A stretch of 40,221 bases of DNA from a virus, in the IMG/VR virus record IMGVR_UViG_3300044675_005140, positions 1 through 40,221 of that record, one strand, 5' to 3'. The notes beneath the pieces are model-generated. The model was not told where the DNA came from. It searched no databases and worked only from the letters and a program-made list of their open reading frames with translations. The position numbers were made by a program, and so were the translations under genes. Below, piece by piece: positions 1-40,221 of the stretch; within the stretch, counting starts at the first letter, position 1, and every line of letters begins with the position of its first letter.

Positions 1-405
1 TACAAAACTCCAAAATTCTCTATTCTTCATTTTATGTTTTGGTGCATGACTAGTAAAAAATATCTTTGCCAATTTACCGTCTGTTTCAAAGTTGGTATTT
101 GAAACCTTTACTCCATATTGTTTTGACTTAGCATAGTCAACATTTTGCTTTTTACTTTTCTGGCATGTTCCTATAAAAAGCCATCCAATAGTTTCCGGTA
201 GTTGAACACCATCTCTTTTCTCTATCACATTATTAAAAAGAGCTCTATTAAAAGTCTTTATTATATCTCTTAAAACAGTATTGTCATAGCTTTTATATTT
301 AGGATGTTTCTTTTTAAAATTATCAAAGAAATTCTTATCAAGCACACTAAACACCTCTGGTCTAAATCTAGGTGCCTTTAAGTCAGGCTTCTTAAATTCC
401 TTCAT
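1..405 (-). CDS. Conserved crAss-like phage protein, N-terminal part (runs off window)
   Basis: The frame is open from ATG at 405 to the window edge (135 codons, no stop), so only the N-terminal part is present. It begins MKEFKKPDLKAPRFRPEVF and contains the segments LPETIGWLFIGTC, VDYAKSKQYG and FETDGKLAKIFFTSH. I recognise this pattern (L-P-x-x-x-G-x-L/F-F-I-G-T-C, then a W/F-E-x-D-x-x-L-A-K-I-F motif) from a conserved uncharacterised protein of crAss-like and other Bacteroidota phages. No enzymatic motif is visible. It lies beyond a strong terminator, so it probably starts a new transcription unit; a TATATTTG box sits 29 nt upstream of the ATG. Function unknown. Confidence 0.8.
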   Translation of the reverse strand, partial: MKEFKKPDLKAPRFRPEVFSVLDKNFFDNFKKKHPKYKSYDNTVLRDIIKTFNRALFNNVIEKRDGVQLPETIGWLFIGTCQKSKKQNVDYAKSKQYGVKVSNTNFETDGKLAKIFFTSHAPKHKMKNREFWSFV

Positions 406-434
406 AATAATATACTAAAAATTAATGACATTAA

Positions 435-442
435 CAAATATA
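435..442 (-). promoter_or_regulatory. Candidate promoter -7 box TATATTTG
   Basis: On the minus strand this reads TATATTTG, matching the Bacteroidota TAnnTTTG box. It lies between the terminator at 449-480 and the start codon at 405. A properly spaced -33 TTTG is not evident. The same octamer precedes the leftward genes starting at 24442, 31292 and 32526. Confidence 0.4.
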
Positions 443-448
443 GGTATA

Positions 449-480
449 AAAACAAAACCCCTACAAGTGCAGGGGCTTTG
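449..480 (-). terminator. Intrinsic terminator after tail fibre gene
   Basis: On the minus strand CCCCT (475-471) and AGGGG (462-458) form a stem with an 8-nt loop, followed by TTTTGTTTTT. It ends the leftward tail/appendage operon just after the stop at 517. Confidence 0.85.
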
Positions 481-516
481 TCGTTGTTGTCACAGAAACC
501 AACAAACCTGTAACAA

Positions 517-1806
517 TTATCCTATAACAGTTACTGTAACAGTTCCGCCACTAAATCCAGTAGATTCAATATCAATTGAATTTACACCGGATACTTTATA
601 TGCGTACTCAGAACCAAGAGCTAGAGCAGGATTAGGAACACCTAAGTCTTCTACTACAGATACAATTACAGCTAGAGTGTTTAAGTTATGTGTAATAGTT
701 ACAACTGCAGGACTTACTCCAAGAAATACATCTTCAGTATATTTATTAAAAGTAGTAGCTATAGTTACATCTGTAGCTGAACTTGTTAGTGTAATACCTG
801 AACCTGCAGTCAATCCTCTAATCTCTAAAGTTGGAGCAGTACCATCAACTACTAAATCTTCATCACCACCTGAAGATGCTAAACTTATTGCTGAACCAGG
901 ATCAGTATTTGTAATAGTTATTGTATCTGTTGTAGCATTAGTAACTATATCAATCCCAGGTCCTACATTAAAGTTTAATGTATCATTATTACTATCAGCA
1001 ACAATAGTAGCTTGAGTAGGAACAGCAATATTTTTAAATATATTTTGAACAGATCCTGGATCGTTATTAGTAATTCTAATTGCATCTGTACTAGGTACAG
1101 TACTTGCATTAAGAGTAATACCAACACCAGCTACAAAGTTTAATGTATCTCCAGGAGCTTCAGCAATCTGAATATTTGTAGGATCATTATTAGGTCCCCA
1201 AACAAATCCAGAATCTGGATTAACAGTTGCTCTATCAAAATCATTTGGAGGAATAACAGTACCAGGTATAACAGATGCTCCTGTTACGTGACCGTAAGTA
1301 TCAAATGTAAAAAATACATCTTGTATAAAGGAATTCCCTGAGTTATCACTTGATAAGTTACTTACTGAAGAAGTATCTTCATGAGCTATTGTTACACTAC
1401 CTGTAATAGGATTAGGGAATACATCAATTCCTGGACCCGCTAGTATAGAAGCTAATATTGTTTGAGCAATAACAATATCAAAGTATGCCTGTAAAGCAGG
1501 TATATCAATTGATACAGTATAAGTAGTTACATTGCCTACAGTTGTAGGAACTACATCAATATATTCTGAACCTGCAACAACAGTTACTGGAGCTTCAACA
1601 TTACATATATAATTTACAAGTTTTGTAATTACTGTATCTAAGTAGTCATATCTTCTAATTACAATATCTTGATTACAAGTTATATCTGTTCCTGTATAAA
1701 CAATGCATTGTGCATTAAATACTTCAGGGCAAGATGGCGGGCAAGGCTGTGTTACCACGTAAGTATCTTTGCATCCGCAATTTTTAGTACAAGTATGATT
1801 TGCCAT
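517..1806 (-). CDS. Tail fibre / appendage protein (429 aa)
   Basis: The first 30 or so residues are cysteine-rich (CTKNCGC, PCPPSCPEV). The rest is Thr/Ser/Asn/Gly-rich with recurring short beta-type segments such as GPGIDV, GSGITLT, DTITITN and DTLNFN, typical of phage fibre shafts built of repeated beta strands. The C-terminal 80 residues (from about KYTEDVFLG) form a separate beta-rich piece that could be the receptor-facing tip. It is the last gene of the leftward structural operon, followed by an intrinsic terminator. The Cys-rich N-terminus matches the style of the two upstream genes and suggests assembly onto the same appendage. Fibre role is inferred from composition and position; the specific family is not recognised. 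Confidence 0.65.
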   Translation of the reverse strand: MANHTCTKNCGCKDTYVVTQPCPPSCPEVFNAQCIVYTGTDITCNQDIVIRRYDYLDTVITKLVNYICNVEAPVTVVAGSEYIDVVPTTVGNVTTYTVSIDIPALQAYFDIVIAQTILASILAGPGIDVFPNPITGSVTIAHEDTSSVSNLSSDNSGNSFIQDVFFTFDTYGHVTGASVIPGTVIPPNDFDRATVNPDSGFVWGPNNDPTNIQIAEAPGDTLNFVAGVGITLNASTVPSTDAIRITNNDPGSVQNIFKNIAVPTQATIVADSNNDTLNFNVGPGIDIVTNATTDTITITNTDPGSAISLASSGGDEDLVVDGTAPTLEIRGLTAGSGITLTSSATDVTIATTFNKYTEDVFLGVSPAVVTITHNLNTLAVIVSVVEDLGVPNPALALGSEYAYKVSGVNSIDIESTGFSGGTVTVTVIG

Positions 1807-1846
1807 TTTATTTTTATTTAATTAAACATATATACTAATTGATAAA

Positions 1847-3565
1847 TTAACTGCATGTTCCATTACATGCATTTGTATCCAATGTTGGCGTTGGAATACT
1901 TGGTGTTACACATGGTCCTATAAATGCTACCAAACCATCTAATCTAGTAAAAAAACCTCCTATATCAGTTTCATCATTTGCATTACAATCAAATGGATAA
2001 GTTAAACCTGCTGCAAAATTAATATCTGCAGGTTGAGTTCCTGATGCTGGATTATCATATAAAGTAGTACCTGATGAATTAAATTTTGGAACAAATTCTC
2101 CAGCAGTTACATGAGATATAAGATAATTTAAATGAGAAGTATCAAATGCAGCATTATTATTACATATAAAACTTTCTTCAGAATTTTTTACTAGATCTAA
2201 ACTTAGAACACCTGCAGTTGATATACTTATATTTGATAGAGTTGTAAGTATTGTACTAGTGTCTGTTCCAATTTGAATAGATCTTTGCATTACTTTAAAA
2301 CCTGCAGGATGACTATATCCACCATCTATAGCATATCCAGGAGGAAGTACAGCTGGCGGTATTACTGAATTTGGATTACCACCTAAGTCAGCATTAAATC
2401 GTACTACTCCATAATTATATAATACAACACCACCCGCTCCTGTATATGGGTCTTTTAAAACAACTGGTGTACTTATACCATCCCCCTCATAGTTATTTAT
2501 AGTAGGTGTATAAAGCCAAGGAAGAACTGAACCTGTTCCTGTATCAAGTGGAATTACAATAGTGCCTCTAAAATGTAATTGATTTCCTATTCTTCTTACT
2601 TGAGGATAAGCATATGCTGTTCCCGGATCTGTATTCATATATGTATCAAATCCAAGTAAACAGTGCCAACCTGTATCTTGTATATTAGCACTTAGTGTGC
2701 TTGATGTATATGTAAGATTTACTGTAGTAGTATCTTCTACATTTAATGAGATATCACCTACTGCATTATAAACATCACAGAGAGCTATCCAGATATTATT
2801 TATTGCATCAGCAACTGTGTCATATGATCCAGATTGAATCCAACTAGGATTTGTAGAAAACGGTGTACCAGTGGTAAGTTGTAAATCTGAGTCTTCAATG
2901 CATATAGCATTAATAGCACTTATTAAATCTGTAGTACTTCCTGTTGTATTATAGAAGTCACACCATACATTATTAATAAATTCTTGAAGAAGAACATTAA
3001 TAAATTGAGTTGATCCTTGTGAATAGTTTCCTATTGTACAACCTAAAGTAAAGGCAGGGATATTAGTTTCTGGAACCGGAGCATTTTCAAGATCTTCTAA
3101 TCTAATTAGAATGTCTGTAATTTGAGTATTAATAACAGATATCTGATCTATTAGAGAACATACTCTTTCTGCAATCATTTGAACATAGTCTAATAACTGC
3201 ATAGTAGTTACATTACCTGTTTGAAAACAAGGTGCTACAGTAACTACACAATCTGGACAACCACTTACAGAATCAATTTTACCTGGAGTAATTCCTTGTA
3301 GTTCACAGATTTTATCAATTAGTAATTGTATTAAAGCCTGAAAATTTTTAGGACCACATGCAGTTATACCAAGACAAGATAGATCATAGTTGTTTACATT
3401 TGTTTGATCTAAGATTGTACATAGTTCTGTAGCAAGTGCTGCTACAACATCTGATATTGAATCTCCATTGCAAATTTCAATACAAGGAATATCCGGTCCT
3501 TGCCAAATTACACAATTTGAAGAAGTAGGACTACAAGGTCTGTTATCTAGATTTAAAGGCTTCAT
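1847..3565 (-). CDS. Virion appendage protein (572 aa), probable tail fibre
   Basis: A beta-rich, low-lysine protein with cysteines concentrated in the first 130 residues (SNCVIW, CIEICNG, GCPDCVVTVAPCF) and again at the end (CNGTCS). Residues about 130-165 are a helical or coiled-coil-like stretch (LLDYVQMIAERVCSLIDQ and following). The region around residues 300-430 reads as a compact beta domain (GFDTYMNTDPGTAYAYPQVRRIGNQLHFRG split over two strands). The domain order, Cys-rich attachment part, coiled coil, beta domain, is what many tail fibres have. It sits between two other appendage genes. No enzymatic motif is seen. Start is ATG 3565, 15 nt after a GTATATTATA element. Confidence 0.6.
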   Translation of the reverse strand: MKPLNLDNRPCSPTSSNCVIWQGPDIPCIEICNGDSISDVVAALATELCTILDQTNVNNYDLSCLGITACGPKNFQALIQLLIDKICELQGITPGKIDSVSGCPDCVVTVAPCFQTGNVTTMQLLDYVQMIAERVCSLIDQISVINTQITDILIRLEDLENAPVPETNIPAFTLGCTIGNYSQGSTQFINVLLQEFINNVWCDFYNTTGSTTDLISAINAICIEDSDLQLTTGTPFSTNPSWIQSGSYDTVADAINNIWIALCDVYNAVGDISLNVEDTTTVNLTYTSSTLSANIQDTGWHCLLGFDTYMNTDPGTAYAYPQVRRIGNQLHFRGTIVIPLDTGTGSVLPWLYTPTINNYEGDGISTPVVLKDPYTGAGGVVLYNYGVVRFNADLGGNPNSVIPPAVLPPGYAIDGGYSHPAGFKVMQRSIQIGTDTSTILTTLSNISISTAGVLSLDLVKNSEESFICNNNAAFDTSHLNYLISHVTAGEFVPKFNSSGTTLYDNPASGTQPADINFAAGLTYPFDCNANDETDIGGFFTRLDGLVAFIGPCVTPSIPTPTLDTNACNGTCS

Positions 3566-3579
3566 ACTTTTTCTCTATT

Positions 3580-3592
3580 TATAATATACAAA
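3580..3592 (-). promoter_or_regulatory. Late-promoter-like GTATATTATA element
   Basis: On the minus strand the sequence reads TTTGTATATTATA, in the short gap between the 1093-aa gene and the 572-aa gene. The same string recurs before the leftward genes starting at 16737, 26207 and 30092, with a looser version before 9066, always 15-33 nt from the ATG. Confidence 0.4.
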
Positions 3593-6500
3593 TTAATTTC
3601 CACAATTGCAAGTAGAATGTGTTTTTCCTGAATTACAAGAGCACAAACAATCTGGGCAATCATAGTGAGGATCTTTAAGAGCTTGAAGGTCTATCAACTC
3701 TTTTTTAAATATCCATTTCTCATCATCATCCTGACAACAGTTTGTAATACCATATCTTTTTTCAAGAGCAACTTTATACATGGCATCTGCAAACCTGCAA
3801 GTAATTTTATCATACTCATCAGGATTACAATTAGGAGTATTGTAACCCGGTCTTACAGATCTATTGTTTTTAAAATTTGCTGGTAAACAAACACCCTGTT
3901 GGCATTCACCATAAGTTTGAAAATAATCAGTCAGTAAAAAATCCTGTTGTTCTGGATCTGGTGTACAATCAGAACTTACATATATTAAACTTGTAGGTTC
4001 TTCAGGAACCCATGTTCCTGCAGGACAATAGAGTAATGGATCATTACACAACTGAAATATTTGATCATTCAGTGTCATAACCCAACAACCTAGACCTATA
4101 TCAAAACTTATATTATATATTCTTGATGAGTTGTTATATACCGGGTAACCATTAGAGTCATAGTAATCAAAACTGAAAGAGATTTGATTAATTACATTAC
4201 CTCCATCTATAATAGATAACTCTACACATCTACAAGCATTTGGACAATCTAGACTTTCTATTGTAGTATCTTCAGGTTCAGGTCCTTCAACAGGTATCCA
4301 ATTTCCTATAGGGCAGTTACCAGAAGTTTGAGTATCTAATATATATACTGGAGAATTATTATAATCATAAATTATCCAGTTATCTCCATTAAAAGATACA
4401 GTTCCACAATCCTCTCCTACACATAATGAATATACAGGAAAACCATTTAGTATCTCATCTGGAATTATATTAGCTGTATAAGATGTAGATATATCAACTA
4501 TTGTAATTTTTACAATAAAACAACTACAATAGTCTACAGGATACCATTTACTAGCACAAACTCTTGGACTAGTTTCTCCAGGATTTACACTTATTTCTTG
4601 ATATAATTTATCACAATCTATGAATCCATATGTTCTTACTACTTCACCATAATTACTTACTGTTGTACAAATACAAGGTAGATCAATACCACAAGTATTA
4701 CAATCAGTATAAGTTTCAGTTACAACTACTGCAGTAGCATTAAGATGTTCAGTAGTTTGTTCTACTGTCCAGCATCCTTCACAACCATCAATTTTAATTA
4801 CTTGACGAAGATTTAATAATAAATCTGTATAAGTAATGATTGGATCTGCTACACCTGTACAATCAGTTAGTTTATAATATTTTCTTAAACATTCTGTACA
4901 GTCAGTATATACATCTTCAAGTTTAATAACTTGAGGATTTGGCGGAAGATAGTTTATCTGTTCTACTGTATAACAACCACAGTCAAGTTTTACTACCTGT
5001 CCTATATAAGCTTCAAGATTAAATAAAGTGTAGATTACATCATTACCCTCACATGATCTAAGTTTATAAGCTTTATAACCGATACAATCTGGACAAGAGG
5101 CATAACTTGTTGTAACTGTTATATCAATTGGACAATCACAAACTTCATCAGGATCTAGTGTGGAAGCAATCCAGCAACCTTCCCTATTTAATATTCTTAC
5201 AATATTATTTGTTCCAAATATATATGGTAAAAGAGAAGTAGAGTTAGTGTAAATAACTGAGTTAGGATTCTCACAATTTGTAAGTTTAAAACACTGAACA
5301 GGGCATTCTCCTTCTTCACATAAACCTAGATCCTCTATTGCATAGTCTACAGAACTATTCTCTTCTATTGGATAAATTTTAGAACAGATCTTTACATAAG
5401 GTTTAGCTTCTAGAGAACTTACTTCTTGTAAGTTGTTATCACTATCTACATAAAGGAAGCCGTTAGTATTATATACATAGTAACATCTGAGATCACAGTC
5501 ACAACTTAATTCTCCCGGAGTTGCATCTATTATAGTTTCACCACAATTATTATTATCAAGTTTAATGATATATGCACAACCTGTATATACAGAGCTGTCT
5601 ACTTGATTAAACTGCCCTATATAATCTTCAAATAAAGGATTATTAGTTACAAAGGGTTTTACCCGATTTCCACAAGGAACAATTAAGTAACAATCACAAG
5701 ATAATGGAAAAGACTGTGTTACAGAACATGTAGGTACACCATTACAATACTCAGGATCTCCTTCATTACAAAACCAATGTCCTTCTGAATTTGGATCTGC
5801 TACTTCATAATTTACTAAATCTCTAGTAGAAAATAATATATATGGTTCAAGGTCTAAAGGTGACGTACCACAGTTTCCTATTCCTGTAGCAGGAGTCATC
5901 AGTGATGCTTGAAACTGAGATAGAGTTATATCATATATCTCAGCAGCAAATGCTGCCGTTCCTCCTGAATTTAATCCAGCAACTTTAATTGTATGTACAC
6001 CTGGAGAAAGAGATATTGGAAAAACATGCCAGTATCTACTAGGTATGGTTACTCCAGTATTTGGAGCATCTAAGAAAACTGCTTCAACAGTATCAATATA
6101 AATTTTTGCAATGTTATCTGCAGCAATACCTATTAAGTATTCTTTATTTGTAGTACCAGTATTTGTAACACAATACTCAAATTCTAAATATTCATTATTT
6201 GGATAACCTCCCGGCCAAACACCTGCAATATTTAGTCTACCACCATTTGTGCCAGTAAAGCAAGGTACAGTACCCTTACCCCAAACTTCACTTTGAACAT
6301 TACCAATTGGGTTTACAACAGCACCTATACCATTATTTTGTTGAACTGAGTAAACAGCATTTAATATACCATCTCCTTTTAATGGCCAAATAAGTGAAGT
6401 AATATTAGGATAAAGCCTTAAACCTTGACTACAATACTGTTGTGAATTTTCAGCTTGATTAATTATAAAAGTATCTCCTGTATAACTTGCTGCAGTAGTT

Positions 6501-6874
6501 ACTGTACCTACACAATCAACTCCAACTTGTGTAAATCCATCTGGACAGTTACAAGGTAAAACTGGAGTACAAGGAGCACAAATAGGATCATCACACCCTG
6601 TAGGCCCTGCAATTTCTAAAACCGCTTCAAGTGAACCTGGAGCTACTGGATAAGCTATAGGATTACTAGTTATTTCTTCATAGAGCGTATAACACTTATT
6701 AGTTTCAAGAGAACCTCCAAATCCAGGATATGAAGCTCCTATATAAGAAACAACACTCCCATCAGGAATACTGGCTGGCAAAACTCCTCTAAATAAAATT
6801 TCAAGTCCTGTACAACAGTCTACAAATCTTAAGTAACCTATTTTAATTTCAGAAATTGGAAAAGCTAAAGTCAT
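3593..6874 (-). CDS. Giant cysteine-rich repeat structural protein (1093 aa)
   Basis: The N-terminus (about 1-120) has ISEIKIGYLRFVDCCTG and a Cys-rich linker. Residues about 130-330 resemble a carbohydrate-binding or PA14-like beta domain (IAKIYIDTVEAVFLDAP ... SPGVHTIKVAGLN). From about 380 to 900 there is an irregular tandem repeat of roughly 50-60 residues of the form YTDCxxC...YYKLTDCxG...IxYTxLxxxxxQVxKxDGCxGCWTVEQ. The C-terminus has several Cys pairs (CPDCLCSC, CNCGN). Such Cys-rich repeat proteins occur in phages of Bacteroidota as virion appendage proteins (from memory). The cysteines suggest metal sites or disulfides stabilising an extracellular fibre. It overlaps the small zinc-ribbon gene upstream by 1 nt (TAATG), so the two are translationally coupled. 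Confidence 0.6.
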   Translation of the reverse strand: MTLAFPISEIKIGYLRFVDCCTGLEILFRGVLPASIPDGSVVSYIGASYPGFGGSLETNKCYTLYEEITSNPIAYPVAPGSLEAVLEIAGPTGCDDPICAPCTPVLPCNCPDGFTQVGVDCVGTVTTAASYTGDTFIINQAENSQQYCSQGLRLYPNITSLIWPLKGDGILNAVYSVQQNNGIGAVVNPIGNVQSEVWGKGTVPCFTGTNGGRLNIAGVWPGGYPNNEYLEFEYCVTNTGTTNKEYLIGIAADNIAKIYIDTVEAVFLDAPNTGVTIPSRYWHVFPISLSPGVHTIKVAGLNSGGTAAFAAEIYDITLSQFQASLMTPATGIGNCGTSPLDLEPYILFSTRDLVNYEVADPNSEGHWFCNEGDPEYCNGVPTCSVTQSFPLSCDCYLIVPCGNRVKPFVTNNPLFEDYIGQFNQVDSSVYTGCAYIIKLDNNNCGETIIDATPGELSCDCDLRCYYVYNTNGFLYVDSDNNLQEVSSLEAKPYVKICSKIYPIEENSSVDYAIEDLGLCEEGECPVQCFKLTNCENPNSVIYTNSTSLLPYIFGTNNIVRILNREGCWIASTLDPDEVCDCPIDITVTTSYASCPDCIGYKAYKLRSCEGNDVIYTLFNLEAYIGQVVKLDCGCYTVEQINYLPPNPQVIKLEDVYTDCTECLRKYYKLTDCTGVADPIITYTDLLLNLRQVIKIDGCEGCWTVEQTTEHLNATAVVVTETYTDCNTCGIDLPCICTTVSNYGEVVRTYGFIDCDKLYQEISVNPGETSPRVCASKWYPVDYCSCFIVKITIVDISTSYTANIIPDEILNGFPVYSLCVGEDCGTVSFNGDNWIIYDYNNSPVYILDTQTSGNCPIGNWIPVEGPEPEDTTIESLDCPNACRCVELSIIDGGNVINQISFSFDYYDSNGYPVYNNSSRIYNISFDIGLGCWVMTLNDQIFQLCNDPLLYCPAGTWVPEEPTSLIYVSSDCTPDPEQQDFLLTDYFQTYGECQQGVCLPANFKNNRSVRPGYNTPNCNPDEYDKITCRFADAMYKVALEKRYGITNCCQDDDEKWIFKKELIDLQALKDPHYDCPDCLCSCNSGKTHSTCNCGN

Positions 6875-7053
6875 TATCTAATAAACTTTTGTAAATTACT
6901 TGTGTTGCTTTTAGGTATTTCTTCAACTGTTTTATCTCTTAATGAAGCTTCATATTCAGGTGCACAATTTTTACATACAGCTCTTCCATCCGAAGCTGTT
7001 TTCCTTTGACATCCGCATGATAATGCTCTCCCACAGTTTGAACAATTTGCCAT
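6874..7053 (-). CDS. Small zinc-ribbon-like protein (59 aa)
   Basis: The frame runs from ATG 7053 to TAA at 6874-6876 and shares one base with the next ATG. It starts MANCSNCGRALSCGCQ, followed by RKTASDG and VCKNCA. The two CxxC pairs plus C-G-C look like one compact zinc-ribbon fold in the first 33 residues, with a charged tail. Similar very small proteins (CxxCG...SCGCQKR.ASDG...CxxC) recur next to tail genes of Bacteroidota phages in my memory. The role is unknown; it might aid folding or assembly of the adjacent Cys-rich appendage proteins. Confidence 0.75.
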   Translation of the reverse strand: MANCSNCGRALSCGCQRKTASDGRAVCKNCAPEYEASLRDKTVEEIPKSNTSNLQKFIR

Positions 7054-7075
7054 AATTTTGTTGGTTTTTTAAAGT

Positions 7076-7618
7076 TTAACAATTCTTACAATCAAATTTA
7101 TTTAAAAGTTTGACAGCATAGTTAAAGAGAGTCATACCTTCTTGACTTTTATGACATACTTCTACTTTAGCTTTTGCTGCATCTAAATACATTCTTATAA
7201 GTCTAAGTTCCCTAAGCCTTTCCTTTACTTTAGCTGGAGGGTCACAATCTGCAACATCTATATCACAAAGTATTTTTTCATACTGATTAAGAGCACAGGT
7301 TATTCTTAGATGATTGTATTCTACATAGACCTTACATTCAGGATCTAATGCATATTTTACAACATATATACCATCTGGTAAAGCTACAAATGATGAATCA
7401 CAATTTTCTGTTTGTATTCCAAAATCACATGCAGTATATGTTGGTGATGATTCTGGTACAAATCTTATTTCATTAGCACAATTAAAACCAGGAACTGTAA
7501 CAAATAGTGTAGGTCTAAACACTCCAACTAATGGAGAATAGACACTAGTATCAAATACTTTAAATACACAAGAATTTGTTACTGTTGGAATTTCTAAGCT
7601 TAAAACATGATTTGCCAT
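7076..7618 (-). CDS. Conserved virion-associated protein (180 aa), unknown
   Basis: Begins MANHVLSLEIPTV, then a beta-rich domain (about 1-110) ending in GIYVVKYALDP and VEYNHLRITCALNQYEKI, then a helical, charged C-terminal third (VKERLRELRLIRMYLDAAKAKVE) with a final CKNC. The beta domain followed by a long helix resembles a tail or baseplate connector, but I cannot name the family. It lies between a structural protein upstream, separated by a terminator, and the small zinc-ribbon gene downstream. Start ATG 7618 is preceded by an AT-rich stretch (TTTTTTATTATATTAGT on the minus strand), so it may have its own promoter. Confidence 0.6.
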   Translation of the reverse strand: MANHVLSLEIPTVTNSCVFKVFDTSVYSPLVGVFRPTLFVTVPGFNCANEIRFVPESSPTYTACDFGIQTENCDSSFVALPDGIYVVKYALDPECKVYVEYNHLRITCALNQYEKILCDIDVADCDPPAKVKERLRELRLIRMYLDAAKAKVEVCHKSQEGMTLFNYAVKLLNKFDCKNC

Positions 7619-7628
7619 ACTAATATAA

Positions 7629-7666
7629 TAAAAAAGGAGAGGAGAAACTTACTCTCACTCTCCTTT
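7629..7666 (-). terminator. Intrinsic terminator after the 459-aa structural gene
   Basis: AAAGGAGAG (7633-7641) pairs with CTCTCCTTT (7658-7666), extended by GAGA/TCTC across a one-base bulge. On the minus strand the stem is followed by six T residues. Confidence 0.85.
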
Positions 7667-7686
7667 ATAAGTTGATAATTTGCGTA

Positions 7687-9066
7687 TTAAATTATTGTCG
7701 GCAGTGGCACTGCAGGAGAAGATGCAGCACATGCTGTACCTGTACCAAGAGTTTCAATGTTACAAGATGAACCACAAGCAGTTAACCATGCAGTTAACAA
7801 ATTGTAAATTGCTAAACCAGCTGCTCCTAACGTACCTGTTGGGTTAGGATTAGGTGTAACAATCTCTAACAAATACTGATCATTATCAAATGTACCAGTT
7901 GGGTTATAGAATCTAGGAACATTATGCTGAATAAAAATTCTATCATAATAAGCAGTTCTAGATAAACCAGTTGCATTAAGAATGTCATTACCTTGAGTAA
8001 TTTCTCGGATCCTTAAATCTGTAGCAAAATGATTTTGTCTGTAAGCTTCAGAAAGAATCAAGTCTCTTACTACAGTTTCTCCAATACCATTTAATTGACG
8101 ACCATAACATTGTACACCAATACAAAGAGCTTCAAACTCACATGGTGAACCAGTATAGTCTACTTCAGAAGCATAGATTCTTAAAGGCTCAACTTCATAG
8201 AAATCTGTAACTTGGAAAGTACAGTTTTCAAATTTAGTCTCAACATAAGCTCCATTAAGAACCATTCCGGCACACATTGTAGCAGCATAAGCTGCTTCAG
8301 TCCATTGACTAAAATATAATGTAGTTACATTACCAAAACTTGCAGGTTTAGTTACATTATCTGGATAATAATATGTCCAGTTAGTACCATTGTCATTTGT
8401 AAAAGTTACAACTGGAAAAACAAAGTTTTTCATAATTGGATCATTTACAATCTGCTGAGCCCATTGAATAAATACTCTACGTGGATCAACCGGGGTTGGA
8501 GCAATTGTATCATCTGCACAACATCCTGTATATGCCTCAAGAGTTTCATATGCATTGTGATTCAAAGTTCTAAGTGCAGGAGAACCTTTAACATCTAAAC
8601 GTAGATAATAAGTTTCACCACATAAGAACTTTTTACAGCAAGTACCAGAAGTTTCTCCTGGCTCACTTGAGTTAGGTGCATTTGCAGGAACAATTGTCCA
8701 AGGTGTGATACCAGCATGCAATACATAGTTTTGTGCTAAGTTTGCAGGAGCAGCATAAAGTCTGCTTACATACTTAGATTTAACTACTTTAGACTTGTTT
8801 GATTCTTTATAACCTCCGTGGAAAGGTCCAATTTTATCATTGTCCATCAATGCACCTGATGCAAGGATAAGTTCACAACAATCATCAACACCTCCAGGAG
8901 TGTTACGGATTTGCCAAGATTGTGGATCAATGAAAGTAATTTGACCAGCAGCCAAAGTATTTGCAACTGAAGTACCTAATACAGTACCGTTTGCAAGAGG
9001 AGAAATACCATTATTGGCACCAGTAGCCAAAAAGGTTTTTCTAAACGCATGATTAAAATAAGCCAT
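7687..9066 (-). CDS. Major structural protein of unknown class (459 aa)
   Basis: Begins MAYFNHAFRKTFLAT. Early Gly/Ala/Asn-rich segments are followed by GPFHGGYKESNKSKVVKSKYVSRLY and long beta-rich sections with paired cysteines (DDCCEL, TCCKKFLCG, TGCCADD). It has its own putative promoter (GTATATTATA-like at 9099-9107) and its own strong terminator, and is monocistronic like the capsid gene. That arrangement suggests high expression, so a major virion component such as a tail or muzzle protein is plausible. I recall similar sequences from uncultured Bacteroidota phages annotated only as structural. It could be a tail tube or sheath-type protein, but no diagnostic motif lets me choose. Confidence 0.6.
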   Translation of the reverse strand: MAYFNHAFRKTFLATGANNGISPLANGTVLGTSVANTLAAGQITFIDPQSWQIRNTPGGVDDCCELILASGALMDNDKIGPFHGGYKESNKSKVVKSKYVSRLYAAPANLAQNYVLHAGITPWTIVPANAPNSSEPGETSGTCCKKFLCGETYYLRLDVKGSPALRTLNHNAYETLEAYTGCCADDTIAPTPVDPRRVFIQWAQQIVNDPIMKNFVFPVVTFTNDNGTNWTYYYPDNVTKPASFGNVTTLYFSQWTEAAYAATMCAGMVLNGAYVETKFENCTFQVTDFYEVEPLRIYASEVDYTGSPCEFEALCIGVQCYGRQLNGIGETVVRDLILSEAYRQNHFATDLRIREITQGNDILNATGLSRTAYYDRIFIQHNVPRFYNPTGTFDNDQYLLEIVTPNPNPTGTLGAAGLAIYNLLTAWLTACGSSCNIETLGTGTACAASSPAVPLPTII

Positions 9067-9098
9067 TTTCTAAATTTTTAATTAACAAATAAATACAA

Positions 9099-9112
9099 TA
9101 TAATATAGTGAA
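9099..9112 (-). promoter_or_regulatory. Late-promoter-like element before 459-aa gene
   Basis: The minus strand reads TTCACTATATTATA, a variant of the GTATATTATA element, 33 nt upstream of ATG 9066. Confidence 0.35.
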
Positions 9113-9131
9113 AAGATTTTAAACTTCCAAA

Positions 9132-9650
9132 TTATTTCAAGAATAATAATTTGTATTTAGCAGAGTTAAATGTATCCTTTACTGTATCTAAACTATTTAC
9201 TATTTCAGAATAAGGCATTTTTCCCTGTAGTTTTGTAACCATTGCAATAAGGTCTCTTATATAGTTAACACCATCTCCAACATCATCTAGTGTTCTTGGT
9301 ACCATCTCTGTATAAGAAAGTATCTTTTCTGCTGCTCCCTGATATCCTTCTACTAAATCATCTGCATGTCCAGGCAAAGCATCATACAAATCATTAAGTG
9401 CTTTATGAGCTGCATATGATCCTGCACCAGTTACTTTTAAGTGAAGTTTGTGAAAGCTTACTGCTGCATTCATTAATTCAGTAGCACATGCTGCAGTCAT
9501 TGTATCTAAAGAACTACCACCTACTCCTGTATCCTTAGTAGGTTGTGGTTTAACTGAATCTACTTTAGGTTCTGAAGTTTTAGATTCTGCTTTAACTAGT
9601 TTTTTAGCAGGCTCTGGATTTCTTTTTAGCATTCTAGCTACTGTTTCCAT
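9132..9650 (-). CDS. Dps/ferritin-like four-helix protein with basic tail (172 aa)
   Basis: Residues 1-45 are a Lys/Pro-rich, disordered-looking tail (RNPEPAKKLVKAESKTS). From about 55 on the protein is helical. The segment FHKLHLKVTG at 66-75, then SYAAHKALNDLYDALPGH and ADDLVE (78-101), follows the Dps pattern H-x-x-H-x-x-x-x-G ... H-x-x-x-x-x-L-Y ... D-x-L-A/V-E, with candidate metal residues H67, H70, H82, D87 and E101. I recall this from phages as a DUF5856-type protein. Dps proteins bind and protect DNA and oxidise iron; whether the ferroxidase site is intact here is uncertain. The gene lies 5 nt after the connector gene and downstream of seven basic proteins, so a DNA-condensing or virion-internal role is plausible. 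Confidence 0.65.
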   Translation of the reverse strand: METVARMLKRNPEPAKKLVKAESKTSEPKVDSVKPQPTKDTGVGGSSLDTMTAACATELMNAAVSFHKLHLKVTGAGSYAAHKALNDLYDALPGHADDLVEGYQGAAEKILSYTEMVPRTLDDVGDGVNYIRDLIAMVTKLQGKMPYSEIVNSLDTVKDTFNSAKYKLLFLK

Positions 9651-9655
9651 AATTA

Positions 9656-10354
9656 TTAGTTGTTACGTTCTGCACCTTCTGTACCTCTAGAGAATTGATT
9701 TCCTGATTCAATATCTCCAGCAAGTATACTAGCTGCCTCATCAATTATTAATTCTATTATATCATCTTTAAACTCACACTGTACTTCTGCTCCAGACTGA
9801 ATATTAGTATAAGGATCTACACAACCTGTTATTTGTATCTTGATTGGTTGTCTATAGTAAATGAGGTCCGCTTCATCTATAATAAATTCATCATTAGTAT
9901 AGATATTTACATAACCACCTTTTAAAGTTGCAAAGGTTTCTCCCCATTCAAAATTTGGTTGTTTAGCTTTATCTCTAAGAAGTTCTCTTAAGTTACCTTC
10001 TTCTGCAAGATAGACCATCATTCTTCTTTTATCACAGCAACCTTTTCTAGTAATTATATCTACTCTTTTCCACTGTAGATAATCTTCCGGTAAGATACCT
10101 GTATAATAGTACTCCTTATCTGCTATATTAAGATTAAAAGTTTCTAATAAGATTTGTAAATCATCCTTTCTCCTAGTTGATCCTTCATCACCTTCTTTAG
10201 TCATGTTAATACCATGAAGCTGTCTTCTAGCCCATTCTACTTGAGCTTTATTAAAAGCCTCAACAATTTGCCAGCAAGTTATATTATCAAAATCTTGACT
10301 GTCAAGCTTATTAAGCCTTTGTTTTATCTTTATGGTAATGGTACTATTTAACAT
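9656..10354 (-). CDS. Head-tail connector / ring protein candidate (232 aa)
   Basis: The N-terminal helical region has IVEAFNKAQVEWARRQLHG, N-x-T-K-E-G-D-E-G-S and RRKDDLQILLE. This is a pattern I recall from a conserved head-completion or ring protein of crAss-like and other uncultured phages (NKAQxEWxRRQLHGxNxxxEGDExSxRRxDDLQxLL). The middle (about 85-130) has YYYTGILPEDYLQWKRVD and CCDKRRMMVYLAEEGN. The end is acidic (ELIIDEAASILAGDIES), typical of adaptor proteins that dock under the portal. The position, after the capsid and head genes and before the tail genes, fits. Adaptor/ring assignment is by recall and context; no structural proof is available here. Confidence 0.65.
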   Translation of the reverse strand: MLNSTITIKIKQRLNKLDSQDFDNITCWQIVEAFNKAQVEWARRQLHGINMTKEGDEGSTRRKDDLQILLETFNLNIADKEYYYTGILPEDYLQWKRVDIITRKGCCDKRRMMVYLAEEGNLRELLRDKAKQPNFEWGETFATLKGGYVNIYTNDEFIIDEADLIYYRQPIKIQITGCVDPYTNIQSGAEVQCEFKDDIIELIIDEAASILAGDIESGNQFSRGTEGAERNN

Positions 10355-10357
10355 AGT

Positions 10358-10738
10358 TTATTTTTTTCTTTTTACAGCTCCACCTTTCTTTTGTTTAATA
10401 GGTATCAAACCTCCTTCTGGAGTGCTTCTCCATTGAGGATAAGCATTATTCATTTTAAAGATTTCATTATCTTTTAATCTAGCTGCTTGACTTTGAACAG
10501 AATTAAGTCTTTGATTTTGTTGTAAACTCTCTGCAACTTCTTGCAAAGCTTGATTTGGATTCATAGCTTCAAAAGCAGCATCATTTGTTGCCATTCTACC
10601 CATACCAGAAATACTTCCATCTTGAGCTTTAGGTAAAGACTTCTTAAAATCTTTCATAGCACCACCAGCTTTTTTATAAGCCATGGCTTTATTATCATTA
10701 AAGAACTTAAGTGGATTAGAGTTATTTGTCTTTTTCAT
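10358..10738 (-). CDS. Basic KxGG-type virion-associated protein (126 aa)
   Basis: I place the start at ATG 10738 (MKKTNNSNPLKFFNDNKAMAY), not at the longer in-frame start at 10777, because the latter would overlap the preceding gene. With this start only one base separates the preceding TAA from the ATG. Contains KKAGGAMKDFKKSLPKAQDG near the N-terminus and ends with KKGGAVKRKK. The central part (AAFEAMNPNQALQEVAESLQ) is helical and Gln-rich. It is the last of seven consecutive very basic small proteins. Role unknown; the KxGG basic patches suggest DNA binding or packaging into the head. Confidence 0.7.
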   Translation of the reverse strand: MKKTNNSNPLKFFNDNKAMAYKKAGGAMKDFKKSLPKAQDGSISGMGRMATNDAAFEAMNPNQALQEVAESLQQNQRLNSVQSQAARLKDNEIFKMNNAYPQWRSTPEGGLIPIKQKKGGAVKRKK

Positions 10739-10739
10739 C

Positions 10740-10901
10740 TTATCTATTTTTAGCCATTTTTTTAAAAGTCTTTGCAAGAGCTTTTGCTCTACCTGTACAA
10801 CCAGGTTTAGTAATTGGAGTACATTTACCTTTAGTGCCTCTTTTCTTAATGGAGGCAGTAGCTTTCTGTATCCAATTTTTATCAGACTTTTTAGTTGCCA
10901 T
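10740..10901 (-). CDS. Small basic protein with WIQKAT motif (53 aa)
   Basis: Frame ATG 10901 to TAA 10740-10742. Reads MATKKSDKNWIQKATASIKK, then RGTKGKCTPITKPGC and TGRAKALAKTFKKMAKNR. This tiny protein type (WIQxAxASIKxRGTxGxCT ... AxTFKKMA) recurs in uncultured phages in my memory. The start overlaps the stop of the upstream gene by one base (TAATG) and the stop is one base before the next ATG, strong support that it is translated. Two cysteines about 10 residues apart might bind metal. Function unknown. Confidence 0.8.
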   Translation of the reverse strand: MATKKSDKNWIQKATASIKKRGTKGKCTPITKPGCTGRAKALAKTFKKMAKNR

Positions 10902-11143
10902 TACTTCTTCTTCTTAAGAATTCTTGTAAGAACATCAGCTCTTGTAATTTTATTTTTAGGAGGAGCTACTGCAGCAAGTTTTGCATTTTTAGTTGCACCA
11001 CCTGCTTTATATTTTGTACCACCTTTTTTCATGCTAATAGGATTAGTAGTAGCATTATAACCAGGCATAGTCTTAGCTAAATTAGCTTGACCTCCAGCTT
11101 TCATTTTCTTCATGGCACCACCACATTTCATACACTTTTTCAT
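10901..11143 (-). CDS. Basic KxGG-repeat protein (80 aa)
   Basis: Begins MKKCMKCGGAMKKMKAGGQAN, with a CxxC pair, and carries four Gly-Gly basic repeats (KCGGAMKK, KAGGQ, KKGGTKYKAGGAT). The end is KKNKITRADVLTRILKKKK-like. Almost no acidic residues are present, so it should bind nucleic acid or capsid lumen surfaces. Stop shares one base with the next start. One of the seven-gene basic cluster. Confidence 0.7.
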   Translation of the reverse strand: MKKCMKCGGAMKKMKAGGQANLAKTMPGYNATTNPISMKKGGTKYKAGGATKNAKLAAVAPPKNKITRADVLTRILKKKK

Positions 11144-11158
11144 ATCTCTATAAATAAA

Positions 11159-11518
11159 TTAACAGTTCCACTTCCTTAGACTTTTATTAATCCTAGAGTT
11201 AGGATCATTAGCAGTCTTTGCACTTGTTAGTTTTTTCTTCATTCCTTCCATTCTAGAGCAAAATGACTTTCTTCTTTTATCATCTTTGCTTCCAGCTTTA
11301 ATCTTAGAAGGTTTAGTAGTCACAGCAGTCTGCAATTTAGAACCTGGATTAGCTGCTCTATAACTTGCTACTCCTTTAGCATTAAGCCCACCCTCTGGAT
11401 TTTTACCTTCTTTTCTTGTCCATGCGGGTGTAGAACCACCTTTAGCCATTTTAGGTTTCTTACCAGCTTTCTTCATTGAGATAGCTATTGCAGCTTGCTG
11501 TGCTCTACTTCCTGCCAT
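11159..11518 (-). CDS. Basic DUF6321-like protein (119 aa)
   Basis: The central to C-terminal part reads NPEGGLNAKGVASYRAANPG, then KLQTAVTTKPSKIKAGSKDD and KRRKSFCSRMEGMKKK, ending in SLRKWNC. I recall this order of motifs (GGLxAKGxxSYxxxxGxxLxxxVTxKPSxLKxGSKxxxRRKSFCxRMxGMKxx...LRKWxC) as the DUF6321 family, widespread in phages with no established function. The N-terminal 45 residues are additional Lys/Gly-rich sequence (KKAGKKPKMAKGGS). The gene is 2 nt from its neighbour, within the basic cluster. Confidence 0.75.
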   Translation of the reverse strand: MAGSRAQQAAIAISMKKAGKKPKMAKGGSTPAWTRKEGKNPEGGLNAKGVASYRAANPGSKLQTAVTTKPSKIKAGSKDDKRRKSFCSRMEGMKKKLTSAKTANDPNSRINKSLRKWNC

Positions 11519-11520
11519 TA

Positions 11521-11766
11521 CTACTTCGTTTTACCACTAGCAAGATTGGCAAACATCCTTGCTTGTTCAGTAGCCATCTTTTTTACATCAGCCATGAGTT
11601 TAGCATCTTTCTGAATCTCTGCTGCTCTTTTTAATGTAGACATAGCAGATTCTACTTCCCATTTTCTCATTTCTGCTTTGTTACCTCCCATAATAGAAAT
11701 ACCAACTGAAGAAGATGATTTCTTAGCTGGAGCTTTTCTAGTTGTTGTTGTTTTTCTTACTGCCAT
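11521..11766 (-). CDS. Small basic helical protein (81 aa)
   Basis: Residues 1-20 are a Lys/Arg/Thr-rich tail (MAVRKTTTTRKAPAKKSSSS), then a mostly helical part with alternating charges (MRKWEVESAMSTLKRAAEIQ, KLMADVKKMATEQARMFANL). This resembles a DNA-binding tail attached to a helix that could dimerise. No named family recognised. Two-nt gaps on both sides show tight operon packing. Confidence 0.65.
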   Translation of the reverse strand: MAVRKTTTTRKAPAKKSSSSVGISIMGGNKAEMRKWEVESAMSTLKRAAEIQKDAKLMADVKKMATEQARMFANLASGKTK

Positions 11767-11768
11767 GA

Positions 11769-12107
11769 TTATGCTTTTTTAACCCTTCTCCCCATACCTA
11801 CTCTAGACTTCTCAGCTTTCTTAGCAGCTAGTTTAGAAGGAGTTAGTTCATATTTGGTTTTTGGTGTTTTACTAGAAACCCTTTTAGTAGGGCGGCAGTA
11901 TTCATTTTTACCACCAGCCCCACAAGGTTTTCCTGATTTTGTATCTTGCCATTTCTCAGCTTGCCATCTTTTAAGTTCAGTACCCTTCTCTGTTTTCCTA
12001 ACTGTACCAGATTTCTTCCGGCACTTAGCAATAGCTTGAGAAGCTCTTGCTGATGGAAACACAGCATACCGTGCTTTTACACTATGATAACATGCATCTT
12101 TAGGCAT
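11769..12107 (-). CDS. Basic DUF5872-like protein (112 aa)
   Basis: The middle reads ELKRWQAEKWQDTKSGKPCG, then CRPTKRVSSKTPKT and a Leu/Lys-rich end. The order RWxxExWxDxxxGKPCG ... CRPxKRVSSKTPKTxxEL is one I recall as DUF5872, a small domain of phages and large eukaryotic viruses. An N-terminal extension (MPKDACYHSVKARYAVFPSA) resembles another small phage motif (CYxxVKxRYxVxPSAxASxAxxKC). Several Cys residues could bind zinc. Function unestablished; membership of the basic cluster suggests nucleic-acid contact. Confidence 0.75.
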   Translation of the reverse strand: MPKDACYHSVKARYAVFPSARASQAIAKCRKKSGTVRKTEKGTELKRWQAEKWQDTKSGKPCGAGGKNEYCRPTKRVSSKTPKTKYELTPSKLAAKKAEKSRVGMGRRVKKA

Positions 12108-12112
12108 TGGTA

Positions 12113-12715
12113 TTATTTTTTAGATCCTCCTCTTTTCATTATTTTTCCATACTTTGCTTTTGGAATAGCAGTTTTAGGAGCTTTTGATTTACCACCTACT
12201 GTACCTCTAGCAACTGTAGATGCAGAAATTTTAGAGTTTGAGTTAACCATTCCTCCTGTACGCATCTTTCTTTTCTTCATTGCACCACCTCTTTTCATGG
12301 AAACCTTTCCTTCATCCATACCTGACATAGCTGCTTTATCAAGAGTTTTCTGCATTTCACCAACTTTACTTAAAGTACTAACTGTATTTTCTACAGTAGG
12401 TTTAGGTGATGCTGATACAGTCATTCCTGAAGAAGGTTTAATACTCATCTTAATTGGTTCAGATGCAGCTACTGCTGCAGCTTTTCCTTTTTCTGCACCT
12501 TCTGTAACTGATTTTATTTTTGATTTAGTTACTTTTTTTCTAGCTGCCTTAGCAGCTGCTGCTTTTTTTCTAGCCGCTTCTTCAGCTGCTTTCTTTTTTG
12601 CTGCGGCTGCGGCATCTGCCTTCTTTTTAACAGCTGCCATTGCTCCAGAAACTTTATTAATTCCACTAGATAAAGTTTTAGACGCGATCTTGTAGGGTGA
12701 TTTTGTTGTTGCCAT
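12113..12715 (-). CDS. Histone H1-like Ala/Lys-rich protein (200 aa)
   Basis: Residues about 25-70 are an almost uninterrupted Ala/Lys segment (AAVKKKADAAAAAKKKAAEE, AARKKAAAAKAARKKVTK), compositionally like the C-terminal tail of histone H1 or bacterial AlgP/HC1-type proteins. The C-terminal half has GG-basic repeats (KRGGAMKKRKMRTGGM, IMKRGGSKK). It should bind DNA non-specifically. It is the first and largest gene of the basic cluster, directly after a head protein. The resemblance is of composition, not proof of common ancestry. A packaged DNA-condensing protein is my inference. Confidence 0.75.
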   Translation of the reverse strand: MATTKSPYKIASKTLSSGINKVSGAMAAVKKKADAAAAAKKKAAEEAARKKAAAAKAARKKVTKSKIKSVTEGAEKGKAAAVAASEPIKMSIKPSSGMTVSASPKPTVENTVSTLSKVGEMQKTLDKAAMSGMDEGKVSMKRGGAMKKRKMRTGGMVNSNSKISASTVARGTVGGKSKAPKTAIPKAKYGKIMKRGGSKK

Positions 12716-12727
12716 TTTATTTTAGTT

Positions 12728-13741
12728 TTAAGAATTCCAAATTTTTTCTACAGATGAGCTCAAATCACTTAAGATATCTTCGTGAAGAGGATTCTTTAAG
12801 TGCTCTATAACATCTGATACATTTCTGCCAAGAAGGGATCCTGTCTTAGCATGATAAATATATCCATCTGCCTTATTAATAATATACTTAAAAAAACTGG
12901 AATCACGTACAATTGATTTAATTTTTAATGTAGTCATATCTAAAGATGCTGCCTCAATAAAGGAACGGGCTGACCTTTCCTTGTTAGATTCAGATCCTTC
13001 ACCATTAATATGAGCATCCATGTTTTCATAAACAACATCCAAAGGAGTGGATTTTCTATACTGTGCACTATTAGCATCTACTAGTTTTGCTATGTAGAAT
13101 AACTTAGTGCTATTTTTATCATATAGTTTCTGAAGTTCAGCAAGAGCTTTGTTACGCATCTTTTTGTACTCAGTTCTGATCATTGAAGTTTCTTCTTCTT
13201 TATCAAGATAAAACTTAGGAGAAGTAGGTCTTGATCTAGCATCCTCATAGCTTTTTGCTACAATAGAAAATCCTCCTGCTTCAATAGCATAGTATTTAAT
13301 TTTGTCAAAAGGATTATTAAGATCTAAGAACAATGGTTCATTACCACATTTAATATCTATCTTATTCCAGAATTCTGCATTGTCCGGTCTTAGAAGTTTT
13401 ACTTCTTTCCAAAAATCTTTATCTTCTGGATCAAGTATATTTGCAGCAAGTTCTTTTTCTAATTCAGCTACTGCAAGTCTAATTTGTCTTATCCGAGCTT
13501 GTTTCTCTTCTTCTGGTAATAACTTAATATCAGGAGAAAACTCATTCAATCCTGTAAGGTATCTTACTACACCATTGTTTTCAAGACAAGCAAGTTGCTC
13601 ATGATGAGTTACTCCATCATATAAAGCAAGTTCATAAGTTTCTAATCCCATGTTAGTTTCATTAGGATTAACATAAGGTCTAACAGCAATCTTTGTTTTT
13701 TTTCTGCTGACCGTTTCTACCATTGTAAATTGTGTTTCCAT
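12728..13741 (-). CDS. Head-associated structural protein (337 aa), unknown family
   Basis: A soluble alpha/beta protein with no signal or membrane segment. It begins METQFTMVETVSRKKTKIAV and has an acidic helical region (LLPEEEKQARIRQIRLAVAE, LEKELAANILDPEDKDFW) and a charged middle (TEYKKMRNKALAELQKLYDK). It lies between the capsid gene, from which a strong terminator separates it, and the basic cluster, so a capsid-associated or internal head protein is likely. Homologues in this position exist in crAss-like and related phages as I recall, but no function is attached. Confidence 0.55.
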   Translation of the reverse strand: METQFTMVETVSRKKTKIAVRPYVNPNETNMGLETYELALYDGVTHHEQLACLENNGVVRYLTGLNEFSPDIKLLPEEEKQARIRQIRLAVAELEKELAANILDPEDKDFWKEVKLLRPDNAEFWNKIDIKCGNEPLFLDLNNPFDKIKYYAIEAGGFSIVAKSYEDARSRPTSPKFYLDKEEETSMIRTEYKKMRNKALAELQKLYDKNSTKLFYIAKLVDANSAQYRKSTPLDVVYENMDAHINGEGSESNKERSARSFIEAASLDMTTLKIKSIVRDSSFFKYIINKADGYIYHAKTGSLLGRNVSDVIEHLKNPLHEDILSDLSSSVEKIWNS

Positions 13742-13778
13742 GTTGGTTTTTATTTGTTGATTATTAAATTACTAATTT

Positions 13779-13806
13779 AAAAAAGGGAGAGAGTTTCCTC
13801 CCTCCC
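13779..13806 (-). terminator. Intrinsic terminator after major capsid gene
   Basis: On the minus strand GGGAGGGAG (13806-13798), loop GAAA, CTCTCTCCC (13793-13785), then TTTTTT. A nine-pair GC-rich stem with a GNRA-type tetraloop, as expected after a very highly expressed gene. Confidence 0.9.
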
Positions 13807-13826
13807 TATTTATTATATATGATGGA

Positions 13827-15446
13827 TTAGAAAGAGCCACCTGTTACTGGATTCCTCATAACAATCTTAAGGACTTTAGTAGGATCCTTAACCCAGATAG
13901 CTGGGAATGTTTGAGTCATCATTACACGATAGCCATTGAATTGACCAGAGGATTGGAACCCTTGCGTTCTACCCATATAGTCCATAGTACCATTTTGATA
14001 CCACCACTTCAATTGATTATCCCAAGACAACTTCAACAAGAAGATATTGTCATTAGTATTATCTGTAATATCAAAGATAATGAATGAGTATGAACTCAAT
14101 GGGAAACCATCAATGATTGGGTTCTCAATGTCATTTGTATGAATATTGTCAAATGCAGGATTCAATACAAATTTAACATTAGCCAAGAATGGAATTACAT
14201 ATGAAGTATAAGAGAATCCAAAGTTCAAGTCCATACCTTTACCAGTGATAGCACCGATATCAGCAGCTTGAATCATAAGACCTGAAGCAACTGCTTCTCT
14301 CTTAATAGCTTCATTTACCATTCTCATTCCACCCATACCAGTCTGAACTACTAGAGATCTTTTTGGATCTGGACCTTGGAACTCAACCTTACCATTGAAG
14401 AAGTTGTAGATTTCTCCACGGAACAAATCAAGTGTAAAGTTATTTTTGTTGTATACTCTCTTGAATGAGTTATCCAACTGTTTCCAAAGACCTACAGATA
14501 ATCTCATGTCATCTTGACCATCTTGACGTAGTCTACCACCATGACCCCACATTAAGTAAGTTTCAATGTCAGTAGCAATTTTGCTCAAGTGAGCAGCTTC
14601 CATACCAGTCAAGAAAGTTCTAGAAAGATCTCCATTATCAAAAGCTCTTTTAACTTTATCTTTACCCATAATTTTGATCATGTCTTCTAGATTAGTAATA
14701 GAAGGATCAGTAATGGATTTATCAAAAGTTCTCCAGATTTCTGTTACAGGAATAGTACCATCAGCATTCATACCACCTTTGATCATAAGATCAGCGCGGC
14801 TAGATATTGAATAGTGAACATGAGCTTCAGCACCACCAACAAAGTTGTAGAACTCACGGAATGAAGTTCTAGTAGTGATGTCAGAAAATCTTTCACCATA
14901 CTCTCCCCTAGCAGAACCTTTACGGAATAATTTAGTTCCGTTACCAAGATACTTGTGGTCTAGGAATTTGTAGTTGTCGTTGTTTACCAACTGTACAGTA
15001 TAGACATAACCATCTCCAACAGGAAGAATGTCTTCATCAGTAATGTACATCTCAACCCCATTGTATTTGTCATAAGTGATGATATCACCATGTCCAAATT
15101 CTCTGCGGTTAACTTTAATTTTAAATGTGTTACCATCTGTACCAAGAACCTTTTGTGGATTCTCAATATCTTCTACAATGTAAGGAAGATCAATGGAAAC
15201 AGGAGTTTGCCATCTGTACTCTCCACGGTGGTTGTCCACCATGATTACATTCTTCCCTCCAAATGAAGACATTTGGTAAAGGGGCATTTCAACTTTTTGA
15301 GCCATAGCCCAAAGGTCTACTGGACCTAAATCCATAGGCTCAGCATCCTTCAGCATATTCACCAAGTGGTAAGAATCCACATGGGAACTTGCGTTGTAAG
15401 CGGTATCCCGGAGGAATATACCATTGTTTAAAACTGGAGTTGCCAT
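13827..15446 (-). CDS. Major capsid protein (539 aa), HK97-type
   Basis: Forms the icosahedral shell. Length is slightly above the roughly 490-500 aa of crAss-like capsid proteins. I recognise the overall pattern: early LGPVDLWAMAQKVEMPLYQM, a middle with YGERFSDITTRTSFREFYNF and VKRAFDNGDLSRTFLTGMEA, and a C-terminal GYRVMMTQTFPAIWVKDPTKV. There is no cysteine-rich or basic tract, unlike neighbours. The position directly after an acidic scaffold-like gene and the dedicated strong terminator support the call. The two-domain HK97 fold is known for the family and not directly visible here. Start ATG 15446 is preceded by an A/T-rich, Shine-Dalgarno-poor leader, usual in Bacteroidota. Confidence 0.8.
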   Translation of the reverse strand: MATPVLNNGIFLRDTAYNASSHVDSYHLVNMLKDAEPMDLGPVDLWAMAQKVEMPLYQMSSFGGKNVIMVDNHRGEYRWQTPVSIDLPYIVEDIENPQKVLGTDGNTFKIKVNRREFGHGDIITYDKYNGVEMYITDEDILPVGDGYVYTVQLVNNDNYKFLDHKYLGNGTKLFRKGSARGEYGERFSDITTRTSFREFYNFVGGAEAHVHYSISSRADLMIKGGMNADGTIPVTEIWRTFDKSITDPSITNLEDMIKIMGKDKVKRAFDNGDLSRTFLTGMEAAHLSKIATDIETYLMWGHGGRLRQDGQDDMRLSVGLWKQLDNSFKRVYNKNNFTLDLFRGEIYNFFNGKVEFQGPDPKRSLVVQTGMGGMRMVNEAIKREAVASGLMIQAADIGAITGKGMDLNFGFSYTSYVIPFLANVKFVLNPAFDNIHTNDIENPIIDGFPLSSYSFIIFDITDNTNDNIFLLKLSWDNQLKWWYQNGTMDYMGRTQGFQSSGQFNGYRVMMTQTFPAIWVKDPTKVLKIVMRNPVTGGSF

Positions 15447-15474
15447 TTGTTATTTATTGTTTATTAGTTACTAA

Positions 15475-16737
15475 TTAAAATCTCTTAAACATATTGCTTG
15501 GTCGAGATACTGTTCTTGTTGGTTTTGAATATTTCTTCTGTTCATAATTTTCTTGAACTCCACTACTTGATGGGTTCTTTCTTGACTCTTCAGTCTTTAG
15601 TTGCCTTACTGTTTTTTCTATAGCTTGTTTACTTCCTTGAGTTTTTATTTTATTTCTATACCCATCTGGATCTGCAAGTAACCAAAGTGCTTCAGCAATC
15701 AAGTCATGTCTTGGTTCTACAAACTGATACTTCTCTAGTAAGTGTCCAAGTAGGTTTGTAGGTTTACCGGAGATTGAAGGATAGTTAGGTTGAACAAGAC
15801 CAGAATAAAGTTGACTTTGTATTTTTTTATCAAGCTTTACTCCTCCTAATTCACCTACAGAGAGTGTATTATAAACATTGTCTTGGTAGGCTTTAGCTTG
15901 TTCAGCTTGTTGTTGCTTTTTATACTCTTGTTCTGCAAGTTGTCTATTTACAATTTCTTCTTGCATTCTATCCAACTTCGGTTTGAATTGTTGAGCTTTC
16001 TGTTGCAATCTTCCCATTTCAGACCAGTCTTCAATCTCTTGCTCTATTTCTTCAGGAGTTCCAAACTGAGTAGCATGTAGATACTGTCTTGCAATCTCAG
16101 CTTGGTCTTGATCATTAGAAGGATCTAGTTCCCGCATCTCTTCTACATAAGCAAGAGTTCTGAATAAACCTTTAAGATCTTGTCCACCATCTGCTACATA
16201 TTTTGCAGCTACTTGAAGTTCTTGAGGTAATGCTTCAAAGAATTCTCTTGGTGTATTTTCTCTTACTGCATTTTCTCTTTCTTGAAAATTTGCTTCAAAA
16301 AGTTCCCTGAAGTCTTTTGTTGTATATTCCTCTAAAGATTTATCATCATCAAAAGGCATTAGAGTACCTTCTTCAATCATCTTTTGTGCTAGTTCATAAA
16401 GACCTGACTTATCTACTTTAGGTCTACCTTTATTACCAGCATCTTCTTCTTGAGAAATTAAACTGTCAAGCTCACTGATTGTTTCAGCAACTTCAGCTTG
16501 CTTCTCTTCTTCTTCTTTCTTTTCTTCAACAGTTTTAACTGTTGGGTTGTCAAAGAACGTCATGTCTGTTTTCTCCGCTGTGAAAACAGATTTTTTTTCT
16601 GGTTCAGCACTATCTGAAGGGAGCATTACATTTTCTGCTCCAGGCATTCCAAATAATTCATCAATATCTACATCAACTTGACCTACCGTTGTAGTGTCTT
16701 GTACCTGTTCATTCAGGTCATCAACTTCTTTATTCAT
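15475..16737 (-). CDS. Scaffold-like capsid assembly protein (420 aa)
   Basis: Strongly acidic and helical. Residues about 60-110 are Glu/Lys-rich (VKTVEEKKEEEEKQAEVAET), and about 240-290 form a Gln/Glu coiled coil (QLAEQEYKKQQQAEQAKAYQ). The C-terminus turns basic (KKYSKPTRTVSRPSNMFKRF), as in many scaffolding proteins whose positively charged end binds the capsid inner surface. It lies between the portal and the major capsid genes, the classical scaffold position. No protease motif is visible. Start ATG 16737 is 23 nt from a GTATATTATA element, so it may head the capsid transcription unit. Confidence 0.65.
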   Translation of the reverse strand: MNKEVDDLNEQVQDTTTVGQVDVDIDELFGMPGAENVMLPSDSAEPEKKSVFTAEKTDMTFFDNPTVKTVEEKKEEEEKQAEVAETISELDSLISQEEDAGNKGRPKVDKSGLYELAQKMIEEGTLMPFDDDKSLEEYTTKDFRELFEANFQERENAVRENTPREFFEALPQELQVAAKYVADGGQDLKGLFRTLAYVEEMRELDPSNDQDQAEIARQYLHATQFGTPEEIEQEIEDWSEMGRLQQKAQQFKPKLDRMQEEIVNRQLAEQEYKKQQQAEQAKAYQDNVYNTLSVGELGGVKLDKKIQSQLYSGLVQPNYPSISGKPTNLLGHLLEKYQFVEPRHDLIAEALWLLADPDGYRNKIKTQGSKQAIEKTVRQLKTEESRKNPSSSGVQENYEQKKYSKPTRTVSRPSNMFKRF

Positions 16738-16760
16738 ACTGTTGGTTTTTTATGTTATAC

Positions 16761-16774
16761 TATAATATACAAAA
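16761..16774 (-). promoter_or_regulatory. Late-promoter-like GTATATTATA element before scaffold/capsid unit
   Basis: On the minus strand TTTTGTATATTATA, 23 nt before ATG 16737, in a 90-nt gap after the portal gene. Same string as before the genes starting at 3565, 26207 and 30092. Confidence 0.45.
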
Positions 16775-16827
16775 TAAACTTGGAAAATTTAAAAGACGGA
16801 ATTTATTTTTTGCACTATATAGCTAAA

Positions 16828-19578
16828 CTATTTTTTCTTTTTATCTGATGATCCTGCATCATACTTATTCTTATTAACTCTTGCTATTTCCAATTGCTTA
16901 TCTGCTATATCTTTCTGAGCTTGAATTTTTTGTTGTTCAACATCCATTTTTTGAGAATGTTTTACCATATCATCACTTTGTTTCTCTCTTTGAATATCAG
17001 TTTGTTGTTGATATTGCTCAGTTTCCCGGATCTCTTTCATAGCATCTCTAAAGTCTGATTGCTGATTTTGGTTAAGATCCACCATAGATCCATAGCCAGC
17101 AGATTTAATTTCAGCTACTGTAATATTATTTTGAAGTTGCTTATCTTGTTTTTCAGCTTCAGCTTGGATCTCCATTTGTTTTTGTTTCTCTTGAGATTGT
17201 AACTGCTCAGTCTGCATTTGCTGTTGTTGTTGCATTTCTGCTTGCTTCTGGTCTTGTAGTCGTTTCTCAGACATCTTAAGAACAGTGTTAATTTCACTAA
17301 GTGAGTCTGATTGAATAATTTTACCAAGATCATATACACTAGCTCCTGTTGTATTATTCTGTAAAGCCATTTGCTTTAACTGTTCTAATACAGCTCTGTG
17401 GTTTGCAGTAGTGCTACAAAAGATATTTAGATCTCTAAGTAGAAGATCAGTACCCTCCACCTGAAACATTACTTTTTCGTCTTTCTCAGTAATGTAAGTA
17501 AGTCTTGTAGAAGGTTTTGTAGAATGGTAGTATTGTGCTAAGTCTGTTCTCATCTGATGTACTCTTGGCATTAGATAATCACAGTGCTGTATAAAGTATA
17601 CTTCAGTTTGAGCATAAGAAGCAGCAGCTGCTTGTTCAACTCCTGTAGCAGTCATTTGAGAAAGTTGCTGTCCCATCCTTTGAGGATTGACACCAATTAC
17701 TTCATAAGCTTGTTGCTTAAAATGATTTGCTATCTGAATTCTAGACATTAATCTTTCTGTTTGTGAAAGATCAAGTTTTTGGAAATGCTGAAAGTTTAAT
17801 GCATTTTCTGTGTTTGTAATAGAAGTATCCAAAGGTAACATCTGGAAATTCTTCATTGCTACATATGCTTTGGCAAGATTACCTTTACCCCAATCTTCTC
17901 CTAACGAGTGTCTAGGTAAAGTATTCTGGTCAAGCATGATGATAGTACCTAGTTCATCTACTAAGATATCGGCTATCTGATTATTTACAATATTGTATCC
18001 AATCTGATATGGCTTCATTAAGTCAATTAAAGCTGTAGATCTTGTATTTCTATCCGAGAAGATAGAACCTTCTACTGGTAGTTTACACCCATATATAGAA
18101 CTATCTCCTTTAAATTGAAATCTTAAAGGACCTATCTTATGTTTATCTACTCCAATATAGATAGGAGTAAACCCACCCGGATTATTCATCCCCCAATAAC
18201 TTGGGATATTAGGTCCAATTTTAACTCCTCCCCAAACTTCATTAATCCAGATCCAATCAATATGCTCTCCAAAAACTAAATTATCTTTAGTTTTATTTTT
18301 AAAGAGCCTTGTATCATAAATTGGTTTATCGGTAACTTGATAGTCTTCACTTATTATCTCATTAACAACTTCTCCCGTTTCAGATATTTTTGTAAGATGT
18401 CCAACCTTTTTCTGAGACTTCCAATAACATGTTGTTGTCCTTAATAAGAATGCTGTACCTTGATCATAGTAATCTTCCCCTTCAGCAAGTATTTGAGTAA
18501 TTATATCAGAACCATCTAATATGTTTCCTCCCATGAATGAAGTATACTGTCTATATGCTAATGAAGGCATGTTAACATTCCAGTCATGAGATTTAGTAGC
18601 ATCATAAAAACTACCGTCATTTGCAAGACCACCAATGTTATAAGCAGCAGATCTAATAGGATAAATAGCTTCGAGTGCTGCAAGTTGCTCCTCTGTCATT
18701 AGATAACCATACTTATCTATAACATCAGAAGGAGTCATCATTTCTGTTTTACCAACCCAATTACCTTGTGAAATATATCTGTTATCAGGTGATTTGTGAT
18801 AGAAAGTAACTACAGGATTCCAAAGTTCTACTTCATAATCATCCTCCATCATTCTAAAGTGCCAATACTCCCTATCAGTAATTAGCATATCTCTAAAACC
18901 TCTTTCCTCTAATTCATCCATTCTGAATCTTTCAACATCCACTTTATGTTGATGAGAGGCCCACTGTTCAATTAAAGATCTATAATCTTTCTGAAAAAAC
19001 TTTTCAATTTCAGGTAATGATTTTATTTTATCTGGTGCTAGTTGTTGTTGAGCTTCTTCTGAATTAGGATCTAAACCTTGTTCTAATAAAGCTGATATAA
19101 TTTTAGTTTGTGCATCAGCCATTAAGGTTTCTTCTATCATCATCCTTTTTTGCTCAAGCATCTCATTATATGAAGTATCATCTACAGCTCTATAAGTTAA
19201 CTTAGTAGATCTCTTAGCAAATTCAGATACTAAAACATTAATAACATTTGGTATGATAGGATAAAACTTTAACTCTAATGCAGAAGAATCTTCTTTTGTT
19301 AAAAGTTCTACAATATCCCTGTATTCATTATCTTCTTCAATTATATAATCTGTTCGGTCTATGATTCCTTTTGCTAGTTTATAGTTTTTCATAAACCTTC
19401 TAGCATTTCTTCTGATTTGCCTAAGCCCTTGCCATTCAAGCCAATCTAGATTCCATGCTGCCCATTGATCATCTTTTTCCTTTTTAGGAATAAACTGTAA
19501 AGGTTGTGTTACACTTCCTAACCTACTATGATCTGATTTAGCACCTTTCTTTAATTGTAATGCGTTATATACTTGCAT
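16828..19578 (-). CDS. Portal protein (916 aa), crAss-like
   Basis: The portal forms the dodecameric ring at one capsid vertex through which DNA is pumped. The N-terminal half has NVINVLVSEFAKRSTKLTYR, EWASHQHKVDVERFRMDELE-like helices and FRDMLITDREYWHFRMMEDD, a pattern I recall from crAss-like and related portals. The C-terminal 170 residues are a long Gln/Lys/Glu coiled coil (QKQAEMQQQQQMQTEQLQSQ and following), which could form the portal barrel or extend into the head. It follows the terminase gene with a 5-nt gap. Length is at the upper end for portals, consistent with crAss-like phages. Confidence 0.8.
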   Translation of the reverse strand: MQVYNALQLKKGAKSDHSRLGSVTQPLQFIPKKEKDDQWAAWNLDWLEWQGLRQIRRNARRFMKNYKLAKGIIDRTDYIIEEDNEYRDIVELLTKEDSSALELKFYPIIPNVINVLVSEFAKRSTKLTYRAVDDTSYNEMLEQKRMMIEETLMADAQTKIISALLEQGLDPNSEEAQQQLAPDKIKSLPEIEKFFQKDYRSLIEQWASHQHKVDVERFRMDELEERGFRDMLITDREYWHFRMMEDDYEVELWNPVVTFYHKSPDNRYISQGNWVGKTEMMTPSDVIDKYGYLMTEEQLAALEAIYPIRSAAYNIGGLANDGSFYDATKSHDWNVNMPSLAYRQYTSFMGGNILDGSDIITQILAEGEDYYDQGTAFLLRTTTCYWKSQKKVGHLTKISETGEVVNEIISEDYQVTDKPIYDTRLFKNKTKDNLVFGEHIDWIWINEVWGGVKIGPNIPSYWGMNNPGGFTPIYIGVDKHKIGPLRFQFKGDSSIYGCKLPVEGSIFSDRNTRSTALIDLMKPYQIGYNIVNNQIADILVDELGTIIMLDQNTLPRHSLGEDWGKGNLAKAYVAMKNFQMLPLDTSITNTENALNFQHFQKLDLSQTERLMSRIQIANHFKQQAYEVIGVNPQRMGQQLSQMTATGVEQAAAASYAQTEVYFIQHCDYLMPRVHQMRTDLAQYYHSTKPSTRLTYITEKDEKVMFQVEGTDLLLRDLNIFCSTTANHRAVLEQLKQMALQNNTTGASVYDLGKIIQSDSLSEINTVLKMSEKRLQDQKQAEMQQQQQMQTEQLQSQEKQKQMEIQAEAEKQDKQLQNNITVAEIKSAGYGSMVDLNQNQQSDFRDAMKEIRETEQYQQQTDIQREKQSDDMVKHSQKMDVEQQKIQAQKDIADKQLEIARVNKNKYDAGSSDKKKK

Positions 19579-19583
19579 ACCTT

Positions 19584-21791
19584 TTATTTAATATTCTTAA
19601 ATGGTGTTCTTTTAAATCCTTTGGAAATAAAAGATGATGACCTTCCCATATTACGGAATGGACTCTTATTTAATTTAAACAAATTTTCCGACTTTTGCAA
19701 GTTTTTAGAGGTGTCATCAGATATTCTCCTTTTTGAAAATCCTCTGTTAGATTCCTGTATTCTCATGAATCCGACAAGTGCAGCAAAAGATACTAACCGG
19801 TCAACATTTAATCCATCTGTATATTCTTGCATTTCTTTAATTAACATTGGATCTGGAATCCTTTCTATACCATATGTAGTTCTTACTATTGTCCCATCAG
19901 GTTTTGTTTCTACATCTAATTCTTCTTTTGTATATTCTATAGCATAACTAAGAAGATGGGCTTTAAATAAAGTACCAGTATTTTTCCAACCATACTCTTG
20001 GTAAACATTGGCATTAGCTCCAAGATCTTTTAAGAATAAGATCTGACTTTTTGGAACTAGATATCTTTGCTTTCTTCTGGATATCATATATTGAATAAAC
20101 AAAGAGATGTTGTTTTCTACAAGTGTCCAAGCATTGTACCACTCAATGATTAACTCAAGCATTTGATGAGTTTTATTAATATCATCATATCTTCCACACC
20201 AAGCAGCTACAATTTTACCTTGTTCTATATAAGTTTCAGTTTCACCAGAACTTTCTTTTGTTACCTCTGTAGAGCTTTTTGCTATATAGATAGAACAAAG
20301 AGATTCCGATGTTGTAGTTTTACCTTCACCTACCGGATCAATAGATGCATAGTACATGGAAAAAGGAGGATCCTTTACAGGTCTTTCCCATACAACTAAA
20401 CAGCCTGTTTTATCTTCTGTTTTCTTCTTGATAGGAAACTCAGTGATTGGTCTTTTGTTACTTGTCTTTACAGCAGGTTTTCCATTCTCATCAGCATAGA
20501 TATCTAAGTATTCACAACCATACTCTTTATCTTCTATTCTTCTTTGCTGAGCTGATAGTAAGTGAGGTGGGAATACAGATACTGTTCTATTTGCAAATGC
20601 TTCTTTTATATTTCTTGGATGCTGAGATATTCTAAGTTGATAATCCTCTGGAGCAAGTTCTTTTTTCCATTTTTCAAATTGATCATTTAAAGCTTCAAGA
20701 GCTTCTGCAACTTGTGAGTTACCATACTGATCAATATAGGGAGGCATAGACCATTGTTCAGGAATAAATAAACCTGACATACCTATAGTACCTTTATCAT
20801 CTATAAGATCTGTTTCTACAGCATAAATATCTTTTGAGATAGGCTCATACATCATATCCTTTAAAGGATTACATTGAGCTAAATCACCAACTGATCCTGC
20901 TGCTATAAACATTCCTGTAGTAACAAGTCCTGATCTCATAGCAGGTCTCATGTACTCATATGTCTTATCCATCTTAGGAGCAATACCAGCTTCTTCATGA
21001 AAGAAGAATTTTACTGGTCCACCGACACCATTAGTAGGATCTTTTTCAAATGACATACCTTGTATAGTTCCTTTGAGACCAACTTCATTTTTTCTATCCC
21101 CTCTACGGACTTCAATTTTTTGCTGCCACATCATAACTTTACTTGGATTCATAGGTCTATACCAAGCAGTATGTTCATTTAAGAAAGCAGCATACTCATC
21201 TAAAAATTTCCAAGAACCTTTCTCATTTATGTAGTCTTTAAGACTTGCTCCTATCTTTAAAGTAACCCCTGCCTCAAACCAAAGTTGATTTATCAGTTTA
21301 CCCATATGATAATAGGAACTAGCTATCTGTCTTTTCTTAAGAATAGCTACATGTTTGTAAGAAAGTTCTGCTAATAGTTCATACAAAGCCATATGGTACT
21401 GAGCATCCCTTATATCAGCAAAACCAAACTGTTGTATTTCTTTATTAAAGATTGGTAAGAAGTTTAACCACATGTAGTATTCTCTAGCTATAAACCATGC
21501 ATTTGCACCATCTTTAACTATAATACCTTTTCGGCATTTTACTTTTTGGTCATCCCAATAATTTATAAAGTCTCTTGACTTAAAGGGAGCTGTACAGTAT
21601 ACTCCAGTTTCTTTAAATTTTTTTGATTCTGATATGAATATTTCATCTGTTGTGTCATTGAACTTGTACTTACCCGGTTCTCTAAATACTTCAGATAAAA
21701 TAAAGTTTGTGAAGTCTTCTCTGGATTCAAAACTTGTAGTTGTCCATTCTCCATTGTCATAAGTTGGTATATCTTGATAAATTTGACTCAT
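19584..21791 (-). CDS. terL: Terminase large subunit (735 aa)
   Basis: ATP-driven motor and nuclease that packages DNA. ATPase part: ILKKRQIASSYYH (about 150-162) is in the Walker A position but deviates from the usual GKS/T. KFFFHEEAG (261-269) is a Walker B with catalytic Glu. Nuclease part: YYASIDPVGEG (D485), LVENN (E559) and NVDRLVSFAALVG (D664) give the three acidic residues of the RNase H-like fold. It follows the 172-aa gene with a TAATG overlap and precedes the portal gene. Size and neighbours match crAss-like terminases. No intein or intron is seen. Confidence 0.92.
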   Translation of the reverse strand: MSQIYQDIPTYDNGEWTTTSFESREDFTNFILSEVFREPGKYKFNDTTDEIFISESKKFKETGVYCTAPFKSRDFINYWDDQKVKCRKGIIVKDGANAWFIAREYYMWLNFLPIFNKEIQQFGFADIRDAQYHMALYELLAELSYKHVAILKKRQIASSYYHMGKLINQLWFEAGVTLKIGASLKDYINEKGSWKFLDEYAAFLNEHTAWYRPMNPSKVMMWQQKIEVRRGDRKNEVGLKGTIQGMSFEKDPTNGVGGPVKFFFHEEAGIAPKMDKTYEYMRPAMRSGLVTTGMFIAAGSVGDLAQCNPLKDMMYEPISKDIYAVETDLIDDKGTIGMSGLFIPEQWSMPPYIDQYGNSQVAEALEALNDQFEKWKKELAPEDYQLRISQHPRNIKEAFANRTVSVFPPHLLSAQQRRIEDKEYGCEYLDIYADENGKPAVKTSNKRPITEFPIKKKTEDKTGCLVVWERPVKDPPFSMYYASIDPVGEGKTTTSESLCSIYIAKSSTEVTKESSGETETYIEQGKIVAAWCGRYDDINKTHQMLELIIEWYNAWTLVENNISLFIQYMISRRKQRYLVPKSQILFLKDLGANANVYQEYGWKNTGTLFKAHLLSYAIEYTKEELDVETKPDGTIVRTTYGIERIPDPMLIKEMQEYTDGLNVDRLVSFAALVGFMRIQESNRGFSKRRISDDTSKNLQKSENLFKLNKSPFRNMGRSSSFISKGFKRTPFKNIK

Positions 21792-22309
21792 TACATATCA
21801 TATGCTAATCCTTGTCCACCACGTACTCTGCTAGATTGTTCCTCTTGCAAATCTTTGTAAGCACCCTTAAATGATGCTCTAATTTGTTCAAAGTTCTTAG
21901 CTGCGGCAACAAGAGAGTTTATATTTCCATCTCTTCCGTGTGTAATAGGAGTTGTTTCCATGTATCTTGCTAATCTATCCAGCATAGATGAAATACCTTT
22001 ATATGCTCTGGATGTAGGAGTTTCATACATTCTTTCACAAAACCTAAGAGCTGTAAAGATTGTTTTATCTTCAGTAGAGAAATCTCCGTCAACTTGCTGC
22101 ATTATTAAAGATTCCTTATCTGCATCCGGTGTAAAGAAAAAAGGATTTGAATCGGGATTAGGACAAGTCATGTAAAATAAATACATGTAGATTTTAAGAT
22201 ATTCATCAGGGTATTCATCCATTACATCTTTAAGTGCTTTAAGTGTGTAGCAATGTTCTGTAGGTACTACAACTCCATTTTGAACATCAAATAATCTAGT
22301 AAGTATCAT
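21791..22309 (-). CDS. Conserved terminase-adjacent protein (172 aa), unknown
   Basis: Mostly helical. Contains MTCPNPDSNPFFFTPDADKE, TEDKTIFTALRFCERMYETP and SSMLDRLARYMETT. It has a TAATG overlap with the terminase start and an ATGA overlap with the nuclease gene, so all three are co-translated. The position immediately upstream of terL could suit a small terminase subunit, but no helix-turn-helix DNA-binding motif is obvious, so I leave it unnamed. Confidence 0.6.
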   Translation of the reverse strand: MILTRLFDVQNGVVVPTEHCYTLKALKDVMDEYPDEYLKIYMYLFYMTCPNPDSNPFFFTPDADKESLIMQQVDGDFSTEDKTIFTALRFCERMYETPTSRAYKGISSMLDRLARYMETTPITHGRDGNINSLVAAAKNFEQIRASFKGAYKDLQEEQSSRVRGGQGLAYDM

Positions 22310-23139
22310 TTCTTTTTTATAAAGGTAGGACTATCTTTAATGTGATTCATTATTGTTATAACTTCATCATACATGTAAGGAACAGGAATAGGAGTTACAT
22401 CTTTTACTAGAGGTTCTCCGTTACTATCTAATTTTGCAATAGGATATCCCCACTTATCTACACCATCTGTTTCAAATGTAATGTGATGTATATAAATATT
22501 TCCTGGTAAAAGTTTAGGATTATGTTTAATAATAATATACATATAAATGCTCAATTGTAAAGCATAGTGATTAAAATTACAATCATCTAAATGAGAAACT
22601 GGATTAAGCATTTTTTCTGAGATACCCTCCCAATTTTTAAATGACTCTGTCTTAATTTCTTTATTTGTTTTATAATCTATAATATTCACTCTTCCGTTTA
22701 CAACTTCTACTAAATCAGACTGTCCACATACACCTACTGATTTTAAATAAACCATGTGTTCTGGATAAACTCCAGATTCTAACTTTTGTGAAGGAGCCTC
22801 TTTAATCCCATTCTTTAATGGTAATGGTGTAAATATAGGTACAGTGGTTCCTTCTCTCTCTATAGAAGCTAAAGAGCATAAATCATTTTCTCTTTGGTTG
22901 TGATACCAAGTACCTAAATCAATAGCTCTTTTAGATTCATTATTCCAAATATCTTGAATAATTTTAGGATCTATACCGTGCCATTTAGACTTAGCATTTT
23001 TAGAAACTTTTTCTGCAGTTGCTTTAGCATTAAATGGTTTCTTTAAAGAAGATACTACTGTAGTAACACTATACCAAGTAATGTTATCTTCTTCTACACT
23101 TTTATAACTGTGGTTTTTGGCATTAAAAAATATACTCAT
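22306..23139 (-). CDS. PD-(D/E)XK nuclease, RecB/Cas4-like exonuclease (277 aa)
   Basis: Catalytic core: YPEHMVYLKSVGVCGQSDLV (E127, D142), then VNIIDYKTNK (D155, K157), followed by the helix NHYALQLSIYMYII. This order, E ... G-x-x-D-L-V ... I-I-D-Y-K-T ... Q-L-x-x-Y, is the RecB-type exonuclease motif series. An upstream GTWYHNQRE also fits the family's N-terminal His/Gln helix. Such nucleases occur close to terL in crAss-like phages and could act in recombination or in resolving DNA for packaging. ATGA overlaps on both sides show tight coupling. Confidence 0.85.
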   Translation of the reverse strand: MSIFFNAKNHSYKSVEEDNITWYSVTTVVSSLKKPFNAKATAEKVSKNAKSKWHGIDPKIIQDIWNNESKRAIDLGTWYHNQRENDLCSLASIEREGTTVPIFTPLPLKNGIKEAPSQKLESGVYPEHMVYLKSVGVCGQSDLVEVVNGRVNIIDYKTNKEIKTESFKNWEGISEKMLNPVSHLDDCNFNHYALQLSIYMYIIIKHNPKLLPGNIYIHHITFETDGVDKWGYPIAKLDSNGEPLVKDVTPIPVPYMYDEVITIMNHIKDSPTFIKKK

Positions 23140-23429
23140 AATTTTTCTAATTGTTCTTCCTCATCTTCTGTAATAATAGCATCCCATTTACCAAGAGGAC
23201 ATTCTGATGATAAAGATCTAGTTTTAAAACTTAATGAACACCCACATTCATTACAGCAAGGAGCAGTACCTTTTACTGCACACTTCCTTCCTTTACTTGA
23301 ACACTCATTGCAAATAGTAAATCTTAATGCAGATATTTCCTCTACAGTTTCATCTCTAACAATACTGTTGGTTATACCTTCTAAGATTTGTTTTCTATTC
23401 TCCCATATCAGTTTCAGAGTATTTCTCAT
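23136..23429 (-). CDS. Zinc-finger protein with two Cys clusters (97 aa)
   Basis: I prefer ATG 23429 (MRNTLKLIWENRKQILEGI); the frame is open to 23495, but the extra residues would be Lys-rich sequence lying wholly inside the upstream gene. A helical N-terminus is followed by CNECSSKGRKC and CCNECGC, then LSSECPLGKW and an acidic tail. The Cys arrangement suggests one or two zinc-binding sites. It overlaps the IHF-like gene by 35 nt and the nuclease by ATGA. A DNA- or protein-binding accessory role is plausible; family not recognised with certainty. Confidence 0.65.
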   Translation of the reverse strand: MRNTLKLIWENRKQILEGITNSIVRDETVEEISALRFTICNECSSKGRKCAVKGTAPCCNECGCSLSFKTRSLSSECPLGKWDAIITEDEEEQLEKL

Positions 23430-23784
23430 TTTTTTCTTTTTTAAAGTTTTCTTTTTTAAGATTTGCAGCATCCAGCTTTTTATCAAGATTCTCAAGACAC
23501 TCTACTTTTTCTTCAAGCATTTTTTTATTGTAATATGCACTGAATGTAGAAGTGTCATGAGAATCTAAAGCTTTCTTATACCGTTGAATAGATTTTTTTA
23601 CTAAACCTGGCCTAGCTACAAACTGGCCTAATCCTTCAACATTAATTCTTGGGTAACTAAGGTTTGTAAGATTCTTTCTAATCTTTTTGTAATATTCTTG
23701 TAATAAATCTTCTATAAGCTCAACTGGCTGATTTAATTCCTCAGCAACTTCTTTATATATCAAGTTAGCTTTTTTTGGATTCAT
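23395..23784 (-). CDS. IHF/HU-like DNA-binding protein (129 aa)
   Basis: Residues about 6-65 follow the HU/IHF plan: two helices (IYKEVAEELNQPVELIEDLL, EYYKKIRKNL) then INVEGLGQFVARPG, corresponding to the conserved G-F-G-x-F-x-x-R strand. The beta-arm region is short or atypical and is replaced by a charged helical C-terminus (KKMLEEKVECLENLDKKLDA). crAss-like phages are known to carry IHF-like subunits near the packaging genes, which supports the call. It would bend or coat DNA, perhaps at packaging or recombination sites. Confidence 0.75.
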   Translation of the reverse strand: MNPKKANLIYKEVAEELNQPVELIEDLLQEYYKKIRKNLTNLSYPRINVEGLGQFVARPGLVKKSIQRYKKALDSHDTSTFSAYYNKKMLEEKVECLENLDKKLDAANLKKENFKKEKNEKYSETDMGE

Positions 23785-24140
23785 CTTGCTAAGAATTTAT
23801 AATCTAATAATATACTACCCTCTGTTTGAATTTTTAAGTTTGGATTTATCATCACTACTTTTTTATTATTAGTGTCTTTTAGAACCAAGTTGTTTTTCTC
23901 ACATTTATTAATACAGTTTCTTACTGTTTGCTCTGATTTAAATATATTGTATTCATCAGAAGCTTCATAACAAAAATGAGATAATTCAATTGGACCAAGT
24001 GTACTAAGCAAAGTCAAGCACTCCAAATCAGAATCACTCAAAGTTATTCTTGAAATATAACAATGAGTTAGTATCTGATATTTAATAATGTCCTTTTTAG
24101 ACATTACTACTTTTTTCTGTACTTGATTTACTAAAGCCAT
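23781..24140 (-). CDS. Winged-helix-like regulator candidate (119 aa)
   Basis: Helical core with a likely helix-turn-helix: SDLECLTLLSTLGPIELSHF, then SEQTVRNCINKCEKNNLVLK, which reads as a recognition helix followed by the wing (DTNNKKVVMINP). An alternative start lies at the internal MSKKD (12 codons later). ATGA overlap with the IHF-like gene downstream, 2-nt gap upstream. It could control late transcription; that is inference from fold and position only. Confidence 0.6.
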   Translation of the reverse strand: MALVNQVQKKVVMSKKDIIKYQILTHCYISRITLSDSDLECLTLLSTLGPIELSHFCYEASDEYNIFKSEQTVRNCINKCEKNNLVLKDTNNKKVVMINPNLKIQTEGSILLDYKFLAR

Positions 24141-24142
24141 GT

Positions 24143-24442
24143 TTAGTTTCTTTTAAGTTTCCTTTCTGTTTTGGGCATTTCAGGAGCTGAAGCTTCAATG
24201 TTAGGAGCTAATGTTTCATCTTCCATTTCTTCTTCATTTTCTGGAGTATTCATCATCATTGCAAACTGCATTTGAATACTTGTTCTTTTGAATCTTACTT
24301 CATCTATCTTACATAAGATTTCTTCATACTCATGTTGAGCCTTTAAATAAGGCATAGAGTCTTTGTAGAATTTAAGCATTTCTTTTCTTTTTGCTTCTAA
24401 TTCTGCCGGAGTATACTCCTTGTTTTGTGTTTGATCTTCCAT
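24143..24442 (-). CDS. Acidic coiled-coil protein (99 aa)
   Basis: I start at ATG 24442 (MEDQTQNKEYTPAELEAKRK); an upstream in-frame TTG at 24466 would include the putative promoter box. Helical, charged sequence (KFYKDSMPYLKAQHEYEEIL, CKIDEVRFKRTSIQMQF), a Met-rich patch, then an acidic stretch and a basic end (KTERKLKRN). First gene of the packaging operon, directly downstream of a promoter box and a terminator. Function unknown. Confidence 0.7.
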   Translation of the reverse strand: MEDQTQNKEYTPAELEAKRKEMLKFYKDSMPYLKAQHEYEEILCKIDEVRFKRTSIQMQFAMMMNTPENEEEMEDETLAPNIEASAPEMPKTERKLKRN

Positions 24443-24463
24443 TTTATATATTTTTAGTTTAGA

Positions 24464-24471
24464 CAAATATA
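24464..24471 (-). promoter_or_regulatory. Candidate promoter -7 box TATATTTG for packaging operon
   Basis: Minus strand TATATTTG, 21 nt before ATG 24442 and downstream of the terminator at 24503-24534. Fits the Bacteroidota TAnnTTTG consensus; a TTG lies roughly 15 nt further upstream. Confidence 0.5.
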
Positions 24472-24502
24472 CAAGAAAAGTTTAAACAAGATATATTTAA
24501 AT

Positions 24503-24534
24503 AAAAAATCCAGATACTTAAAGTACCTGGATTT
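24503..24534 (-). terminator. Intrinsic terminator ending the lysis operon
   Basis: Complementary arms 24506-24519 and 24521-24534 form up to 14 pairs (one G-U on the transcript), followed on the minus strand by TTTTTT. Confidence 0.9.
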
Positions 24535-24553
24535 CTATATGTTTAACTATACT

Positions 24554-24712
24554 CTATCTATTTTTGATAGTAAGATTCAAAATGGTTAGTGCATAAAAGT
24601 TTCTAGTAACATCTAACTCTATAGAGCAGAAATCTACTGCAGATATTCTAAGCCTTATTGTAAATGTTTTCCAATGGGGCTTATGATTTTTCCAACCATT
24701 CCTAAACTTCAT
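24554..24712 (-). CDS. Small protein downstream of amidase (52 aa)
   Basis: Frame ATG 24712 to TAG 24554-24556; the ATG overlaps the amidase TGA (ATGA), so it is very likely translated. Begins MKFRNGWKNHKPHWKTFTIR and continues with a beta-like part (LRISAVDFCSIELDVTR, NFYALTILNLTIKNR). It is basic at the N-terminus, with no clear signal peptide. It fills the space between the amidase and the operon terminator. I do not recognise the family; an accessory lysis protein or a structural peptide are both possible. Confidence 0.65.
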   Translation of the reverse strand: MKFRNGWKNHKPHWKTFTIRLRISAVDFCSIELDVTRNFYALTILNLTIKNR

Positions 24713-25398
24713 TTGGATAATGATTTAAGCATTGCTATCATCTTAGGCTGAGGAGAGATGTCAGTCTTATCTTTACGATATGAGTTGTGTGTATACAATC
24801 CAGGAACAGCAGTTAATGCGTTCTTAGATACCTTCCACATGTCATCCTCATTATAATCAAGAGGTATACCCCATATCTTATTCCAATATACTAACAACTG
24901 ACGTACAGATTCAATCTGTGCATCTGTATATGCATGATAGTATTTGTGTCCTTTATAAGGGACAGAAAGTTCACAAACTTGATTAGCAGGTACAACTCTA
25001 TCTACATAGTTGTAATACTTACCATCTGCTTTTAATGTAAGCGGTCCCCAGTTACATATCTCAATACCTATAGCAAGAGAATCTAAAGATCTGTAAGGAA
25101 CACCCATTGCTCGGAAAACATCTGGTTTAATACCTAGATGGTATGCCCAATATTTAGAAGAGAATGCTTGGCAAATCTCTCCATCAAATGTATCTTTAGA
25201 TAATCCTTTACCTGAGATAGTTATACAAGTTGCTATTCTACCTCTATCATCATTATCCCACATCTTAATAACACCAGGACCGGAAGAGTTTCCAGCAGTA
25301 TGGTGTAGAACAATCTGTAACTTTGCAGTCTCTTTCTTAATATACTGACCTTCAGAAAGAGGTACTTGCTTTATTTTCTTTAGATCTAATATTGACAT
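24709..25398 (-). CDS. Endolysin, N-acetylmuramoyl-L-alanine amidase (229 aa)
   Basis: Cleaves the amide bond between MurNAc and the stem peptide to release virions. LQIVLHHTAGNSSGPGVI (HH at 32-33) carries the first zinc ligand of the Amidase_2/PGRP family. The typical SSKYWAYHLGIK, LAIGIEICNWGPL and KGHKYYHAYTDAQ follow, giving a later His and the conserved Tyr/Glu context. Start ATG 25398 overlaps the preceding TGA (ATGA); a GTG one codon upstream is the only alternative. No signal peptide, so export through a holin is expected; holin-like genes precede it. Confidence 0.92.
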   Translation of the reverse strand: MSILDLKKIKQVPLSEGQYIKKETAKLQIVLHHTAGNSSGPGVIKMWDNDDRGRIATCITISGKGLSKDTFDGEICQAFSSKYWAYHLGIKPDVFRAMGVPYRSLDSLAIGIEICNWGPLTLKADGKYYNYVDRVVPANQVCELSVPYKGHKYYHAYTDAQIESVRQLLVYWNKIWGIPLDYNEDDMWKVSKNALTAVPGLYTHNSYRKDKTDISPQPKMIAMLKSLSK

Positions 25399-25697
25399 CA
25401 CTTATTGAATTTTCTTACAAAAAATTTAGCTAGCCATTCACCAGCTTTTTTAAATGTAGTTTTTTCTGCTTTTACATCAACTTTAGTTTCTTCTGCAGTT
25501 TTTGTAACAGTAACATCAAGCTTTTCTCCATCTAGTTTAAATTCTTTTACATTCTCATCTACATGAACTTCAACATCTACTTTAGGAGTATCAACTACTA
25601 CATCTACTTTCTTACCTTCTTTTTTGGCTTTGGCTCTTACTTTTTTTGTCTTTACTTCTACTTCAAAGTCCTCAACCTTTTTTGTTTTCTTTGCCAT
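25398..25697 (-). CDS. Charged beta-strand protein in lysis cassette (99 aa)
   Basis: Almost entirely alternating Lys/Glu/Asp/Val/Thr (VEDFEVEVKTKKVRAKAKKE, VDVVVDTPKVDVEVHVDENV), which looks like repeated amphipathic beta strands. It ends with a helix rich in Phe and basic residues (AGEWLAKFFVRKFNK) that could touch a membrane. It sits between the holin-like and amidase genes with an ATGA overlap to the amidase. I recall similar proteins in Bacteroidota phage lysis cassettes, without known function. Confidence 0.6.
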   Translation of the reverse strand: MAKKTKKVEDFEVEVKTKKVRAKAKKEGKKVDVVVDTPKVDVEVHVDENVKEFKLDGEKLDVTVTKTAEETKVDVKAEKTTFKKAGEWLAKFFVRKFNK

Positions 25698-25707
25698 TAT
25701 GCTTGAT

Positions 25708-25947
25708 TTATAAATTTACATTTTGTTCTGGAGCTTTGTCCTCAACTGTTAGTTGAGCTACAGTGGCTACAGTTGTGCTTACAGTTACTATATAAGTGGC
25801 TGCTGTAACAAGACCTGCAGGAAGTGAAAAAGGAGCTGATACTATAGCTCCTGCAATTACTCCACTTATTATAGCAATTTTTTGAACTTTCTTCCAAAAC
25901 TTTGGAGTCTTAGAATTCCATCTTTCTTTTAAAGTTTTTTCTGCCAT
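25708..25947 (-). CDS. Holin-like membrane protein (79 aa)
   Basis: Basic N-terminus (TLKERWNSKTPKFWKKVQK) then two hydrophobic segments (about 26-44, IAIISGVIAGAIVSAPFS, and 48-68, GLVTAATYIVTVSTTVATVA) with a short acidic tail. Size and topology fit a small class II holin that would permeabilise the inner membrane for the amidase encoded about 300 nt downstream. The next gene upstream overlaps by one base. Holin function is inferred from topology and position. Confidence 0.65.
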   Translation of the reverse strand: MAEKTLKERWNSKTPKFWKKVQKIAIISGVIAGAIVSAPFSLPAGLVTAATYIVTVSTTVATVAQLTVEDKAPEQNVNL

Positions 25948-26207
25948 TATCTTTTTATTATTAACTCTTTTACAGCATCAGCAAGATCATTTACATTTCT
26001 TGCTAGATTTTTAATCTCAAGTTGAGTTTGTTCTTGGATTGCCTGATACTTAAGTCTTGATTCCTGTTCTACCAGTTCTATTTTACCTTTAAGTTTACCT
26101 TGTTCCTCAGTATTTTTTCTAACATCGTTATGTACTATTCTTAGGAAATAACCAATGATAAAAGTAGCTGTTCCTAGTACAAACATTATGATATCTTCAG
26201 TGTTCAT
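25947..26207 (-). CDS. Membrane-anchored coiled-coil protein, lysis cassette (86 aa)
   Basis: One N-terminal membrane segment (about 6-23, IIMFVLGTATFIIGYFLR) followed by a long charged coiled coil (KNTEEQGKLKGKIELVEQES, LKYQAIQEQTQLEIKNLARN). It resembles spanin-like or XhlA-like lysis accessory proteins. It heads the lysis cassette and lies 29 nt downstream of a GTATATTATA element. It could span the periplasm or help form the holin lesion. Confidence 0.6.
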   Translation of the reverse strand: MNTEDIIMFVLGTATFIIGYFLRIVHNDVRKNTEEQGKLKGKIELVEQESRLKYQAIQEQTQLEIKNLARNVNDLADAVKELIIKR

Positions 26208-26236
26208 GTTTTTAAATTATAAATAAATACTACACT

Positions 26237-26250
26237 TATAATATACAAAA
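26237..26250 (-). promoter_or_regulatory. Late-promoter-like GTATATTATA element before lysis cassette
   Basis: Minus strand TTTTGTATATTATA, 29 nt before ATG 26207, in a 76-nt gap after the tail fibre gene. Confidence 0.45.
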
Positions 26251-26283
26251 TATTTTGCAATATACGCAATAATACTTAGTTAT

Positions 26284-27432
26284 TTAATCTAAGTTCTTAT
26301 ATCTCATAATTGAACCCTTCCAGGTTCTAGATGTTCTACCAGCTGCTGGAGCAGCATTACCGAACTTATATCTAAAGGTTGCATTAGCAGATGCTGTAAA
26401 TGCAAATAAGACTCTTGCTGTAAAGATATCATCCAATGATGCGGTAGCAGATCCTGTAGATATATCTGTTGTACTTGTGGCTGCCGCTGCTGTTACTATA
26501 ATATTACTTATACCTCCTGTAGCGGTTAGAGTTTGACAAGTACCTTTTCCAGTCATTGTACCTGCACTTACCTCAAAATCAAAAATGTAATCTCCTGTAG
26601 TATTATTAGCAGCTAAGGCAATATCCATATCTATAAGATAATGTCCTCCAGCTGTTACAGCAAATTGAAAATGTGTGTCAATAGTTAAACCTGCATTAGT
26701 TACATCTTGATTTGCAGGTTTAACTATAGTCGTGTATCCTGAAGGATCTGATGCAGATATTGTAAATGTTCTATTTGCTGATAGATCTTGTGTAGTACCA
26801 TTAATGGTTAGTGTTCTAGATTGAGGTACATATGTACTTGCTGCAGTTGCTGAAGTAAGATATGGACTTAAAGCAGATGATGTAATATATCCAGAAGGAT
26901 TAGTGGCATCATAAGGTGTGAATCCCAGTGCTGTAGTTACATCACCACTAGTTATTCCTGAGATATACCCAGAAGGATTGCTTAGAGGATAATATGTACT
27001 AGCAGCTAAAGCTGATGTTAAATATGGTGTTAATGCAGCTGAAGTTATATAGTTAGCAGGATTACTACTATCATATGGTGTATAACCTAACGCAGTGGTT
27101 ATCATTGATAGTGTTATACCTGATATATAAGAACTAGGATTTGATAATGGATAATAGGTTGCTGCAGCTGAAGTGATTGTAAGATAGCTAGATAATGATG
27201 AGGCAGTAAGATAACCTGATGGATTAGTAGATAATGGATAGTATAAACCATTATATGTACTTAAACCATTATTCCAATCTACAGTAGGGTTAGGGTATGT
27301 ACCTAATAAATCTCCCCCGGCCGGACCTGTAGGAGAACCACCTCCCCCAGTTGTTTTGGGTTTACCATCAGAACCTATTATTTCTATAGTAGATTCACCA
27401 AATACATTACCATTACTATCTACTAGATTCAT
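26284..27432 (-). CDS. Tail fibre with tandem repeats (382 aa)
   Basis: The N-terminal linker is Gly-rich with the phage-fibre signature GPAGGDLLGTYPNPTVDW. Residues about 85-200 contain two near-identical repeats of about 54 residues (YYPLSNPSSYISGITLSMIT ... TALGYTPYD ... NPANYITSAALTPYLTS, then YYPLSNPSGYISGITSGDVT ... TALGFTPYD). The C-terminal 170 residues are a compact beta domain (TTIVKPANQDVTNAGLTIDT onward), resembling TNF/C1q-like fibre tips. Such repeats trimerise into fibre shafts. ATGA overlap with the preceding gene. The head-proximal part and tip are clear; the receptor is unknown. Confidence 0.8.
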   Translation of the reverse strand: MNLVDSNGNVFGESTIEIIGSDGKPKTTGGGGSPTGPAGGDLLGTYPNPTVDWNNGLSTYNGLYYPLSTNPSGYLTASSLSSYLTITSAAATYYPLSNPSSYISGITLSMITTALGYTPYDSSNPANYITSAALTPYLTSALAASTYYPLSNPSGYISGITSGDVTTALGFTPYDATNPSGYITSSALSPYLTSATAASTYVPQSRTLTINGTTQDLSANRTFTISASDPSGYTTIVKPANQDVTNAGLTIDTHFQFAVTAGGHYLIDMDIALAANNTTGDYIFDFEVSAGTMTGKGTCQTLTATGGISNIIVTAAAATSTTDISTGSATASLDDIFTARVLFAFTASANATFRYKFGNAAPAAGRTSRTWKGSIMRYKNLD

Positions 27433-27737
27433 ATTGAAGAATACAGATATATAAAATAGGAAGTACCGGCAACTGATGTAGTAACTTTTAATTCATCAAA
27501 CTCACTAAGTAAATAACTTGAACTATCTGTAATTGAATCTCCAGCAGCTAAGTTTAAAGAATATAAATCTAAAGTACTTGATATTGTAGATTGATATCTA
27601 GACAAGGTTATATCGTATGCAACAGGATTATAAAATTTTATATAATATACTTTAGCCAGTCCTCCAACAGAAGGAATAGAATAGATTGTTGAAGTACCTA
27701 TTGGTAATACACCTTGAATAAGTTTTTCAGAACTCAT
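27429..27737 (-). CDS. Small appendage protein (102 aa)
   Basis: Beta-rich, no cysteine: TSTIYSIPSVGGLAKVYYIK, DITLSRYQSTISSTLDLYSL, ending SYFIYLYSSI. Composition and two ATGA couplings to neighbours suggest a small fibre-associated or baseplate protein. Not recognised as a named family. Confidence 0.6.
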   Translation of the reverse strand: MSSEKLIQGVLPIGTSTIYSIPSVGGLAKVYYIKFYNPVAYDITLSRYQSTISSTLDLYSLNLAAGDSITDSSSYLLSEFDELKVTTSVAGTSYFIYLYSSI

Positions 27738-27970
27738 ACTTCATACTCTTGTAATGCAATATCTACCATACCTGGTACATCAGAGTCATCCCAAGTATCT
27801 GTGTATGGCATATTTTCCATTCTTACACCAAATTCTGCTGAAGGTACAGTAAGCACTATATCTACAGACAATAGTTTATCAATAGCTTTGTCTCCAATAG
27901 AGTTCATGTTAATAGTTATTGTAGGATTTACTATCTCTACATTAAACTCTGGGAATTTATAAGTTGCCAT
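27734..27970 (-). CDS. Small appendage protein (78 aa)
   Basis: Begins MATYKFPEFNVEIVNPTITI and continues with a beta/acidic stretch (LSVDIVLTVPSAEFGVRMEN, MPYTDTWDDSDVPGMVDIAL). No signal or membrane segment. Part of the appendage cluster; one possibility is a fibre chaperone or linker. Confidence 0.6.
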   Translation of the reverse strand: MATYKFPEFNVEIVNPTITINMNSIGDKAIDKLLSVDIVLTVPSAEFGVRMENMPYTDTWDDSDVPGMVDIALQEYEV

Positions 27971-27972
27971 AA

Positions 27973-28581
27973 TTAAGAAAGTGTTGTTCCTGTTACTGTA
28001 AATGTTCTAACTGGAAAATAAGTCAATGAAGTTGTATTTGTTTTAGGGACTGATCCTGTAGAGCCTACATTGTTTAGTACATATGCTGAAGTAGTTCCGC
28101 CTAACACGGTATTACTTGACCAATACAACCTACCTAATGAATCTAAATTTATAGGTGGATATAATAAGAATTCACCCGGTATATTAGCGTAGTTAATCAG
28201 ATTAAATATTTCCTTCATATTTGGCAGCCTCCATCCAGTAGTAAAACTAGCTACTGAATAAGCTAGACAATTATCAATAGCCTGATTCCATGTATTACCT
28301 GTTGGAATAACCAATCTTGAAAGACCAAGTACATTTGTTCCATTATAAGTAGACCAATCAATTACTATGTTATTTGCATAGGTTTGAGTGCCTAATTCAT
28401 CGGTAAATCTATTACTACTACCAAAAGGATTGTTAGAAGGAAGAGCAAAAAAACTTAAATCTCTACCAGCTTCTATATCTCCATCATCTCCTGTGCGATA
28501 AGAAATTGTTTGCCCAGTTTTCATCAATGTAGCACCAACTGATGTAACGGCTTGCGGTGTTATTTGTATTCTAGTAGGCAT
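27973..28581 (-). CDS. Lcl_C/DUF1566-like lectin-fold protein (202 aa), receptor-binding candidate
   Basis: The core reads TWNQAIDNCLAYSVASFTTG, WRLPNMKEIFNLINYANIPG, LDSLGRLYWSSNTVLGG and the final YFPVRTFT. The string of A-x-x-x-C, G-W-R-L-P-N-x-x-E-L/I, then Y-W-S-S, then V-R is the Legionella collagen-like C-terminal domain (DUF1566/Lcl_C), a C-type-lectin-like fold used for glycan binding. A tail appendage protein with this fold would be a good candidate receptor binder. TAATG overlap with the 184-aa gene. No reverse transcriptase is in the window, so a diversity-generating cassette is not supported. Confidence 0.8.
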   Translation of the reverse strand: MPTRIQITPQAVTSVGATLMKTGQTISYRTGDDGDIEAGRDLSFFALPSNNPFGSSNRFTDELGTQTYANNIVIDWSTYNGTNVLGLSRLVIPTGNTWNQAIDNCLAYSVASFTTGWRLPNMKEIFNLINYANIPGEFLLYPPINLDSLGRLYWSSNTVLGGTTSAYVLNNVGSTGSVPKTNTTSLTYFPVRTFTVTGTTLS

Positions 28582-29135
28582 TAATATATTTTATTTAAAA
28601 CAAAAATATCAGAGTAAATAGAATTTAATGCTGAGTTACTACTCCACTGTGCTGTTACATCAAGAGTATTAGGTATAGTTGTATCAAATGTAGTATTATT
28701 AACAGTATTGAATCCAAATCCTTCTTGAGTTCCAGATGAAGCTTTAAGAACATGAAGATTACCTAATGTAACAATCTCCGCTACTGTAGCGGCACCTACT
28801 TGTCTTATAACAAAGTTTATACTTAGCAACCAAACCTGATTAGTAATACCGGGCATTACCAAAGGACCAGAGTCAGCTAGTATAACAGAACCAGCTTTAA
28901 CTCTAACTGTTATTGTATCAGCATTTTTAGCAGACATCAATCCGCCAAAATCAGCTCTAAAAGCATCTCCTAAAGAAAACCCATTAGCAGGAACAGATAA
29001 TGTTCCTACTCCTCCATCTATTAAAGTTTTCTCAATAGTAGTAGCTGTAATAGCAGAACTATTTCCCGTCTGAGAAAATAAACCATAGTTAGTAGCTGGC
29101 GGTATTATAGGATTTAATACTATACTAGTAGGCAT
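28581..29135 (-). CDS. Appendage protein with beta domain (184 aa)
   Basis: Entirely beta-type, low charge. Begins MPTSIVLNPIIPPATNYGLF, with a jelly-roll-like centre (GDAFRADFGGLMSAKNADTI, TVRVKAGSVILADSGPLVMP, WLLSINFVIRQVGAATVAEI) and an end repeating FDTTIPNTLDVTAQWSS. This order (short linker, RADFGG, TVRVKAG, LLSINFVIRQVG, VTAQW) recurs in phage and prophage appendage proteins in my memory. It probably decorates a fibre or forms its tip. Confidence 0.65.
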   Translation of the reverse strand: MPTSIVLNPIIPPATNYGLFSQTGNSSAITATTIEKTLIDGGVGTLSVPANGFSLGDAFRADFGGLMSAKNADTITVRVKAGSVILADSGPLVMPGITNQVWLLSINFVIRQVGAATVAEIVTLGNLHVLKASSGTQEGFGFNTVNNTTFDTTIPNTLDVTAQWSSNSALNSIYSDIFVLNKIY

Positions 29136-29136
29136 A

Positions 29137-29523
29137 TTAGCTGATCCAAGTTATTAAAAATTCAGTTCCTGTAGCGTCAAATGATACAGTATTCAATGTG
29201 TTATTTAATACTCCAGCATCCCAAGTAACTATTTCTCCAGGTGCTAAATTTTGACCATTAACAGTTCCATTAGCAGCTCCAACATTTGCAATTGATATAC
29301 TGTATGCATTAGATATGGCACTTGAATTAGTGTATCTTCTAATACTAGCATTTCTAGGTTGAGGTGCTGTATAAGATTCTATAGTTTCTAGTATACTTAA
29401 TAGTCTATCACAATCACACTGTGCATCTAATAAAGCTTGTAAGCCTTTTAACATTTTGAGTTGCCAGGGGAAGTTATTCCCCTGTAACCCACTATTTCTT
29501 AAATCTCCTATGCTATTTGACAT
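29137..29523 (-). CDS. Small appendage protein (128 aa)
   Basis: Begins MSNSIGDLRNSGLQGNNFPW, a phage motif I recall (GDLxxxGxQGxNxPWQLKML), with a CDCD pair (AQCDCDRLLS) and a beta C-terminus (VTWDAGVLNNTLNTVSFDAT). The N-terminal motif is common at the start of small proteins in tail fibre clusters and could be an oligomerisation peptide. One base separates its stop from the next start. Confidence 0.65.
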   Translation of the reverse strand: MSNSIGDLRNSGLQGNNFPWQLKMLKGLQALLDAQCDCDRLLSILETIESYTAPQPRNASIRRYTNSSAISNAYSISIANVGAANGTVNGQNLAPGEIVTWDAGVLNNTLNTVSFDATGTEFLITWIS

Positions 29524-29557
29524 AACAGTTTATTTAATTTTTAAGATAGACAACTAT

Positions 29558-29821
29558 TTATCTACCGTATACTTCTTTTACTACCTGAATATTGAATTCA
29601 ACTTCAGGAGTTTCTGGATCATCAATTACAACTAATGCTCCCACAGGAACACCATTTGCATATGCATCTTCTATAGAATCAAAAACTCCATATTGCAAAA
29701 TAGATTGAAACAATGCAGTAAGCTCATTTGCTTTCTGATCACCTGTACTATTTATTGAAGCTATTCCATTTACTTTAGGGGCAACCGTATCTACAGTTGC
29801 TGGTACTACTGCTTCTGCCAT
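29558..29821 (-). CDS. Small appendage protein (87 aa)
   Basis: Acidic, low-cysteine, alpha/beta: ASINSTGDQKANELTALFQS, YGVFDSIEDAYANGVPVGAL, VVIDDPETPEVEFNIQVVKE. Sits between the 84-aa gene and a 34-nt gap before the 128-aa gene. No recognisable motif; assignment to the appendage cluster is by position. Confidence 0.6.
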   Translation of the reverse strand: MAEAVVPATVDTVAPKVNGIASINSTGDQKANELTALFQSILQYGVFDSIEDAYANGVPVGALVVIDDPETPEVEFNIQVVKEVYGR

Positions 29822-29837
29822 GATTTCTATGTTTTAA

Positions 29838-30092
29838 TTATTGAACAATTTTAACAATCTTGTCTGTACCTGAAATGGATACATACCAATCACCAGGTTT
29901 CAAACCACCAATGTTTATTGCATCAGCATTGTTAGCATATACTCTTTGTGTTGAAATTTTGTAACCCCAATCAAAGAAAAACTTATTTACCGACCTGTTA
30001 AGGTACTGGTACATCTGAGTAAGTTTAGACTTGTACTCAGGCATCGTAGATCTAGCATTATCTACATTTTCATACTCTGGATAAGTTGCCAT
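29838..30092 (-). CDS. Small appendage-cluster protein (84 aa)
   Basis: Charged N-terminal half (YPEYENVDNARSTMPEYKSK, LTQMYQYLNRSVNKFF), then an aromatic, beta C-terminus (DWGYKISTQRVYANNADAIN, WYVSISGTDKIVKIV). First gene after the GTATATTATA element at 30122-30136, so it may lead the appendage operon. Not recognised. Confidence 0.6.
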   Translation of the reverse strand: MATYPEYENVDNARSTMPEYKSKLTQMYQYLNRSVNKFFFDWGYKISTQRVYANNADAINIGGLKPGDWYVSISGTDKIVKIVQ

Positions 30093-30121
30093 AAGATTTA
30101 ATTTTTAAATATAAAATACAA

Positions 30122-30136
30122 TATAATATACTAAAA
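30122..30136 (-). promoter_or_regulatory. Late-promoter-like element before appendage operon
   Basis: Minus strand TTTTAGTATATTATA, 29 nt before ATG 30092 and just past the terminator at 30146-30178. The arrangement fits a promoter opening a new unit. Confidence 0.45.
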
Positions 30137-30145
30137 AATTCTGAA

Positions 30146-30178
30146 TAAAAAAAGTCCCTGAATAAAATCAGAGACTTA
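30146..30178 (-). terminator. Intrinsic terminator after the 66-aa membrane protein
   Basis: Arms 30052-style pairing: AAGTCCCTGA at 30152-30161 and TCAGAGACTT at 30168-30177, ten pairs on the transcript (one G-U), then a T-run on the minus strand. Overlaps the stop codon by two bases. Confidence 0.88.
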
Positions 30179-30376
30179 ACTTAGCATTCTTCCTAGAAGG
30201 AAGGCTATTATTAACATAGCCACTATTGTGAATTGGGCAAGCTTTCTGCCATCAGAATCATCTTCCCAGACATTGGACATCTTGTTATAAATGGGTTTAC
30301 TAAAGGCATTCTGTACTAGGAAAAGGAACCCTATTACGATAAGTCCTGTAAAAAACATTATAACTTTTGCAATCAT
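30176..30376 (-). CDS. Two-segment membrane protein (66 aa)
   Basis: Two hydrophobic helices: about 3-22 (AKVIMFFTGLIVIGFLFLVQ) and 47-64 (LAQFTIVAMLIIAFLLGR), joined by a charged loop (KMSNVWEDDSDGRK). The topology could suit a holin or superinfection-exclusion protein. It lies 4 kb from the amidase, in a cassette of small host-interaction genes, so a lysis role is less certain. ATGA-type overlap with the DUF3310-like gene. Confidence 0.65.
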   Translation of the reverse strand: MIAKVIMFFTGLIVIGFLFLVQNAFSKPIYNKMSNVWEDDSDGRKLAQFTIVAMLIIAFLLGRMLS

Positions 30377-30588
30377 AACTTGTCTAGTCTTCTTTGTAAA
30401 TATACTAAAGCTTTCTGTAAATCTTCTTTTTTAGTAGAAATATTTTTCTTACCGGCTCTAGCTAAGTACTTGATTACGTTCCCTAAATAGAAATCTTGGT
30501 CTAGTTCCCAAGCTTCTAAAACCTGAAATACTTCGTAGGTATTATCTTTACCTCCGTAGTATTCAGGTCTTATTTCTTTTTCTACCAT
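30373..30588 (-). CDS. DUF3310-like nucleotide kinase-related protein (71 aa)
   Basis: Family pattern: PEYYGGKDNTYEVFQVLEAW, then FYLGNVIKYLARAGKKN, KEDLQKALVYLQRRL. The GNxIKYLxRAGxK...EDLxKAxxYLxR signature is that of DUF3310, whose founding member is T7 gene 1.7, reported to act as a nucleotide kinase. This copy is short, a single domain. Probably acts in nucleotide supply during DNA synthesis. Overlaps the GroES-like gene by 7 nt. Confidence 0.85.
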   Translation of the reverse strand: MVEKEIRPEYYGGKDNTYEVFQVLEAWELDQDFYLGNVIKYLARAGKKNISTKKEDLQKALVYLQRRLDKL

Positions 30589-30860
30589 ACAATAGCAATT
30601 GAGTTATCTGGAACCATAATTCTCATCTTTCCATCAATCTCAATTTTCTCACCCGTCTCTAGTGCATAAGTCTGAACATATACTAATGAACCTCTCATAA
30701 CATCAGTAACTTCATCTCCTACAGCATAGACTTCTAATGATTGCCATTTCTTCATAGCCTCTTGCATGATCATGTCCTCATCTTTTGCTGTCAACTCTAT
30801 TGATGACTTCTTCAATTCTGGTACTGTAATCAGTACTCTTTTTCCTCTTAACTTATTCAT
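30582..30860 (-). CDS. GroES-like co-chaperonin candidate (92 aa)
   Basis: Start ATG 30860 overlaps the previous TGA (ATGA); a GTG one codon upstream is the alternative. The C-terminal half reads EVYAVGDEVTDVMRGSLVYV, then KIEIDGKMRIMVPDNSIAIV. That is the GroES plan: V-x-A-V-G, G-D-x-V-x-V, then a beta strand and the final I-M-x-x-S-x-I-x-A-I/V. Length (92 aa) is right for a co-chaperonin. Phages T4 and RB49 encode functional GroES substitutes for capsid folding; here this is inferred from motif similarity only. The mobile-loop region (about 18-30) does not resemble host GroES. Confidence 0.65.
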   Translation of the reverse strand: MNKLRGKRVLITVPELKKSSIELTAKDEDMIMQEAMKKWQSLEVYAVGDEVTDVMRGSLVYVQTYALETGEKIEIDGKMRIMVPDNSIAIVW

Positions 30861-31117
30861 CACTCTTCTACTTTATTATATGTTAATTCAAATACATCTG
30901 GTTTACAAGGGTAGAACTCACCTTTAATACCCTTAATAATATAATCTCCTTGCGAAGCTTTCATCGGTCCTTCAAGAGTTCTTACCATTAACTGCGGCTC
31001 ATCTAATTTTTTGTATGAGTAACAATCTACACAAAAGTCTACAATCTCAGTTACATTCTCGCCTGTCCACTGCACTGCCTCAATGACCACAGGTTTCTTT
31101 ACATACTTATGCATCAT
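30860..31117 (-). CDS. PGDYG-like small protein (85 aa)
   Basis: Pattern KYVKKPVVIEAVQWTGEN, then LMVRTLEGPMKASQGDYIIK and GIKGEFYPCKPDVFELTYN. I recall it as a very widespread phage protein (KKPVxxEAxQW ... LEGxMxAxxGDYIIKGxxGExYPCKPDIFxxTY), sometimes placed in the PGDYG family, with no known function. Two adjacent ATGs (31117, 31114) are possible. Shares its last base with the GroES-like gene start. Confidence 0.8.
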   Translation of the reverse strand: MMHKYVKKPVVIEAVQWTGENVTEIVDFCVDCYSYKKLDEPQLMVRTLEGPMKASQGDYIIKGIKGEFYPCKPDVFELTYNKVEE

Positions 31118-31292
31118 ATTTTTGGTTGGTATTAATTTTTGTTACTTCATCATACTCATTGTTAAGTAATGAAAACTTTATCTTTTCTATCACACCTACT
31201 ATTGCAATATTACCATAGGCCATTTCATTAATCTTAACTTTCAGTCCTTCCTCAGTTTCTATAACTGAAATAATTGTTTTCTCATCCATCAT
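31107..31292 (-). CDS. Small unrecognised protein (61 aa)
   Basis: Soluble alpha/beta: EKTIISVIETEEGLKVKINE, MAYGNIAIVGVIEKIKFSLL. ATGs at 31292 and 31289 are both possible. The 3' end overlaps the PGDYG-like gene by 11 nt. First gene of its operon, 13 nt from a TATATTTG box. No motif recognised. Confidence 0.6.
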   Translation of the reverse strand: MMDEKTIISVIETEEGLKVKINEMAYGNIAIVGVIEKIKFSLLNNEYDEVTKINTNQKYDA

Positions 31293-31305
31293 TTAAACTT
31301 TGAAA

Positions 31306-31313
31306 CAAATATA
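31306..31313 (-). promoter_or_regulatory. Candidate promoter -7 box TATATTTG
   Basis: Minus strand TATATTTG, located directly after the terminator at 31315-31351 and 13 nt before ATG 31292. A second copy lies at 31385-31392, between two terminators. Confidence 0.5.
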
Positions 31314-31314
31314 T

Positions 31315-31351
31315 AAAAAAATAAACTTCTGACGTTTATCAGAAGTTTATT
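31315..31351 (-). terminator. Intrinsic terminator (13-bp stem)
   Basis: Perfect 13-bp arms 31320-31332 and 31339-31351 with a 6-nt loop, then six T on the minus strand. The second of two terminators behind the 210-aa gene. Confidence 0.9.
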
Positions 31352-31393
31352 CCATCACCTAAACAAAGCAAGAATTCAGATATCCAAATATAC

Positions 31394-31425
31394 AAAAAGT
31401 TCCCAGACTAAACTGAGAACTTTTT
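31394..31425. terminator. Bidirectional-looking terminator after 210-aa gene
   Basis: AAAAAGTTCCCAG (31394-31406) pairs with CTGAGAACTTTTT (31413-31425) with one A-C/G-U position; T-runs occur on both strands. It is the first terminator met by leftward transcription after the stop at 31479. The 186-nt gap 31293-31478 otherwise holds only the second terminator and two TATATTTG boxes. Confidence 0.85.
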
Positions 31426-31478
31426 CTTACCTACCAAATCTACTACTATAACCATTAAACTGAGGATAAATATAATAA

Positions 31479-32111
31479 TTATTCATTATCATAGAACATT
31501 CTTTCTGAATCTTCAGTTTGCCATTTCTCAAAACTCTCACAGTTATAGTAATCTTTGTTAACTAGATAATCTGGTCTTTCAGGAAAGTCCTTAGTTACAA
31601 ATGAAGGCTCTGACCATTTAATACGGTTATTAGGCTGTAAAGCTATTTGCCCATTGTCAAGTAATATAATATGATGAGACTTATGTTCCATAGGATCTTC
31701 AGCTAAAGATACATCCATGTTAGGATCATTAGCTCCCCAGTTGATTGTAGCATAATAACTACCCGGGTACCATTTTCTATCCTTCATATAAACCTCCACC
31801 CTAGTATCATAAAGATAAGACAAGTGCATTACAGTAAAATTATAAGAGAAACAATTCCATATCTGCAGATAATGAAAAGGTAAATCTACTTCAGGTGTTT
31901 CTTCCTTAGTAAGTAATGCATGGCTTGGCAACTTATCTCTAACCACACCATTATCCAATAACACTTGAAACAACGCTGCCTGTCCCGGCATACATCTAAC
32001 AGACAAGATAACCGCAGGGCTGAACTGACCAAACCCTACCTCCTGCTGATACAAATACTCATCTCTAACAAAAACCTTTAAAGGAAAGAAATTACTTTCT
32101 ATATAAGCCAT
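31479..32111 (-). CDS. Unrecognised protein, early leftward gene (210 aa)
   Basis: Soluble, aromatic-rich: FFPLKVFVRDEYLYQQEVGF, LSVRCMPGQAALFQVLLDNG, DLPFHYLQIWNCFSYNFTVM, ending DKDYYNCESFEKWQTED-like. I recall similar sequences in marine phages but not a function. It is coupled to the HExxH gene (1-nt gap) and followed by two terminators, so the two genes form a short operon nearest to the divergent control region. That position suggests early expression. Confidence 0.65.
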   Translation of the reverse strand: MAYIESNFFPLKVFVRDEYLYQQEVGFGQFSPAVILSVRCMPGQAALFQVLLDNGVVRDKLPSHALLTKEETPEVDLPFHYLQIWNCFSYNFTVMHLSYLYDTRVEVYMKDRKWYPGSYYATINWGANDPNMDVSLAEDPMEHKSHHIILLDNGQIALQPNNRIKWSEPSFVTKDFPERPDYLVNKDYYNCESFEKWQTEDSERMFYDNE

Positions 32112-32112
32112 A

Positions 32113-32526
32113 CTACTTTGTAAATTTATCTAGCTTCAACATCTTAACAATCTTATTAGTCCATTCCTCCGCCTGGGAAATAACCTCCTCTTCCTTATTA
32201 ACTATCTTCCAATCATTAAGCAATATTGCCATATGCATAGCCTCATGATTAACCAAAGTGATATCAGTAAAATCTCCCTTAAAGTGTTTTCTATTTAAAA
32301 AAAGAAATGGTTTATACGGAGCCTTTGCCTTCAGCTTCTTATCCCGGGGATCATAGTTAGTCCACCCATAGATATACACCCCATTACCCTTACTCTTATC
32401 TATCTCTTCTGCCTGAGCATCATTACGGTTCAGCCCGTGCATTTTATCCACAGAATAGTAATCAAAGATCTCCGTAGCATCCTTCCCAATAAGAAGAACA
32501 AACTTACCCATATCAACCTTCTTCAT
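32113..32526 (-). CDS. HExxH-containing small metallopeptidase-like protein (137 aa)
   Basis: The segment TDITLVNHEAMHMAILL holds H94-E95-A96-M97-H98, the zincin HExxH motif on a hydrophobic helix. Acidic residues about 15-20 positions later (KEEEVISQAEEW) could give the third ligand. The rest is basic/aromatic (YIYGWTNYDPRDKKLKAKAP). The length is short but similar to ImmA/IrrE-type or phage minimal zincins. First gene left of the divergent region; a TATATTTG box lies only 4 nt from ATG 32526, so the in-frame ATG at 32511 may be the true start. Protease activity is inference. Confidence 0.65.
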   Translation of the reverse strand: MKKVDMGKFVLLIGKDATEIFDYYSVDKMHGLNRNDAQAEEIDKSKGNGVYIYGWTNYDPRDKKLKAKAPYKPFLFLNRKHFKGDFTDITLVNHEAMHMAILLNDWKIVNKEEEVISQAEEWTNKIVKMLKLDKFTK

Positions 32527-32574
32527 GGAACAAATATAGGAATTTTTCGGTACCTATACCACAGTAAACAAGAG

Positions 32575-32650
32575 GTTGTGATGGGGCCTCACTCCAGGAC
32601 CCCCCGGCCCTTCCGCTCGGCAGGGGTACCCCCTGGTCTAGCCAGCTGGC
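32575..32650. other. GC-rich island in AT-rich DNA
   Basis: By my count 43 of 60 bases in 32581-32640 are G or C, against surrounding DNA of roughly 30%. It contains a strong hairpin (CAGGGG 32621-32626 with CCCCTG 32630-32635), a KpnI-like GGTACC, and a perfect 10-bp palindrome GCCAGCTGGC (32641-32650). Open frames across it look random. It may be an origin, packaging or recombination site, or foreign sequence. Confidence 0.6.
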
Positions 32651-32736
32651 CAAATGAATTTGTCCATCTGTCTCTAAAAAATTTTCTTGGCAGAAAATGT
32701 TTTTAGGCTGTATCATGCTAGTGCATGCTACATCCA

Positions 32737-32773
32737 AGTTGTCTTATCATGTTTCACATGTTATAAGACAACT
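32737..32773. promoter_or_regulatory. 11-bp inverted repeat, operator or hairpin
   Basis: AGTTGTCTTAT (32737-32747) is the exact reverse complement of ATAAGACAACT (32763-32773); CATG tetramers lie inside both arms. It immediately precedes the palindrome and leader motif of the first rightward gene, so operator or promoter-hairpin use is plausible. Confidence 0.6.
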
Positions 32774-32780
32774 AGGTTAG

Positions 32781-32795
32781 CTAACCCTTAACATA
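32781..32795 (+). promoter_or_regulatory. Rightward leader motif, copy 1
   Basis: CTAACCCTTAACATA, 23 nt before ATG 32819; first half belongs to the palindrome GGTTAGCTAACC. Consensus with the other copies: CTARCCCTTAACTTA. Confidence 0.5.
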
Positions 32796-32818
32796 ACATA
32801 AAATATAAATTTTATCTT

Positions 32819-33073
32819 ATGAAAAGTATTATAACTCAGGTTATTGCTAACCCTCGTTCTAAAACTAATTGGATCTTCTATCCCAACGGCATGAAGCCTT
32901 TTGTGATAGCCAAATCCAAATGCAAAGGTGCAAGGATTAAAGCCAAGACATTCTGTGTCTGTGACTTTAAGTCCACCACCTCTGCAAAGGGCACCATATA
33001 TGTGTACGAAGTACACAACTATGGTGAGCTGATGTTAGGCAAGCCTACATCATCTAAGAAGAAAGGGAAGTGA
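32819..33073 (+). CDS. First rightward gene, small basic protein (84 aa)
   Basis: Basic, with three Cys: IFYPNGMKPFVIAKSKCKGA, RIKAKTFCVCDFKSTTSAKG, TIYVYEVHNYGELMLGKPTS, ending SSKKKGK. Looks like a small beta barrel with a lysine tail. It forms a monocistronic unit: leader motif 23 nt upstream, and the terminator hairpin overlaps the last codons so that the stop TGA lies in the loop. Promoter-proximal in the arm, hence a likely immediate-early gene. Family not recognised. Confidence 0.65.
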   Translation: MKSIITQVIANPRSKTNWIFYPNGMKPFVIAKSKCKGARIKAKTFCVCDFKSTTSAKGTIYVYEVHNYGELMLGKPTSSKKKGK

Positions 33074-33090
33074 ATTCCCTTTCTTTTTTT
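33061..33090 (+). terminator. Terminator with stop codon in the loop
   Basis: GAAAGGGAA (33061-33069) pairs with TTCCCTTTC (33075-33083), then a T-run. The TGA stop at 33071-33073 sits in the loop. Confidence 0.9.
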
Positions 33091-33100
33091 CCCTCCTCTT

Positions 33101-33115
33101 CTAGCCCTTAACTTA
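33101..33115 (+). promoter_or_regulatory. Rightward leader motif, copy 2
   Basis: CTAGCCCTTAACTTA, 37 nt before ATG 33153, directly after the T-run and CCCTC of the preceding terminator. Confidence 0.5.
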
Positions 33116-33152
33116 AACTGTATAAATACATTTTAAGTAAATCAATTTAGTT

Positions 33153-33344
33153 ATGCTAACAAAATTAATTTTTATACTATACCTGCTAACAGGTACAGTA
33201 ACCCCTCAACATGAAGTTGATGGGAGAGAAACATATGCAATCTTCTTTGAAGATGGCACATGTGTAGACTTTGCCTATAAAGGCGAAGTCTATAATTGGA
33301 TTGAGACAGGCTCATTCCAATATAATGAAGACCTTGAGGATTAG
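33153..33344 (+). CDS. Small early protein (63 aa)
   Basis: Hydrophobic N-terminus (TKLIFILYLLTGTVTP), possibly a membrane or signal segment, followed by an acidic beta part (YAIFFEDGTCVDFAYKGEVY, NWIETGSFQYNEDLED). Monocistronic, with leader motif and terminator. The small size, membrane-directed start and acidic tail suit a host-takeover or anti-host protein, but no family is recognised. Confidence 0.6.
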   Translation: MLTKLIFILYLLTGTVTPQHEVDGRETYAIFFEDGTCVDFAYKGEVYNWIETGSFQYNEDLED

Positions 33345-33366
33345 CATCCTCTCGGTCTCATTATTT
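33329..33366 (+). terminator. Terminator with stop codon in the loop
   Basis: AGACC-tt-GAGGAT (33329-33341) pairs with ATCCTC-tc-GGTCT (33346-33358), 11 pairs around a 2x2 internal loop, then ATTATTTTT. The TAG stop (33342-33344) is in the tetraloop. Confidence 0.88.
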
Positions 33367-33379
33367 TTCCCTCTTTCTT

Positions 33380-33394
33380 CTAGCCCTAAACTTA
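33380..33394 (+). promoter_or_regulatory. Rightward leader motif, copy 3
   Basis: CTAGCCCTAAACTTA, 29 nt before ATG 33424, again after a terminator T-run and CCCTC. Confidence 0.5.
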
Positions 33395-33423
33395 ATTGGC
33401 AAACCAATTAAATTTTATAAATT

Positions 33424-33948
33424 ATGCTTAAAGCAAAATTTCTTAAGATGGCAAAAGGCGGAACTTTAGCCATCTATGAAGTTCAAGGAACTTCAACTGA
33501 GTTGGATAACTTCGTTAAATCCAACTATAAAGACAGGGAACCTGCCTTTAAAACTGACTCCAATAGGGTGCCTATTGAAGTCAATGGAAATAAAGTTCCA
33601 CTTTATTTCACTTCTTACCCGATGCCGGGTAAGAATATATGGCACCCTATGTACCAAGTACAAGATGGTGCCAATGCAGGTTCTTGGACTTTAGACAAGT
33701 CCGAACTGCAATTTGAAATGCTTGTGTCCAAGTCCACCGGAGGTGACCTTGGTCAAAGCATTGCAACTGCATTTGCAGCCAAGTACGTGGATGCTTCCAG
33801 CACCACTTTGTCCTCGGCAGCAAACTTGCTGTTGGATGATTCTGAAGATGAATCTACAGAATCAGATTCAGATGTTCCAGAAGAAACATCTGAAGAAGCA
33901 GACTTAAGTGCTATTGCACCCAAGCCTGCAACAAAGACTACAAAATAG
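33424..33948 (+). CDS. Early protein with acidic tail, ssDNA-binding-like (174 aa)
   Basis: The N-terminal 120 residues are alpha/beta (KGGTLAIYEVQGTSTELDNF, KVPLYFTSYPMPGKNIWHPM, YQVQDGANAGSWTLDKSELQ). From about 139 a strongly acidic disordered tail follows (LLDDSEDESTESDSDVPEET), then a short basic end. An acidic C-terminal tail after a compact domain is typical of single-stranded-DNA-binding proteins, but OB-fold motifs are not evident, so this is only an analogy. It has its own leader motif, and two consecutive hairpins follow, one of which overlaps the stop. High expression in the early phase is likely. Confidence 0.65.
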   Translation: MLKAKFLKMAKGGTLAIYEVQGTSTELDNFVKSNYKDREPAFKTDSNRVPIEVNGNKVPLYFTSYPMPGKNIWHPMYQVQDGANAGSWTLDKSELQFEMLVSKSTGGDLGQSIATAFAAKYVDASSTTLSSAANLLLDDSEDESTESDSDVPEETSEEADLSAIAPKPATKTTK

Positions 33949-33990
33949 TCTTTGTAAAGAGAGTGGAATAATCCACTCTCTTTTATTTTT
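33931..33990 (+). terminator. Tandem 3' hairpins, second an intrinsic terminator
   Basis: Hairpin 1: ACAAAGACTA (33931-33940) with TAGTCTTTGT (33946-33955), ten pairs; the TAG stop is its first three paired bases. Hairpin 2: AAGAGAGTGGA (33957-33967) with TCCACTCTCTT (33972-33982), eleven pairs, then TTATTTTTT. Confidence 0.9.
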
Positions 33991-34001
33991 TCCCTCTTTT
34001 G

Positions 34002-34016
34002 CTAACCCTTAACTTA
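34002..34016 (+). promoter_or_regulatory. Rightward leader motif, copy 4
   Basis: CTAACCCTTAACTTA. Unlike other copies, no gene follows; instead the structured segment 34027-34293 begins about 10 nt downstream. It may therefore drive a non-coding RNA. Confidence 0.5.
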
Positions 34017-34026
34017 GATTGCATTA

Positions 34027-34046
34027 AACACTTTTGGTAAAGTGTT
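34027..34046 (+). ncRNA. 8-bp hairpin at start of structured gap
   Basis: AACACTTT (34027-34034), loop TGGT, AAAGTGTT (34039-34046), perfect. It lies between the leader motif copy 4 and the helix stack at 34047-34141. Confidence 0.5.
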
Positions 34047-34141
34047 AGTAGCATGTAGATATAATATATAATTTTTGACATCTCTGTAAAAAGAATCCCG
34101 ATACAGGCTCATTCTGTACAGAGAATATTATACTTGCTACT
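34047..34141 (+). ncRNA. Candidate structured RNA, nested helix stack (95 nt)
   Basis: Four nested helices: AGTAGCA/TGCTACT (34047-34053, 34135-34141), TATAATAT/ATATTATA (34060-34067, 34125-34132), TCTCTGTA/TACAGAGA (34081-34088, 34117-34124) and AGAAT/ATTCT (34092-34096, 34111-34115). That is 28 pairs with no crossing, closing on a 14-nt loop. No coding frame fits. It follows a leader motif that has no gene of its own. A small non-coding RNA is my inference; not matched to a known family. Confidence 0.5.
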
Positions 34142-34210
34142 TAATACTTACTACTAGCTGCTTCAATATTATAATTACTAATAACAATTAATAATTATTA
34201 CTTGATGCTT

Positions 34211-34293
34211 GTAGGTATGTGGCGGAAATCTTTAACTAAGTTAGCTTACTTAGTATATAGTAATGTGTATGTCTTTATTAAGTACATTCCTAC
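34211..34293 (+). ncRNA. Second structured segment in the 33949-34393 gap
   Basis: GTAGG (34211-34215) and ATGT (34217-34220) pair with CCTAC (34289-34293) and ACAT (34284-34287), separated by a 1x1 mismatch. Inside, ACTAAGT (34235-34241) pairs with ACTTAGT (34248-34254). The rest of the gap to 34393 is A/T-rich with a short AT hairpin near 34340-34360 and no gene visible. Confidence 0.35.
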
Positions 34294-34393
34294 TACTATC
34301 TATATCCTATCTACTACATAACTACTATTATACTATTATAATACTTTAGTATTATATAGATTTTATATAGCTAAAATCCAAATCCATACATAA

Positions 34394-34579
34394 ATGAAAA
34401 GAGTAACAATTGAGGATCTTATTGTCCTTACAGAAGACTATGCTCTATCCTTGAATACTTCTTTATATCTCCTTATAGAAGATAAGCAAAAAGAAGGTTT
34501 CCGGATAGTTGCTAAATACCACCATCCAGCAGTTGGAGAGGTAGTACAATTAAAAAGGGACTACTCTCTTGCAGGGTAG
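34394..34579 (+). CDS. Small early protein (61 aa)
   Basis: Soluble alpha/beta: MKRVTIEDLIVLTEDYALSL, NTSLYLLIEDKQKEGFRIVA, KYHHPAVGEVVQLKRDYSLA. The two His and the Asp/Glu spacing do not make a recognised motif. The gene lies between two structured gaps; the 3' end is a hairpin overlapping the stop. Not recognised. Confidence 0.6.
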   Translation: MKRVTIEDLIVLTEDYALSLNTSLYLLIEDKQKEGFRIVAKYHHPAVGEVVQLKRDYSLAG

Positions 34580-34590
34580 TCTTATTATTA
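34559..34590 (+). terminator. Hairpin overlapping stop codon of 61-aa gene
   Basis: GACTAC (34559-34564) pairs with GTAGTC (34576-34581), followed by TTATTATTA. The TAG stop (34577-34579) is in the 3' arm. A moderate terminator at best. Confidence 0.5.
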
Positions 34591-34606
34591 ACTAACAATT
34601 TTTATT

Positions 34607-34642
34607 ATGTTAGAAATCAATGTATCAGCCAATTCATTGTGA
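34607..34642 (+). CDS. Possible 11-codon leader peptide
   Basis: ATG 34607 to TGA 34640-34642 encodes MLEINVSANSL. It begins the 34580-35177 gap, inside a region of hairpins, and could be a leader peptide. There is no independent support beyond a start, a stop and position. Confidence 0.15.
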   Translation: MLEINVSANSL

Positions 34643-34662
34643 GTACTTAGTACTTAATGGCT
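34627..34662 (+). ncRNA. Hairpin at start of 34580-35177 gap
   Basis: AGCC-ATT (34627-34634, one bulged A) pairs with AATGGCT (34656-34662). Its loop holds two AGTACT palindromes. Confidence 0.35.
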
Positions 34663-34711
34663 AACACCTTATACTAGTTCAAAGGGTGAAAATAATACTA
34701 GTTACTTCCTT

Positions 34712-34727
34712 ACTGTTAGCAAACAGT
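34712..34727 (+). ncRNA. Compact hairpin ACTGTT/AACAGT
   Basis: ACTGTT (34712-34717), loop AGCA, AACAGT (34722-34727). No T-run follows, so probably a structural hairpin, not a terminator. Confidence 0.4.
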
Positions 34728-34732
34728 GACAA

Positions 34733-34922
34733 ACCTGTGGGGCTACTATTGGGTTCTATATTTCTCCTGCAAAGAGACTTATAGTGCTACATATCATTTG
34801 CAGTGATATAATCCAAAGTTAGTGCAGACTTAAAAATCAGGTATTTTACATATAGCATAATGATAAAGCTATGTGAGTTTAATTTAAACTATTTCGTCTT
34901 ATAGTATAGCAGAGCCCCTGGT
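34733..34922 (+). ncRNA. Candidate multi-branched RNA domain (190 nt)
   Basis: Closing helix: ACC (34733-34735) and GGGGCT (34739-34744) with AGCCCC (34913-34918) and GGT (34920-34922), unusually GC-rich for this DNA. Enclosed: CTGCAAA/TTTGCAG (34767-34773, 34797-34803), CATATAGC/GCTATGTG (34849-34856, 34868-34875, one G-U) and the palindrome AGTTTAA-t-TTAAACT (about 34877-34891). No gene fits. Not matched to a known RNA family. Confidence 0.4.
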
Positions 34923-34957
34923 AGGTGACTGGACTATTTGTATGATTGTATTTATCT

Positions 34958-35017
34958 ATTCTCCTCCACGAGATTCCACTTGGGAGAATACAGCTGACTG
35001 AAGTGGAATTCAGTTTT
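34958..35017 (+). promoter_or_regulatory. Attenuator-like set of competing hairpins
   Basis: Three pairings compete. A: ATTCTCC (34958-34964) with GGAGAAT (34983-34989). B: ATTCCACTT (34973-34981) with AAGTGGAAT (35001-35009). C: ACTGAA (34997-35002) with TTCAGT (35009-35014), followed by TTTT-type sequence. A and C can coexist; B interlocks with A and excludes C. This is the logic of an antiterminator (B) versus terminator (C). It lies upstream of the three small genes at 35178-35679. Ligand or trigger unknown. Confidence 0.5.
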
Positions 35018-35046
35018 ACTCTGTAACTATAGAACTCAGCGGTTCT

Positions 35047-35071
35047 TGCTATGATGTAGGAAGTCATGGCA
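35047..35071 (+). ncRNA. Hairpin TGCTATGA/TCATGGCA
   Basis: Arms 35047-35054 and 35064-35071, eight pairs including one G-U, 9-nt loop. One of several helices filling the 34580-35177 gap. Confidence 0.4.
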
Positions 35072-35125
35072 GTTATGCAGTTTATGCAATTAAGCATATT
35101 TTATTATTCTAATTAACTATCAAGT

Positions 35126-35144
35126 CCTGTGTACCTAGCACAGG
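35126..35144 (+). ncRNA. Hairpin CCTGTG/CACAGG
   Basis: CCTGTG (35126-35131), 7-nt loop, CACAGG (35139-35144), flanked on both sides by the direct repeat CAAGTCCT (35121-35128 and 35146-35153, the first overlapping the stem). It ends the structured gap before ATG 35178. Confidence 0.45.
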
Positions 35145-35177
35145 CAAGTCCTCAAAACATTCTTAAAACTAAAAATT

Positions 35178-35312
35178 ATGATTTTTAAAACTATGATTGA
35201 ATTGTTCCAAGGTAAGTTAGCCAAAGTTCAATATGTGAAGTATTCTAATGGTAAGCAAGTAAAAAGAGTACTTGATAAGAATAATATTCCGGAAGCAATT
35301 ATTGAGCTATGA
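35178..35312 (+). CDS. Small basic protein (44 aa)
   Basis: Reads MIFKTMIELFQGKLAKVQYV, then KYSNGKQVKRVLDKNNIPEA. The TGA stop overlaps the next ATG (ATGA), which supports translation. Soluble, basic, no recognisable motif. First gene of a three-gene mini-operon preceded by the structured gap and the attenuator-like element. Confidence 0.55.
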   Translation: MIFKTMIELFQGKLAKVQYVKYSNGKQVKRVLDKNNIPEAIIEL

Positions 35313-35452
35313 TAAAAGAATATCTTTCATTTACAATAGGCCTGGGTGTAATAACAGGCCTTATTATATCATTAGGTGAATATATTACTGAATGTATAAT
35401 AGCATCAACTATCTTTTGGGCATTGATGCTTATAACAATGTTAAAAAACTAA
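35309..35452 (+). CDS. Small membrane protein (47 aa)
   Basis: Starts MIKEYLSFTIGLGVITGLII and continues with SLGEYITECIIASTIFWALM and a short basic end (MLKN). Two hydrophobic segments (about 5-21 and 27-44), so probably a small inner-membrane protein. ATGA overlap with the preceding gene; two bases separate it from the next ATG. Size and topology suit an ion-flux or exclusion peptide. Confidence 0.6.
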   Translation: MIKEYLSFTIGLGVITGLIISLGEYITECIIASTIFWALMLITMLKN

Positions 35453-35454
35453 AT

Positions 35455-35679
35455 ATGGAACAGAACGGAAAAATTGCATTTGCATTTACTTTATATGCTA
35501 TCATTACATTCTTTGTTGGATGTATTGTAGGAGCATACAATGTTAAATCTAAGACTATCAAGACAGAATACTTCTTGGAAGTCTCTGAGGATTCTATTTG
35601 GGTAGAATCTCAATCAGGTAAAGTGTATCAAGGTAAATATATTGACCTTGACTCCCTGATTTGCATGGACAATATCTAA
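35455..35679 (+). CDS. Membrane-anchored small protein (74 aa)
   Basis: Start ATG 35455 (MEQNGKIAFAFTLYAIITFF) chosen since it follows the previous stop by two bases; a longer frame from 35392 overlaps that gene. N-terminal membrane segment (about 8-27), then an extracytoplasmic-looking domain (NVKSKTIKTEYFLEVSEDSI, WVESQSGKVYQGKYIDLDSL). Reads like a one-pass anchor with a small beta domain. Followed exactly 10 nt after the stop by the conserved hairpin at 35690-35712. Confidence 0.6.
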   Translation: MEQNGKIAFAFTLYAIITFFVGCIVGAYNVKSKTIKTEYFLEVSEDSIWVESQSGKVYQGKYIDLDSLICMDNI

Positions 35680-35689
35680 AGACATATCC

Positions 35690-35712
35690 TAAGCATGATA
35701 TAAAACTGCTTA
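35690..35712 (+). promoter_or_regulatory. Twin 3' hairpin element, copy A
   Basis: TAAGCA (35690-35695), 11-nt loop TGATATAAAAC, TGCTTA (35707-35712). Matches copy B at 37287-37309 (TGAGCA, loop TGACTATAAAC, TGCTCA), including one compensatory change. In both cases the stem starts 10 nt after a stop codon. Probably a 3' processing or stability element. Confidence 0.6.
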
Positions 35713-35713
35713 T

Positions 35714-35901
35714 ACTCTCATCCAATTGCAGGAATCAGGTTTTATATAGTTGTGTTTAGGCACGTAATGCTATATAAAATGAGTAGGGTGACTCCTTCTG
35801 AAAGAAAGACTACCTCTGGGATTATAAGTGTGGTGATATTATCATCCATGAGTAACGCTTAACAAGTAGTAAGAGGTCAAGGGTTGCAACCTTGTGAGAG
35901 T
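35714..35901 (+). ncRNA. Cloverleaf-like structured RNA with T-arm-like hairpin (188 nt)
   Basis: P1 ACTCTCA/TGAGAGT (35714-35720, 35895-35901), P2 TTTTATATAG/CTATATAAAA (35740-35749, 35770-35779), P3 GAGT/ACTC (35781-35784, 35791-35794), P4 ACCTCT/AGAGGT (35812-35817, 35872-35877), P5 CAAGG/CCTTG with a 7-nt loop (35878-35882, 35890-35894). P4, P5 and P1 abut with no spacer, as in a tRNA's variable, T and acceptor arms. The 3' end is followed by ACTAA, as after the tRNA at 39354. Could be a tRNA-derived or tRNA-like RNA with a large insertion. No anticodon arm can be assigned. Confidence 0.45.
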
Positions 35902-35914
35902 ACTAATTAAATTA

Positions 35915-35927
35915 TTAACCCTTAAAC
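35915..35927 (+). promoter_or_regulatory. Rightward leader motif, copy 5
   Basis: TTAACCCTTAAAC, shorter than the other copies and 8 nt from ATG 35936. Confidence 0.4.
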
Positions 35928-35935
35928 CTATACTT

Positions 35936-36148
35936 ATGGAAGTATTTACGGTAAACAAATGGTTTTGGAATTATGATGGTAATCATTATCATAAATGGAT
36001 TGAATCTGAAATAGTCTCTTATCATGCTACAATAGAAGGAGCAAATGCTAAGATATCTTCTCTTCCTGATAAAGATGAAAAGATTACAGATGAGTATGAT
36101 GAAACATATTCTATCTATTTTGTATCCTCTATTGTAGTTGAGGACTAA
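35936..36148 (+). CDS. Small acidic protein (70 aa)
   Basis: Start ATG 35936 (MEVFTVNKWFWNYDGNHYHK) chosen because it follows the leader motif; an upstream in-frame ATG at 35894 lies in the structured RNA. Aromatic N-terminus, then AKISSLPDKDEKITDEYDET and a beta end (YSIYFVSSIVVED). No motif recognised. Flanked on both sides by structured gaps. Confidence 0.6.
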   Translation: MEVFTVNKWFWNYDGNHYHKWIESEIVSYHATIEGANAKISSLPDKDEKITDEYDETYSIYFVSSIVVED

Positions 36149-36162
36149 CGGTAAACTATATG

Positions 36163-36270
36163 TTACAAGAGTTTGGAGTCTAGAATGTCTTTTACTTGTA
36201 ATCCCTTCTTTGACCTTTCTGTGGGTAATCAGAAAGTATTAATGCACCATTCTCACTTCCCAAGGGTGAG
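36163..36270 (+). ncRNA. Series of hairpins in the 36149-36493 gap
   Basis: TTACAAG/CTTGTAA (36163-36169, 36195-36201), CTTTCTG/CAGAAAG (36215-36221, 36230-36236) and CTCAC/GTGAG (36252-36256, 36266-36270), all perfect. With the element at 36272-36346 they fill most of this 345-nt gap; no gene fits in it. Confidence 0.45.
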
Positions 36271-36271
36271 C

Positions 36272-36346
36272 AGTTGTAATAGGCTCATTGCTGTAAAGCA
36301 TGTAAGTAGTGGAAACAGTTAGGTTCAAATCCTACATATTACAACT
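36272..36346 (+). ncRNA. tRNA-like element (75 nt), degenerate
   Basis: Perfect 10-bp closing stem AGTTGTAATA/TATTACAACT (36272-36281, 36337-36346). Just before the 3' strand is a T-arm-like hairpin TAGG-TTCAAAT-CCTA (36320-36334... loop 36324-36330). An inner TGCT/AGCA hairpin lies near 36289-36300. No good anticodon arm, T33 or D-loop GG, so not a working tRNA as I read it; a decayed or mimic tRNA is possible. Confidence 0.4.
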
Positions 36347-36427
36347 GAGTGCAGAGGGATTAATCTAGGATATGATACGTAGACCTAGCTACAAACTGAA
36401 ACAATGGAGGGTTATAGATGCTCCCGA

Positions 36428-36450
36428 GCAGGTGCAAGGCCTGCATTTTT
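36428..36450 (+). terminator. Hairpin GCAGG/CCTGC with T-run
   Basis: GCAGG (36428-36432), 7-nt loop, CCTGC (36440-36444), then ATTTTT. A weak intrinsic terminator that would end the RNA of the preceding gap before the 260-aa gene. Confidence 0.45.
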
Positions 36451-36483
36451 AACTTATAGAAACTTTATTTATTAACTTAAAAA
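36446..36483 (+). promoter_or_regulatory. Shared leader TTTAACTTATA ... ATTAACTTAAAA, copy 1
   Basis: TTTTTAACTTATA then, 12 nt on, ATTAACTTAAAA, shortly before ATG 36494. The same two boxes with 13-nt spacing precede the 303-aa gene (37309-37345). Confidence 0.45.
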
Positions 36484-36493
36484 TATACTCAAA

Positions 36494-37276
36494 ATGAAAA
36501 TTCACTTAAAATCTAAACAAGGTCTTTATGAAGTAGAGACATATGGTAGAAATAGTATTACTTGTTCTACCAAACATTCTGTATTCTCAGTTCCAACTAG
36601 TGACTTCAAGTCATTTGCTGGTGGTAGTTGGAATCATGATCTTACTAAAGATGATATGGATTTATTCTTATCTGTTATTGATCCTATTAATTATAAGATC
36701 CAAGTTGAACAAGAAAATGAAATTATATCTCTTGCAGCTAGGATTGACATGATTGATAAAGCTACTAAAGCTTCATTTACATCAACTGTTGTTGAAGAAG
36801 AAGAGGAAGCTGGTCCTACTAAGGAAGATTATGAAAGATGGTATGATCAAAAATCTGATGAACTTAACAAGTTAAGAAATCATATGAGAACTATTGCACA
36901 TGAAGTGTATTCTCAAAATCTTGATTTTACCAACTTTCAAATAACTAAAGGTATCAAGTTCATCATACAGCAGGGTAATTATGATCATAATGCATTCAGA
37001 CTCTGTTGGGATCCATATGGATTTGTATCTAATGGTCATAGTGATATTAGTAGCATCTTTAGACCAGATGACTGGCATACTATCAATGGTGGTTGGATCA
37101 AGATCATTGAGGATGATGTAATTCTATACTTCAAGTCAGGTGACTATGGAGTATATGATGATGCTATTGCAACAGAGTGTGCAAAGAAACTGTTCCCGGG
37201 AAAGAATATCCATTCTTTTGCAGGAAGAAGATGGGATGAAGAACTTGACAGTATGTTCTATGAACTCCCATTTTAA
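36494..37276 (+). CDS. Unrecognised rightward protein (260 aa)
   Basis: N-terminal beta part (MKIHLKSKQGLYEVETYGRN), a helical acidic middle (VVEEEEEAGPTKEDYERWYD, QKSDELNKLRNHMRTIAHEV) and a C-terminal alpha/beta domain with many aromatics (HNAFRLCWDPYGFVSNGHSD, DVILYFKSGDYGVYDDAIAT). No catalytic signature found. It has the TTTAACTTATA/ATTAACTTAAAA leader and, 10 nt after the stop, the twin hairpin copy B. One of the two largest genes in this arm, so probably a main early product. Confidence 0.65.
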   Translation: MKIHLKSKQGLYEVETYGRNSITCSTKHSVFSVPTSDFKSFAGGSWNHDLTKDDMDLFLSVIDPINYKIQVEQENEIISLAARIDMIDKATKASFTSTVVEEEEEAGPTKEDYERWYDQKSDELNKLRNHMRTIAHEVYSQNLDFTNFQITKGIKFIIQQGNYDHNAFRLCWDPYGFVSNGHSDISSIFRPDDWHTINGGWIKIIEDDVILYFKSGDYGVYDDAIATECAKKLFPGKNIHSFAGRRWDEELDSMFYELPF

Positions 37277-37286
37277 TCTAATGTCC

Positions 37287-37309
37287 TGAGCATGACTATA
37301 AACTGCTCA
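37287..37309 (+). promoter_or_regulatory. Twin 3' hairpin element, copy B
   Basis: TGAGCA (37287-37292), 11-nt loop TGACTATAAAC, TGCTCA (37304-37309), 10 nt after the stop at 37276. Compared with copy A the pair A-T has become G-C, keeping the stem. Both are preceded by TCC. Confidence 0.6.
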
Positions 37310-37345
37310 TTTAACTTATAAATCAATTCAAACATTAACTTAAAA
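37309..37345 (+). promoter_or_regulatory. Shared leader TTTAACTTATA ... ATTAACTTAAAA, copy 2
   Basis: TTTAACTTATA then ATTAACTTAAAA with 13-nt spacing, 10 nt before ATG 37355. Same arrangement as before the 260-aa gene. Confidence 0.45.
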
Positions 37346-37354
37346 CAAAACAAG

Positions 37355-38266
37355 ATGAGAAATTTATCTACAAAAGGACTTTCTATGTCCCAAGCACAAT
37401 CAATCTCTAACCTTTGCAACCAAAATGCACAAGAGATTCAACGAGAATTAGAATCTTATAACAACTGTACTAAGACTATTACAGTTGGTAGGAAAGATTA
37501 TATTCTCCAAGAAGGATCACCTATTCCAGGTGATATACTTGCTAAGTTGAAGAACAAAGGTGATCTTCATGCTTGTCAAGCTTTCCTTATGGAAGCTATC
37601 AAGAGTAAAGAATTTGAGTTACAAAGATTGAGAAATCTAAAACCAGATTTTTCACATCTTCAAGAGCCAGTTAGACAGTATGCTCCTGACTATGATGTTC
37701 TACATGATGTAGAAGAATCATGGGGATGGAGACAATTGTCTGATGCTGAATACTCAGAGTATCTACAAGCAGAAGCTATGGCTTCTCACTTAGGTCAATT
37801 TATCCATAAAGGTGGTAAGTTGACTCAATTGAGAAGAGATCTTCCTAATGTAGCTAGCCTTGAGTGGTTTGAGGTTGAAGATGGTAAAAGAACTCCGGTT
37901 CAAATTACCAAACATCACCATCCTTCTGCTTTAATGCAATGTCATGAAGATATTGCTGAAGAGCATAGAAAGTATGAGCAACGTGTAAACTATTACAAAG
38001 CAAAGGTTAAGAACCTTGTTAGTGATGAGAATGCACGGGTTCAGAAATCAAATGCAGACCAAGCTGCAATATTTCTTAAGCTTGAAAAAGAGCTAAATGA
38101 GAAATATTTGCTAGAAAGGGATGCATATAATGGTGAGGTACTCAGACTTACTATGGAATTTAATGCTCAACGAGAGTTGGACATTAAAGCTGCTGCAGCA
38201 TTGAGAATCAATGTTGATCCTAGGTTTCAGCATGTAATTGACATGTTCATTACAACTGATAACTAG
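37355..38266 (+). CDS. Helical protein with coiled coil (303 aa), unrecognised
   Basis: Strongly helical and charged. N-terminal SMSQAQSISNLCNQNAQEIQ, RELESYNNCTKTITVGRKDY; middle HDVEESWGWRQLSDAEYSEY, LQAEAMASHLGQFIHKGGKL; C-terminal coiled coil (DIAEEHRKYEQRVNYYKAKV, FLKLEKELNEKYLLERDAYN). No enzymatic motif. It could be a scaffold- or DNA-binding partner protein. Ends before a strong hairpin terminator at 38281. Confidence 0.6.
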   Translation: MRNLSTKGLSMSQAQSISNLCNQNAQEIQRELESYNNCTKTITVGRKDYILQEGSPIPGDILAKLKNKGDLHACQAFLMEAIKSKEFELQRLRNLKPDFSHLQEPVRQYAPDYDVLHDVEESWGWRQLSDAEYSEYLQAEAMASHLGQFIHKGGKLTQLRRDLPNVASLEWFEVEDGKRTPVQITKHHHPSALMQCHEDIAEEHRKYEQRVNYYKAKVKNLVSDENARVQKSNADQAAIFLKLEKELNEKYLLERDAYNGEVLRLTMEFNAQRELDIKAAAALRINVDPRFQHVIDMFITTDN

Positions 38267-38280
38267 TAAACTAATTGGGT

Positions 38281-38320
38281 GAGTAAGGGATAAGCACAAG
38301 CTGATTCCCTTGCTCTTTGT
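38281..38320 (+). terminator. Intrinsic terminator after 303-aa gene
   Basis: GAGTAAGGGA (38281-38290) pairs with TCCCTTGCTC (38306-38315), ten pairs with one G-U, then TTTGT. The short T-run makes it moderate. Confidence 0.65.
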
Positions 38321-38596
38321 ACTAAGTAACAGAAATTTTTGATATAGACTGTGGTTGATATCCACTTACAAGAAAAATTAATTTGATAAATTAATTCCAC
38401 CGCTTCTCTTCAAACTTATAAAAACTGAGATAGAACTCATCATCAAACAGGTTACTCCAGGAGTAGATACTCCATACAAGGGAGATAACTGGTTGGTACT
38501 AATGAGACTTAGTATTTGTATTTGCCTTTGTAGAAGAGAAGGTCTTTGTCTTAGTATTTGAATTTGGCTTTAGCTATATATTTCTGTTACTTAGTA
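38320..38596 (+). ncRNA. Long-range-closed structured RNA (277 nt)
   Basis: Closing helix of 17 perfect pairs, arms 38320-38336 and 38580-38596. Inside: GTGG/CCAC (38351-38354, 38362-38365); AATTAATTT/AAATTAATT (38376-38384, 38388-38396); CTTCTCTTC/GAAGAGAAG (38403-38411, 38533-38541). The last encloses CTCAT/ATGAG (38436-38440, 38502-38506), GTTA-CTCC/GGAG-TAAC (38451-38458, 38481-38489) and GGAGT/ACTCC (38460-38464, 38469-38473). None cross. It occupies the 38267-38628 gap, after a terminator and before the 82-aa gene, so it is either an independent RNA or a very long structured leader. Confidence 0.6.
38508..38573 (+). repeat. Imperfect direct repeat, 24 nt x2
   Basis: 38508-38531 and 38550-38573 share CTTAGTATTTG, then a T/A change, ATTTG, a C/G change and CTTT, 18 nt apart. 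Both lie in the 3' part of the structured RNA. Confidence 0.6.
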
Positions 38597-38628
38597 ACTA
38601 ATTTATGTCTTACTTATTATTTTAAAAT

Positions 38629-38877
38629 ATGAATATAGAAGATCTTGAAAAATCATTACAAAGAGCACAAGAAGAACTGTACATGCTTCGATATGCTAAA
38701 TGTGATCCAGAAATGTACTCAATGGCAAAAAGTGACATTGAGCATAGAATTATGTGTATTACTGATATGATTGAACACAAAAAGAAGTACAACAAATTTA
38801 TTAATCGAGTTAAAATTATACTTGCTATTATATTGGTAGGTGTAGCAATGATGGTCTATGATTTTATTTCTAGGTAA
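38629..38877 (+). CDS. Coiled-coil membrane protein (82 aa)
   Basis: N-terminal helix with heptad-like pattern (MNIEDLEKSLQRAQEELYML, MYSMAKSDIEHRIMCITDMI), then a C-terminal membrane segment (about 58-78, VKIILAIILVGVAMMVYDFI). Tail-anchored topology. Overlaps the next gene by 20 nt. Follows the 277-nt structured RNA. Could be an inner-membrane sensor or exclusion protein; no family recognised. Confidence 0.6.
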   Translation: MNIEDLEKSLQRAQEELYMLRYAKCDPEMYSMAKSDIEHRIMCITDMIEHKKKYNKFINRVKIILAIILVGVAMMVYDFISR

Positions 38878-39061
38878 ACAATTTAACAGAAAAGAGAGGT
38901 CTTACATTAAAACTGTAGTTGATATTAAAAAGGAAAAACCTATTAATATCACAAAAATAAGTAATGACATTGTTCTTGAATTTGCAAAAACACAAGTGTA
39001 TTTAGATAGCAATGGCTATGCTAAAAAAGTATTAACTAAAATAGAAAACAGATGGGTATGA
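38858..39061 (+). CDS. Small soluble basic protein (67 aa)
   Basis: Frame ATG 38858 to TGA 39059-39061: MILFLGKQFNRKERSYIKTV, VDIKKEKPINITKISNDIVL, ending LTKIENRWV. The first five residues overlap the upstream gene's end. ATGA overlap with the next gene supports translation. No motif recognised. Confidence 0.5.
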   Translation: MILFLGKQFNRKERSYIKTVVDIKKEKPINITKISNDIVLEFAKTQVYLDSNGYAKKVLTKIENRWV

Positions 39062-39267
39062 GAAAACCATATAACTGGAGAAAGCACGTTAAACCTAAAA
39101 CTCAAAACAAGATTAGGTATGACTATGTAGAAATTACAAAAGAGTATGCTGATTTACTCAGTGAATCTTTGAAAAACTTAAAAGAAGAAACTGGTAGAGT
39201 TTACAAAAAAGATATATTCTACCATATCAATCTAATTAAAAGAATAATAAAGCATAAATTGAAATGA
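39058..39267 (+). CDS. Small basic protein (69 aa)
   Basis: I take ATG 39058 (MRKPYNWRKHVKPKTQNKIR), which overlaps the previous TGA as ATGA; ATG 39052 would add two residues. Lys/Arg-rich with a helix (YADLLSESLKNLKEETGRVY) and a basic end (NLIKRIIKHKLK), consistent with nucleic-acid binding. Stop overlaps the next small ORF (ATGA). Confidence 0.6.
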   Translation: MRKPYNWRKHVKPKTQNKIRYDYVEITKEYADLLSESLKNLKEETGRVYKKDIFYHINLIKRIIKHKLK

Positions 39268-39347
39268 AGTACTTAGATGTTGGTTATAAATCAGCTATTA
39301 TTTTTTGGTTTCTTATTGAACTTTATTATTTTGTAAAGACAGTATAG
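39264..39347 (+). CDS. Very small membrane peptide (27 aa)
   Basis: ATG 39264 overlaps the previous TGA (ATGA); stop TAG at 39345-39347. Reads MKYLDVGYKSAIIFWFLIEL then YYFVKTV, a single hydrophobic helix from about residue 10. It lies just 6 nt before the tRNA. Translational coupling is the main support. Confidence 0.45.
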   Translation: MKYLDVGYKSAIIFWFLIELYYFVKTV

Positions 39348-39353
39348 TCTTGA

Positions 39354-39427
39354 AGTCCCATAGCTCAGCTGGATAGAGCAACTGCCTTCTAAGCAGTAGG
39401 TCACAGGTTCGAATCCTGTTGGGACTA
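39354..39427 (+). tRNA. tRNA-Arg, anticodon UCU
   Basis: Canonical cloverleaf: acceptor AGTCCCA (39354-39360) with TGGGACT (39420-39426), D-arm GCTC/GAGC, anticodon arm ACTGC-CTTCTAA-GCAGT giving anticodon TCT, T-arm ACAGG-TTCGAAT-CCTGT. All stems are perfect. Discriminator A, no encoded CCA (next bases CTA). It reads AGA, a codon used often in this AT-rich phage, and probably supplements the host's Arg tRNA pool. Confidence 0.97.
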
Positions 39428-39442
39428 CTAAAAATTAAAATT

Positions 39443-39658
39443 ATGATAAATTATGAAGAATACACAATTCAGAATGTAATGGGATTTAAATTAGACCACC
39501 AAATTGAAGGCACTAAACCTGGATTTAAAACAGTATTACCTAAAAAAGCACTCAAAGAAAAAGTAAAAACTAACATTGTTAGAAATTACAAGTTCTTTAC
39601 CAACTTTAATAGGCAATTATTAGATAAAGTAGTGGATTACAAAAGAATAAATGGCTAA
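39443..39658 (+). CDS. Small basic protein after tRNA (71 aa)
   Basis: Start ATG 39443 (MINYEEYTIQNVMGFKLDHQ); an in-frame ATG-like start at 39419 would lie inside the tRNA and is rejected. Basic: IEGTKPGFKTVLPKKALKEK, VKTNIVRNYKFFTNFNRQLL. Its TAA shares a base with the next ATG (TAATG). Not recognised. Confidence 0.65.
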   Translation: MINYEEYTIQNVMGFKLDHQIEGTKPGFKTVLPKKALKEKVKTNIVRNYKFFTNFNRQLLDKVVDYKRING

Positions 39659-40077
39659 TGCATATAACAGTAACCTATGAAGATTCAGATGTAGCAAAAG
39701 CATTGGCTAAAATTATGAAGGATCCAAATGCTGAGGAGTTTGTAAAATTACTTACTCCTATGATCTGTAGTAGTTCCAGTGCTGTGCAGTACTTCTTTCA
39801 ACTTATGATTGATGGTAAATTACCAGAGGTTATTCCTAATGGATCATTATGTAAGATTAAAGTAGACAATCTAGGATATGGATCTAGAAAAGATCTTATT
39901 AGACAAAGATTTGCAGATAATGAAGACAAGGTCATTGTAACTGTAATACAGTTTAGAGGTTACCATGAGTACAGTGAATACTCCATTGAGTATAAAAATG
40001 TACTAGAAAGTGGTGATATAAAAACTGAAACTACTTATGTAACAAGTAGAGAGCTTGAAATTATTGATGACTTTTAG
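39658..40077 (+). CDS. Unrecognised rightward protein (139 aa)
   Basis: Alpha/beta, no Cys-rich or membrane part: VAKALAKIMKDPNAEEFVKL, SAVQYFFQLMIDGKLPEVIP, DKVIVTVIQFRGYHEYSEYS, ending VTSRELEIIDDF. Coupled to the 71-aa gene upstream (TAATG) and followed by a strong terminator. Reminiscent of small phage proteins with a beta domain that bind nucleic acid, but I cannot name a family. Confidence 0.6.
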   Translation: MHITVTYEDSDVAKALAKIMKDPNAEEFVKLLTPMICSSSSAVQYFFQLMIDGKLPEVIPNGSLCKIKVDNLGYGSRKDLIRQRFADNEDKVIVTVIQFRGYHEYSEYSIEYKNVLESGDIKTETTYVTSRELEIIDDF

Positions 40078-40094
40078 TTTTCCATAAATGAATT

Positions 40095-40119
40095 AGAGGG
40101 AAATTAGTTTCCCTCTTTT
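40095..40119 (+). terminator. Intrinsic terminator after 139-aa gene
   Basis: AGAGGGAAA (40095-40103), loop TTAG, TTTCCCTCT (40108-40116), then TTT. Nine perfect pairs. Confidence 0.9.
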
Positions 40120-40221
40120 CATTGTTAGCTATATATTGCTAAATATTATTTGTTTAAACAGTAAACTTCTTTATAAATAGTATATATTTATCTGCATATT
40201 TCTATGCAGGTAATGATATAT
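40120..40221. other. A/T-rich end of window with one hairpin
   Basis: No gene is visible in the last 100 nt. CTGCATA (40192-40198), loop TTTC, TATGCAG (40203-40209) forms a perfect 7-bp hairpin. It may begin another structured gap cut by the window edge. Confidence 0.4.

Follow-up and report, generated by a model that had tools for sequence, protein, structure and literature searches.

Hatchet ribozymes cleave at the base of P1, between C-1 and position 1, leaving a 2',3'-cyclic phosphate on the upstream product and a 5'-OH on the downstream one; minimal hatchets do so without downstream sequence, and about 90% of hatchets carry a P0 hairpin whose sequence is unconserved (PMC4604424). In the 2015 study hatchets were found computationally, in metagenomes only and in no completely sequenced genome (Weinberg 2015; PMC4604424). 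Known ribozymes tend to occur near other ribozymes (PMC10085705), and in gut phages the theta ribozymes, which are HDV-like and lie beside tRNAs, have been proposed to trim the adjacent RNA (PMC10879173). Phages also encode the ornate RNAs ROOL and GOLLD, multi-hairpin molecules with kissing loops and of unknown function (PMC12286853).

The locus described here lies in a virus record with phage head and packaging genes, the whole 40,221 nucleotides of which are called the window below; its terminase is 24–27% identical to those of crAss-like phages (e.g., cr55_1 and cr130_1), and it carries a tRNA-Arg (TCT) gene at 39354–39428. A full-length member of the hatchet class, with a P0 hairpin in front, is present in the window: the match to Rfam RF02678 covers positions 1–133 of 133 with 81.6 bits (gathering score 51, E 1.6e-15), and P1–P4 are present with the conserved CCUGUGGGGC and GUGCAGAC...AAAAUCAGG. 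This ribozyme had escaped the first-pass annotation, which concerned a set of three interlocked pairings, A, B, and C, beginning about 115 nt downstream of the hatchet end. Both belong to one conserved RNA of about 445 nt (about 34706–35153) with the hatchet at its 5' end; behind this come several hairpins that covary, two more loop contacts and, last of all, a covarying 3' hairpin (Table 1). The described hatchet class lacks the 300-nt 3' domain found here. As with the theta ribozymes, a phage ribozyme stands where it could trim adjacent RNA, but it is a hatchet with a kissing-loop domain rather than an HDV-like ribozyme beside a tRNA. Compared with ROOL and GOLLD, the RNA is shorter, has another sequence, is headed by a ribozyme and is placed directly before open reading frames (ORFs). 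The Rfam covariance models of ROOL and GOLLD gave no match in the window, nor in the 3' domain at E<10, and as no credible family was found between 34843 and 35177 even at E<10, the 3' domain is without an Rfam family.

Table 1. Features of the conserved RNA and its surroundings (window coordinates).
Feature	Position	Strand	Basis or remark
P0 hairpin (ACTAGT...ACTAGT)	34673–34702	+	sequence; immediately 5' of the predicted hatchet cleavage site
Hatchet ribozyme	34706–34842	+	Rfam RF02678 match
Hairpin H1 (CATATAG/CTATGTG)	34848–34876	+	-8.4 kcal/mol fold; kept in 19-locus alignment
Hairpin H2 (AGTTTA/TAAACT)	34876–34890	+	near-invariant in alignment
Variable cassette, exchangeable stem-loop	34892–34953	+	alignment identity; no counterpart in L042, L047
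Hairpin A	34957–34990	+	8-bp stem, 34957–34964 with 34983–34990; loop bears kissing strand TTCCAC (34974–34979)
Kissing pairing B, loop to loop	34973–35009	+	ATTCCACTT (34973–34981) with AAGTGGAAT (35001–35009), 9 pairs; 6-bp core 34974–34979/35003–35008
Invariant linker GCTGA	34993–34997	+	complementary to hairpin D loop TCAGC (35036–35040)
Hairpin C (ACTGAA/TTCAGT)	34997–35014	+	loop GTGGAA kisses loop A
Hairpin D	35032–35045	+	loop TCAGCG nearly invariant; 3 of 4 pairs with compensatory changes
Hairpin E	35049–35069	+	6 of 8 pairs compensatory; loop TAGG 35057–35060
Hairpin G, sequence and length variable	35083–35098	+	inverted repeat in window, L003, L005; other alignment rows by eye
3' hairpin F	35126–35144	+	3 of 6 pairs compensatory, 100% paired; -9.1 kcal/mol
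3' end of conserved RNA	35153		AAGTCCTC
44-aa ORF	35178–35312	+	24 nt 3' of the RNA; opens a series of three small genes
Two further small genes	35309–35452, 35455–35679		resemble membrane peptides

Relatives were found in about 30 IMG/VR contigs, which hold 26 distinct full-length RNAs; scans anchored on a protein, the motif, the hatchet or the 3' end all reached the same set, while no homologues were found in GenBank phages or in GTDB genomes. The linkage of the two parts is strict. A hatchet is located 187–288 nt upstream in all 29 kissing-loop loci, and conversely the domain comprising hairpins A–F accompanies every hatchet of the window's subtype for which enough sequence is available. 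With the RNA model R1 each whole record gave one strong match, always with one hatchet. The sole additional match with E<0.01 (L017:167–293, 19.1 bits) falls in a stretch coding for an acidic protein and was rejected as a second copy or paralogue.

When checked against the window sequence, pairings A, B, and C proved to be real and correctly placed. Hairpins A and C together form the minimum free energy fold of 34950–35020 (-17.4 kcal/mol), and none of 3000 dinucleotide shuffles contained an interlocked trio of this topology (A of at least 7, B of at least 9 and C of at least 5 bp), nor did any other place on either strand of the window, so that the pairings far exceed chance expectation. By its folding energy alone the stretch stands out only mildly (z -1.2 to -2.1), so the support for the trio comes from its topology and from comparison, not from energy. 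The comparison was made with 23 distinct relatives aligned to the RNA model (alignment A4). The structure that was scored comprised hairpins A, C, D, and E together with the kissing core and the linker–D contact. In it 97.3% of cells were paired, compared with 34–44% when it was slid by 1–3 columns, and changes on both sides were observed at 14 pairs against 7.1 in shuffles. Stem A was paired in all cells and has compensatory changes at three pairs: T-A to C-G (L045 and L014), A-U to G-C (L047), and C-G to U-A (L014). In hairpin C the fifth pair changes from A-U to G-C in L014 and L045, and D and E covary freely. B was also 100% paired across the 23 sequences, with its outer pair changed from A-U to C-G in L014, and A, C and the kissing core were maintained together in every one of the 23. 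It had been supposed that A plus C would stop transcription and B permit it, the helices excluding each other; their joint maintenance, along with the compensatory changes in A and C, speaks against this, and a pseudoknot, mentioned only in passing in the first-pass annotation, is the right description. A loop of one stem that pairs with the loop of the next is a kissing complex, in which A and C are compatible with B. L014 illustrates this: there loop A is reduced to 9 nt (A-CTTCCAC-G), a plain kissing-loop size, hairpin C reads CTGG-TGTGGAAG-CCAAG, and what persists is thus two hairpins with complementary 7-nt loops. The alignment therefore gives good support to a fold in which A and C are joined by a kissing loop of 6–7 bp.

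The six kissing-core pairs are invariant in all relatives, several of which were collected with search patterns in which part of the motif was fixed (L014, L040, and L042–L047 were instead collected via ORF, stem-A or hatchet anchors), and B thus rests on complementarity, the edge change, and its fit with A and C. The changes in the A and C stems are confined to a few lineages. Conservation for coding was considered and rejected, as loop A and the junction differ between loci by one, two or more nucleotides in length and share no reading frame. Two further contacts are indicated outside the trio. The E loop pairs with the loop of F (CCTA, 35134–35137) in 24 of 24 sequences, with a single compensatory change, A-U to G-C, in L038. 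The linker between A and C is complementary to the D loop, with four core pairs invariant in 23 of 23 sequences, but since both partners are near-invariant this contact is put forward as a proposal only. In the midst of this conserved RNA the cassette between H2 and A is swapped among loci: its mean pairwise identity is 0.35, against 0.91 in the motif next to it, four or more unrelated versions occur, and it is cleanly absent from L042 and L047. Such hypervariability suggests recombination between phages.

The RNA is followed by changing genes. In 22 of the 25 loci whose sequence extends past it, the RNA ends 19–46 nt before a same-strand ATG, and the genes that follow are of at least six unrelated kinds: families of 44-, 78-, and 50/51-aa proteins and proteins of 61, 59, and 300 aa. 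The 44-aa ORF of the window has no PHROG match. The earlier view of a structured RNA in leader position holds, while its attenuator logic is not supported, and a portable processed leader fits the unrelated genes better than a gene-specific switch. With moderate confidence we read the RNA of about 445 nt as belonging to uncultured crAss-like phages, in which it would form a structured 5' leader (or RNA) that is portable and processes itself. The polycistronic transcript would be cut by the hatchet while nascent, at about 34708/34709 as predicted from the model alignment. The upstream message would then have the P0 hairpin at its 3' end, and the downstream RNA would begin with a 5'-OH and the folded ribozyme. 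Next to the ribozyme hairpins A and C would lock via TTCCAC/GTGGAA, the linker would probably bind the D loop, and the loops of E and of the 3' hairpin F would bind each other; the result would be a compact domain just before the A-rich ATG region. The likely job of such a domain is to provide a defined, structured and stable 5' end for whichever small gene comes next. Cleavage in vivo, and a stabilising or translational effect of the RNA, are what we infer from this arrangement.

At the three other loci with sequence behind the RNA (L036, L037, and L042) no ORF is found within 46 nt; this makes the leader role less secure and leaves room for a discrete RNA. It is conceivable that the unit is a stand-alone phage RNA, acting in trans or as a multimer like ROOL and GOLLD, which is inserted between genes and has its 5' end trimmed by the hatchet; the conservation of the unit while both flanks change, and its several kissing contacts, as in the ornate RNAs (PMC12286853), would agree with this. 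Neither a conserved 3' terminator nor a second ribozyme was found directly behind the RNA, however, and the regular position of a downstream ATG and the lack of an Rfam ornate-RNA match also speak against such a molecule, which we hold to be rather unlikely. The obligate linkage in both directions would be expected if the A–F domain were a peripheral or allosteric part of this hatchet subtype, aiding the folding of the ribozyme or gating its cleavage. This is improbable, given that minimal hatchets cleave on their own (PMC4604424) and that hatchets exist without the domain: the hatchets of L043, L048, L051, and L073, which belong to other virus contigs and other subtypes, are followed by different non-coding sequence.

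There remains the transcription attenuator or riboswitch first suggested for the site, in which A plus C would terminate near 35015 and B, or A plus B, would allow read-through, with a ligand or translation as the signal. As in known attenuators and riboswitch leaders, the helices share bases and the element is located in front of ORFs. Kissing loops are moreover known from riboswitch aptamers such as that of the purine riboswitch. Unlike those systems the RNA has no conserved terminator, no mutually exclusive helices and no tie to one gene. The window has just TTTT 3' of C, and a scan of the window for terminators did not return the site; among 26 sequences the longest T run downstream of C varies from one to four and is four in just three, so that C was rejected as a terminator hairpin with a conserved U-run. 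Covarying hairpins also continue for about 140 nt beyond the supposed stop, and no known riboswitch aptamer class was matched in the window at the Rfam gathering level or in the 3' domain at E<10. With all three helices conserved together and unrelated genes downstream, A/B/C probably does not serve as a genetic stop/go switch, and an attenuator of this kind is very improbable.

Returning to the portable leader, it is tempting to speculate, as a tentative proposal, that these phages possess a new class of RNA in which a hatchet is permanently coupled to a kissing-loop domain of about 300 nt and moves as a cassette between genes, within a 'ribozyme-punctuated' transcript that hatchet and twister-like elements would cut into units with ready-made structured ends. 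With the kissing-loop RNA, a consistent partner of the hatchet may have come to light for the first time. One hatchet subtype in crAss-like phages has a constant partner, a conserved and covarying domain present once per record with changing genes behind it, and this provides a concrete and testable setting for the role of the hatchet; the 3' domain at the same time adds a structured RNA that has no Rfam entry.

The twister-like element, a second conserved structured element, is found at 36241–36360 of the window and is arranged as AATGCACCA, a hairpin with the invariant loop TTCCCAAG, a stem CAGTTGTAA/TTACAACTG, and GAGTGCAGAGGG. The relatives contain 22 distinct copies, in which the stems were read by eye. 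The long variable stem CAGTTGTAA/TTACAACTG holds an insert of 20–170 nt, and the hairpin stem has four sequences, all of them complementary (CTCAC/GTGAG, CCTGA/TCAGG, TCTAC/GTAGA, and TCAGC/GCTGA). We take the order of the parts to resemble that of the twister ribozyme. The Rfam twister-P1 and twister-sister models gave no match to the element, and as a candidate twister-like ribozyme variant it is only a lead.

The place of P0 is taken by variable hairpins in many relatives. One hairpin module, CAAGGGTTGCAACCTTGTGAGAGTA, stands before the hatchet in L036, before the twister-like element in L014 and L024, and in the window before an ORF (35880–35905); in view of these differing contexts the 5' hairpins look interchangeable. 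At 36428–36444 the window has a hairpin, GCAGGTGCAAGGCCTGC, followed by ATTTTT, with related hairpins in L009 and directly 5' of the L039 hatchet. A strong terminator-like hairpin of 12 pairs followed by TATTTTTT is located at 33956–33983, 3' of a 174-aa gene, and shows that ordinary terminator-like sites are present in this phage.

Follow-up and report, generated by a model that had tools for sequence, protein, structure and literature searches.

The sequence analysed, called the window here, is an IMG/VR virus record of 40,221 bases. Phage structural genes (portal-like and major head protein matches) lie on its minus strand, and its plus-strand region contains many small ORFs and non-coding stretches. 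An element at 35714-35901 sits between two short ORFs, one at 35392-35679 and the other with its ATG at 35936. The only tRNA detected in the window by ARAGORN and Rfam is a tRNA-Arg at 39354-39428. The closest relative by capsid, Leptolyngbya phage Lbo-JY46 (28.6% identity), does not have the element.

A hairpin TAAGCA...TGCTTA, which is TGAGCA...TGCTCA in relatives, lies just 5′ of the element at 35690-35713 and is possibly a processing or terminator-like element. Farther upstream, 34706-35199 comprises a hatchet ribozyme and, after it, a conserved stretch of about 350 nt that is 70–83% identical across contigs and has no obvious conserved ORF. The features are as follows, with window positions.

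34706-34842, hatchet ribozyme, 81.6 bits (Rfam)
35713, plus strand, position −1, pairing with +1 (35902) as the eighth P1 pair
35714-35720, plus strand, 5′ strand of P1, the acceptor-like stem, ACTCTCA (shell covariation)
35721-35732, plus strand, U spacer and P2 hairpin CC-AATTGCA-GG at the D-arm position, with loop L2 (covariation, L2–L5 co-change)
35733-35877, plus strand, variable interior, a singleton among 55 interior clusters and contig-specific among the loci fetched
35740-35779, plus strand, interior hairpin with perfect 10-bp arms TTTTATATAG/CTATATAAAA (sequence and MFE fold)
35812-35877, plus strand, P4 with arms ACCTCT/AGAGGT at 35812-35817/35872-35877 (MFE fold only)
35878-35894, plus strand, P5 hairpin CAAGG-GTTGCAA-CCTTG at the T-arm position, with loop L5 (paired in all shells; L5–L2 pairing)
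35895-35901, plus strand, 3′ strand of P1, TGAGAGT, pairing with ACTCTCA
35902-35905, plus strand, 3′ flank A-C-T-A of tRNA type (A73-C74-N-A; flank counts among 120 contexts)

The original prediction described a 7-bp acceptor-like stem, a 5-bp hairpin with a 7-nt loop, and a 3′ strand of P4, a P5 and a 3′ strand of P1 that abut without a spare base. All three descriptions hold. P1 is extended by the eighth pair, the P5 arms are CAAGG (35878-35882) and CCTTG (35890-35894) around a loop of 7 nt, and the contiguity is found both in the sequence and in the fold. The ACTAA trailer is indeed equal to that of the tRNA-Arg. In the MFE fold, P4 closes a second interior domain that adjoins P5; neither P4 nor the remaining window interior has relatives among the loci fetched. 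Taken alone, the window sequence folds unremarkably (z −1.59, with 12 of 200 shuffles equally good). Because this single-sequence fold is not significant, the case depends on relatives.

Constant shell and variable interiors

Through downstream proteins, 48 loci were gathered. In BLAST comparisons among them, conservation was confined to short blocks at the two ends of the element. The copies have the consensus ends ACUCUCAUCCAA(UU)GCAGG (5′) and CAAGGRUUGCAACCUUGUGAGAGU (3′), and the 3′-shell pattern is present in at least 119 IMG/VR stretches. Total length ranges from 46 to about 197 nt, and interior length from 5 to ~160 nt. The 46-nt copy in L059 consists of little more than the shell, with an interior of 5 nt. 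A member of 88 nt has a cloverleaf fold. The element is co-directional with neighbouring ORFs (96 versus 5 upstream, 96 versus 1 downstream), as expected for a co-transcribed RNA.

In large records (100–136 kb), one copy is found in 11 of 14 and two in 3 of 14, a load of one or two for a genome of ~115 kb; these records were picked for holding the element, so that the counts report copy number and not prevalence. The 14 are what is left of 16 after removal of two tRNA-Glu false positives. Such matches of the pattern to tRNA-Glu anticodon arms (CAAGGTTTTCAACCTTG) occur in L189, L191, L192, L198 and L199 and were excluded, and misassigned 5′ partners were excluded from the final covariation counts.

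Rfam 15 has no family for the element, either at the gathering threshold or at E ≤ 10. A DNA search of INPHARED phages with the window region and one short element gave no matches, and nor did a search of a genome collection with the 3′-shell pattern. The element is not described in the literature searched, in which subscription journals are thinly covered. It belongs to a large RNA family absent from Rfam 15 and carried by many freshwater-type phages.

Covariation was examined in 45 distinct shells from 118 elements. The shell is near-constant, consisting of a P1 of 7–8 bp, a tiny P2 (CC-AA(UU)GCA-GG) and a P5 (CAAGG-RUUGCAA-CCUUG) adjoining P1, with G-U pairs present among the shell pairs. 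Two-sided changes, whose counts are not probabilities because the shuffles take no account of relatedness, numbered 23 in P1 (4.7 in shuffles; 97.5% of cells paired) and 4 in P2 (0.4 in shuffles; 96.7% paired). P5 is 100% paired with only 2 two-sided cells (0.1 in shuffles), a thin support because P5 hardly varies. The eighth P1 pair, −1:+1, is paired in 115 of 120 contexts, as T:A in 103 and A:T in 10. Related phages therefore conserve the helices with compensatory changes, the point on which the original prediction had staked itself. Among the three helices it had singled out for covariation, P1 is clear, P5 is thinly supported and P4 has no relatives to compare.

The loops covary as well. 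At the central L2–L5 pair, 35 shells have C:G and 10 have U:A, with no mismatch in any; at one outer position, 39 have G:C and the other 6 (the AAUA/UUAGAA form) have lost the pair. When L5 variants were gathered by L5 sequence alone, ignoring L2, the predicted L2 change was found in L077, L190, L195 and L196, and L194 fits in part. L088 and L170 have an interior in common with L158 and L166, yet both loops differ together. Loop co-change is thus seen within four interior families (L077, L190, L195 and L088/L170), which is a stronger argument for L2–L5 pairing than the shuffle counts. Judged from these sequence comparisons, L2 and L5 are predicted to pair as in the tRNA elbow.

Conserved unpaired bases are few (U8, the AA of L2 and the ends of L5), and conservation lies mostly in the helices and the loop–loop contact. 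The sequences of P1 and P5 are nearly invariant, more so than a purely structural need would demand, so that sequence recognition or DNA-level homogenisation may matter. The near-invariance is compatible with homologous exchange by way of the shells, and such exchange would account for the occurrence of one interior with different flanks. Such exchange and a role as RNA do not compete.

Interiors are unrelated between copies while the shell stays constant. The interiors of 116 elements fall into 55 clusters, 37 of them singletons, including that of the window. In the largest cluster (analysed with the shell and one recognisable relative), 96.2% of cells are paired, and 20 cells are two-sided versus 5.5 in shuffles, 16 of them within interior helices. 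A second cluster has 4 interior pairs with two-sided changes. Compensatory changes in two clusters indicate that interiors are structured domains, and by this comparison they appear to be folded domains each of its own kind. Outside the shell, no convincing occurrence of interiors was found, only two partial matches, L061/L080 and L110/L088, both weak. In the largest cluster, the UUAUGAU loop was considered as an anticodon and the idea dropped, as the loop varies without tRNA logic. The main point beyond the original prediction is that the shell is constant and the interior, by all appearance, exchanged between phages.

Other structured RNAs occur nearby. Element B (window 36237-36363) has the form ATGCACCATT-(CTCAC TTCCCAAG GGTGAG)-CAGTTGTAAT (variable) ATTACAACTGAGTGCAGAGGGA and is another shell with a variable interior, found near about 40 copies of the main element. 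Its outer stem is TGCAC/GTGCA or TGTAC/GTACA, its hairpin stems also change on both sides, a pseudoknot UUCCC/GGGA is possible, and it has no Rfam match. Element C (window 36403-36445), also present in L005, is GGAGGGTTATAGATGCTCCC followed by a hairpin GCAGG-TGCAAGG-CCTGC (5 bp, 7-nt loop). Two further RNAs recur in roughly a dozen contigs each, U2 (ACCACAAGGTTTCAGGC...GACTTGTGGT) 36–40 nt before the element and E (GTATACCTGAGCATGTAGACAAACTG) 22–30 nt after it. Examples of the two are at L076 ~8004-8083 (minus strand) and L145 2910-2970, and at L150 545-590 (minus strand) and L106 5600-5650.

Likeness to tRNA and a parallel set of shells

In the 45 shells, a 7-bp acceptor stem adjoins a 5-bp T-stem with a 7-nt loop as in tRNA. 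A D-position hairpin starts one base after P1, with a stem (P2) of only 2 bp. The L2–L5 pairing is analogous to the tertiary pairing of D-loop and T-loop, with bases that differ from G18-55 and G19-56. The 3′ flank is A-C-N-A, with C at +2 in 108 of 120 and A at +4 in 90 of 120; C three bases beyond +2 is scarce (10 of 120 elements). All 37 tRNAs of these contigs likewise have C next to the discriminator, a count in which ARAGORN may favour CCA-like ends. In most phage tRNA genes of all fetched loci, this C is encoded without a complete CCA, the usual triplets being CTA and CAA.

Other marks of tRNA are absent. L5 is RUUGCAA, rarely AUUAGAA or AUUACAA/G, which departs from the T-loop consensus UUCRANN and has no U54..A58 motif. 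No anticodon arm is present, as the interior differs between copies and shrinks to 5 nt. Neither ARAGORN nor Rfam (RF00005) matched the element as tRNA, even in a relaxed search at E ≤ 10. ARAGORN called no tmRNA, Rfam matched the element to neither tmRNA nor YrlA / Y RNA, and no Ro60/TROVE gene was found in 16 large phage records. By these models, the element is neither tRNA nor tmRNA. Its predicted secondary structure has the arrangement of that half of a tRNA which comprises the acceptor, T and D arms.

The suggested copy of a T-arm/acceptor junction thus survives as a stem on a 5-bp/7-nt arm and not as a canonical T-loop. Three identities had been offered. A tRNA with a large insertion is not supported, as model matches, T-loop consensus and anticodon arm are all missing, and the likeness to tmRNA is reduced to an analogy of design. 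A new tRNA mimic, the best of the three, is largely upheld by the acceptor-like stem, the elbow-like loop pairing and the A-C-N-A end.

The tRNA model did match two loci with long inserts. In a wider set of contigs, canonical acceptor, D and T sequences, mostly of tRNA-Leu type (AGUCAGGUGGCGGAAU...ACAGGUUCGAAUCCUGUCCUGACU-ACAA), enclose replacements of the anticodon and variable arms. About ten element-bearing contigs hold such canonical top halves with a replaced anticodon arm, mostly Leu-like; L018, L033, L065, L073, L079, L088, L094, L168 and L193 have such shells and also carry the present element. The tRNA-Leu-like ones lack an anticodon arm and differ in interior without any relation (L033 9391-9513; L065 11743 and 11970; L079 10332; L088 7860; L018 8364; others).

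One such 5′ shell is found in IMG/VR in at least 139 distinct sequences from at least 113 loci, with at least 116 interior clusters. Among the at least 139 sequences listed, 100 have interiors longer than 45 nt, 11 have an anticodon-arm-like hairpin, 134 have C after the discriminator and 33 are called by ARAGORN; the shortest may include ordinary tRNAs. Up to 7 shells occur per locus among the matches listed. Matches in bacterial genomes are few, mostly in short contigs of uncultured bins, and three of them are Chitinophagaceae or Sediminibacterium, which hints at Bacteroidota hosts.

Like the element, these shells enclose unrelated interiors between acceptor, D and T arms and end in an A-C-N-A tail. 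Unlike it, they have canonical D- and T-loops and other shell sequences, so that the two are set side by side by layout and not by homology. In the isolated Leptolyngbya phage Lbo-JY46, L203 ~24041-24141 holds a tRNA-like shell, apparently without annotation, whose interior is longer than normal (77 nt from the start to the T-arm).

A scaffold model, its alternatives and known systems

We lean, with some reserve, towards the reading that window 35713-35902 encodes a tRNA-mimicking scaffold RNA that delivers a lineage-specific structured domain. By comparison, the shell, with P1 adjoining P5 and the P2 loop paired with the P5 loop, follows the plan of the acceptor/T/D half of a tRNA, and a structured domain differing between lineages takes the place of the anticodon and variable arms. 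The RNA would be transcribed with its neighbours in an operon. Judging from the shape and the A-C-N-A tail, it is probably released by host tRNA-processing enzymes that would recognise the acceptor/T/elbow shape, with RNase P acting at the 5′ end and RNase Z, or trimming and CCA addition, at the 3′ end. That the elbow of tRNA serves as a surface for recognition is known (PMC4810234). The shell would also shield the RNA from exonucleases. Least certain, the interior might be the working part that binds or blocks a factor of the host or of a rival phage, and phages might trade interiors when targets shift; that the interior acts as an 'effector' is our hypothesis, and neither a target nor a partner protein came to light in the phage contigs.

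A cis-acting, riboswitch-like leader controlling the next gene is an unlikely alternative, to which the spacing lends something: the element ends 34 nt 5′ of the ATG at 35936, several contigs have a copy 39–48 nt before another gene start, and structured interiors could be aptamers. However, what lies downstream varies between an MKIHLKSK-type gene and structured RNAs B, C, D or E at 7–30 nt, and L013 and L018 share an element but differ in what lies downstream of it. We give the same low weight to a DNA cassette or recombination site, in which P1 would serve as terminal inverted repeats, the shell as homology arms for interior exchange, and the RNA fold would be incidental. Near-identical shells and interiors that swap with different flanks are what it predicts, but loop–loop covariation, G-U pairs, covariation inside interiors, an orientation fixed relative to genes and usually one copy per genome are not, and exchange by recombination can coexist with a role as RNA.

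With its hypervariable interior in a constant shell, the element could plausibly also be a stable RNA that carries an antisense guide to transcripts of the phage or the host. This reading is slightly less likely again, since the longest antisense match to the own contig averages no more than in shuffles (9.84 versus 9.91 nt, 95 elements), antisense or identity to the own contig showed no excess over shuffles, three ~115-kb contigs gave no excess of complementarity, and interiors keep their own helices. That the shell is an undescribed self-cleaving or self-processing RNA is quite improbable. The hatchet ribozyme ~0.9 kb upstream in the window and hatchet motifs 0.6–2.3 kb upstream in a dozen other contigs invite the idea, but against it stand the small number of conserved unpaired bases and a conservation seated in the helices and the loop–loop contact. 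The weak single-sequence fold score and the missing tRNA match would agree with a tRNA pseudogene in decay or with folding by chance; given compensatory changes and a 3′ shell that hardly varies in at least 119 stretches, we find this scarcely credible.

Extending the scaffold reading, we tentatively propose, without counting on it, that tRNA top halves may be a general display scaffold in environmental phages, in which at least two shells, the present one and one resembling tRNA-Leu, would each present a large, fast-changing repertoire of structured RNA effectors matured by the host tRNA pathway, possibly for RNA counter-defence. If true, RNA effectors would have a new route of evolution, by exchange of dozens of structured interiors within a constant, elbow-forming shell, and the swap pattern would make the targets of such phage RNAs directly testable. 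Because standard tRNA finders miss the family, and call a minority of the Leu-like shells (as tRNAs), the repertoire is probably unseen in viral metagenomes.

To our knowledge, only a small number of tRNA-like RNAs occur in bacteria and phages, and the architecture of each known example is fixed. Species 1 and 2 of phage T4 are phage-encoded stable RNAs in the tRNA region, to which the element is likened by description only, and we know of no variable-interior family for RNAs of this type.

In tmRNA (SsrA), the upper half of a tRNA-like structure is joined to a large other domain, and RNase P makes the 5′ end (PMC3985003); in contrast, the element has no canonical T-loop or tag reading frame, and its interior is exchanged between genomes. 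YrlA is a modular RNA with a domain that resembles D, T and acceptor arms and is modified by tRNA enzymes (PMC8394870), whereas the element has its variable part enclosed by the tRNA-like shell. Both RNAs are precedents for other domains borne on halves of a tRNA. The Bacillus cereus pseudo-tRNA tRNA-Other is a tRNA-like RNA working outside translation (PMC3399842), but it has an anticodon and is a single RNA, not a shell with an exchangeable interior. Engineered aptamer-tagged tRNAs and tRNA scaffolds also belong here, in which a tRNA chassis displays an inserted RNA and the tRNAs are still active in translation (PMC7590224). Those scaffolds are artificial; by analogy, the element may be their natural counterpart and, if so, a natural precedent for synthetic tRNA scaffolds that display other RNAs.

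Follow-up and report, generated by a model that had tools for sequence, protein, structure and literature searches.

A structured RNA with 6-base periodic arrays, linked to the gene of one protein family in crAss-like and other large phages

We identified in phage DNA a structured RNA of about 330 nt that represents a new family, since its sequence and structure are common to independent phages and its helices have undergone compensatory changes. Its place is always immediately downstream of the gene for one protein of no known family, suggesting that RNA and protein act jointly in the infected cell. The window, that is the whole stretch of DNA analysed here, is a 40,221-nt linear fragment (IMG/VR virus record IMGVR_UViG_3300044675_005140) which belongs to the Crassvirales, as it encodes a crassvirus major capsid protein (Pfam PF23898, 8.9e-30, over the cut-off); terminase and portal genes are also present. 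That the element is a conserved structured RNA element of the + strand is, in our view, virtually certain. The RNA is undescribed, being absent from Rfam, from cultured-phage records (INPHARED) and from open-access papers.

A preliminary description of this region, made from the sequence of the window, had delimited a domain at positions 38320-38596, closed by 17 perfect pairs that, with a 9-pair inner helix, it took to be far beyond chance. The 17 pairs, our helix P2, are indeed all Watson-Crick, with arms 243 nt apart. No other perfect 17-mer inverted repeat whose arms lie within 400 nt of each other occurs anywhere in the window, and 200 dinucleotide shuffles of its sequence produced no such repeat. 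In the comparison with shuffled controls that had been proposed as a check, the interval folds at -73.4 kcal/mol (z = -4.0), a value reached by none of 200 shuffles. However, its limits were drawn too small. The domain extends from 38272 to 38604 (Table 1), with a folding energy of -95.2 kcal/mol and a better z of -5.7 (none of 100 shuffles as good), because the extension takes in hairpin P1 and an outer helix, P0, that closes the domain around it. Counted in the window sequence, the RNA begins 6 bases past the stop codon of the partner gene, pairing in P0 starting at 38273; the preceding sequence shows no evident promoter. P1 had earlier been read as a terminator hairpin upstream of the domain; it belongs instead to the RNA itself, lying within P0, and is conserved, as are its apical hairpin and loop; a terminator scan accepted no T run and scored no site there.

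Table 1. Positions of the RNA, its helices and arrays, and the partner gene in the window
Feature	Position	Strand	Basis or remark
Partner gene, 303 aa	37355..38266	+	of no known family; upstream of 289/291 RNAs
Whole conserved RNA domain	38272..38604	+	~330 nt; fold z -5.7
P0, 5' arm	38273..38278	+	outermost helix, encloses P1 and P2
P0, 3' arm	38598..38603	+	covariation and fold of the extended domain
P1 hairpin	38281..38315 (38281-38290 / 38306-38315)	+	covariation
P1 apical hairpin (AGCACAAGCU)	38293-38302	+	conserved
P2, 5' arm of the 17-bp helix	38320..38336	+	fold, covariation, inverted-repeat uniqueness
P2, 3' arm	38580..38596	+	fold, covariation, inverted-repeat uniqueness
P3 variable region	38337..38402	+	length and sequence vary among phages (alignment)
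P4, 5' arm	38403..38411	+	preceded by near-invariant CCGC
P4, 3' arm (GAAGAGAAG)	38533..38541	+	followed by GUCUUUG
P5 hairpin, UGAG-AUAGAA-CUCA	38426..38439	+	92% paired, nearly invariant
P6 hairpin	38442..38497 (38442-38450 / 38489-38497)	+	loop length variable
Array A, GACUUAG UAUUUG UAUUUG CCUUUG	38506..38530	+	6-base period, invariant length
Array B, UCUUUG UCUUAG UAUUUG AAUUUG GCUUUAG	38543..38573	+	6-base period, invariant length; CUAUAU next

We aligned 109 distinct RNAs by sequence, without fitting them to the structure. The proportion of paired positions was 87% in P1 (45-56% in slid controls), 90.9% in P2 (37-48%), 90.4% in P4 (56-65%) and 97.9% in P6 (9-48%), while the three aligned pairs of P0 were 96% paired and the P1 apical pairs (G-C/A-U/U-A) were formed in every sequence (109/109). 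At the named column pairs, slid controls did not exceed 65% for any helix, except for a competing pairing of P5, in which ACUGAG pairs with CUUAGU at 38508-38513; this was seen as a slid control and is also about 92% paired. It is mutually exclusive with the local P5 hairpin, and as both fit, either may form. When the arms were swapped between phages, the native arms paired better in 60 of 61 comparisons for P1, 97 of 97 for P2, 68 of 68 for P4 and 63 of 82 for P6; there was no difference for P5, which is nearly invariant and therefore shows little covariation. We also compared the column pairs with a tree-based null, in which each column evolves on its own along a FastTree tree (40 replicates) and which is heavy-tailed and no substitute for R-scape. 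Six column pairs exceeded all null values, each of them a pair of the structure: two each in P1 and P6, one in P2, and one in P0 (columns 39-384, which are A-U, U-A, G-C or G-U in 109/109).

Compensatory changes thus support P0, P1, P2, P4 and P6 on the + strand, and the helix cells contain G-U far more often than A-C (390 vs 81), so that it is the + strand transcript that folds. The preliminary description had stated that its domain would be refuted if relatives lacked compensatory changes in P2, and it came through this test because they do show such changes. Its nine-pair inner helix corresponds to P4 and is real by the same comparison. Of the six further inner helices that it had listed, P4 is accordingly conserved while some others belong to the single-sequence fold without being conserved; likewise, the conserved P6 is not the same as in the minimum-energy fold of the window.

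The 3' arm of P4 is flanked by two U-rich arrays, A and B, that stand out by their fixed length. Array A is 25 nt long in 109/109 sequences, and the stretch of array B, taken as the 45 aligned nt starting with GGU at 38541, is free of insertions and deletions in all 109, whereas the other loops of the RNA differ by tens of bases. Both arrays repeat a U followed two bases on by a G (sometimes an A) every six bases, and the bases between these drift. In array B the phase-1 U is present in 105 to 109 of the 109 sequences in each unit, and the phase-3 G in 107, 107, 100, 87 and 64 of them, the remainder being nearly all A. When we tested the periodicity of G, six was clearly the strongest period in both arrays; by an information measure it was strongest in array B only. 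Coding sequence was considered for the arrays, six bases being two codons, and was rejected by inspection, since the P4 3' arm between them varies by one base and in-frame stop codons are present. A fixed 6-base register of this kind is, as far as we know, an unusual RNA design. Fixed length and fixed phase where there are no pairing partners point to contact with a protein, and the register can be tested by binding assays.

Short triplets strictly phased in unpaired RNA recall the RNAs bound by TRAP, a likeness that concerns only how they might work. TRAP-binding RNAs carry evenly spaced, unpaired (G/U)AG triplets that are read by a ring protein, classically 11 triplets with a period of 5. 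The arrays described here differ in having a period of 6, the motif U-N-G, and four plus five units arranged around a helix. In the 20-kb surroundings of the RNA in nine phages, the partner protein was the only gene cluster common to all, and no second common gene was found there as a candidate for a TRAP-like protein.

The RNA family occurs in at least 291 loci of public viral contigs, which gave the 109 distinct sequences after thinning. A search with the upstream protein yielded 42 relatives, and those with readable downstream sequence carry the same RNA; a scan with an RNA motif only (ACTGAGATAGAACTC) yielded 119 stretches, the majority of which proved to be members when checked for the other conserved motifs, and protein-profile scans added relatives (80 loci out of the more than 200 matching per viral scan). 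The RNA profile matched 295 of the 325 sequences collected at that stage. A covariance search, which had been proposed at the outset as a check, was successful in viral contigs: a model of the 3' half of the RNA, run on 18 large contigs, found a single copy in every one (E <=5e-18). What looked like a second copy in some phages proved to be an insertion between the gene and the RNA, and the pattern matches L337, L340, L343, L346 and L348 were discarded as unrelated sequence with neither the RNA profile nor the protein.

The earlier statement that the RNA fits no known family holds. Positions 38200-38720 gave no Rfam match at gathering score, and at E <=10 only chance-level matches (E 1.2 or more), none of them credible. 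The GOLLD model (RF02032) was unmatched there at gathering score, although the same search finds GOLLD in the phage contig L335, and the RNA was matched by none of the covariance models for ROOL, tmRNA, RNase P, ribozymes and all other families of Rfam 15. DNA and protein searches of cultured phages (INPHARED) with two different queries returned no match, so that we found no cultured phage isolate that carries the RNA; nor did we find a description of it in open-access papers on crAss-like phages and large phage RNAs.

The partner gene is located upstream of the RNA on the same strand in 289 of the 291 loci, and the remaining two are at cut contig ends, where the contig stops 97 and 200 nt upstream. 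Loci fetched through the protein have the protein by construction, and for this reason the two scans driven by RNA motifs alone matter here; the second of these, which used the array motif, gave seven new true RNAs, all seven with the protein gene. From stop codon to RNA start the median distance is 14 nt. However, the gap exceeds 60 nt in 33 loci and reaches a maximum of 752 nt, and this tolerance of insertions of 170-752 nt indicates that the RNA forms a separate unit. Two loci (L035 and L036) have a gap of about 170 nt, with a non-coding insert of about 150 nt that has no Rfam match, and in L100 and L048 a reading frame sits at this place.

The gene-RNA pair is present in crAss-like phages and also in contigs of 270-434 kb (sizes of large contigs are the IMG/VR values as given), and the large contigs have no other neighbouring genes in common. 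When the terminase and capsid proteins of the window were searched against 15 large contigs, 13 gave no match and two did. Among the largest, G001, G002, G003, G004 and G008 (348-434 kb) carry the pair with no match to the window capsid or terminase. The pair has thus been kept across phages that are otherwise unlike, and its retention beside quite different neighbouring genes makes the case that it is important to infection. The distances between RNAs agree with those between the proteins (rho 0.69, 0/500 permutations), an agreement that shared descent alone would also give.

The partner protein has no convincing relative in Pfam, PHROG, NCBIfam, PADLOC or the PDB sequences, and the sole relative that these searches gave, A0A6J5N6M1, is uncharacterised. 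Many positions are invariant among 41 aligned sequences, including histidines 145, 151, 187, 188, 197 and 204. An AlphaFold2 model (pLDDT 85.5) is mostly helical with two beta-hairpins. Comparison of this model with PDB folds gave no informative match, the VIA-align Z values being below 8, which is uninformative for a helical protein. In the model, the plan helix, beta-hairpin, long helix occurs twice (residues 11-93 and 130-242), and the two segments could possibly represent an internal duplication.

Could the RNA serve a gene that follows it? The preliminary description had offered a giant leader as one of two readings, and a small gene does start 25 nt past the RNA domain in the window. However, what lies 3' of the RNA differs among phages (small genes without relation to one another, tRNAs, a group I intron, GOLLD or a terminator-like hairpin). 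This speaks against a leader that serves any single gene, and as relatives have no conserved downstream gene and often a tRNA, terminator-like hairpin or intron comes next, we regard a leader or riboswitch as almost certainly wrong. The other reading, a stand-alone non-coding RNA, has fared better, as the insertions tolerated before it make it probable that the RNA is not merely part of a message. A cis-acting 3' element of the partner-gene message, at which the protein itself, a nuclease or a host factor would bind and control stability or translation (autoregulation), would equally yield the constant linkage, and would fit with the short median distance, the constant strand and the fact that the RNA was never found without the gene. 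Nevertheless, it has to accommodate the long insertions, one type of which is another reading frame, and a binding site hardly needs so large an RNA with several independent domains and fixed arrays; we hold it to be unlikely, if by no means negligible.

The arrays could also bind a host factor instead of the partner protein. The RNA would then be a decoy, or sponge, whose U-N-G arrays titrate a host RNA-binding protein while the neighbouring protein is a co-expressed helper, and nine evenly spaced and strictly phased repeats of a short motif are indeed reminiscent of other RNAs with repeated binding sites. Decoys of the CsrB type, though, vary in their number of sites, whereas site number and spacing never change here, and the obligatory partner gene would be left unexplained, so that this is quite an unlikely reading. 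We give a slim chance to an RNA-only homo-oligomer, assembled like GOLLD and ROOL with the protein a mere neighbour: the setting in phage tRNA islands is the same, with GOLLD itself about 1.3 kb downstream in L335, but the RNA is about half the size or less, one gene always adjoins it, and Rfam gives no match.

Our preferred reading is that the RNA and the neighbouring protein act together as a ribonucleoprotein, for which we consider the chances even. The RNA would be co-transcribed with the upstream gene, probably cut out of its message, and would work in trans with the protein of about 303 residues. P0, P1 and P2 may form a three-way base that clamps the RNA ends, and P4, P5 and P6 a second folded core, while the arrays, with their four plus five units in the 6-base register, would present unpaired, evenly spaced contact sites, occupied most simply by several copies of the partner protein or by one long protein surface. 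The site of action would be the infected cell, often beside a phage tRNA island, and from this location we would guess that phage or host tRNA, or translation, is acted upon. The full picture is that of a new kind of two-part phage ribonucleoprotein machine. Its RNA of ~330 nt would carry a gapless protein-binding track phased at 6 bases, its protein, with six invariant histidines, would be dedicated to that RNA, and the two would make up a cassette common to phages between 100 and 434 kb in size, perhaps acting on tRNA or translation. We advance this tentatively, with less than even confidence.

We know of few large structured phage RNAs, namely GOLLD and ROOL, and of none with a known job. 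GOLLD (RF02032) is likewise a structured phage RNA near tRNA islands, of unknown function, and both RNAs occur in L335; however, there is no match in sequence or structure, and the RNA described here is about 330 nt long and always has its partner gene, which makes the partner directly testable, unlike in GOLLD or ROOL. The type III toxin-antitoxin system ToxIN also pairs a gene with a structured RNA containing repeats. Its RNA stands before the gene and has repeats of about 36 nt, whereas ours follows the gene, with 6-nt repeats, and the partner protein gave no convincing match to ToxN-like proteins or to any known toxin or defence family. OLE, which to our knowledge is not a phage RNA, resembles the present case as a large RNA with a dedicated protein, a partnership that is putative here, and differs from it in that our RNA has no Rfam match. 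OLE RNA is a large bacterial RNA that has dedicated Oap proteins (see PMC12286853). Many GOLLD RNAs exceed 800 nt, and ROOL is encoded by phages near tRNA islands, with its function unknown and no protein partner identified (PMC12286853). The RNA described here is, like ROOL, encoded by phages and often near tRNA islands, but it matches no Rfam family, is about half the size of ROOL and is always adjoined by one gene.

Many relatives are found within tRNA islands (L329, L335 and L336 have 18-27 tRNAs over about 20 kb), and others, including the window's own clade, have one tRNA nearby or none. The window's only tRNA is a tRNA-Arg (TCT) at 39354-39428, about 750 bases past the RNA. In L335, a 122-kb phage contig, a group of tRNAs and then one with anticodon TTA come before the partner gene and the RNA, which are followed by a group I intron, GOLLD and further tRNAs; GOLLD is at 11643-12057 (306 bits), about 1.3 kb 3' of the RNA with the intron between. 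The anticodon-TTA tRNA-like gene, which would read the stop codon UAA, was seen at 8958-9035 in L335, 4571-4648 in L148 and 8984-9061 in L332; in two or more phage groups it immediately precedes the partner gene. The viral contig L339 has a tmRNA gene at 2569-2988 (Rfam, 75.5 bits), about 2 kb before the partner gene. Finally, a Hatchet self-cleaving ribozyme (RF02678, 78-82 bits) is located about 3.5 kb before the RNA, at 34706-34842 (+) in the window, 11502-11638 in L334 and 119-256 in L035, and is conserved in the window's crAss-like clade.
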